A stretch of 64,000 nt of DNA from Dipylidium caninum (lineage: Eukaryota > Platyhelminthes > Cestoda > Cyclophyllidea > Dipylidiidae), in the NCBI GenBank assembly GCA_017562135.1, contig QEYB01001046.1:4278001-4342000 (forward strand), read 5' to 3'. Shown here in pieces: positions 1 through 64,000 of this stretch. A model generated the notes under the pieces. The model saw nothing but the letters and a program-made list of their open reading frames with translations, ran no database searches and was not told where the DNA came from. Within the stretch, counting starts at the first letter, position 1. Every line of letters starts with the position of its first letter. A program made the translations under genes and the position numbers.

Positions 1-1850
1 ATGACGAGGCTTCCCACTGGGGCATTTTCGTACACATGCGGCCACTTGTCCCCTTCTGTGGACTTCAAGGCGTTCACGTAATCGGAGGGTCGTCTCAAAT
101 GGAGGATAGGCGCGTTGTCATTTTTGTCACGAATTCTGATGTTAACGAATGCGCTTGATGTCCGAGGAGGTCTTCCCATATCTGTACAGATGATTTTTAC
201 TTGACGATAGGCGCCACCGTTTTCTATATCCTCCCTGTCCAGCACCTCCCTCGTTAGTAACCGGTACTGCACGCGCCCACTCTCCTGTCGAATCTCGTCT
301 AACTGGAATGGTGAGGAGGTAGAATTCGCGCCCACCGCCGTCCTGGGCCACAAAACAACCAGAGAAGAGGCTGGGTTTACCACAGGCTGTTGCACACAGC
401 TCACCTGACCGCTCGGCCCGGCGTCTCTGTCGGTGGCCCGGATGCTGGCAATGAATTGCGGCGGGGCAACATTCTCCTCTATCTCCGCATACTTGACAGC
501 GAGAGGCGAACCGTTGGGCTCGTTGGAGATGAAGTCCACCTCAATTTCCGGGGCTTCGTCATTGGCGTCCGTGACACTGACCACTACCTGCGCCGTCGCC
601 GTGTGCAAGTTTGAGGAGGCCTGCGTCAGCGGTCCATGCGCCATGCTGTTGTGCGCGCTCTCTCCTGGCACGTCGGTCGCGATGACGCGAAAGGAATACT
701 CAGACTGCAGTTCGTAGTCTAACGGTTTCCTTAGGGACAAGTAACCGTTGAGGGGATTCAGGGTGAAGTATTCCTGCACCTGCTTGCTGGTACCCGGAGC
801 GAAATAGTACCCGACTTTGGAGTGTGCGGGTCCATCCAAGTCGTCTGCGACCAACTTTAGGATGGGATCTTTCACCCACTTACTCTCTGGCACTGTTGCT
901 GTATACGTGACCATCCACGAACTCATTTGCGCATTGGGTGGTGACGGTGAATAGGATTTGCCTTGTGGTCTAAATATGGGTCCGTTGTCGTTGACATCCT
1001 CGACGTAGATGTACACCTGCAATGTGTCTTTCCTGATGCTGACTGGAGCAACGTCAGTTGTTTCAGAGCAGTCGAGAGCTCTCAGTCTGAATGAGAATTT
1101 TTTCCGTGTTTCGTGATCTAGCGGCTTCTGCAACTTAAGGTAGAGACCTGTTATTACGCTGGTAGGAGGAGAGGATGGGGCCACCTTGGAGTAAATGAAA
1201 TTCTCCTCCTCACCACCTGCGGTCTCAGTGACAAGGGACCATTCGCTGGGCATCTCCGGCTCCGCCACGTAGGCGTTAACGGAATACTGCCTGGAATCAG
1301 GATCGCGTGCTAACGGAAGGGAGAAGCGCGCGCCGACCTCGGCCGCCTCGGACACAGAAAGGTTCACAAACCCGGGGTCCGGAAATTCTGGCACGTGGTC
1401 GTTTCGGTCAACCAGTAACACCTTGACATCAATAAACTGGGGCACATTTGAGGCACTTTTGGAGAGCACCGTGACTTGAAAGCCCAGTGTGCAATCTGAT
1501 GCCTCATTTTCGGGGCAGAGGACTTCACGATCAATGATTTGGCGGGTGTATAGCTCCCCGGACTCCGGGTCTATGCGGAACAGTCGACCGGGTATTTTAT
1601 GGGGCCGGAGGATCTGGAAACGCAACGGCTGCAGGCGGCCGTCGGGGGAGCTGATGGGCGGGAATGTGATTGGGGTGCCCAGCGGGGCTCGGACCTTGCC
1701 GACCAGGTGGTCCGAAGGGGTGTCGTCAGCGAGGAGGAATTCATTGGGCAAATTTCCGAATGCACGGAAGTCTGTTGAAATCGGTGAAAAGTGAAAGAGG
1801 AGAAAGGACGCAGAAAAGCACAACAAAATCCGCTGCTGACACATCGTCAT
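1..1850 (-). CDS. Protocadherin-like cell adhesion protein, N-terminal exon (partial)
   Basis: One uninterrupted 616-codon reading frame runs from an ATG at 1850 off the left edge. Residues 1 to about 25 are a signal peptide with a hydrophobic core (ILLCFSASFLLF). Cadherin repeats follow. Each ends in the calcium-binding inter-repeat motif: DRNDHVPEF near residue 148, DVNDNGPIF near 285, DANDEAPEI near 428 and DKNDNAPIL near 575. That makes four EC repeats and the start of a fifth (VYENAPVG). Motifs of the LDxE and ATDxDxG type (LDYE, LDRED, ATDRDAG) support calcium-dependent homophilic adhesion at the cell surface. The repeats are 130-145 residues, longer than the usual 110. A long first exon carrying many ECs is typical of protocadherins. 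The transmembrane and cytoplasmic parts lie outside the window, so the subtype cannot be named. A TTTTCAG acceptor lies 12 nt upstream of the ATG, so the 5' UTR is probably spliced. Confidence 0.95.
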   Translation of the reverse strand, partial: MTMCQQRILLCFSASFLLFHFSPISTDFRAFGNLPNEFLLADDTPSDHLVGKVRAPLGTPITFPPISSPDGRLQPLRFQILRPHKIPGRLFRIDPESGELYTRQIIDREVLCPENEASDCTLGFQVTVLSKSASNVPQFIDVKVLLVDRNDHVPEFPDPGFVNLSVSEAAEVGARFSLPLARDPDSRQYSVNAYVAEPEMPSEWSLVTETAGGEEENFIYSKVAPSSPPTSVITGLYLKLQKPLDHETRKKFSFRLRALDCSETTDVAPVSIRKDTLQVYIYVEDVNDNGPIFRPQGKSYSPSPPNAQMSSWMVTYTATVPESKWVKDPILKLVADDLDGPAHSKVGYYFAPGTSKQVQEYFTLNPLNGYLSLRKPLDYELQSEYSFRVIATDVPGESAHNSMAHGPLTQASSNLHTATAQVVVSVTDANDEAPEIEVDFISNEPNGSPLAVKYAEIEENVAPPQFIASIRATDRDAGPSGQVSCVQQPVVNPASSLVVLWPRTAVGANSTSSPFQLDEIRQESGRVQYRLLTREVLDREDIENGGAYRQVKIICTDMGRPPRTSSAFVNIRIRDKNDNAPILHLRRPSDYVNALKSTEGDKWPHVYENAPVGSLV

Positions 1851-4800
1851 GGAAAGAGAGTGCTGAAAATGAAATGAAAAATGAGTTACTATGGAAATTA
1901 TTACGGAGAAGTGCGATCTATCTGTGCCTTTGGCTGTTTACCCTCCTTACTTTTTGGGTAAGTGTTATGCCTTTCGAAAACCACTTACCACCAAATGATA
2001 AGTTTATCACAAAGCTTTCGAACGCGCTGGGATTGTGACGTGCTTTCGGGGGGTCTTATGAAGCTCGGCCACAAAGAGAAAATGCAAACTGATTTATTTA
2101 ATGCATACAAGTTGCGCGTCTTACCAGAAGGAGCTGCGTGTATGTTTTGAAATGTGCCAGATTTTCAAGGCTACACTTCGAGCATTGCGTCCACAAGCGC
2201 CGTCGGAAAGCGCATTCCCACTTTCATAATTTCCCCATTCAGTCAAGGTTAATCAAGTCGCGCTGAAAACTCCGACACATTTAATTTACGACAAAGAACC
2301 AATTTAGAATGGCACAAATGAGGTGTGCGCCCCATTTCCCGATGGGAATATGTTTTTGCACCCATCTCTGCCCGGACTATCACTCTCTCATTCACCTAAC
2401 AAAACGTCCTTAAGTCAGGAAGGCCATTTCGGGCCCCATTCGCACAAACTGTGTAGGTTCCACCCCCACGTGACGAGGTGTTTCACCGGCTTTAAAAGAG
2501 GCCTGCGCCACGTCAATACGAGATCGCTTTGGTCCGGGTTATTACGGAGAAAGGCCTATGGCGATGCCGGTAGTTACGGTGTACAACTAGTCCAGTTAGC
2601 CGCAGACAAAATCGTGCGTGCTCAGAGTGCCCTGTGCGCAACGTATCCACACTCACCACTTTGCGGCATCGGATCGTCTTGATCCCATCTACTCGCCGCT
2701 CTTCCCGGTAGACGGACGCCTCGTGCGCGCCCACTGGCGGGTCTCCTCCGGAATGAATGCCGTGATGGTGGCGCGACGGCGGAGGCCGCAGCGTACACCC
2801 CTCAAGTTGCACTTGGGCATCTCACCTCAAACTTACATCCTCATTTCTAATCTTACGTCATCTTAATTGGGATGAGCTGACCTTGAAGAGGGCTTTCAAG
2901 GTTCTACAAATTGTTTTGGCAGCTACCTCGCGATATGGATATAAAATTCGCACCCGCGTGAGCAGATGGAATGTCTCTTTTCAAGGAATAGTAACGTATA
3001 AATCGTCACTTCGGCATTGCGGAGTGAGACAGACCCCATTTCTGCGTTAGCTCACGAAGTGAACCGCAACCAGGCCCCACATCATCCCCGAAATCTGCGC
3101 GACCCTTTATTGTTTCCCGACGAGAGGTGAGGGTACTTTTATGGGTGGCAGATTCGTGGCTTGGAGGAGGGCTGTAGAAGGGAGATGGTATCATCGCAAG
3201 CCACACCAACACTCGCGGCGGGTTGGGCATTGTGTGCAGTGGCTAGTGGCCGTCCACCCCACGCCCGCTCGTGCATCGTCCTCCCCGCAGGCCTCCACGT
3301 GTGCGTGCAGTTATAGGAGTGCGTCTATCTCTCCATCTATCGCTCCATCTCTCAACCCGTCTGTATATACGCCAGAAGCATGCGGATTATTGCCCACGAT
3401 AGTGAACAGCCGCCTCTCTCCGACGGCACCCGTCGGCACGCTGGGCACTGGGTCGTGCACGCGCGCGCCGAGCTCAGACGACTCTTCGTCCAGATCTCTG
3501 GTGAGCAAAGGTGTTGCATCGACACAAGTCCCCAAATGCATTTCAAATGGACATCAAATTTACCAAATATGAATAAGTGGGCTACTTCCCAATCCTTTTC
3601 GAAACATAACAGAGAATACTGGAGGAAATTTGATTAACTCTCAACCACTAGTAGAGGGTCATAACCTCGTCCCTTGACCCTCGACTTAGAAGGGCAGAAC
3701 GCTAAATGTGAGGTACTCAAAAACAGTAATTGCAGTGTAATCAGAAGCTAGTGATCTGCCAAAGTTTGCCGGCTTATTCAAGACTAGCTAGGTGCAGAAT
3801 TAAGGGTCATAAGCTGCTGAGTGGCGAGTCGCCGTGGACCGGGAAAGAGGAGAAGGATTGTTTAGGACCACCTCTCCCGAGGTACTCCACAGTTTATCGT
3901 CGCAAGCTGCGAATAACGCCGGCACCTCACGCAACGGCGTACGTTCTATTTTGTTGACTTGCTGCCAACAGGTAAAGGTGGCAAGGCAATGTGTCAAATT
4001 AACTTCATGTGAGCACCCTTTTTGTTCACCCAAGGTTGTAGATCTAGTTTTGCTTAGCATCTTCATTCGCGCCCGAAAGATGGCCGAGGGGCGAGAACCG
4101 GGGCGGAGCTGAGATAGACTCCGGGCTGGCGGATGTGGAAAGCGGCGGGTGGACAAAAACTTGCCTATCAGCCTTTCAGGATCATTTCCAAAAGTCATGA
4201 CACTAAAGTAAGGAATTCACCTTGGAGAAAAGGGGGTCACGTTTGTTTTGCATGATCAGTTAAGCCATCAGCCAAGATGGGCATGTAAGGCAAAAAGTAA
4301 GTCAGGAGTGGAGTTAACCGTGTGTGTGTGTGTGACGGTTTTTAGAACGGGCAGATTCACAACCCAAGACGGAAAGCATTAATGCTGTGAGAAAATGTCT
4401 GACTTAACCAGGCGACTGCCTCAGTCGCCATCGCAAATGTCTTAATGGGCCAAGTGGGAGATAATGGTGTCGGTGGCCAAGGTGTTTTTGCCCTCGCGCC
4501 TCCGCCCCCCAAACCCCATCCCTTGACTGCAAGTTACGGTCCTCGCGGGTCCGAGTATCGCCTCAGCCGACAGCTAGAACAGGCCATCAGGGCGTGGATG
4601 CGACAGCCGCGACTACTAACCACGTCAAACGAACTCCGAGGCGAATGGGACACTTGCTGCAGCTCTCCGCCCAGCTCACAATGAGTGGCGTGGGAATTGA
4701 GTGACGGCGTGGCTCGTGAGGCCACCTGGATCGACGATATGATAACGCGAACAAATATTTGTCTCAAGTGCTGAAAAATGTCCCACCATGTTCCTCCGAT

Positions 4801-6336
4801 GGGGCTCAGCATAGTCTAGGGGTCTTTTGGCACGAAGCACTCGTCCTGCGCGATCACCTGCGTCTTCGCTGCATCGAACATTGAGTGGCGAGTCGTGGTC
4901 CGCTGGATGTGCAGAGGGGTCACAGAGACACTCAGTGGTGGGGAGGGAAAAGGGAGTCTTCTTGCGATAAAAGGTTTCCTCAATTAACTCCTGAGTGGTT
5001 GTGGCCCCGAGGGAATTGCCCACATTAAGTTCACTATCTCTCCGAATTTCACGCGTAGCGAGTGACATGCGCACTGATTGGACGGGATGAACCATCGGGC
5101 ACCTCAGAACCTCCTCGACTAGCGCTGGCACTGGGAGGGGTTTCGAAACCACGCTTCTCAAACACAAACTCATATAGGGCGATATGCGAGGACTGCCGAT
5201 GCTACGAGTACCAAAGTGAGCTGGTGCCCTCTGAATTGAGCCTACTTTTATCAAGATGGGTCGGAGTGTACGCCCGGTGAAACTGTAATATTTGATCCGG
5301 CAAGATAGTGCGATGGTTGGCTACTGGGCGCTCCTGGCTGTAAGTATTCCACCAATCCTCTGATCTCCTCACTGAATCATCGGCCATTTTGCCCGCCCGC
5401 CAAAAATGGACGGTTTTGCTCGAAAGGCAACACGACAATTAGCGGTGAATGTTTCCTGCTGTGCGCCACCTGGTTCGGGCGATAGATCTCCCTGATGCAA
5501 TAGCCACGAAGGAATTAGTGTGTTTAACAACATACAGAGTAAGGTCGGTCACATTGTTCATTTCATCTTGACAACATGGGCATGTCGGATTTCTGTCCAT
5601 TAATTATGCCTACGAGAGACCGATAATCGTTTGGGCGTTGTCCACCAAGTACAATCGCGGTTTCTCCTCGGCGAAGACTCAGTTGGGAGGAAAGGCGCAC
5701 GAATGGTAACTCAAGAACTTTCCAAACTCTCAAATCGATCAAATGCGGTTGTCTTATATCAGTGAGAAGGCAAGAAGAGAGGGAGAAAGACACGGGGAAA
5801 GGCAACAAGAATTCATCTCGTTAAGCACCACCCTCTTCCCCATCCTCCCCTCTCCTCTCTGCTACCTTCTACCACCTCCCTTCCCTTCCCTTTCGCTCCC
5901 CCCTCCTCCCATCTCTTTGGAGCAGTACCACTCTCAATGCTATCTTCCCTGTAATTATATTCCCTTGCTCCTTCCTTCTTCCACCATGAGCTCGTGCGCA
6001 GACGTAGGGTGACAGAGTTAAACACTTCAGTTTAACTCATCCACTTTTTAATAGTGGTGTGAGCCCGCTTTAATTAGAGGATCCTAGTTGGTCAAAATCT
6101 CCTCTTGGCAAACTAATCGCAACTCAACACTCAATAGCGGTATATTCGGACTCCGTTGGCAATCACCTCCCCTTACTTGCGTGTGCCTCGGAGGGCTGTT
6201 GCGCCAGTGGCCACCGGGGCGCCGTCACCCTCAAGGCTGCTCTTCGTTCATGTGGTCACCGCTCAGCACCCCATCAACGCCGTGACACCTGAGTCCTGGC
6301 GATCCTCTGTGACTTCGGTCGACAGCCCCATTAAAA

Positions 6337-6357
6337 TGGATAAATAAATAAATAAAC
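6337..6357. repeat. AATA tetranucleotide microsatellite
   Basis: A short run of AAAT/AATA units on the + strand, between gene-free sequence on both sides. No function is implied. Confidence 0.7.
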
Positions 6358-9300
6358 CACACGCATCATTTGGGGGAACCGAAGGAGTCGAGACAACACT
6401 TGCTGCCACCACCTTATCCCAGTGACAGTGCTCCAGGCCTCCCGCATGTGAGAGGACATGCTAACGAAGGGGAAGATGAGGAGGGAGTATCCTTTTCGCG
6501 CCCAAGTGGAGCGGTACAGGCAAGGGCGGGCCGGTGGGACGGGATGACCGAACTGCCTTTATCTCAGCATTTGCATCTGCCTCCGGTGCACAGCTTCAAA
6601 GGTGAACCGACCTCTCGCAATCCTAATCTTCATGAGATTAACAGAAGAAATCGGCCCGCTATGCTCAACTTCCCACTCACAGAGTGGCCAAATTCTGCAG
6701 CTGTCGCCTTCCAGGACGTAGTTCACATTGCAAGGAACGCCCCCGAGACTTTTCTTCTAAACGGAGTGTCATTAACGGCCTTGGTACCCGTGGTAGTGGT
6801 CTTGGAGAAAGGACGAAAGTACATTTACCCCAGTCTCGTACACCTGGCTACAGGTCCAAATGCTTTTATAGCTGCTGCATGCCAGAGTTTCTCAGAGGCG
6901 AATAGCAATGACTGGTGATCTGAAAGTCCCTGCTCCTCGTCCCTACTTCTTCCTCCATTTGCCGTGCTTTAATGAAAGCGGCCGGTGACGTATCCTCCTT
7001 TCGTCACTTTCTCCGCCTTCCGGCACAGCCAAACCACCTCTTGCGCATCGCGGTACGGCGTCGACGCCCTCTCGGTCTCGTCTGCTGAGAGATCTACTCG
7101 AAAGCTCAAGGACGGCGTTGGCGCGTGGGGATAGGTCACAGAAGTGGAGGAAAGGAATTCGCACGAGTGCAGGAATTTAGTGTTCGAGCAATAAAGGTCG
7201 CCCGAAAAGGTAACTAGGGAAGCCCCATGTGCTTGATGGAGTTCTTAAAAGATCATTAAATTCTCGCCATTTCATATTTCGTTTAATAAGTTGTTCACAA
7301 ACTGCCTAGCTCCAACATGTCAGGACCGTAGGCTTGGCGTGAAGGAGTAGCCCAATTGAGCAATTCAGGAACCCATCGATGTTATATTAGTCTGCTCCAG
7401 GAAGACCGTCGGACTTGGAGAACAAGTATGTGTATGTGTAAGTGACGGTGGAAATGTGAGTTTGAGCCGTTGTGGCATCGCTCCTCTCGTCAGTGCGATT
7501 CTCCGACTAAAAAGCATGTGATGAATTTCCGGACTTTGTTGGGTTGGGCTTATGAGCATAAATAAACATCACCTGGCTTTCTCCGCATAAACCCACGTGG
7601 GCAAAAGGGGAGAGAGGCCAAAGAGGTACCGTCTGCTGGGCTTAATGGCTTTGATGTATTCGAGAAAGCTGGCGGCTGTGGGGGTCTGAGGCAAAGCTTG
7701 CCGATGGCGCAGACAGCAGATCGAGCTGCCAGTGATGCCTAGGGCAAGCAGCGACGTCTGCCAAAGCCACGGCGTTAGGGACCGAGAACCTCGGCCATGC
7801 CCTACTTTAGGCTTATCGGTACCAGAGGAGAGCGACAACTTGGCCTCCGTCGAGGGCCTACCATGTATCCAGGGGACTTTCACTAATTGATAACTAAAAT
7901 ACCGCTCGCAACAGATGCTGTGAATGCTGCCTCCTCGAGCTCGCCGCGGCTGAGCAGCCTGGCACATGCGTGCGGAGAGGTGGGAGGCGTCAACCCCCAC
8001 TGTTCTGTCGGCGAGCCACGGTGTGGCGTTCTCTTGCGCATCAGGTCGACATCGTGAGGTCGCGTGCGCTGTGTCCCCTGCGGGCTCAAATGGGAGAAGG
8101 CCGAGAGTAGCGCCGTCTCCGTGCAAGAGGCAGTGAATTTGCGAATTTAATGCCATCTTCACGGCTCAGAGGCGTTGGACAGAAGAAATAATAGCCACCC
8201 CACCATTCTACAATTGTCTCGGCTAGCTCAGGGCGACCACACAAGTCTCCTTGAGGTGTTTACCGATGCAGAGCTAATTTATGTGCTTCACGTCCCTGTT
8301 CCTCAAGGCGGCCTCATTAATAGGTCAGTGATATGCTGCTGGTGGCCATTGGCTTATTCCCTGACTCGCCAAAGTTTTTCTCAACTCTTCACCTCAACTG
8401 CTCTTATTTCATTTTCCCCGTAAGATACACTCACCCCTCCACATAGCGCATTTTTCCCTCTAGTCCTTTGGGATTTCATCCTAAATGCAATTCCTTTTCA
8501 TTGTTCCACATTTTCCACGTCTGAAAACATTGCGCTCCTGTTAGATCTCTCGTCCTCGTGTCTGCTAAATAAGTAGTCACGGCGCATTTCGTCAGCCTAC
8601 CCAGAAGCCACTGTTGATGTGTTTAGTGAAGGGGAACTCCTATCTTAATGCAATCTCGTAGGTTTTGCTTCATTTTCACAGAGTATGACCCATTTCGATA
8701 TATCAGCTCCAAACTGCCCAAATATTTAACTACGATGAGGCCAGAGCAACTACCCACTGACAGCATTGGCCGCATATAGTCATATTAAGCAAGGCTGCTA
8801 TTTGAACTTGCCTTCCTCTGAAGGGCAGACACGAAATTTCCCTGGGGAAATTTCATCGCAGGTTGTTATTAACTTCTCATGGAGAGCAGGGCTTTTGTGA
8901 CTTTTGGTACAACAATAACGATGGGATTTGCAAGGTCATGTTTGTGACTGTGCATTAGCGAGATTGTGGGCCCGAAAATGCTACATGTGTCTTATTTAGT
9001 GTCTCCTCCCTTTCGAATTAATGCCGGAGTCGTGAGTGAGATGTTTGACTAGTAAAATTCGCTACTACGAAAAATGGCAATAACAAGAGACAAGTGAAAA
9101 CTAATCGCCTGATTTTAACGTGCAAATGACTAACTTTTGGTTAGAATCTCATTCTCAAAAGACTGAATCGGTTAAGGGTTAATAGAGGATATGCTCACGT
9201 GCTCAGTCGATAGGGACGCGAAGCAAAATAATCCAACAGCGGGTTAATCAGAAGAGAAAACGACCCTCATTGAGTAGATACAGTTGGGGCTTTTAGTAGA

Positions 9301-9509
9301 TAACTCAAGGGTTCGTTGAGGCGGGTCCACGAAACGGTCTGTGGCATGAGGTGGAACACGCAGGCCTCGTGCCTCCGTCCACCGTCGTCGCCCGTCCGGC
9401 CGCCCTCCCGCCTGTCCGCCCACTCGTCCACCAGCCAGCCCGCGCTCCCCTCCACACAGCCAATCAGAGCGACGCACACGTACGCACGTGCGCGCCCGGA
9501 ATTATCGTT

Positions 9510-9512
<3 letters not shown>

Positions 9513-9554
<42 letters not shown>
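9513..9554. repeat. (CA)n microsatellite, about 21 units
   Basis: A perfect CA dinucleotide run. It makes artificial Thr-His (+) or Cys-Val (-) repeat frames on the two strands, which should not be annotated as protein. It lies just after a C-rich block with CpG dinucleotides (about 9355-9510). Confidence 0.95.
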
Positions 9555-9556
<2 letters not shown>

Positions 9557-12500
9557 TAGGCACTCCGCGGTTGCATCCATGGAGCTGGAGACACTCGTGA
9601 GTCCTAACGCCAACGCAAGCTTTCGCCGTGATCCCCGCAGGAAGCGCAATCTCTTTTTGCGCAAGGATATGCCCGTGGTGTCATATTCGAGCTCGCGGCC
9701 GTTGAAGTGACGAAACAGCCGCTCTCAAGCTAACTCTCCCTCCACTTTGCCAGAGTAAAGCAGATCGCATTGTTCCTTCTCCACGCGCCCATCGGGATCG
9801 ACGCCAGTCAACGGCAAAAGGGGAACCACCAGAAACAAGCTTCTTCGTGCATCATCTCCTTCCTTGCAAAAGCCTTCCTCTCCTTCCCCGGGGAAAATCC
9901 CGTTTAGCAACTGTCACTTAACCCGCTCAACCCCAATGGAAGCAGATCGTCACGGTGATAAGTAGATAGGAAGATAGAGGAATGGATAGTGGGGAGTAGA
10001 TAGTCCAAGTTGTTTTTAAACCACCTGCTATAACAGCCACAGTGTCATATTTGGTGGATTTTTAGGGAATTTTAATTCGACCCATTAGTCAGGTAGCACG
10101 CCAGACTCACGTCCTTTCCCGAGCTTGTGCAGAAACTAATCGAGGCGGAGGCAGGTGATGTAGCACCTCCCCTCGTACTTTGAATGCACCCTCAGTTGTT
10201 GTTGAAAGAAAAAAAACAATGAGAAACCAGGTCTCTGCAGGCTGAACATATCTTTATAAAAAAAGAGAAAAAATGCTCGCTTGATATGAAAATTGTGACT
10301 CCACAATCTTGTCCTCACTTCTAAGGAAAGGAAAATTGTCAAGTCAACATCGAAAATTAGTTCCCGTGACAAAATGCGGACCACCTAGGGACAGCGCGTC
10401 GTGTGCACTAGGGAAGAGGCCAGCGGGGCTGTAAATCGAGCTCTGGGCCTCTTGTGCGGGCCAGCAGGGGACCACAAGAAACCCCCCTCGTCTCCCCCCG
10501 CCATAAGGCGAGCTTTAACTCCCGACTTAACCCACAGTCGATATGACGCCTTCCCAGTGGCGTCAGTTGTCCGCATGATCTCCTTCCGTAGCCCTACGTG
10601 GGTTGATGCACACGACTCCAACGTCGAGGCGGAGCTAATTCGCTTGCTACCCAGAGATGAAACAGAGAAGACGGAAACAACTGTTATTGGTATGGACGCA
10701 GGCGCCCTGAACGTTGCAGACTTCGTCTCTTCCCCTGCCCTCTGCGTGCCCATGGGGGAGCGTCGCCAATATTCGCCTCATCTGATGCGCTCGTGGAAGG
10801 GGATCAACCTCCCTCCTTCCCTCACCGTTAGCTCCAGCACCACCCCGTTCGGAACTGAGGTGAGTGCTCTTTGTCCAGTAGTCCCTTCCATTTTGGTGTC
10901 CTTGAAGAGCGTCGCCTTGCCCACCTTGACTCTTAATGCATTTCACAGTGCGTAAAGTGTGACAAAATTCTTGGCTAATTTCCTACGACGGAGAGAGGTG
11001 GCATCAGAGCCAGCGTGATAGGCTTGAGAAAATATTTCACCTCAGCGTATTCTTCCAGGTGAGCAAGGTGGCATGGGTGAACTTTAAAGGAAAAGGCAAA
11101 GAGGAGAAGGGAAAGGGAGGAAAACGGCTCTATGGTACTTACTCTAAAGTGTGGCCTTACATTGAAGGGGTAAATAAGCAACCGTCTCGTAAGTTGGATC
11201 AGGCTGGGGCGACTGAAGGAAGGGGGCAGGAATACTTACGAACGAATTTGGGCATTTATACAATGCTCAACCGCATATTTCATTTGAGAATGGCGAGGAA
11301 AGAGCATATCTCTGGGATAGGTGCTTTCAGCAAAATGAAGTCGGCAAGAGGCGAAACTCTCGACCTTCCGGTATTTAATGAATGCGCGACAGCAGGCTAA
11401 TGAAGTAGTCAGGAAGTCTCACGACGCTCCCGCCGAATGTGAGGTTTCCGGCCTTGGCTTATGAACTGAGGAAAGCCACCGAAGTCGGTTGTGGGATGCC
11501 GAATCCCTCGCCGGCAAGTGGAAAAACTCATTTTGCATATTATGCTACTCTGAGGAGGAGTTAACTAAGTCTCAGCGTCAGATTGTGTGGGCGCGAGACT
11601 GATTTTGCGCTTATCGTGGTGTGGCCTGGCATTCGCCTCCATCCTCCGCCTTTATTGCTCTCCGGCTCCGTCAAGTCAGCAAGGTATTGTGTGACGGCAC
11701 ATGCCGGAGAGTCGACATCGCCCAGTCCGCACTTAGACCTGCCCCAGAACCACATCAGAGTCGGCACGCCGAGCCCGTGGGAGGGGGCTAAACCATGCTG
11801 GCGAACCCGGGGACATCGAGACTGCACACACGTGTCCACTTGCAACATAATTTGGATTCTCCACCCCCACTTCCCACTCAGACGGTCGGTGAGACGAAGC
11901 ACAGTAGCAGTCACCGCCAGCTACCACGTGGGATGGAGGAGGCAATAGGCACACTATAATGCACTTATTGTGCCTGGCGTATTTCGATGACAGGGCGACA
12001 ACTCCGACATTTCGTACCGCGCCTCCCACTTTTGCAAAATCAGCCGCCTGGTCTTGGTAGAGGTCCTACCAGAACAATTAGCCCTCATTAAAAATTGGAG
12101 GGGAAAGCCCTCATCACTTGCTCCGTCTTCCAGCTATTAATTTGCCTATCCCCTCGTGTGGGAGAGAGCAACTGGAGCGTTACTACTGCCGACTAATGTA
12201 GGGAACCTTGGGTGCAGCCCTCCAGTGCTGCGCATTGCCTTTACGAAGAACTGTCACACTTGTTAAAAGTGTCTTCAATGGGGCCAAGGCAAGGGGCCGA
12301 GTGTCTGTCCATCTCGGGAAAATTTGTCGACAACCACTAAGCATTTTACTCCTTTGATCTTTGCCTCCAACGAAATACGGTAATTAATAGTGAAGAATTA
12401 AACTGAGACATCCTTTGGTAAAAGTGGATGCACAAAGCTGCTTGCCAGTTGTGGAGATTCCATTCCTGGGGCACTGCGACGCCAGTTCACGGGCAGCTGG

Positions 12501-15500
12501 AGTTGTGCTTGCAGAGAGCTGCTTCGGCTTGGTTGTGGGGGTGAGGCGAGACCGGATGCTATCCGTCTGATCTCATTATTACAGGCAAAAGCGGGTAATT
12601 TGGATGATCGAATACAGGCCAGTTGCATGCAGCTAACTCGGAACTTCAGCGGCTGAGGAGCCCAACAGCAGTCATTGTGGAGGACTAAATTTGTCTGTAG
12701 GCTCAGCCCCACCGATTCAATATTCCCTTAGGACGATTTCACGCCTCACTTGACGCAGGTGGCAGATACCAAGGCGGGGGCAACGCAGGGGCAGAAGTAA
12801 ATATATAATGCGTGATTGACTGAGAGGTTGGGCATGCACACCACCCACTGCACAAGTGCCGCACTTAGGGCCTCCTCAGGCAAACATTGGGCCCACGACA
12901 AAATCCCCGTGGTTCGTCCTTTTACGGGCATGACTCCGTGTCTTTGCCCATTTCAATGGACACGTCAACTTCCACCTTGGCCTTTTTGTCATTATCAACG
13001 CAGCGCCCTGCTGACCCCGAGTCTTTCATTTCCACCGACTCTGACTCCGTATTCATTTTGAAATTAATTTCGGCAGTAAAAAGCGCTTATCGAAAACCAG
13101 AACGCTCCACTCGCAATCAGTTTAATGGTGGAGACAACTTTTACGTTGGACAACTTGTCTGTCCGTCCACGCAATTGCATTATTACTGAGCTGAAATTAT
13201 ATTAAAGTAGACACTTCCAGTACGCATGAGACCACTTGACTCAGCATGAAGCTTTTCACCACGCACAACTTCTTCCTCTTCTTACCATGCCGTTGTCACG
13301 TTGTCGTGAGCATTATTTACCGTCGACCATGCAGTCGAGCGTCCTAGAGTCTGTTGCCTCTGTTACGCTTGGACCGATGTGAGTGTCACGGTCAAAGGGG
13401 AAGAAGGTGACTCCTCTTCCCTAAACCCCCACTCACACTCCCACCCCCACCCCAGCCCAGTTGAGGCCTTGTAGAGGGCGCGAAGCCACCCTCCCCCCTG
13501 ACAGCCCCCTCATTGCCTGAACAGTCCACAAGCCTCCCTCCCGCGGTGAGCATTTTCGTGTCCATCCAATGCACTGCTTCACGCCGTCTACGAAAGTTAG
13601 GTTTTCCTTCAAATTGCACCTTCTGACATGATTCCGGGTTCGGCTAGAAATCGGCAAAAGCAACCTTGCAATGGCGGATGACTGAAAAACGGAGGCGGGC
13701 AGCCGTCATTCTTGGAAGCTGAGAAACTCATCGCGCGTCGCATGATCGCGTGAGAACTGCATTGGAATTATGATTGATGAACCGTGTCCGCCGACTGCTG
13801 AGCAAAACGCGGCCCAACTTGAACGACTTACCTGACATGCAGAACACGCACCTATGCATCTCGGCCACACAAGAACTATTGACACAGCTGCACCACGGAC
13901 GCCTCTGGATACACTCGACTGTCAACCGACTTCCTTTACTGTCCTCGTCTCCTGTGACATCCATGATGGCCGTCCCAACCCTTCATTGAAATTGCGACCG
14001 TCTAACAAGTGCATGTCGAATACGTCTTTCCCCTGTCGATTTTTGCATCTTCGTCGCAGGCTTCCCCACACGGGGAAATAGCGCAGCGCACGGATCTCCC
14101 TCCAGTGAAACCCTGGTTCATCTTACCAGAGCGGCCGCATTCCGTACCGTTCCGAAGTCAGGAACGGACACAAGTGAGTTGCTTTAAGAAACTGTGCTCC
14201 TTTCGCCATGGCGTCTTTCGTGGTCACCATCAGACAGACGGCAGGTGCACCGCCGGCTAATTCCGACTGAAATTGTCGAAACACCCTTTTGTCCGTGCTA
14301 ATTAGGTGAAGACTTGAAGTTTTTCCCATGAGACGATTAACCGCTCCCCACTTGCGTGCCCGGTCACACCTGTTTCTTCTCGCTGGATGTCGAAGGGTCG
14401 GTGCAGCTTTTCCAACGCAGTTTCATTGCTTCTATGACCGCATATCGGCAAAAAGTGCTCTGTGAATGTCAGGACAGCCCAGTACGTGTCATCGCTCCCC
14501 ATTTATTCCTGTTCTCTAATTACTCGTCGCGGACTTTCACTTGTCTCATTATTTGTCGCGGTGTTGTGTTCTGCCACCGTCTTCACCATCGAACGCATCC
14601 CCTCCGATATGCCGCAATATGCGCTCAAAGACTTGTCGTCCGTCTTATCAACAAACTGGCACAGCCCCCGATGCCCTCCTCCGGACTTAACTTCAGCCTA
14701 ACCGACGAAATCACGCGTGAATGACAGATGTTCGTAGCCATGCTGTTCAACCTCTAACGGAGCTAACAAGACAAAACTCATTTCACAGACGCCCTTTGTC
14801 ATTTTGCGTGTCTCCGGGCGTTTCAGGCAACAGCAAATTGAGTGAAGGAATTTTCCTGAGACTGCTGCACCGAAGTCAGCTCTCAGGTGGCACCGACAGT
14901 TCCATTGCCAATGTGCAAGCAGCCAGTCGCCATGAAGGTGTGGTCAGCTTCTTTACGCATCCACGGGTCTGAGGAGAAAGTGGGAGCGTAGGTCAAGAGG
15001 GCTTCACTCATTTTGCCCCTATTTGGCCTCGAGGGTGATGCAAGAAGTACGGCTTTTAGGCCTGAGTCAGGGTGGCGTGTGCGGACACTTCATCCGTGAG
15101 GATGTTCCGAACTCGATCTTATCACGACGCAGGCTTTATCGTAAATTATAAGCCACGAAAGTACACAGCATGCGGCGCTGCTTGAAATATAAGATGGCCC
15201 CAAGGCTATTCGTGGTGCCAAGAAGAATCCCGCCCCACTGCTGACAGTCCAGTGCTTCCTCAGACGCCGAAATGAGCTTCAGCACCAAATAGGCTTAATT
15301 GTCGAATGGAACGTTGGAATTTAATGGCAAGAACATCAGAATTGCACCCACGGAAAGTTTCATGGGTTTCATTTGAGGCTCAGTGGAATGGCTCCCGGCC
15401 CATCCCCGTTATCTCCGCCTCCATCGCCACCGCCAGTACCGCCGCCACGGGCAGGCCTGTTTGTGCGCCTATTATGTCCGGATGACGCGGCTTCTCATTA

Positions 15501-16280
15501 TCACATCAACTGCGTGCACTATCGCCTCCCACGCCCGCCTCTGACGCTTCCCCCAGCCCGCCCGCCCGTCCGCTCCGCCGCGCCTCCACGCACCACCACG
15601 CGCCACCTCGCGCCACCGCCGCCCCCCTCGTGCTCACTCGCTCCGTTCACACACATGCAACTCTCGCTTCGTCTTGTGAAACAACAAAAGAGGAAATTGT
15701 CATCGCTATTTTCAACTGGCGGAGCTGAAGCGACAAATCCTCGGATAAAAAATGCATGACCTAGAAACAAGCAGAAATGCCTAGTAATTGGCAACAGTGT
15801 GAGGAAAATTTGCGGCAAAATATGCGATTATTCGATATTGCCTTTCTCTCTCCTGAATGATGGGAATAAAGATTTGCGGACACTTCGTCGAGAAGTTGGT
15901 TGAGATGCTGAATATCAGGAAAGTGATTCAAGAAGTGGAAGTCTACCAATTAAATCTGACAGAATTCTCATGGGAATATATTTGAGAGAAGTTTGCCTGA
16001 GGTACTTTTTTGTTAATTTTCTCGATACGACAGCCACCCATCTATGCATTCCACCGGTGCACGAGACGGCACTAGGTGGGCTGATGACACCGTCCGATTA
16101 AGTAGTGACCAGTTACATTCGAACAATCGAAATCCATCATGCCCATGGCTGAGAGTGGACCCATCCAAGTGGCGCACAAAAGGCTCACTTGCAAAATCAT
16201 TTCAGCTTCAGCGACAGCCTTTTCTTTTCGACACTGCATCTTTTGTAAGCTTAAGCGATCTCACTTCCCCACTTCAAATT

Positions 16281-16292
16281 CCCCCCCCCCCC
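16281..16292. repeat. Poly-C tract
   Basis: Twelve consecutive C residues on the + strand. Such homopolymers are prone to length errors in assembly. Confidence 0.8.
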
Positions 16293-18351
16293 GCCACCAC
16301 CACTGATGTCGGCCGCCCTAGCGCACCCCATTTCGCGATTTCAACAGCGCGAAGACACCCAGTCTTGGCTATAAATCATTAAAGGCTAACCCCGGTGATA
16401 ACAACGTCTCAATAGAAGGGCAGAGAGTAGAACCTACTGGCGGACTTCCATACACTGTACTCTCACTAATTCTCCTAAAGTCGACATCATTCGATGTCAC
16501 CTTTGTGCCAAAAATCCACACAATATTCTTCATTAACACCGAATCTGTGCTGGGAACCTGGTATAACCGCTTCCTGAAGACTGTTAAACCAATGCGAGTG
16601 TTTGAATTCTCGCTGCGGCAATTCTCGTTGTAGATTTCATTTGACTCTAATTCGAACTTCTGGTTTTGAGATTCTTGATATTTGCCAAGCTGGCCCTTCC
16701 AGCGACTTTTATGTAACAGTAATGAATTTTTTTTCTATTCGCCCCTTTTGAAAAAAACCATTCAATGTTGGTCGCAAGTGCATTCCTTCTGTTATCGAAG
16801 TTGAGGGGAATTCCCCATAAAATTGGTTTGAGAAATATTTGCCGCTTGAAGGAAATATTTTGTAAAACCTGATGTATCGAGGGTGATGAATGGCCCCTTT
16901 ATCTTCCGAGCTTAAACGGCGCAATTAATTTCCCCTTAACTTTACGCCAACCATAATTTACCAGCCGCAAAGATAAACGCGAATCCGGAGGTGGGGAGGG
17001 AGAGTCCGAGCGTGGAGGAGCCTAGGCAGCGCTGGCGCCTACTTCTGGTGGCCGAGACATTGGGGACCGCGGACGCACCCGAGCGCCTCTGCCCTCCCGT
17101 GGGCACGCGGGGGTGTTGGGGAGGGCGGCACGGTCGCATGCCCACGAAGACGACTCGAGGAGTCTCGGGCTCTAATTAACAAATTTATTAATCCCCAGCG
17201 GTTTTTCTTATATCCCTGTTAATTAAAATCGCTCTGCAGTATAAAAAGACATGCAGTTGTGATGAACATGTCGAATTTGTTGTAAAGGTTTTGGATTTAC
17301 CATATTTAAATCAGCTTTGAAATATTTATTTCGTCCTTTTGTTCGACGTCCTCAGCCTCGATAGGTCATCTACGAAGAAGTCCTTTGCCACAAGGTAGAT
17401 TTTCAAAAGCAGAACCACTTTTAGGGATCAGACTTACTAATTAGGTTTCGTTTTCAAACCCCATAGATACGTCTCGGGTGACTGCGCGTAATGTTTTAGG
17501 GTTGAGAGTACTGTAAGGATTTGCAAAACTTGGTACGAATACACCCATGTTCCCAAGGAAACTTGGGTATCTAGACCCATTAGCAAGTTTGCTTCACCAG
17601 TGTTTAGCGATTAAAGGATATTCGAGTATGAATTATTTGTTAGTTGGTCTAGTTTTGCCTTTCATTGTTATATCATCAACAACCTGAGTGGTTAATTTAC
17701 TAAGTCATTATTTTGTTGTGTAGATTATCCAATGAGTTTAACTTTAGTACGGAAGGCAATATGTGGCTTGTGAATACACATCTCATTATTTCCGGTTATA
17801 GGACTGTGTCACTGTCTTAACCTTGTTCACATTACTGACGTTCAAAATTTCCACCCAAGCTTGTTAAATCTGGGAAAAAGGAGGGTAAGAGTGTAAAGAA
17901 ATAACGAATAATGATGGGGGTATAAGTCTTTAAGTATATAACAGACTGAACATTCGGAGTCATCAAAAGGTGTTGATGTTAATCTACTATGTCTGATTCC
18001 GTTATGGGATTAATTTACCAACTACTGAGAAAAGCGCTGTAAATACATCATTAACGAGGACGAGGCTTTAGTACTTGCATTTCCAGTAAGTGAACTTGTT
18101 GCCGTCTAAGCGGCTGAACTCACCGGCCATAAAAAGTCATTTGCTACTTTGACAACCTTCACAGTAACTTGTGTAATAGTATTCCCTTTAGCCTTGTCGT
18201 ATATCTGCCTTTGCGCATGTCAGTGTTACATTAATTTCTTGAACGCCCTAACAATACTTGAGAGATAGGTGCAACCCATATCTCAACCAGCGTTCAACGC
18301 AATAATTTCTAAATTCAACACTAAGGAAGGGTAAGAGGCAGACTGAGGCTA

Positions 18352-18388
18352 ATAGTATGAATCAGTTATTATAACCGATTCATACTAT
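18352..18388. repeat. Near-perfect 37-nt palindrome
   Basis: The 12-nt arm ATAGTATGAATC at 18352-18363 pairs perfectly with 18377-18388. Inside it a second perfect 5-nt arm (GTTAT/ATAAC) closes on a single central T at 18370. The only mismatch is one A/C pair between the two arms. In RNA it would fold into a tight hairpin; in DNA it would form a cruciform. It sits in AT-rich gene-free sequence 0.9 kb before the RPS11 copy. I see no target-site duplication or coding sequence linking it to a transposon. Confidence 0.85.
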
Positions 18389-19251
18389 AAAAAGAGACTG
18401 ATCTCGTCCCATTAACTCCTGTTGGGTGGTAGGCAAATTTAAAACTTGGTCCAATGTCGACCTTATGATAATTATAGTAGTGTTCTTCTTAGTATGTTCG
18501 GCCATAGAAAGCATATAACATCCTTCCATAAAACTGGACTAAAAAATAAGCTAAAGTAGGAAGAGCGGAAAAAGCATGCTTATACCGATAACGAGTGAAG
18601 AGAAAACTTTTGTCGAATCAGGCATTTCCTGAATTAAACAGACACCGAGACCTTGGTCGGAGGGGCTTGCTAGTAATGTAAGATAAAAGTAAGATAAGTA
18701 TATCGTAGTCTTCCATTTTCTTATTAGGAAGTTAAATACAAAAGGAATAATTTGGAACTCCGGGAGGAGTTTTTTGTGCAGCTGCAATGGAGGAAAACTG
18801 TCGATTTGATAACCTCCAAATTTACTAGTTTCTATATTGAAAATCTAACATACGTGATGCCCACTTATATGTGCGCTTCAGCGGTGTGGCGAAAGAGATT
18901 GTTCTATCAGTGATTTTAGAAGCCCGATTTGAAAACTTGAAATATTTGGTCAAAATACCGCATAATCCTATTAATATTGTATTTATTTATTAGTAATTAA
19001 TTTTGTGAAAGTGAACGACACATGAACACACCGGGACAGTGTATTTTTAACCTAGGAAAGATTGCACTTTAAAACCGGTTAAACGATTTTACGCCGCCAA
19101 TACGACATTTAAAACGTTTAAATGTAATTAGCATTTAATAACTCGTAGTAGTTAACTACACGCCTTCTCGAGACAAACTCGACCTTACCCTCATTTGTTT
19201 TAAGCGGCCAATGGACTGTTGAGGCAACTTCTACCTGGCGTGTTTTAGGCA

Positions 19252-19724
19252 ATGGCTGAGCAGGTTCTCCACGATTCCGACCTTATTCCCCTGTAGGTTG
19301 AACGTGCTTATCAGAAGCAGAAACTTTTGGGCAAAAAGGGGTCCCGTTACTACAAGTCAATTGGTTTGGGTTACAAGACCCCCAAGGAAGCCATCTTCGG
19401 CACCTACATTGACAAGAAGTGCCCATTCACGAGCGACGTCACCATCCGCGGCCGCATTCTCACAGGAACCGTTCGAAAAATGAAAATGAATCGGACCATC
19501 GTTATTCGCCGCGATTACATGAAGTATGTCAAGAAGTACAAGCGCTTCGAAAAGCGTCATAAGAACATGTCAGTTCATATGTCCCCGTGTTTCCGCGATG
19601 TCCAAGTGGGCGACACCGTCATTGTGGTGAGTGTAGGCCTCTGAGCAAGACCGTAAGCTACAATGTCATCAGGGTCTCCAAGGCAAGCGGTTACAAGTCT
19701 AAAAAGGGCTTTAACAAATTTTGA
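19252..19724 (+). CDS. RPS11: 40S ribosomal protein S11 (uS17), frameshifted copy
   Basis: Exon 1 is only MAEQ (19252-19263). A 33-nt GT-AG intron (19264-19296) follows, then exon 2 from 19297, which begins VERAYQKQ and continues with [49 protein letters not shown] and [13 protein letters not shown]. These are unmistakable S11 blocks (small-subunit uS17, 18S rRNA binding). After DTVIV one G is missing near 19626 (GTGGTGAG where GTGGGTGAG is expected). The frame therefore stops at 19642-19644, while the conserved [10 protein letters not shown] to GFNKF tail continues in the next frame to TGA at 19722. About 11-13 residues that human and fly S11 have between QKQ and RYYK are also absent. An AATAAA lies at 19738, 13 nt after the stop, and there is no poly-A tail tract. 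It could be a real gene with an assembly error or a recently inactivated duplicate. Confidence 0.85.
19264..19296 (+). other. Ultra-short 33-nt intron in RPS11
   Basis: The intron runs GT...TGTAG and contains an in-frame TAG. Removing it joins MAEQ to VERAYQKQ in phase 0, as the S11 family requires. The short pyrimidine-rich 3' half (CCTTATTCCCCTGTAG) can serve as both branch region and polypyrimidine tract. Confidence 0.8.
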
Positions 19725-19737
19725 ACCGACATGTCCC

Positions 19738-19743
19738 AATAAA
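19738..19743 (+). terminator. Poly(A) signal AATAAA of the RPS11 copy
   Basis: A canonical AATAAA lies 13 nt after the original-frame stop codon of RPS11, a compact 3' end. Confidence 0.6.
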
Positions 19744-20221
19744 GCGTCGTTACCACGTGCGCGTTCTTACGCCTGGTTTCCCCGGACGTTTAGTCCAAAC
19801 TCCACTCGGAGCCGGTCGTCCACGCCACCGTGCCGCTCAAGTCACTTCCGCGCTAGATGGGGCGTGGCGCACGTCGGCAGTTGGGGCGCCCCAAGCCGCT
19901 TGTCACCCGCCCCAACCCGGACTGCTCCCCCCCCCGGCCGCCACGTAGGGGAAAACCACACAGCATCCCCTTTCGCCTTTGAGAAGTTGCAGTCGGACCC
20001 CACTGCTTCCGTCTACCCCTTATAACGAGCGGTTGGACGCCCCCAAACTCGGAAAGGTCTCGAGCCCTGGCCGTTACCTACGTAGAATGCCCGTTGCGTA
20101 ACAGACTAGCGTATGTTCAGGATTAGAGTATCTCTTAGAGAAATCTTGCTACATTTAGCTCGACATTAACCAGGGGCGGTCTATCAATGTTAGAGCGAGA
20201 GGAGTGAAGGGGTTATCCTTG

Positions 20222-20866
20222 CTACAGGTTGCGGCACATCTCCACCAAAAGTTGTTCCATCAGGACGCTGCCGTCGTTGCCGCCGTTGCTGGAGCAGCAG
20301 GAAGCTCCGCTGTTCAGTGAGGTAGCGGCGGTCACAATCTCAGGGGCACGATAGAGAGCTGTGCCGCTGGGGATCCGCATCGCGGGACTGGAGCCAACTT
20401 GGTTTGAAAGCGGGCAGTAGCGTATTGTGTGCGCGTAGTCTCCGGTAGCTGAGCACAGGGGGACAGACGAACCGACGCAGCACAGGGCATATGACTCGCC
20501 CTGCCCTATCTTTTACCTACCGCGGGGAGTAAACGTTGAGACTCCAGAAGGGATGCCACAAACGGGCCCGGGCCGTTTTTATACACCCAAATTAGTGGCA
20601 GTGCGCAAAATATGCGCAAGTAACCTAGCCGATGGATTTACGCCTCACCTCACGGCCAGTTAAGCCTTGGGAACACCTACTGGAACCGTACCTTGTGACT
20701 GGTGTACATTTCGAAGGTCTCGTTGTTGTTGCGGCAGAAGACGCAGAGGTCCATGTTGGCCTCACTAAGGTGGCGAATTAGGGAGACCAATTGGCCGAGG
20801 AAATTGGTGAGGCGGCACAATGTGAGACTGTTCATGGGTATCCCGTGGTCGTAGTAAGCTTTTATT
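20222..20866 (-). CDS. nanos: Nanos homologue, zinc-finger region (5' end not found, frameshift)
   Basis: Two exons on the minus strand carry the complete Nanos double CCHC zinc finger. The first spans 20866-20692 and contains DLCVFCRNNNETFEMYTSHK. The second spans 20516-20222 and contains VKDRAGRVICPVLRRFVCP, then LCSATGDYAHTIRYCPL. Cysteine and histidine spacing is C-x2-C-x12-H-x10-C-x7-C-x2-C-x7-H-x4-C, exactly the family signature. Nanos binds RNA with Pumilio, represses translation and recruits deadenylases in germline and stem cells. The exon join is phase 0 (CACAAG|GTACGG to CGGTAG|GTA). A run of five Cs (+ strand G at 20458-20462) in the VCPLC codons carries one extra base. The second finger is therefore in a different frame from the first as printed. 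The tail after the finger is Ser/Gly-rich and ends VEMCRNL. Upstream exons (Nanos N-termini are poorly conserved) were not identified. Confidence 0.93.
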
Positions 20867-23800
20867 CTGCAAGAAGAGCAGCGCCTACGTTATGGGGGCT
20901 GCGTGCAGCCTACTGCTCGCCATAGGAAGGCCGGCCGCCCGCGTCCAGACCAACACCGGCTGGACCGAACAAGTGTGCAGCGCTGGGGTGTTGTTGACCC
21001 AACGGAAACCAGAACACCTGCAGTGAGTTGCCCAAACGGTAATCCTAAGTGAATGGGACGTAAGCCTCGCTAAAAGCGCCTTGGAGGGTGGGAGCGGTTA
21101 GAGGGACGATCTCCTGGCCTCCCCCGGAGCCTGCTCCGACTAGGAGTAAATGGTACATTGGTAACCGCGTAACTCTGGTTAACACTGGCCTCCGCTTCGT
21201 CCCGACGTTAGTCTACGGGAGGTCTATCATGACGCAGGAGGCCAGGCGGCCACTCTAACTGGCTGATGTTGAAACGCAGCAAGTGAACGCTCAAACGACG
21301 ACCGGGAGACACGTTGCGGCGCAGGGGCTACAAGTACATGACAGCATCGATATTCAAAATGCTTCCAACCTGTGAAATCCGCAGTACTCTGTGAAGTACT
21401 GAACGGAGTTGGTTGCTGGAACGATTTACGGAGCCTTTCCCGGTGTTCAACGAGTTGGAAAATCGTATCAGTGCCGAAAGGCTAGATCCGCGTAATCATT
21501 ATGGCCGCTAATATTTATTGTGGTGAGACTAATCGAGCTCGGCCATCACTTAGCATCGTCGGGGTTATTCCGAATGAACCCGCAGACTCCAAACTGCCTA
21601 CCTGTGGATCACCGATGTTCTGCACGAGAGCTGGAATAACAGCCCGAAAACGTGATGTGGGCAGCGTTCCCTCAGCGGTAACGACGATCGTGCTGGTGCG
21701 ATTGAGACGCCTGTCTAGACAGATCACGTGCCCCCAGGTTTTGGGCGGCCGAGACTGCCGAGCCCTGAGGTCCAGGAGTCACACGCCAGTAGAATCTACT
21801 GAGTTGGACGCGTAACCCGGCCCCGATTATGATGAACAGAATGCTACCTCGTCGAAAATGAGACGGGAGCAAACCAAGGGTGCACTCGAAGGTTAGTCTC
21901 TTCCAGGCTTAGGACCGCTCTCACGAAACGAAGACTAGACCAAGTGGCCGAGGAGAATCCGCGTTAAATACCACCTAGACGAGCGATTCGAAGCATTTAT
22001 TGTGATTTCTAGGATTCAACGAACCTAAGGGATTTGCTGTCTTACTGCTTGAGACTGGAGTGCTTTAAAAGTATAACTCGCTAGAGTTTGAACTGTCAGG
22101 TCGACTAGCGTATAAATCCTGAGTTTCCAAGTGCGGAAGACTGCCAAGGTTACTTAAGGAGACCTCTGAGACAAAGAGGCCCTATCTGAAGACCTCAAAA
22201 ATTAACCGCCAAGCTGAGTGATGTCCACACCAATAAGGTTCGGTAAAAACCAGAACACAGTCATGCTTGTCCCTGGGCCATGACTCTACCACCGATGAAA
22301 AAATTTTGCACAAGCAGCCGACGACGCCTTATCGCCTCCTCGAGTTATTATTTACCGGTCGGCGATATTAGATCATGTCAGCCTAGGCGTCTGACTCAAT
22401 CCCCCCCTCTGTCCCTCCGCCCACCGCTCAGACGCCGCGGTCAGGTGGGTGTTCAGGTACAGACACGCAACGTCAGCCGTCAAAAAGGATTGACACACAC
22501 ACACACACACCATGACCAACCATACACCACTGCTGAATTGAGGCACGACCACACGTTTCACTTACGATCGGTCCCCTGACGATAACATTGGACTTATAAG
22601 GAAAACTCACAATTCACGCCAACGATTAATTTGATCCACCACGAGAGAGTAGCGATCTCCACGACTCTGATTCTCTAGAAGGAAAAAGCCTTTCTGATTC
22701 AAAGTAGTACAACTGCCTTGAACCCAGATTTTAGTCGACTGACTCACGGCCTGCGCAAATTCACAGGTAACCAAAGCCTAGCTGTTACACCCCTTATTTA
22801 TGAGATCAAAACTTCTGAGAACTCAATGTAAGTGCATTTAGCCCATGGAGGAGCTACAATATTGGTAAAAAAACAGTTTGGGGGTATCACGACCGGAAAC
22901 CCACTTACGCAGAGGCATTGCGCCTCCCGGCCACCGCAATGATCGGAGAGCGTAGCCGCTGTCAGGGCTCGCAGAGCGAGAAGACGACAGGCCACCTCGC
23001 AGGAGAGAGTCGGCGCACATCACGTCTGCGAAAAATGCGGACCCATGCCCAATCCCATATTTAATTCCGCCAGTTAACCAATTGCGAGATGCCCCCACCG
23101 TGTTGCCTCTGAGCCCGCGATGTGCGCACGGAGCAGCCACACACGTACGCACCGCGGCCGTCCTCATCGACCAATGGTTAACTAAATCGATAGAAGGGTG
23201 CAGGAGACTGTTGTGTACCCGGTCCGCTAGCACTGCGGAATGACTAGTTGAGAACCCTTGAGTTTATTGCTCGCCGTCTACTCCCCTCGGTACTGTCGCA
23301 GGTGGCGAACTTCAAGGGGGCCATCGTCGTGATGAGACATCCGCTGTTGGGAAAGCTAGAAGTGGCCTGCTGTTTAGTGGAATTTGTGAGGTTGAATAAG
23401 GCATAAATAGTAAGGTTTGTACAGACTAACGATTATCATGGGACTCGCTTCTGCTAGAACATGAACAGTCACTCTTTGAACAAACCGGGGGGTTGACTGC
23501 ATGTCTATCGGGAAATCAGCCTATGAATGGGTGGATCTACTGAGATGTGCTTCTTCCCATTTCTACGTACCAAAAGCCAGTTAGTGGTGAGGAACTCTCC
23601 GTCGGTTGCTTTTTTAGAAGGCTATAACTAAGAGCGTACGTTAAATAACAAACTGGTGCATTATGCTGCATTTATTTTAAATCGCGCATATGCGCCAATT
23701 TGTGGAAATGAATACTTAGCTTGGACAAGATGGGCCTCGGCCAATATTCGGGGAGGGGGGTCCCCGATGCACGCTCTTGACTTCAGCTAGGTCGACGGAT

Positions 23801-24741
23801 TTGGTAATGTGAAGAGAAATTAGGCATAATGAAGACTGGCGGATGAGGATGAAAAAGGCTCAGTTTCTCTCTAATCAGAGGAAGTTGATGTAAGGCGAAC
23901 GCTAGTCTCAAATCAAATCGAACATATTTCATAGTAGGATAGGTGAAACTTTGCCCCAGTCAAGATAAGGTTTTTGTTTATGTTCTAATTGCGCGAGACA
24001 ATGCGGGTAATACGCTATCATGGAGTCATGTAAATCTCTATGATGTGGAACCAAGACTTTGCGGGTAGGTACACGCAAATGAAGCTGAAAGTTGAAGAAC
24101 AACTGAATAAGTTTGAGATAGCAAAATGGAAACTTTCAACCATAGTATAATGACGATAAGCGCGGGAAAGTATGTAAAGAAGCATTAGCAGAAGTTCTGT
24201 GATATTAGATAAAACATCATCTATCAGACACCCAAAGTCCTAATTGTGAATACGAGGCTACATTTCGTTCAGTTTCGACAGAAAATGCTACCATTCCACG
24301 TGAGAGCAGCTGGAGGGCCGGGGTAGGAATAGCCGCATGGAGTAGAAGAGAGCTGTATATGTTTCGTCAGGATGTTATTTTGGAAAAAGGACAAATTTAT
24401 GAAATTAACCTTGGCAAAACTAGTTTAACTCGAAGTTAAATTGTGCATTTGCGCAATTACGTAATTCCGTATTTGTCAACGTCCACTGTACTTGAATGTA
24501 CGGAGTGGCAGTAAGGCTGTTGGCGTAAGTTCACATACAAAGCATGTGTCAAATTCCTTTAAATCGATTTAAATTAAAACTAATTGCTAATTACAGTGAG
24601 GCCAATAGGATTCTAGTACAACCGCTAACACCGGTCTCGAATTTGTGTGGTCCTGCACCAATTTAAATATAAACTCAAACCGACAGGGATTTACACAACT
24701 AGCCAACATGCACAATAGTCTGTTGATTAGCCTATATCAGC
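20867..24741. other. Intergenic or 5' region between nanos (-) and LARS2 (+)
   Basis: This interval must contain the 5' exon(s) of nanos on the minus strand and the promoters of both divergent genes. I could not recognise them. A short (CA)n run lies at about 22494-22510. The longest open frames (for example 22838-23233 on the minus strand) show no family features. Confidence 0.5.
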
Positions 24742-36536
<11,795 letters not shown>

Positions 36537-36546
36537 AGCATACTTA

Positions 36547-36552
36547 AATAAA
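36547..36552 (+). terminator. Poly(A) signal AATAAA of LARS2
   Basis: A canonical AATAAA lies 11 nt after the LARS2 stop codon. It supports 36536 as the true end of the reading frame and a very short 3' UTR. Confidence 0.65.
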
Positions 36553-38247
36553 TCATTATTTTGTACACGTCTTAAATATTCTTATGCATAAACTTGATGT
36601 TGGCCAATTTTCGGAAATTTTTGACCTTATTTTCTATGCAAAAACACCACCTGCTGCCAAATTCTCGAAAATTAGCAATATTATTATTTTTACATACAAA
36701 TACTTGACGCGAAGTAGAATTAGAAAAATTATTTCTCAATCACGCTTAATGGATAAGGGCAAGGGTGTATCCTTTACCAGCCCTTTTTGGCCAAATTTCT
36801 TATGAATTTGCAAAATGCTTGAGTTTACCAATTTATCTTTGTCCAGATTCTGTTTTTGGTTTAAGTTGGGCGCCACAAACATGGTGTAACCAATCCGTAA
36901 TTTGCATATCCTGTCTGGGAGATGATTTCTTCCTGTTTAATGTGTCTATCTCGTCCCTGTCGTCATCCAACTGTTCAAGGCGTAATGTACTGGTTTTTTA
37001 CGTGATACCCACTTTTCTATTGTGGACTCGGATATTGCCTTTGCCACGTAAGAGATTGGAGCAAATAGAGCTTTATTGTGTAGATATTTACATTATATTC
37101 TCCGTTTCCGTTTAATTTTCACTGGAGTAATTTCAAGTAATCCTGTTGGATAGTTTTAAAGCCACATGCTCCAGTATACCATGACATCTTTTCTGATTTG
37201 ACAATAAGTGCGGAAGGCCTGAAGGAACTACTTTTGCATAGGAGGGTCCAGTCTTCGCCAAATTGGTTGTGGACGTTTCGTACAGGCGTTGACATTGTCA
37301 GAGCCACATTACCATCAACTTATTTATATCTCACAACAGCCTGGAACCTTCTTATCCCTTAGCCTCATGCATGCATTATTAAGGCTAGCAAGACGTAGGT
37401 TCAAACCATATCGGGGTTGGCGAAGTGACGGGAAATTCCGCTATAACGAGTTCGCAACCATACTATCGCGTACCGGTGCATCCCAACAGCATGTTTCCTT
37501 GTCTCGGGTAATTGCCGTGATGTCTGTTCGTGCGCTACTGCTCGAAATCGCCAATCATTTGGTGTGATGTGATGTGGCTACTCTTACAAGACTAATGGAA
37601 ATGTTTTTTTGGACTCGTAACTATAGCCCACGGTCCCGCGAGCAGGTCGAAAGCCTGTCCGCCGTTAGCGCATCTTTTGCCTACGAGCATCTTTGCCTGC
37701 CATTGCCCCCAACACGACAAGGGTTTTTGCCTATACAATCGGGCCTTGGAGTGCCGGCAGCCTCATTTTGTGCTATTCGCGAGATTATATCTAGTCCTGA
37801 TTACTTTCTGTACGAGTGCAAGGTCAGGCTACGGCGAGTTAATTCCCTTTAGAAAACTAGGTATAATGATATTTTTGCCGGAATGCTCTAAACTTATGTG
37901 GATACAGGAGTTTAATGTGAGCGGCCAACAGCGTGCTTGATGAAAAACAGCACAAAACTATTTTGTAGAGCATGATCACATGAGGCATTAGTCGAAGGGC
38001 TCCTTCTGCCCCAAGACGGTTCGCGCCAAAAGGCGTTTGAGGTGGCAGAAGAAGCGCGGGGAGGACTGAGAGCCACGGAGAGCGCCACCCGTGCGAGGGC
38101 GGGGTGGAAGAGGCGTGGACCACACGCGCAACCACCGGACGGTCTCATGCCCTCCAGCCAATCGCCTCGCTGACTTGATGCTCGCGGGCGCACGCACACA
38201 CGTGAACAACCGAGGCACTCCAGTGTCAGGTGATCCCGTCTCCGCAA
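36553..38247. other. Intergenic, LARS2 to GPCR
   Basis: No supportable gene. The last 0.3 kb before the GPCR start is GC-richer and is open on the minus strand over a long stretch. I read that as a compositional shadow of the GPCR promoter and first exon, not a gene. Confidence 0.5.
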
Positions 38248-41200
38248 ATGTTCCTTCGCGCAAGGCGGCGTCATGAGCACTCGCTTGTGGCTCAACTGCT
38301 CCTACTGCTACTGTCAACCGTGTATTGGTCCGCGGGTCAGCAAACAGCCCCGATCTCCCGGTCAGAGAGAAAGAATGAGTGTTTACCGGGTTGGCTGCCC
38401 ATCCTTTTTGGGTGTCTTCTTCTCTTCGGCACCTGGATGTCGAATTGCGCATTGTTGGGTGGAGTTTTCCAAGTTATGGCGGACGCGGGAGTGATGCGCG
38501 TCGCCTACTACTTTGTCGGATCACAAACGGTCGCTGCCCTCATCTACGCGACACTCAATCTCCCACCCGGCTTGGTCATTCTCCTTTTCGGTTAGTTCGT
38601 TCCCCTCCTCCCCTGCCACGGCCCCTCCTTATCGGTCACCACGTGTCGGTTCGGGTGTTCGTTCACTCCAAAACCAAACTTACTGTTTAGTCGTTATCGG
38701 GAAAGCAAATAATGGAACAGGCAAAGCAAGGTAGATGGCACCTAGTCATATACATATATAGTGGTTAACTGAAGACGAATGAATGTTTCCATTAAGGGAT
38801 TTGGACTCGTAGTTTTTGGTTAAAATGTATTTTTTCCTCAATATTGCAGATGCCGTTTGTCTAGTTCTTCGGATCAGACATTCCTATTGAGGCTGTGGTA
38901 AATGCCATCTTAACGACGGCCATGTTATACAATGGTCACTTTTTAATTACAAATCGCTCTCAAAAATCCCCTTGCATGTGTACTATAACACTTTTCACGC
39001 ATCTGGCAATACATATTTGCTTCACGTGGAAGGACGTCGCTTTGATTGCAACTAACTTAAGGGAAACGAAAGAGTAGAATTACTGACTTGTTTTAAGTTA
39101 CACGCAATGGAATTGATTGAAAATTTCAAAAGTGAGTTCCCTTCAACCCGAGACGTACCGAGAATGTGCTCCTATGGAAGTTGCAATGAAAGCTGAATGA
39201 TGGGTTCCAGAGAGCATGTCCTGCACTTTCTTCCTTCCCTGTGGTCGCCTTTGTTCAAGAGAACCATTATTTTAGACTGAGGTGCCAACTGTTAGTCTCG
39301 AAATTGTAATGAGGATCTATTCGTTCGAAGACCTGCAGCAAGCGCTTCCTTTCCAATTTCATAACGCGTTTTACCTAGCAATCGGGGCTGCGTGTTGTCA
39401 TCAGGGAATACTGCATCTTAAATTTGAACTTAAACTACTCAAACTACAAGTTTTACTCGGGTTCGCTCATCCTTCTTATTACTTTAGGGTCAATGATCTT
39501 TGGCGTCATCGCACTAAGCGTTGCCTGCCTTAGCGGAGACCTGATTGTGGACGATGTAGAGGTTTTCAAAATGGAGCACTTGAAGTCATGTGAATTTTTC
39601 CCTTATGAATCATAATGCCGTGGTGACATTGTCAGTAAATCCTGATGTTTTACAGACCCCCAGCCGGAACAGCCGCCTAGTTTAAAACACACCCACGTTA
39701 TGTCTCTTCGACTGACCAAGAAAAAACTGTTAAATCGGCGGTCGATGAAGGAAAAATTTGGTGGAAATGCTTATCGTGATATTCCACTGCGACGGTGGGG
39801 AAAAATGAGGGCAGAAATGAAGTTAAAAACTCAGTCGACATTTTTTGGAGTTTCAGCTTAACATACATCTATAGTGGATAAGTTTACCTGAAACCCAAAA
39901 GAGCCTGTTGAGTAGTGGGAGTTTATTGAATACTTCGGCGTGCTGTAGGGCAAAATGGTCCGGATGGTCAGCCCTGTCGGCTAGAAAATTTCACACGAAA
40001 GTAACTCACCCAGATAAATTTGCAGGGGAAAGGGCCACGTCGGTCTATTTTGGGGGAAGAAGTTCATGCTCAGCTTTTATTAGGAAATGTAAAAGAACTG
40101 TTAAAAATATGAAGTAATTTGTAGTGGTGTATCTGATTTTATCACAGGGATTTCATTTACCACTTAATGTTGTTCTCCTGGATGATGCACTGCGGGCCTT
40201 TGATCTGTGCACTACATGAGCTGGAACAGAATGTGGACAATGGTATTTCTGCAATTTTGTTCCATTATTCTTCGAGAGGTAGACAAACTCGACCGCATTG
40301 CACCAAGTTGAAATGGGTGGTGTGCCTTTCGTTAAATTGTGGCATCGGAAATAATCCGCGCTTCTGTTCTATCGGGCATGATGGATCCCGACAGCTTGTC
40401 TTATTGTGTGGTATGAAGTGAAGACATTTTTAGTTTCTATGATAGCAGCAAAATTTCATATGGCTTTTCTGATGTCCCAAAGCGCAATAATCAAAGAAAA
40501 TTATTTGCAACTTAGACGTACATTTAGTAAAGGCGAATCATACATTAGTGTACTGATTGGCCCAGCTGGTTTTACTAAGGTGATAACCGTTGTTGCACCT
40601 ATTTGAAGGCCGAGTTCCAGTAACTTACGCATAATTCGAGTCTAGTTAAAGAAACGAAAACTCCCGTTGTCACAATTATTTTTTCTCCGAGGAGTAGTGC
40701 TTACGTATAAGCTCTTCCACGGGCTTCGCACCCTAATTTTCCAAATTAGACCCGTGCATTAAATAGAATCAAATCATTCATTCAAGCCGACTTGTCAGAC
40801 CTACCATTAATTTCAAAAGTTCAGTTATTCTTGTATAGTCGAAGTACCATTAGATGCGACGGGTCACGTCGTGTCCAGACTCTCAGTTTAGGTCACAGAG
40901 GCAACCGTATAAGTTATTACCGATTCACCCGTGGAATACCACCGTGTAAGTAGGCAAGCCTTGTGGCAGCTGGTGTGAGGTCAGTAGAGGTTTGGACGAC
41001 ATTGGAGATTTTCCAACGATAAGGCTGGCCTGCTCGTCCCCCCTGCGTTTTTGACTGAGATGACAAGAAGAGGTGTTAATAGGATGACAAAATAATCTCT
41101 TTTTCTAAGACTACTTCGACGATTGAATATCCCACTAAACAATCCCTTGTTGGACTTTATTTGGTATACGGTTAGTCCACGATAACCCCGCTGCGAATGG

Positions 41201-44200
41201 ACTATGGATATGCTCCCACCATTGCCTTTTTCGTAGTCTTTACGAGTTCCTCAAGTTACCCCTTACGCATCCACATAAATTAGCGTCGTATTATGCGCTA
41301 TTGCGAGTTGCACAATGACTCCCGAGGTTAGCGAAGCCGTCAGAAATGTTTACCTCCAAAAAGTGCGGCTTAGAAATTGGGCCTCCACCTCTCCCTTGTA
41401 GAGACCTACTGTTGAGTCGCAGCGGAGGGCAGCTCGGAGTTGACTCAATTCTTATGCGGAATAGTGTGATTTTAACTCATCGAGATAAAACGGTTAATTA
41501 AACCTCGGATAATGAAAGTAAAACCACTTTATGCATATCACCAAAATTATCACGGAGGGCAATCACATTGAACACCTCAAAATTCATCCAACGGCACAAG
41601 ACCCTCGCATTCGTTGGCTGGCTTTTTCCCGCTCTTCCTGACCGTTGGCCGTATATCGACGTAGTGGGTTATGCGACCACCTCGAATGCTTTACACTCAG
41701 AGTAGGACAATGAATGCATCGAATGGAAGGTTGTAATTATCTAAAAACAGATTTCCATTGTCCGCATACACCTATGTACCTTGGGATCAATTGATACGAA
41801 GAGTTTCCCAAAATTATATACCCTGCTAGTTACAGATCAGGTGAGTAGGGGTTTTAGAAAGGGTAATAATGTCACTCAAAATGCCGAAACAACGGATTTT
41901 GCTGATACGACTTAGGATTGAGGAAACGTGGAGAGGGTGCTATTGGGGTTATTTCTGAAGAGCTTCAAGTCAAGTTTACGCATTTGCGTCATACCACCAG
42001 GGTTATAAGAAAGTTTCGACGAGTAGGGGGATTTAATACACCCATGGCCACAAGTAAAAGAGTGGCCTTATTTGAATGGAAACCACCTCAACTCATAGAG
42101 GGAGAATTAAACACAAGCAGTATTATTGCCTACACCATGGAAGCTCAGATTATCGAGGACACTGTTTGTTTAAGGAACAGGGTTTTGAAAAGAGAACTCT
42201 AATTGGAGTTCATTCATTTCTTCAAACAAAATTTTGATGGATGGTCACATATTTAAATAAGACAAGCCAAAAGCCGCCTCGCCCCGCCAGCTTCTCGTAG
42301 TCCACATTTATTAGCCGGGCGAATGTTGCCTGCCCAACATTGTCCGGAGCAAACGCTGGCCTGCACGAGTGCAGTACGGTTACAAAGCAACTAGCTCGAC
42401 AGCCTGATGATTTCGGCCCAACCAAGTCTGCAAAGTGGGAATGATTAGAGTTTCCTTTTTCAACATAGATCCGCATAAGATCAACAAACTGCCAACCTTG
42501 TACAATATGCCCAGAGATGAGGACTTTATTTCCTCGTCTTTATACTGCTCCTAAATTCTCCTATCCTAACAATCATAAATAGCTAATTTTACCCTTTTCC
42601 TTCAGTTCGCTACTTATTTACGAAATCTGGAGTTCAAATAGAATTAAATTTTGAAGAAAGTTGCGCCAATTTGACGGGTTTATGACGCATTATAAAAGAC
42701 AATGAAGAAAAATGGCCACTTAATCGAGTATACCCTGGGGGGAACTCCTCCGCGAAAGCGATTCTGACCAGGTACGCAATTGTAACAGGCCCTCCGGATA
42801 GCCTCATCAAATCGCAATTAGTAATTCTTTGAATCATTTCTTACCTGAAGATTAATCTAAACGCTGAGTTTAAAAAAATAGACAAACAAAGCGCATCAGT
42901 GAATTCAGGTGCTCCGCTCATTAAAGGAAGAAGCTATCGTCAACGTAGTGAAACAATATCCTGAACAGAGTCGCCTGCGAACTTAATTGAGTTTGCAAAT
43001 AAAAATTATTCACATTCCCTACTTCCTAATGACTTGGCTATTTGGATTGAGCGGTAGAGGAAGAAAAGGCATTTCACCGTCATTTAATGGACATAAAATA
43101 ACACTTAAAAAGCGGTACCCATAAAATGAATAAAATAGTGTGAGTACACATTTACAGTTAGTGAGAATGACCTGTATTAAAGTAAAGTGGACTTTGATAT
43201 ACGTAAAAATGATTTCCATCCCGCAAGGGGCGTGGAAACGCGATCGGAGCACCGTTCACCCGAAGGTACGTGCAAAGGTACTCTCTTATTTGCATGTAGG
43301 ATCAACTACCATGAAATCCTATCTGGGAATATTCTGCCTCTTCTCAACCTACCTTGACACTCTGTTCTGCAATTTGACACTGCTTCATGCCTTTTGTTCC
43401 GGTCTCGACTCTTATCTTCGACTCTGTCATGAAAGAAAGAACCCTGAACCCGTTAATCTAAAGTCTGGAAGGCAAGCGGTGCTCTGGTTCAAAATCAGTA
43501 CGCCGTGGTTCGTTTCCGGCCTCTTGGCTATTGTCCAGCTCGCCGTAAGTGACCGTGGCATGGCCCATCTCTCGGAGGACTGTCAACGTCATTTCCTTCC
43601 TTCATTCACTAGCCAACTGGAAGCCACGTGCATAGTCACCGACCCAAATTTCCTCATTTTGCGTACTTCAGTCGCATACGCGCTACCCCTTCTCGGTTGC
43701 CTCATTCTCACGGGTCTCCAAGTGCGTTGCCTGCGCCGACTAAGATTTGTCCCACCGGAATACTCTCTAGGACCGCGCATTGAGGCATCCATTCGAAGAG
43801 ATGTTACTTTGGAGACCCTCGCTCCGCTTACAGACGCAGTAAAACCAAGTTCTCCCTGCAGCTACGAAACGGGTTACGAGTGTCCCAGGCATGGCAGAAT
43901 TGGCTGTGATAGTGAGATAACGACGTTGCACGACCTTTGCGATGTGGATCAGGAAAAATACTTCACAAATAACACATCCAGCGCAATTTCGACAAACCGC
44001 TGGTTCCAGACATACCGCGGAGAGCAAATGGCGGTGGCGGTTAACATGGTCTCATGTATCGTCGCGGTCGGAGTCTGGTCACCGCTCATTCTTTCTAGCC
44101 TGGCTTACGGTCTGTGTCATACGCCAGAGAGTACACGCTTCGTGAAACAGCCGTTGTACCACATTCCGGGCCTCGATCTCTCAAAATATCGTCCCACGAG

Positions 44201-44438
44201 GTGTTTCATCCATGTGGCTGCATCGCGTTTGGCGGACTTCCGGTGGTGGGTATACGCTAGTACGGGGATGCTTCTACCAACAGCCCTGCTTCTGATGGAC
44301 AGAGGCCTCAGGAGAGCGTGTTGGCAATCTCTCGGTTTGAAGACGTCTCTACCTGGAGGGAGAAAAACCCTTCAACGATGTGAAGTGGTCGACCTCAATG
44401 CAGTAGACCAACTCGTGTCGAATAGTGCCGAGCAATGA
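38248..44438 (+). CDS. Orphan rhodopsin-like GPCR, divergent motifs, two exons
   Basis: Exon 1 (38248-38590) ends in phase 1 at LLFG. Exon 2 (43300-44438) starts after CATGTAG and completes that codon. Together they encode 493 residues. A leader (residues 11-24, poly-Leu) comes first, then seven membrane segments: TM1 48-75 (Asn66 at 1.50), TM2 84-113, TM3 126-150, TM4 176-197, TM5 233-256, TM6 358-385 and TM7 428-447. Class A landmarks present are Cys127 (3.25), exactly 24 residues before Asp151, a partner Cys225 in ECL2, Pro244 (5.50) and Trp374-Ser-Pro376 (CWxP position). Landmarks missing: DRY is DSY, NPxxY is LPTAL, and no Asp is seen at 2.50. Loop 3 is long (about 100 residues). The basic helix-8-like end is DRGLRRACWQSL. 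The ligand is unknown. The family match rests on topology and spacing, not a named orthologue. AATAAA lies at 44817. Confidence 0.8.
38591..43299 (+). other. 4.7 kb GPCR intron between TM2 and TM3
   Basis: The donor is TTTTCG|GTTAGT and the acceptor CTCTTATTTGCATGTAG. A hydrophobic open stretch at about 39380-39615 is discussed under findings. Otherwise I see nothing coding in it. Confidence 0.6.
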
Positions 44439-46355
44439 AAATCAACTGCCCTTCAGTTCTCCAGCACAGTATCTACTCCTCATCTATGCATCTTTGCTCT
44501 GACTTGCCGTAACTCACGTGTACAACATTGCATAATAGCTAAGTTACGCGTTTATACCAACTGCGCTCCAGCTGATACCCCCTTTAATGCTTTATAGCAT
44601 TGGTCTGATGGCAGAATACACAGGAACTCAGTGAAAAAAGGGTTAATGAAAGACTGGCTACTCTTTCACATGCTCTTCGTAGCCTATAAACTAGACATCC
44701 GTTTGCTCAGAACGCAACAGTACCGTTAAAGGGAAGTTATGTACTTAAAATAATGTTATCTTTAAATGCACAAACGTCGTACCAGTGGACTTTTAGATTA
44801 GACTCAGAGTACGGAAATAAATAAAACTCTGCAAAATCGTGAAATTGAGGAAAATTCACAACCTGTGTTTTAATGCCTGAGTGGGTGTCGGGTTGAATAG
44901 GGCCTCTCATTATTCGGATACCTATCATTCGACGAAGCAGTAGTTCAGGTCCAACGCTATTCGGAGAGCGCATGTCATTTTATGCAGTCTGGGCGAAATA
45001 GTGTTAATGTTCAAACAGACCGATATAGGTGAGTACCTTAAATACCAACCTATACAAACAAACGCCGGAGGAAAAACCTGTGCTGCGTCTCTTTACTTAC
45101 AATTGATAAGTTAAAGATGGGATGCGAAAATAAGCGGCACAAAAAATGATAAGGGTGAAAATAATTCCCCCCACTGTCTGATTTTATCCAGTAAAATAGA
45201 GGTAAATTTTCAAGACCCGTAAGAGGCGTTGCTGGGTGGCGATTGTACACTGCGTACGTATCTGCTGAAATGGGTGGGTGGGCGGCGGGGCATAACTTGT
45301 TATTCTGAAGTGGTGTAAGCCGCAGTGACAGACTGATGTTGCGGCGCCAATTCGGACTGATCACAAAAGATCCCGAGGCCTTGATTGTCCAATGAGGGCT
45401 ACCGAGGGGAATAAACCTGCTAATACCTCAGCAGGAACGAGTAACGGAGTACTGCGCTTCCAGAATTGTTTTTGCACAAGACGTCAAAAAAAAACACCTT
45501 TCAAGACTCAACGGTGTGCACACTAAGATCTGTGTAAAGAATGATATGCTTTTGCGACCATCACTAGGCGGAGTCGGCAGCCCATTTGTCAGTTTAGTTT
45601 AATAAGCCGGCCGCACAACGGAAACGTACAATGATGGCTTGTCGGATTAATTATTTGTGAGGTTTAAAAGGCCTATGGTCGCAAAGCTTTAAGACCCTCT
45701 ATGAAAAAAAGTCGCCTTAAATGCTACCAATGAATTCTCAAGCAGGAGGTCGAGGTTTTAACTGGGGTTCGCAGCCCAGACAGCTTGCCCCTTACAACAG
45801 CGTTACATGAGGCGATATGCCAGTTGATAAACATTATTAATGCAGCAGACAAACTGGCAAAGCTAGAAATATGAATTAAAAAAGAGGTTGCGTCAAATAC
45901 AAGCGGCTTAAAAAAAGTGTTTCCGTCACGAAAAACAGTAGTTATGAACTGCGGTCAAACCCGAGGCAACAGTCATCACAAAATAAAGAATGAAGCCGTG
46001 GAAGTAGAACTCGGCCCCCAGTCTCCTTCCTTAGAAATTAAACGGGGCCACCCACACCACTTCGACCCCTTGGATTTTGTACCACACAGGCGATTGAATT
46101 GAGGCAGGCTCAAGATGTCATCCAAAGTAAAAAAAATGTAAATCTGAATTTGAAAACAGCCGTCTTCACCGAGCAACATCTGTTATAAAAATCATGGTTG
46201 ACCAATAGCCTAAAACTCAAGAGGCTTAATGTATTGCCCACAAAAACAGAGAGAACCGAAGTCATGACTAAAAATGTCATTTTGAGATTAGCAAGAATAT
46301 ATCACGAGTTACTTAACTAAAAACAATAATCTGCTTTACATAAACAGTTTGAAGA
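44439..46355. other. Intergenic, GPCR (+) to MRPL15 (-), convergent
   Basis: This is the 3' flank of both genes. Apart from AATAAA at 44817-44822, possibly for the GPCR, nothing is recognisable. Confidence 0.5.
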
Positions 46356-48116
46356 TTAGTCTTTATGAAAATTCTCATCCGGTGGGCTGTGCTGTGGTTT
46401 GATTATTGCTTTGTCAGCTAAACTGACGAGCCAACCGGGTTCGAGACCATAGAAAATGCGCCAGGGTTCCTTTCGAATGGACAGAAGTTCTTTATGTGGG
46501 CTAGAGGCAATCTCCACCGGAGCATAGCCGTACTTTTGGGCCAGCCAAATGCGAGCTTCTATGATCTCCTGAGGATCCGCCAGATATCCGCGGTTAGCAC
46601 TGCTTGTGTAATACCCGAGAGCATCCTTAAGGGTGAATGAATCAAAGAACGTTAATTACGCACATATCAGAAAGTCGCTCCATCAATGGAAGTAAAGATG
46701 AGTTATTACTTTCTAACTATGCGTAGGTAAATTTTTAAACTTTCACGATAAGCAATAAAATGAGACATGAGCCCACTACTTGGAAATTGTCCAACTTCTT
46801 TAAAGTGTTTACTATGTCAAAAGCTCTAATCAGATGAAATGTACAAAATGAAAGGGCAATAACCACAAATACACTCAAAAAGCGAGGAATTATGTTGGAA
46901 CAAAAATTTCCACCTTCGGATTTAGCCATCGAATACAATGTCAGTGAAATGGACGGGAAAATGACATACAAGAGGTGGCTTCTTTCCACGAGGTATAGGA
47001 AGTCCTTTTTCAAAATAGCCGTAAGGATGGGCCTTAGCGAGTACCGAGATTAAGTCATAGTATCGGGTCGTAATGACTCCACCAACTCTCTCTATAGCTG
47101 CAATAACTGCTTCACTGGCGTACTGCACTTCAATATTAACTGGTGTCACGAAGAGATCCATACCCTAAAGGATAAGGTAGAGAGCCTTTTCTCTTACTTC
47201 TTCTGTCAAGTGAAAACCGTAATGCCTTTCGTTATAAGGATCCAAGTGAAAAAGACCAGTGTTACATATCGTTGAAATATCAATTGGGTCAGTGGCGTCG
47301 ATGCGAGACAAGTCGATCAAACGCTGCAAATCAAGAAGCGACAGCCGTACCAAGGAACGTCGGGACCTTACGAAAGTTTAGCAATAAAATTTTGTTACAG
47401 ATAGTCTTCGTTATAGGGCTCCTTAGGAACGGTAATATAGAAGGGTGTACGATCTCTAAGGGTACCAAGAGGTTGCCACGATTGGAACTGACTCATCCCT
47501 CGATGACCGAGACCACGTTTTTTACGTTGAAGACCATGATATTTCTAAATATTGGTAAAAAATTGGAATAGAAAATAGGACATGAGGAATATTAAGGCAT
47601 AGAGAGTCAATTGTTAAGAAGCTGATTATAACACGAAAAAAATAGTGGTGTACAACATAACTGACGATCGGTCCGGCAACGTATCATAGTTGAACAAATG
47701 AAACGTACGAAAATTAAAATAAAACTGTAATTAGTGAGCGTTGATGTTTCATAATAAATGCAGTAAGAACTGTTATGATATACAAACGAGCACCGTAAGC
47801 GCGATGGGATATGCGAATAGGCGATGTCGAAGCAAAATAGTCCATAAGCCTCTGACTACTGGTAAAGCATTATGAGAGTACGAAACCAATCAAATATACA
47901 CGTTAAGGATGACCCCTAGGTGTACTCATAGTGGAGCCGAGACGAATGCCGACAATACGGCCGGCCGAGCAAAATCTACCACCCTGTTTGAGTGATATCA
48001 AGTACCGTGGCCCTCAAACTCACAGGCAACTTGCTGTAAGGAAGGTCCCTAATATTACTAGCGGAAACCCTTGGGTAGTGCCGGAGCAACCGAAGCGCCT
48101 TGTCGAAGGTGGACAT
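46356..48116 (-). CDS. MRPL15: Mitochondrial large-subunit ribosomal protein L15 (uL15m), 5 exons
   Basis: Exons in transcription order: 48116-48024, 47544-47399, 47366-47198, 47164-46970, 46625-46356. Exon 1 reads ALRLLRHYPRVSASNIRD, matching the human start ALDLLRGLPRVSLANLK. Exon 2 has the basic KYHGLQRKKRGLGHRG stretch and TPFYITVPKEPYNE, as in human TPFYIRIPKYGFNE. Exon 3 has LDLQRLIDLSRIDATDPIDIS. Exon 4 has VNIEVQYASEAVIAAIERVGGVITT. The last exon has GYYTSSANRGYLADPQEI, ARIWLAQKYGY and WRIFYGLEPGWLVSLADK, ending DENFHKD. This is full-length uL15m, a component of the 39S subunit. Introns 2 and 3 are 32 and 33 nt. A further small exon between exons 1 and 2 is possible, since human has a few more basic residues there. 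An AG acceptor lies three bases before the ATG. Confidence 0.95.
47165..47197 (-). other. Ultra-short 33-nt intron, MRPL15 intron 3
   Basis: GTAAGA...CCTTTAG. Splicing joins HLTEE to GMDLFVTPVNIEVQ, matching human LVEEGADTFTAKVNIEVQ. Confidence 0.88.
47367..47398 (-). other. Ultra-short 32-nt intron, MRPL15 intron 2
   Basis: GTAACA...CGTAAG with an internal branch-like GCTAAAC. Splicing splits a Leu codon (CT|G) and restores NEDYLSRRSL. Confidence 0.85.
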
Positions 48117-49058
48117 AGACTAGCGTTATTCGAAGCCAGCTGTCGCACCCGATAAACAAAGGTATGATTCCTTTAAGAGACAGTATTAGTTCGAAGCATC
48201 TTCTGTCACCAAATAAATATAATTAAAATACGTAAGGGCGCGTGCTATTTAAACGCGATTCTTCCATACCAAACTAGATATACTACCACACAAACTATGT
48301 TCCAGGTCGGTCAAAAGTCATTAATTTTAAAAGTTTAATTAACAGAATTCGTTAGTGCTAAGTAGACGCCTTTGATAGTGGCAACAATTACATATAATAA
48401 CAAAAAGCTACTCGGCTTGATTAGCACCGAGTTTATGCTTATGTTTCCCGTCTCCCCCAGGTTCTAAAGCAGTCCTAAACACAGCTTCTCCTCGCACTTT
48501 ATGACCACAAGCATCCCCAACCTCGCAAAACCTCACACTAGTCCATTCAAACCAACTTCGGTACTACCGCCCAATAGAGGTCAAGTCTGGCCGTGTCCAC
48601 ATCCCCCTACGTCTTCTTCTTAAATATATCTAAAACCTATTTTACACCAGTCAGCCTTATAGACATCGCTTGAGCTGCGGACATCGACCTACCAACGGCC
48701 CGACCGAGTCTATTAACAAACAGCCCGGCCTGAATAGCGCATCCAAACTAAACTTCAGGAGCAAGTTAAACGCAAAAAGCAAAGTAAACGCCTCAATGCT
48801 TTATCCTACCAGCATTTTGGGAAGTACTTCATCAGGCAATCGCTAGATCCTTAATGAAAAAATAAGTGACGTTAATCCGCTTCCAAAAAAGAGAGCTTTG
48901 CTCGGATGCCAAACCTGAAAGAAACAATCGGAACCCAAGTGCCCTCCCCGACAATGGTAATTATTGACATAAAAAGTTATGGTAAATAACCTGATAACTA
49001 TCAGGCCTTAATTTATTTACAGATTTATCCATAAAGACCGACGGGACATCGGCAGCGT
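48117..49058. other. Intergenic, NUP85 3' end to MRPL15 start
   Basis: The two minus-strand genes are 0.94 kb apart. The + strand is markedly C/A-rich at about 48430-48960. No exon is seen. NUP85 has AATAAA (minus strand) at 49012-49017. Confidence 0.55.
49012..49017 (-). terminator. Poly(A) signal AATAAA of NUP85
   Basis: A canonical signal on the minus strand, 41 nt after the NUP85 stop codon. Confidence 0.6.
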
Positions 49059-51966
49059 TCACTTGGCCGCCCTGCCAGTTTCTGAGACTGCGTACTCGCT
49101 GGTCTGTTGTGAGGGTGAGTGGCGTCCACCAGGACAATTCGCACCACGTAAGGCCGCTGCAGCTCTAGCCTGGACCAAGACCGCACCAGAACTCATTAGC
49201 AGGGATTCTATATTTTCATTTCTTTTGCCAAGAAGACGCAGAATTGCCTTCAGCTCAGCAACGATAGCATCCAGCGCTTCAATTTCCTTTCGGTTCATAA
49301 TTGCTGGATTTAGATGGGGCTTCAACTGTCCAAGCAGATGAATCCTAAACTTAATTGGTACATGGAAGCCTCCACTGTCGCTTGTTGAAAGAAGATCAAG
49401 TGCTGTGCGAATAATTGCACTAGCATCATCAGCATCGAGCAGTCGGCATTGAAACTCAGCGTATCGTGAAATAAATGCAAATTCGGGAGAGGCTATCAAC
49501 GGTGTGAACCATGAACGAGTTGGTTGAGATGTTCCTGGATCTCCACTTCCGAAGAGACACAGAACTATGTTGGCTACTTCCTTGACTGCATTCCAAGCGC
49601 CTCCGACAATAGATTCATTTGAAATACTGTGCGTGAGGACGCGAGTGATTATATGGGCAATCAACTGAATGTCTTGTGCTACTATTGCCCATCCCAAGGC
49701 TGAGCAGGTACCGCCAATGTCGGGGATGCAAAAAGTAGAGGGCGATAGAGATAGTGAAGAACGAGCCTTAACACGCGCGATCTCATGAATGACCTCAGGG
49801 AGTTGATGTCTTTTTGCCAACTGAATCAACTGCAGATAAACAAAATTTGCCACAAGTCGTTATGTAAATCACCACAAAAAAACCTCCATAAAATATAACA
49901 GCAATTACGTTGTGGGTGAGACGGGTGGTGGTCGGTTTGGTTCTTTGTATAAGTGACACTTGTACGGCTCGAGCAGCGGACTGCAGCGTAGTACAGTAGT
50001 CCAAATAGCCCAGAGCTATGCTAAGAAGAGTTGGATCGGCGGCCAGACTCTCTGCATATCTCATTAGAAAGAAGTCTGGCATGGTTGAGGCCACGCTTAT
50101 CATTTTGGATGGTTTTTCACCTAATTTAAGTAGAGAAAATTGCGAAATAGCTAGATCCACGAAAACTTGCCAAACAAAACGGGTCTTAGGATTTACGATA
50201 ATCATTAATGATACCAAGGGAATACCAGCCGACTAAAAACTGAAGCGAGCAAATAAAAAAACATTCAACCAAAATGCATAAAAGGTAAATCTGAGAGAAA
50301 AATATAAGATCACAAGCACGGGTTACTGTTTTCAATGTTTTCCAACTTCAAGCTGAGACGTTCTGGAGAGGATTGCGCCGAATATGTATTCAAAAAGAGA
50401 TCCCGGGAGAAGATGCTTCACTAGATTGGAAAAATGGGCAACCATCCACCAGTTATTAAATCTTTCGCTCAGGGTAAATACCAGTGAAAGAATGTCTTCT
50501 GTAAAGATGTGCTTGATCACTTGGTCTACGATCTAAATTACAGAATATCAAATGCTAGGCGAACAAGAAAATATGTTAACATAGTCAAATATGATTTTAA
50601 AGACTTAAAAATTAACCAAGCAAAAAGAATAAATTTAAGATAATTCAAATTATTTAATCAATTGTTAATATCATACTGCCGAAAGAGAATGACTTTCCGA
50701 AGGTTCATCTGAATCTATACGGAATTTGGACTTGAACTGCGTCAACGCGCCGCAAAGTGACGAAGTATCAACGAAATGCTGTGTGTAGAATAGCCACGCA
50801 ACGAATTGAAAATACCAAGTTCCGCACACATCAATAACTCGTGGATCGTTCCAACAGTCATGGCGGCCAGCCAAAATTGAAAGAATTAGAATAGAGTACT
50901 CCACATCAATATCTTTTGATTGTGGATAATCTCTGAGCACCTCTATTAGCCGCACATTACAAACATTTTGCCAATGATGCCACATCTTTTCAAAAGAGCT
51001 ACTACTTGGCCAGTTATCTATACGTAAGAGATAATATAACGGTAGAAAGACTCGACACTTACTTGCAGAATCGATAGAACATGATTCTTCAATTGGCATT
51101 GCAATCAAAAGTTGACGAATATCTCGCAAGAGATGAGAATTGGCTCGAGCGTGCGATGCCAAAAGGGCGGAGAGTTCAATCGAGCGAGCTTGTGTTAATA
51201 ATGCCAAAGCAGTTGACCAAAATAACTGACCAGCATCGCCACTTTCCTTGGATAGGATTTCAGTCGACTCGGATTTTCCGAGGAGGTTACGGGCCAAGTT
51301 AATCGCTTCTTGAGATTGCACAAAATACCACTCGGTAAGAGCAGAAACAAGCTTCCCAGGATCGAGGTTCTTCAAGTACGAAAAGGATAAATTGAGTACA
51401 AATCCGTGAATTACAGCAAGACAAGAGCAAATACAAAGGAACAAACCTGGAAGAGGACGACTTCGGCTAGATGCCACAACAAATCGTATGCTTTAACGAG
51501 ATCCGCGTCGGCAGAAAAGGATGCGAATTTTTCACTGGGCATGCTATCATAGACACCTAGAAGGCAATTCACTCACAATAAAAACTAACTAAGAAATTCA
51601 TATATTTCCTGATGACACATAGCTAGTACCGCGCGATACTGATGACTCAACCTTATGAGACTGACAGAATAAATGATAAAACACAACTTACTCTGATGCA
51701 TCTCTGCATATTTGGGAAACGCGAAAGATATCTGACAAACAGGAGAACACGATAAATAAATAAAAAAATTAACCATAAGATGAGCGAATAAGCCGTTGTA
51801 AAAACACGTTCTTTTTGGCCGATGCAAAATACTGGAGTTCGTACAATGCTTCGTTATGGGTTGAACTCGAAAATCTTTCTGATTTCTGGAAGACTGTAAT
51901 CTTTTGCGAAGCAGACCATGCGAAATTCAGTTTCCCCGCCAGGGCAACAGAACAAGTAACATCCAT
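49059..51966 (-). CDS. NUP85: Nucleoporin Nup85 (Y-complex scaffold), about 7 exons
   Basis: Certain exons: 51369-50677, 50532-50347, 50232-49909 and 49829-49059, all phase 0. Upstream are 51966 to about 51808 or 51774, 51731-51692 and 51556-51447. Matches to human Nup85 run in order: KLNFAWSASQKITVF for YFDWGPGEMLV; AYDLLWHLAEVVLF for AMELIWNLCEILFI; GQLFWSTALALLTQARSIELSALL for the FW-VTILVLQGRLDEA helix pair; MWHHWQNVC for KWQHWHEEC; FNNWWMVAHFSNLVKH for LSNWWFVAHLTDLLDH; MRYAESLAADPTLLSIALGYLDYC for [24 protein letters not shown]. The C-terminal helical repeats follow (GTCSALGWAIVAQD, FISRYAEF). It is an alpha-solenoid subunit of the Nup107-160 Y complex of the nuclear pore. Length is about 760 residues (human 656); the extra sequence is mainly a low-similarity tail ending SETGRAAK. 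The first three exon junctions are ambiguous: two phase-consistent solutions exist. Confidence 0.93.
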
Positions 51967-52399
51967 TCCACACCGCGAACACTCCCGCTATAGTGAGTAT
52001 AAGGACAAATGAGGTTTTCATTCGCCAAGGCCACGCAGACGATACTATTCAATGCCGAGGATGCTTGCACTAGACAATGCAATATATAAAAGCAATTATT
52101 TACAAGCGGCAAGAACATGCCTTCGATAAACAGAGGATTAGTGTTGAACAATTGTGACCGTAACTATTTAGGGATCGATTGTTCTTAATTCCTCACGAAC
52201 ATTACAGAGAGGATTTATCTGGGATAATGGTTCGAAAAATATAGGGAAATGCAGCTACAAAGTTGTGACTTGGGTTTGATAATTGGTTGGGGGATGGTTC
52301 TGTTAGCGATCTTTTAAATAAGAGTTCTTAATTATATTTACTTGTGCCTGACGTATTGGCGTTGAGTGACTTCATTTAACACCCCCGCTCGAATTAGGC
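51967..52399. promoter_or_regulatory. Probable bidirectional promoter, NUP85 (-) / POLR1C (+)
   Basis: Only 433 bp separate the two divergent start codons, so the promoters of both housekeeping genes must lie here unless 5' UTRs extend further. Acceptor-like AG sites lie close to both starts (CACTATAG 19 nt before the NUP85 ATG; CGAATTAG 2 nt before the POLR1C ATG). I cannot name a core promoter element. Confidence 0.5.
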
Positions 52400-53679
52400 A
52401 TGGTCACCAATGCCGAACCCTTTATTAAAGTTGAGCAGCATGGCTTATCATTCTTTCCATCGGCACCCAAAAGGTGGGATGTCGACGTATTTGTAGACGA
52501 ATTTCAGACCATCGTGACATTACTCACTGATGAGACGATCGAGTTTGACTTGATTAACGTTGACTGTACTTTTGCAAACGCCATTCGCCGAATTCTTATG
52601 GCCGAGGTTCCTTCATTCGCTATTGATCGGATCTATTTGCACCAGAATACTTCCGTTATCTCTGACGAGACCTTTTGCCACCGCTTGGGTCTAGTACCCT
52701 TAAATGTAGACCCCGAACAATTTGCATTTTGCTCAGGCGATTTGCCCGACTCCGATGACATTGATGGATTCGATCCGAATAGCCATCTGATATTTGATCT
52801 AAAGATAAAAGTTGACCGCTCTTTCTATAAAGGAAATGAAGATGGTGAATGCAAAGAAACCTTCCACCCTTGCCCTCTGTACAGGTAAGTTTTGCCCGAT
52901 TTAACCAGTCGCGTCTAAATACCTTTACCCTTGTCTATAATTAAGCTTTCCTTAAATTGATGTATATATGCATTTTAGTTCTAGTCTTATTTGGGTACCA
53001 CTACCTGGTCAAGAAAGTGCTTTCAAAGGCGGAAATTCTTTTCAACCTGCTCCTGTTAGCAAAAAGATTCTCCTCAATAAACTAGCTCTCGGTGACGAAA
53101 TTATCGCGCGTTGTCTTGCCGTTAAGGGTATCGGCCGTGACCATTCGAAATTCTCCCCTGTTTCGGGTGCCTTTTATAGACTTCTTCCATCAATCGAAAT
53201 TACGGAAACAGTACGCGGTGAGCTTGCAAAGAAGTTACAGAAGAGTTTTGCCAAAGGAGTTATTAGTGTATGTTCCTTCGATGGAAAACTTACTTACTGC
53301 CTCGATTTTCATATCCACAAACTCCTCTATTTCCGTAACGAACAAGAAAACTTACTTTTATGAATTCAAGGTTGATCCCTCAACACAGGTGGCAAGTGTA
53401 GCAAATGCAAGGTTAGACAATGGATCTAGGGAACACCTTAGACATACAGAATTGGCCAACATTGTGCGCGTATCTCTAAATCCGCGTCATTTTATTTTCA
53501 CCGTGGAAACCGTTGCTCCTGGTTACCGTTCGCCGGGCACGCTTGTCAAGTGTGCCATTGACGTGATGCTTTCGAAATGCGCTTATTATCTTACTATCGT
53601 CGACAAACCGGGTTTCGCTACCAATCCAGTTAGTGGCTTGGATGATGACATTGGCATGGAAGAATTAGTCGTACGTTAA
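52400..53679 (+). CDS. POLR1C: RNA polymerase I and III subunit RPAC1 (AC40)
   Basis: Exons are 52400-52884, 52979-53267 and 53371-53679; all phases agree (360 residues). The alpha-like signature is complete: NVDCTFANAIRRILMAEVPS, AIDRIYLHQNTSVISDETF and HRLGLVPLNVDPEQF. Later blocks are WVPLPGQ, VKGIGRDHSKFSPVSGAFYRLLP, VASVANARLD and NPRHFIFTVET. RPAC1 pairs with RPAC2 to form the heterodimer that nucleates Pol I and Pol III assembly in place of the bacterial alpha dimer. Relative to human the C-terminus is about 20 residues longer, acidic, and ends DDDIGMEELVVR. The last codons contain a consensus-like donor (GTC|GTACGT at 53671) whose use would bypass the stop; see findings. An AG acceptor lies two bases before the ATG, as expected for a trans-spliced or 5'-UTR-spliced message. 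Confidence 0.96.
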
Positions 53680-53963
53680 TATATAATGTTTTAAACTTTT
53701 TTGTACAAGTTGTTATTTTTGGGAATCTATTTAGGTTTGTTTTGAAGTCTTTCAGCAGGTAGGCTTGCGAGAAGTTCGACATTTGATTTGCTAATTCACT
53801 CGGTACAATTGTTGAATTATCGGTTGACAAATTAAAATATAAGATTCTTTTAGGAGGTTTCGCCTCTTGGTTTGAACGTGGAACTCTTGCTTTTGTGAAT
53901 TTGCTGAACCATCGCGTTTTACGGGTGATTTTTGTCTTGCTCCGTTCATAGGGCGAGGAATCT
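53680..53963 (+). other. 284-bp POLR1C-POLR1D interval
   Basis: It has no AATAAA in the sense direction (only an ATTAAA variant near 53831). It ends in a strong acceptor, GATTTTTGTCTTGC...TTCATAG, at 53951, 12 nt before the POLR1D ATG. It can be an operon spacer or an intron. Confidence 0.7.
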
Positions 53964-54832
53964 ATGGGCGCATCAGTAAACGGTCGCCTAGTTGGTCTAG
54001 ACGTCGTATTTGTCTCCAACGATTTGCGTAGAGCGACGTTTCGTTTCACAGGCGAAGACCACACTCTTGGAGCTGCTCTTCGCTACTGCATACTTCGCAG
54101 GTACGTAGTTTTGACGGCAAATTGTTCGGCTTCGGTTGATGTGAGCTATGATCATACGACTATATATTTTTAATAATGCAGCATATTCATTAAATGGTTT
54201 AAGAAATGCGGTATCTTGGGTTTTTCCAGCATTTTTTTAATTAAAATCGGCAGTCGGTATGGCTGCTGTGTGCCTTTGCGCGATCTTTTATCGGGTAATC
54301 AAATCCGAAATTTATGTATCCCGTGATGCCCTTATGATACTCGTTTTAAACCATAAAAGCGCTCTCGTTACCACCATGCACAATTAAACTTCAATTGTAG
54401 AAATTTCCATGCATTCAACTGAACTATCCATCGTTGGTTTGGTGTTCACTCTACCTCTTAGATTTAGATAAGTTGAAATATGTACGTAACCACGATATAT
54501 AACGCTCTTCGGCGTCATCTTATAATTGAATCAATTTTCCTTCGTATGCTTTAGCGAAAAGGTCAAGCTTTGTGGATACTGTCAACCGCATCCCTTAGAG
54601 GATTCTATAACTTTTGAAATTCACAGCAAAGGTAATTGTTCATGTGTGCAATTTGTGTGGAACTTGAAATTTTTCTTTACTATTCTAAACTTTTGTAGAC
54701 GAAATGGCTGTGACAGTACTCCGTAACGGCTTGTACTGCCTTCGCGCATGTTTCGAACACATAAAGCGAAAATTCAAATCAGCGCTTAAGAAAATTCAAA
54801 AACGAACCTTTAATTCTTTGTCGTCCGACTGA
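53964..54832 (+). CDS. POLR1D: RNA polymerase I and III subunit RPAC2 (AC19)
   Basis: Exons are 53964-54100, 54555-54631 and 54699-54832; phases 2 and 1 match, giving 115 residues. Conserved blocks are ATFRFTGEDHTLGAALRYCI (human [20 protein letters not shown]), KLCGYCQPHPLEDSITFEIHSKG (human [22 protein letters not shown]), and the amphipathic helix VLRNGLYCLRACFEHIKRKFKSALK. It is the small alpha-like partner of RPAC1 in Pol I and Pol III. The start at 53964 is the first ATG after an acceptor at 53951. The four codons between acceptor and ATG (GEES) are open and in frame. The gene follows POLR1C on the same strand at 284 bp, so co-transcription is likely. Confidence 0.93.
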
Positions 54833-56967
54833 ATTTTTGTCCTTATAATGCACACTTACCCTTTGTCTACTAAATTTCTACCGCTTCTCAGCCCCAGGTG
54901 TCATTTTGGGTTTTCACCTTGGTTACTGAAATTAATGGACTAGAGGAAACCAAGTAGTGGGATTGCTAATGAGTCGAAATATTATTATCCTGAGTGAAAG
55001 GATGGTCTTACGTAAAAGTTGGAATCCTTGGAGGACGGGAACAAGAATTCGTCGAACGTGGTTCTTTTCATGATGGGCGTTGGCTGCTTAGCGGTTTTCA
55101 GTAGTGTTTTCTCCGAATTCAAGGCGGTCCGACGCGCTGATAACCTTCGTTGGGGGTCTTTTGTGCACTTATGGGCAACTCAGATACGAAACGGCCTAGT
55201 TGGGGGGGGGGGGGGGCAGCTACGAGAAGCTGGAGGAAGCCATCATTTGACTTAGCTGGATCGACAGCTTCAGTGTTGAAGTGCTGTTTGCCCACACGTG
55301 AGCGCCTTCACTTCTGACAGCTCAAGTGGTGGGTGTGTCCGCTTTCGGGATTATGGTTTCATCGTCTAGACGGCCAAGCTTGTGCTCGCCCTCTACGCCA
55401 GTAATAGAGGTTTTCACCTCAAATATGTGGTCACAAATAAGGATGCAAATCGTAGGTGCTGCGTAAAAGCATCATTTTACTTTTACGCCACGCGTGACAT
55501 TGGACTGAAGGCGGCGCAAATGTCGGAGTCTTGGCTTATGAAAACAGCGGCTCAACCAGAGGTTGTGATTGGCGTTTGTCGAGTCGGACATGAGTAGCTA
55601 CCTTGCGTCTTGGCGTCATACGGTGAATACAAGGAGCGTTTAAAGTTTTCAGTATAAATTTACATGCATAATTAGTATGTTTTACTATCGCAGAGTACAA
55701 AATACATAACTAAAACAGCAGTACCGTTTCCTGGTTAAAAGATCACGTGGGCAGTGGGTTGGAAAGCCGTCAACGTTTCGCAGAGAGAAGCATTTTAGTG
55801 CAACATCTGCCCTGGGATTCGAGTATGAGCCTCATGACGGTGTGGAAACCAAACGCAAGTGAAAATGCCGAATAATCGGGAAATAATGGCGGATTTGGCA
55901 AGTTTAGATGGTCTTGGCAGGGTCAAATATTGTAGGGGTCTTTCTTTCAACGCCGAAAAATGAAGCGTAAACAACATCCACTTCAAAGAGATAGCACTTG
56001 TAGCTTTTAAAGCAGGACCGTTATTTCTTGCGTCTTAATGCATGGTTCCTGGTCACGGCTGCTAACCAAATGAGTTTGATCTCTTATGCCAATAAATTTT
56101 ATTTTAATTCTCTTTGAACTCCTGGCCGTTTTGGAGTCTTGACTGTGGCCACCACCACAGTAGGATTACGGTGGAACAGAACCGAAATAGAGGCGAATGT
56201 GGAGTTACTACACGAAATATTTACTGACAGACGATAATTGCAATTAGGAGGAAACGCAATACTTCGAGCCACAGCTCGGAAAGTGCGTTTTAGACATAAA
56301 AAGCCCCCGGATAATTACTTACTGAGTGACAGTATCATGTGAATTCATGATTGATAGTTAACATTGAATAACAACTCGGTGTAAGACAGTTGTCACGCTA
56401 GCGTATGAATGGAGTAAACAGTGGAGTAGAAAGCGGCTTATTTAAGCAAAATTCTACCTAAGTGGTTTACGTTTCCTAGTAAACTCCTAATTTTCGCGCC
56501 ATTTTGGCCGGTCATGATCTCATCGGTATTCTTATGTTTTGGCTTCACACCTTCAAAAATATTGTCGTGATCCCCGAAATGTTGCACATCACCCCAGGGG
56601 ATAGTAGGTCATTTCCTTGCATCCCCATTATTTCGCAAGTTAGTTTACCCGTTAAAGTTTTTATGAGTGCAAGAAATTGGTGAAATAAAGTTGTTATGTA
56701 CTCCTAGAATAAAACTCATGACAAATAACGCTAAATAAAGTGGTAACAAAGTGTTAAATTCAATGCTGTATCGCGATTGAAATAATTCCCAAAAACACGT
56801 TAACAGCAAACATTTGGCCGTGAGCGGCAGCAGAGGCAGTGGAGGGGATGCAAATTAAAAGTGGTGTCGTGGCTAATTTTGACCATAGGGACATTAGAGG
56901 GATACAAAGGGGGCGAGGGAACTAAAAGCTGGATAAAATTAACGGCCAAGTCATGTAACGCAGCTAA
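54833..56967. other. Intergenic, POLR1D (+) to zinc transporter (-), convergent
   Basis: No gene is supported. A 15-nt poly-G run lies at 55202-55216 and AATAAA at 56091. Open frames at 55.0-55.6 kb have no recognisable features. Confidence 0.5.
55202..55216. repeat. Poly-G tract
   Basis: Fifteen consecutive G on the + strand. It is unstable and assembly-error-prone. Confidence 0.9.
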
Positions 56968-57150
56968 TCAAACCGTGGTCTGGTCATCGATGTCTTTGAA
57001 GGACGTCGCGTCCGAGGCGGTGCTTTCGTCCGAAGCCCTCAAGGGGGCATTCTTCTTCCTGCTCCCGTCACCGCCCAGTGGACAGCAGCGTCGACCGCAG
57101 TTGAAATTGTGAATCCGGCCACAGTTGTACAGACACTCGTCCGAAAGCTC
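56968..57150 (-). other. ZnT1-like terminal exon B, alternative Cys-rich tail
   Basis: The acceptor GTTTACAG is followed in phase 0 by 60 codons starting ELSDECLYNCG, with NCGRRCCPLGG (six Cys), then a shorter Ser/Asp-rich tail ending DDQTTV, which resembles a C-terminal PDZ ligand, and a stop. It is clearly paralogous to exon A (shared CLY-x-CG and CCP). No second copy of the preceding TTIQPEF exon is visible between the two, which argues for an alternative last exon over a second gene. Confidence 0.75.
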
Positions 57151-60100
57151 CTGTAAACTTGCGAACTAAATGGAAAGTGTAATAACAACGGGCTTCAGGG
57201 TGACTTTGCGCTAGAGGCCAACCTATGCATGTGTTAACGTTCAACGATTCCCATTAAGGAAAACCTCCATGAGGAAGATTTAACTCCTGTGAGTAGGCTG
57301 GTTTTACCATTAACTGCGTTTCAACTTGGCAGTTCAAGCTGACCTTAGGGTAACATGGGGAGGAATTAATAAGTAGATGTTTGTGTCACTGCATCAACGT
57401 GGTTAACAGTACTGGAGGTCAGGACCTCGATAATGTGTTCGTAATCAGATTTTAACTCAGAAGTTGGTAAACAACCCGCAATCTCCAGAGGGATGACGTC
57501 GGTCTTGGCTGGAAATGCCCGACCAAGAAACCATAGAGGCACCCAGATCTGCAACTACTCTGCCCACAGAAAGCCGTAGACCACAGGGGAGTCAAAGGCA
57601 AAGAATATGGACAAGGGTGGTTTCTCGCTGCGACGGAATACACATCAAAATAGAAATAGATACGAATCACTAAGACGGGGGGATGCTAAGCTCATAGCGT
57701 AAAACACGGTCATTCTATTAGGGCTATGTTCTTCTGAGGAAAAATGGAAATTTTTGAGCGTATCTCCGCGAAACCCTCTGCATTCGGCCCACAAGAACTG
57801 ATAACTTCCGGTACCACGTTTCCAAACTGACGCATATACGCACAGTTGTGGAGTAATTCAAGAGCATTGCTGAAGCAGCGCTGGCGTCCCGGGAGGCACC
57901 GAGGCTGATTTACAAGTTGACTTGCATTTGCAAATGGCTAGGCGTTGAAACCTCACGCCGCAAACAACCACACACTGTCACAATGTTGTAATGACTTCAG
58001 CGAATAAGATCACTTTGCGGGAACCGAGATGTGCGCTGGGGGGCAGCATTATCCCCTGCAGTCAAATAGGGCAAGGCGGAAGAGTGCCTGTGGTCTGCAT
58101 GTAAGTTACCAGCAGCCTTTATAGGCGGCTAGAAGATTAAGGTTGCATTAAAAAGTAGCACCGGAAGTAAAGGTTCACGCACAGGAGACCAACGGCGCTG
58201 AAATGCAACTCTTCAGCACCGTCGGTATAATAAATTTGCGGCAGGTAACCAACCCGGTCTGATGCCCACTGAATAGGGATGATTAGCGTGTTCGTCATAG
58301 ATTTTGTTGATTAAGTCAGGAATCCTGTGAAATTATCACCGTAAGTACGCCTCACAGTGACCCACTTCGCCTCTACAGGCAAGGAAACAGGTCAACTGCC
58401 CCACAACACTCATGACGCTGCATTACTCGGGTTAAGCACGACCAACTACGCTCGCGGAATGCCGCTTCACGGCCGCACGCTATGCTATCTGCATCTGCTG
58501 GTGAGCGTTCGGGCATTTGCCTCAAGATATGGACAGGGGATTATCGAGCATGATCTCAAAATAGACTAAAATCGTGCCGCAGTTTTCAGAAATTTAATTT
58601 CCGAAGGAAAAAGGTATAGGAACGGGGAGTGAGAAAAAGGGTAAGAAGAGGGGATTAAGGAATACATAAATACATAAAGGAATAAGGGGACAAGGCGGGG
58701 TCGAAAGTAAATGCGGCAAAGAAGTTGAGGTAACACAGACACACTTGTTCACACGGATTAGGCTGGTGTCGATAAGCACCTGCGAAGCAGCAATTGCACA
58801 AAATTAGGAAAGAACAACAGGTTAAGTAAAAATATCCCCAAAATCGTGGGGGAAGGGAAGACGTCCAAAGGCTAGCGGGGCGTGGGCAGCAAAGTGGACG
58901 TAGGTAGGATAGGTGCTAAAAGTAGTCACTGTTGGAAAATGGACGGGTGGGAGACTCCATTTTTGAGGAGGATTGGTTCGAGTCAATGCGACTGTCGTTT
59001 TGTGCGGGAGAAACAATTGTCCCGCCAGGATTGGTGGTGATGCTAGCTGTGGCAGTGGGAAGAGCGGAGGCGTCACTTTTAGAAGTTCGGAAGGCAACAG
59101 GTGCAGCCGCTGTATTGGCATGAGTGTCATTCCCTAAAGGGCCCGTGTCAGGCAACTGTGGACAGCACGAGTCAGAGCAACACTTCTGGTTCGGTCCGCA
59201 GTCGTAGAGACACGTCTCGGGGTTTTGTTCCGTATTCTGAAGGCGTGGAGGGCAAATGCGTTAGGGTGGGTGCAAATCAACACAAGTGTACAAGATTTCT
59301 TCGATTCTGGGGGAAGAGGAGAGGGAAAGGGGGAAAAGAAAAGTACAAGGTTCGGCCCACCTCGAGTAACACCAACATTTTATAGTAAAAACACATCTAC
59401 CCCGCGCAAATCCTTTCGTCCATGCAAAGACAAAAGGTAATTAGTTCGCGGGGATAAAAATTTTATGTACCCAGCACCAGTGCGGCGCCACCTAAAGAAA
59501 CACATGACATCACTTACGTCTTCGAATTCAGGTTGAATTGTAGTACAGTGGATATTATATTCGTGGAACAATTGCTTAACTCGTCGCGCCACTATTGCGT
59601 ACTCGGCTATATGGGTAAAAAAAGAGTAATTAGAACGAAGGCAGAAAAGGAGGAGATCAAAAAACAGTAATCGGAGATAACTAATAGATGCTTTAGGCTG
59701 TCCATATTGTCGTAAAATTGAATAAAACAGTTCAGGTATGAAATAGCAAAGCCTAAGTAATTATAAAAACGCAAATTTGTGGGTAGTAAATTAGTGGGTT
59801 GTAATTGTCACCACACGCGGACCGCCGATTCAGCAGGAAATGCAATAGACTGAAGCAGTACTGCAAATGACATGGTAGAACGGAAGCGAACGGGGGTTCA
59901 CTCGAAAGTCTCCCCTCATAAAATATGCGAGCAATAGTGGCGACCGATTGACGGGGTCGAACGATCACAATGACGCAAAATTTCTCAAACACACCTATAA
60001 AATCATAAAGGTTTGGCGCAAAACGATTGCCAGTATGGCTATGGATCACGGGGCAACAAGGTGGATTACGCGATCAAAGGCATCAGCGCTGCGTGCAGAA

Positions 60101-63100
60101 TCAGTCCAAGATAACGGAACAGGGCTGATATGTGTCAGGGCGACGGCACTTACAACACAAACCTATGGAGAAATGGGAAGACAAGTGGACAAAGCTGGGA
60201 TTAAGAAGGGAGAAACCAATCAGTCAGAGTTGTAGAGAAGGACGCTACACAAGACCTTGTAGTAACGCAAATTCCTTTTTCGGCAACTTTTTATTCACCT
60301 CTGATCATGCTCTTTCAACGATCAAGGCTTCATTAGAGGACTTAGGACAAAACAAATCAGAGCAACGGGAGGCTATTCAACGACTGCACTAATCAAATGC
60401 TTTCATTCCTCTAGGAAGATTTGTATTGAATCTACACAAAAAACATTTATCTCTCGTAAAAGTCACCAATCGTCTGTGGCAATTCAAGAAATTATGGGAC
60501 GAAAATGATTTGTCGTAAACGGACAATCAATTGGAAAATGGAGAAAAAGCGGAGCAGACTTTATTTCCCATACCCTTAAATCTACACTCGAACTAAACCA
60601 AAGAGTGAAGCGCAGTGTAAAATTTGTACGGAGCTACGTGTTTACGCTTTATTGTAAGCGAAGATGATAGGTGAACTGAGAGGATTCGATATCGGCCCAG
60701 GTAAGCTCTGTCCGGTTTAAATTTCGACGCAAGTAATACAAACGAAAGTTACGCTGGGCTAGAAAATATCAAAAAGGCATGAACAAGAAAAACATGGAAA
60801 CTGAAGTTGCCAAGTCTTTACACATCAGTTAGTATCCCAAGGCGGCGGATTTCGCTGAATCCTCATGGAAATGATGGAAGAAATTACGATTAACATGTGG
60901 GATTACGACTTCCTCGTAAATATTAGTAGCAGCTATGTGAAGAGCGGAGTTTGGATCGGATCAAAGTAATCGAGATGACGAAGGAATATGGATAAATGAA
61001 TTAAAGGTGAAACGCAATAAAAAATGAAGGGATGACGACAACTCGTTAAAGAGGAATAGCAAAAATAATGAATGGTTAATAACGGAGATCAGATTGCACA
61101 AAATTTGGGTGACAATAAGAAATATAAATTTAGAAATGTGTTCTAAAAGTTTTGACATTATAGGGTGCAGTAGAATAAAGTCCAACAACAAGCAAACTTG
61201 TGCGAAAAGGGGGATATAACAAAAGAGTTTGTGGTTTTAAACTCAGCCGCAATTGACTGAAACAAAACGATTATAAGAAAAAAAACATTTTTCGGTTTCA
61301 CTGTTAAAGCGTACTCCAACACAAAATCAAAAATGGTAGCCTGGAAAAAATCTAAAACTTACCTGTTAATTGAGTCGGGTCCGCTTCAAAATTAGAAGAA
61401 AAATAATCAGCACATCTAAATATGGAGGGGCGGTTCCTAGGGAGCCCCAGGGAAGAATACTTCGACAAAAAGCATTTTCTCACTTGAACGGGGACTAAAT
61501 CGTTTTTTGCACCCCTCTGCAGTCAGACTGGTGACAAGCAATCAGTGTGAGGGGAAGTAATATACATAAAAGGACCGCATAATTTAATGAACCACTCTCC
61601 GAAATGTGAAAACTCAAACTATCGCAAATAGCTCATGAACACGCGGCATGGCTTTGAGGAGGAAAATACCTCGTCAAATAAAAAGGTAGGGTGTCATGAA
61701 TCATGATATCCTCTGGGAGTTGCAGAAGTTGGTGGGTGAAGCAGAAACACATCTAATGTTGCACTCTAACAGTCGCAGCACCTGCTGCGAGCCCAAGACG
61801 CGTTACGTGCATCGCCTTCAACATTAGCACTTATTTGAAGACAGACAGGCTTGAAATGTCAGTATGGGTTTACGGCGTAGGCAAGATTATCGTAGAAGGC
61901 GTGAAAATTATATTCAGCACAGATATAAAATGCATGACAGCGATGGTCCGATGAGGGTGAAGACTTGTTCCAAAAAACGGCCCAGACTGGGTCCATCAAG
62001 TGCTATGAGCCTTTCAATTTCATCCATTAAGGAATGCTACAATTCTTTGTGCAAACTTACGTAAGCTTCGGACACGGAGGTGCACAGTTCCAATGATACA
62101 ATTGCTTTGAAGCTTCCAGACATGAAGATCGTGTACTCGAACAACGCCGTCAATCTACAGAAGTCGGAAAGCTAGGTTGTAACAGAATGCCGCCAGACAT
62201 GAACTGAAATGTGGGTGAATGAGGAAAGCCAGTGTGTGTTTGAGTAATCTTTAACATGTTTTATTGAAAGTAGTAAGTAAGTAGTGAGAACGAGTCCAGT
62301 GTCTAGTTATGATAGGCCACGTGAGTACGTGATGCGAAGCGAGTGCCACATGGGACCTTTGAGAGTAGAATAGTGCAAGCTCCCATGACGACAACAAAGC
62401 CTTTGAGTTTAAATAGGAGTATAATAAGATTGACCGGTGTCTGCGCAAAAAGGTGAAGTAAAACGGAACGTAACCATATGAATGATATAGGAGGTTCAGC
62501 CGCAGTACGGGCATCGAAAGATTATTCGCAACCAGTGAAAGTAAGAAATGCGTGTATAAAAGCATGCTGTGGCAGAGTAAGGGTTTTTAAAGACCCTATC
62601 CTGCATGAGGGTAACATGATGCAACCTTACGTCGACACTATGGTTAAACAATTTTGTCGACTATGATATATGCCAAAAGCCTAACACTTTAGCGGACTCA
62701 TAAGTTGCGCTCGGCTAAATCCATGCACGAAAACCATCACATTTTGCGAGATGAAAAGTGATCAAAGTAATGAGCTTAACATGGCAGCTTTAAGCGAGGT
62801 GGATCGAGCAATTTAGGAAATTTTTTTAATACTCGTAACATCGAGTCAAAGCTTGTATTCGGGGTTCTGAGCGTTATACTTTGCAACAAGGGATGGGAAT
62901 ATGCACGTCGAAAAGTGGCACTTTAGTGACAAAGGATTATGCTAATACCGGTCAGGACTTGACAGCGAGTGAGGAGGGCAAAAGAGGCGAATACATTGCG
63001 AATGGGTTGGAGGGGAGCTCGTGTCCCCAAGGGTACAGTCATTTGATGGAGTGTACCACGAGGAAAATAGAAGAAGTAACGGCACTATGATGCAAGACGT

Positions 63101-64000
63101 GAAAAGTCAACTTCTTTGAGTGTCAAAACTTCGTGTCTGGGTCGTAAATAAACGGTGAACAGTCACGAAATCTTATAGATAATGGGAAAAATTTACTAGT
63201 TAGAACAGGGCATATGCCTTGAGGAGGAGAGAAAACAAAATTCTCAATGTGAACGTTTCCGTCCAAATACAACAGCTAACTTATGGTGGTCAAGCCGAAC
63301 ACTCCAAAGAGAGTTAAGGTAAAAAGCGATGTTCAAAAGACGCAAAGCGGCTAAAACAACACAATTGGGAGTGGCACCGATACCTTAACTTGACCGGACC
63401 ACACTGACAGAAGATAGGCCCAGTTGACACATGAGCCCACACCAACGCCTACAAGAGTCTGACGCAAGCGGGCCTGATGCGAGTGCGTGTGTGCTTGTGT
63501 ATAGTTTATGAATGCGAGGAATGGGTACACACAAACTTCCCCGTTGTTTAAACTATTGTCCTTTGGGTTCAGTATAATGCGCGCGATCACACGCGTCCGA
63601 CAACCACGGAAACCTGGCATAAAATTATTCCCCGTGTCTTTCGGCCGTCATCATTATCCAAAAGCGGTATATAGGTGGGCTTTAGGCGGTCTAATGAGTT
63701 GAAAATGCAACTTCATTGGCGCGAAGTAAAGACAGATGCCAACATTATTAGAAGTCGGTGATGGACGGAAGTGTGACGTACAAAAAACCCCGCTTTACAT
63801 TAATAAAAACATTACCCAACGGATTTGTTGGCAGTTCTGTTTAGCGCGAGACTTTTAAACATTGGCGCAGTGGTAATAACGCGGCAACACTGTATTCGAT
63901 ACAGAAAAAAACCTACTTTTTCCAGTCGATTTTTCAGATTTCTAATACAAATCTCCTTGGGGACGGACTGAAGAAGAATAAGCGCAGCTTTGTACACTGG
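56968..64000 (-). CDS. SLC30A1: Zinc transporter, ZnT1-type (SLC30 family), C-terminal half (partial)
   Basis: Exons in transcription order: 64000 (continuing beyond the window)-63917, 62154-62061, 59606-59518, then terminal exon 59236-58916 or 57150-56968. The peptides are VYKAALILLQSVPKEICIRNL (human ZnT1 ESALILLQTVPKQIDIRNL), IDGVVRVHDLHVWKLQSNCIIGTVHL (conserved HELHVW), then PEYAIVARRVKQLFHEYNIH and CTTIQPEFED (human VFHNHGIHATTIQPEF). Phases 0, 1 and 0 link all exons. These make up the cytoplasmic ferredoxin-like domain (beta-alpha-beta) of the cation diffusion facilitator dimer. The zinc-transporting membrane helices lie to the right of the window. IHxTTIQPEF followed by a Cys-rich tail is specific to the ZnT1/ZnT10 group, plasma-membrane zinc (or manganese) exporters. 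Introns are 1-3 kb, with T-rich sense strands. Confidence 0.9.
58916..59236 (-). other. ZnT1-like terminal exon A (Cys-rich tail)
   Basis: The acceptor CACGCCTTCAG is followed in phase 0 by a tail with CLYDCGPNQKCCSDSCCPQ (seven Cys in 17 residues), then a Ser/Thr/Asn-rich extension ending RPFSNSDYF and a stop. Human ZnT1 has a comparable CELACRTQCALKQCCG element after TTIQPEF. The role is unproven; metal binding is plausible. Confidence 0.85.
59607..62060 (-). other. ZnT1-like intron, 2.45 kb
   Basis: Donor AGCTTAC|GTAAGT, acceptor TTTTTTTACCCATATAG. I see no coding sequence inside on either strand. Confidence 0.7.
62155..63916 (-). other. ZnT1-like intron, 1.76 kb
   Basis: Donor GAAAAA|GTAGGT, acceptor CCGACTTCTGTAG. 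Nothing coding is recognised inside. Confidence 0.7.

Follow-up and report, generated by a model that had tools for sequence, protein, structure and literature searches.

Operon candidates in flatworms have been defined as genes on one strand lying no more than 300 bp apart, with a median of 448.5 candidates per cestode genome, and the intercistronic distance in 45 pairs from S. mansoni has a median of 99 bp (PMC12582326). Flatworm spliced leader (SL) RNAs carry an Sm-like site, UVUUUGG, and a terminal AUG (PMC12582326), and the SLs of another tapeworm end in ATG (PMC7653826). Of three classes compared, operon acceptors showed the least cis-splicing in nearly all species, and such splicing is described as 'very rare' in all of them; flatworm operons are frequently misannotated as chimeric genes (PMC12582326).

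In the window analysed here (the whole 64,000-nucleotide stretch, C296:4278001-4342000), POLR1C and POLR1D lie head to tail on the + strand with 284 bp from stop to ATG (53680-53963), as an earlier sequence-only reading had stated. That reading left the choice between an operon, a gene for one fused protein, and both isoforms. Judged from the DNA, the pair is probably an SL operon of two genes that yields two separate proteins, an interpretation that draws on its architecture (a gap of no more than 300 bp, a splice acceptor, SL-RNA genes in the genome and a leader AUG in frame), and the fusion half of the earlier proposal is the less likely one. Among the literature matches listed, which were a minority of all matches and did not extend to operon tables, none described POLR1C and POLR1D as an operon or a fusion.

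The POLR1C and POLR1D genes and their surroundings

The two gene models and the stretch between them are as follows.

52400-53679, + strand: POLR1C (RPAC1/AC40), exons 52400-52884, 52979-53267 and 53371-53679, stop codon TAA at 53677-53679
53680-53951, + strand: intercistronic stretch, 272 nt up to the acceptor and 284 nt up to the POLR1D ATG
53831-53836, + strand: ATTAAA, a possible but weak POLR1C poly(A) signal, the hexamer ending 115 nt before the end of the acceptor
53964-54832, + strand: POLR1D (RPAC2/AC19), exons 53964-54100, 54555-54631 and 54699-54832

The three-exon models built from the window encode products of 360 aa (39.9 kDa) for POLR1C and 115 aa (13.1 kDa) for POLR1D, and a conceptual fusion of the two would have 477 aa (53.1 kDa). 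Comparison with PDB chains gave RPAC1 as the best match for POLR1C (E 1.7e-61, residues 24-336 of 360 aligned) and RPAC2 for POLR1D (E 7e-15, residues 18-103 of 115 aligned); both proteins are closest to the Pol I/III subunits, the best Pol II relatives among the chains scoring far lower. The dimerisation domains of both subunits exceed their Pfam cut-offs (RNA_pol_L at 58.3 bits in POLR1C; RNA_pol_L_2 with E 4.3e-20 in POLR1D), whereas the POLR1C insert domain, RNA_pol_A_bac, reaches 20 bits where its cut-off requires 33.9. According to the PDB alignments, each subunit has its entire conserved core by itself. POLR1C extends 24 residues (337-360) past the last aligned residue, compared with 5 in the human chain.

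Searches of the tapeworm's own genome (106 Mb, 920 contigs) scored the best candidates only, and all three matches to POLR1D fell within the POLR1C-POLR1D locus. The frame of POLR1C exon 1 matched its own locus and one place on contig C533 (45% identity, query residues 46-114), read by eye as RPB3. RPB11 was placed on contig C903 by a PDB match, and the Pol II pair is therefore not linked in the way that POLR1C and POLR1D are. These copy searches see exons singly, and the family search missed POLR1D itself, so that a divergent extra copy could escape them.

The - strand carries a NUP85-like gene (49059-51990) that is arranged head to head with POLR1C. Because this upstream neighbour is on the opposite strand, POLR1C would be the first gene of any shared transcription unit. 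NUP85 Pfam matches were obtained in three - strand frames (50674-51492; 49798-50232, just at the cut-off; and 49062-49859), and a PDB search with the longest of the NUP85-like frames gave no match. By eye, the first NUP85-like exons may reach approximately 51990, which would leave about 400 bp for a promoter shared with POLR1C. At -0.17 bits, the AG at 52397, immediately 5' of the POLR1C start codon, scores poorly as an acceptor, and an SL joined there would, by reading, set its AUG out of frame with POLR1C.

The Pfam scan covered 20 of the 121 frames of at least 85 aa in addition to POLR1C and POLR1D, and ten frames downstream of POLR1D were without a Pfam match. Neither an Rfam search of the whole window at gathering scores nor a search of the window for tRNAs returned anything. 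A 434-aa open frame on the + strand (43134-44438) matches the rhodopsin-family GPCRs at 27.0 bits, under the Pfam cut-off of 30.5, and has weak PDB matches to the 5-HT2C receptor. A run of 15 G is present at 55202-55216, shortly 3' of POLR1D.

Spliced-leader RNA genes and the acceptor before POLR1D

The SL-RNA genes mark the genome as that of a flatworm, and its leader resembles the Echinococcus leader, which points to a probable cyclophyllidean tapeworm. Using the end of the Echinococcus leader as the query, 35 places were found at no more than two mismatches, compared with 21 for the reversed control, and 8 of the 35 were one identical variant located on contigs C354 and C531. A longer query showed at least nine SL-RNA loci on these two contigs, arranged in tandem with a spacing of approximately 2.6 kb. 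Eight of the nine have the leader CACCGTTAATCGGTCCTTACCTGCAATCTTGTATG, which in three of these copies has gained or lost a single base, together with the GTGAG donor and CAGTATTTGG; leader, AUG, GT donor and the Sm-like site TATTTGG are all retained in these eight. The remaining locus is 84% identical and lies outside the search pattern. The leader is roughly 35 nt long. One copy folds with a z score of -4.19 into two hairpins before the Sm-like site, inside an outer stem, and the copies fit the published description of flatworm SL RNAs given above. An Rfam search of four SL-search loci, up to an E value of 1, gave only a sub-threshold match to SCARNA7. Since tandem SL-RNA genes with all of these elements are present, the machinery for SL trans-splicing is very probably present as well. 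Copies of the SL-RNA repeats (L012-L014 and L016-L024, on C354 and C531) are distinguished by one-base insertions or deletions within short runs (GG/G, CC/C); these could reflect true variation or errors in a long-read consensus.

The features at the 3' end of the gap are listed below, with a slash marking the splice site.

53930-53951, + strand: 3' splice acceptor TTTTGTCTTGCTCCGTTCATAG/GGC, the presumed SL acceptor of POLR1D, 7.77 bits
53952-53963, + strand: 12 nt encoding Gly-Glu-Glu-Ser, from the acceptor to the POLR1D ATG, the N-terminal residues if the SL AUG or a fusion junction is used

The strong acceptor that the sequence-only reading placed at 53951 (TTCATAG/GGC) was confirmed as the best-scoring one in the gap. 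On a matrix derived from this genome it ranks first among the 13 gap AGs listed, equals or exceeds 18 of 27 true acceptors, and only 1.6% of the 7553 AGs in the window score as high. Among the seven gap acceptors above 4 bits, 53951 alone opens into the POLR1D ATG, and when the SL was joined virtually to four acceptors, only the join at 53951 set the leader AUG in frame with POLR1D (M-GEES-MGASV). The acceptor ends in TCATAG and fits the published SL motif UUNYAG (PMC12582326) partially, whereas the acceptors at 53755 and 53853 are full fits.

The earlier reading had also pointed to the lack of AATAAA between the two genes, which is literally true; however, there is an ATTAAA at 53831, and the absence carries no weight. 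On the 3' side of POLR1D itself the first AATAAA or ATTAAA occurs only at 56091, and a missing AATAAA is for this reason uninformative. Either hexamer appears in a shuffled gap with p 0.16.

Under the operon interpretation, one pre-mRNA would start upstream of POLR1C, the POLR1C message would be cleaved and polyadenylated within the gap, perhaps after the ATTAAA at 53831, and the downstream piece would be capped by trans-splicing of the SL onto the acceptor at 53951. Two mRNAs would result, encoding two ordinary proteins, RPAC1 and RPAC2, that would pair in RNA polymerases I and III. Translation of POLR1D could begin at the AUG of the leader (MGEESMGASV...) or could use the ATG of the gene itself, 12 nt further on, and some cis-spliced fusion transcripts could arise as a by-product. 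The 284 bp on one strand fall within the 300 bp used to define flatworm operon candidates, and the 115 nt between the ATTAAA and the end of the acceptor can be set beside the 99 bp median of the S. mansoni pairs. Against this explanation, placement of the SL AUG in frame is a one-in-three event, the acceptor is a partial fit to the SL motif and the ATTAAA is weak (by the shuffled-gap comparison above), and the tail of POLR1C holds two phase-0 donors, one of them average, that an operon does not need. The suggestion that the arrangement ensures equal dosage of the two subunits is unsupported and is disfavoured, because expression levels of the partners in S. mansoni polycistronic pairs did not correspond (PMC5832876). 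If the operon is real, obligate Pol I/III partners share one transcription unit, unlike the Pol II pair with its two different contigs (C533 and C903), and the locus would offer a clear test of whether flatworm operons bring together partners or merely neighbours.

The genes could instead be two independent neighbours, with a POLR1D promoter inside the 284 bp gap and no shared pre-mRNA, the acceptor at 53951 then removing a 5'UTR intron or an outron, with or without SL addition. Other fair-scoring sites in the gap (acceptors at 53734, 53755 and 53853; donors at 53735 and 53759) would suit a 5'UTR intron, and single genes in flatworms also receive the SL, with complex 5'UTR splicing (PMC12582326). 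A head-to-tail arrangement at 284 bp is nevertheless the published operon pattern, and independence of the two genes is considered rather unlikely.

Donor sites in the POLR1C tail and the case for a fused protein

Two candidate donors precede the POLR1C stop codon, both in phase 0.

53629-53634, + strand: second candidate donor CCA/GTTAGT, inside the last POLR1C exon, 6.91 bits
53671-53676, + strand: candidate cis donor GTC/GTACGT, overlapping the last POLR1C codons, 6.25 bits

The donor at 53671 was the one put forward by the sequence-only reading as a good donor. It is present and in phase 0, and 'good' is a fair description, although it is average for the introns of this genome. Its likeness to the first donor of POLR1D, described as the same hexamer, holds for the intron side; the exon side is GTC instead of CAG. 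The duplex with U1 reaches only -1.5 kcal/mol, a value at which 71% of the GT sites in the window pair as well, compared with -9.5 for the first POLR1D donor with its identical intron hexamer. The real second intron of POLR1C is also weak by this measure (-2.6), which may therefore be ill suited to this genome, and a matrix was built from the genome's own introns.

Thirty regions were drawn for the matrix (26 test loci; two seeds, L086 and L087; and two unused, L083 and L088). Placement of 33 introns of small-GTPase genes was attempted by profile score, with no donor letters used beyond GT/AG and with the placing profile rebuilt from its own placements; eight gave no scored join and 25 were placed, two of which were dropped because their margin was below 4 bits. 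The 23 that were kept make 27 introns (29-3021 nt) together with four from the locus. The small-GTPase introns (L059-L085) are as short as 29-34 nt, and their donors have a relaxed exon side. On this genome-derived matrix, 13 of the 27 true introns score no higher than the donor at 53671 and 3.2% of the 7374 GTs in the window score as high; the full matrix was applied to the candidate, whereas each true intron was left out of the matrix on which it was scored, giving a slight bias toward the candidate.

As had been claimed, joining the donor at 53671 to the acceptor at 53951 is a phase-0 join that stays open without a stop up to the POLR1D ATG. Phase 0 fits SL trans-splicing equally well as a fusion, because the leader AUG joined at 53951 gives the identical phase. 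Phase-0 joins in organisms with an SL may thus stem from the leader AUG, and are not to be taken as fusions without RNA. Read-through of the POLR1C stop codon was also considered and rejected, as an in-frame TAA follows four codons later.

The chance occurrence of such donors was assessed by shuffling the codons of POLR1C, with the threshold set to the observed donor score, making all p values post hoc. Given the acceptor at 53951, the probability of at least one equally good phase-0 donor within the final 60 nt of the coding sequence is p 0.039 (post hoc), compared with p 0.019 for the final 30 nt and p 0.055 for the final 75 nt (also post hoc); for two such donors within 60 nt it is p 0.0008 (post hoc). 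Apart from fusion, we cannot explain the second donor, at 53629, otherwise than by chance, and it counts for the fusion reading.

That the tapeworm produces even some of its AC40 and AC19 as one polypeptide, with the POLR1C tail cis-spliced into the SL acceptor of POLR1D, is unlikely. As the main product, one 53 kDa chain with an acidic linker, made by splicing 53670 to 53952, is improbable. The junction has an open frame and usable splice sites, combining an average donor with a good acceptor in phase 0 and opening into POLR1D; the implied intron of 281 nt lies within the length range of the 27 introns, and the pair of phase-0 donors in the last 60 nt is rare in the codon shuffle. On the other hand, the POLR1C stop codon follows two codons past the donor, both subunit cores are complete, and U1 pairing of the donor is poor, even if that of a real POLR1C intron is also weak. 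At a per-pair donor chance of 0.039, dozens of such cases would, we infer, be expected among several hundred operon candidates. The very low rate of cis-splicing at operon acceptors (PMC12582326) speaks against a fusion too, as does the RNA-seq result that the majority of two-domain fusion models specific to helminths resemble artefacts, though these had no overlap with SL genes in a check of one species (PMC12964723). A one-chain alpha module would not be without precedent, since vaccinia Rpo35 unites features of Rpb3 and Rpb11 in one chain (PMC13374769), and a true fusion here would be a cellular counterpart of that viral protein, with a bearing on how the alpha-like heterodimer is arranged. 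An operon with a minor but regular fusion isoform, the acceptor at 53951 serving both the SL and the usable donor in the POLR1C tail, is the least probable of the explanations, as acceptors used by both cis- and trans-splicing are widespread among flatworms, but such sharing reaches its minimum at operon acceptors in nearly every species analysed (PMC12582326).

Comparison with known systems

A two-gene operon, the preferred interpretation, would resemble the described flatworm SL operons in its single strand, its gap of no more than 300 bp and its acceptor just 5' of the second cistron (PMC12582326, PMC5832876), as well as in a leader that ends in AUG, and the SL-RNA genes are in tandem here as they are in E. 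multilocularis and T. multiceps (PMC12582326). It differs from them in the partial fit of its acceptor to the SL motif and in that the pair consists of obligate partner subunits. A gene finder could easily merge this pair, as in the fused helminth gene models described (PMC12582326, PMC12964723); the difference is that the fusion here was proposed by a reader instead of an annotation. The proposed fused chain would resemble poxvirus Rpo35 (PMC13374769), which is viral, whereas the locus here consists of two genes separated by a stop codon and a gap. Both chains of the eukaryotic AC40/AC19 (POLR1C/POLR1D) heterodimer are recognisable by sequence across the conserved core, and the locus differs from that system in that the two genes adjoin.
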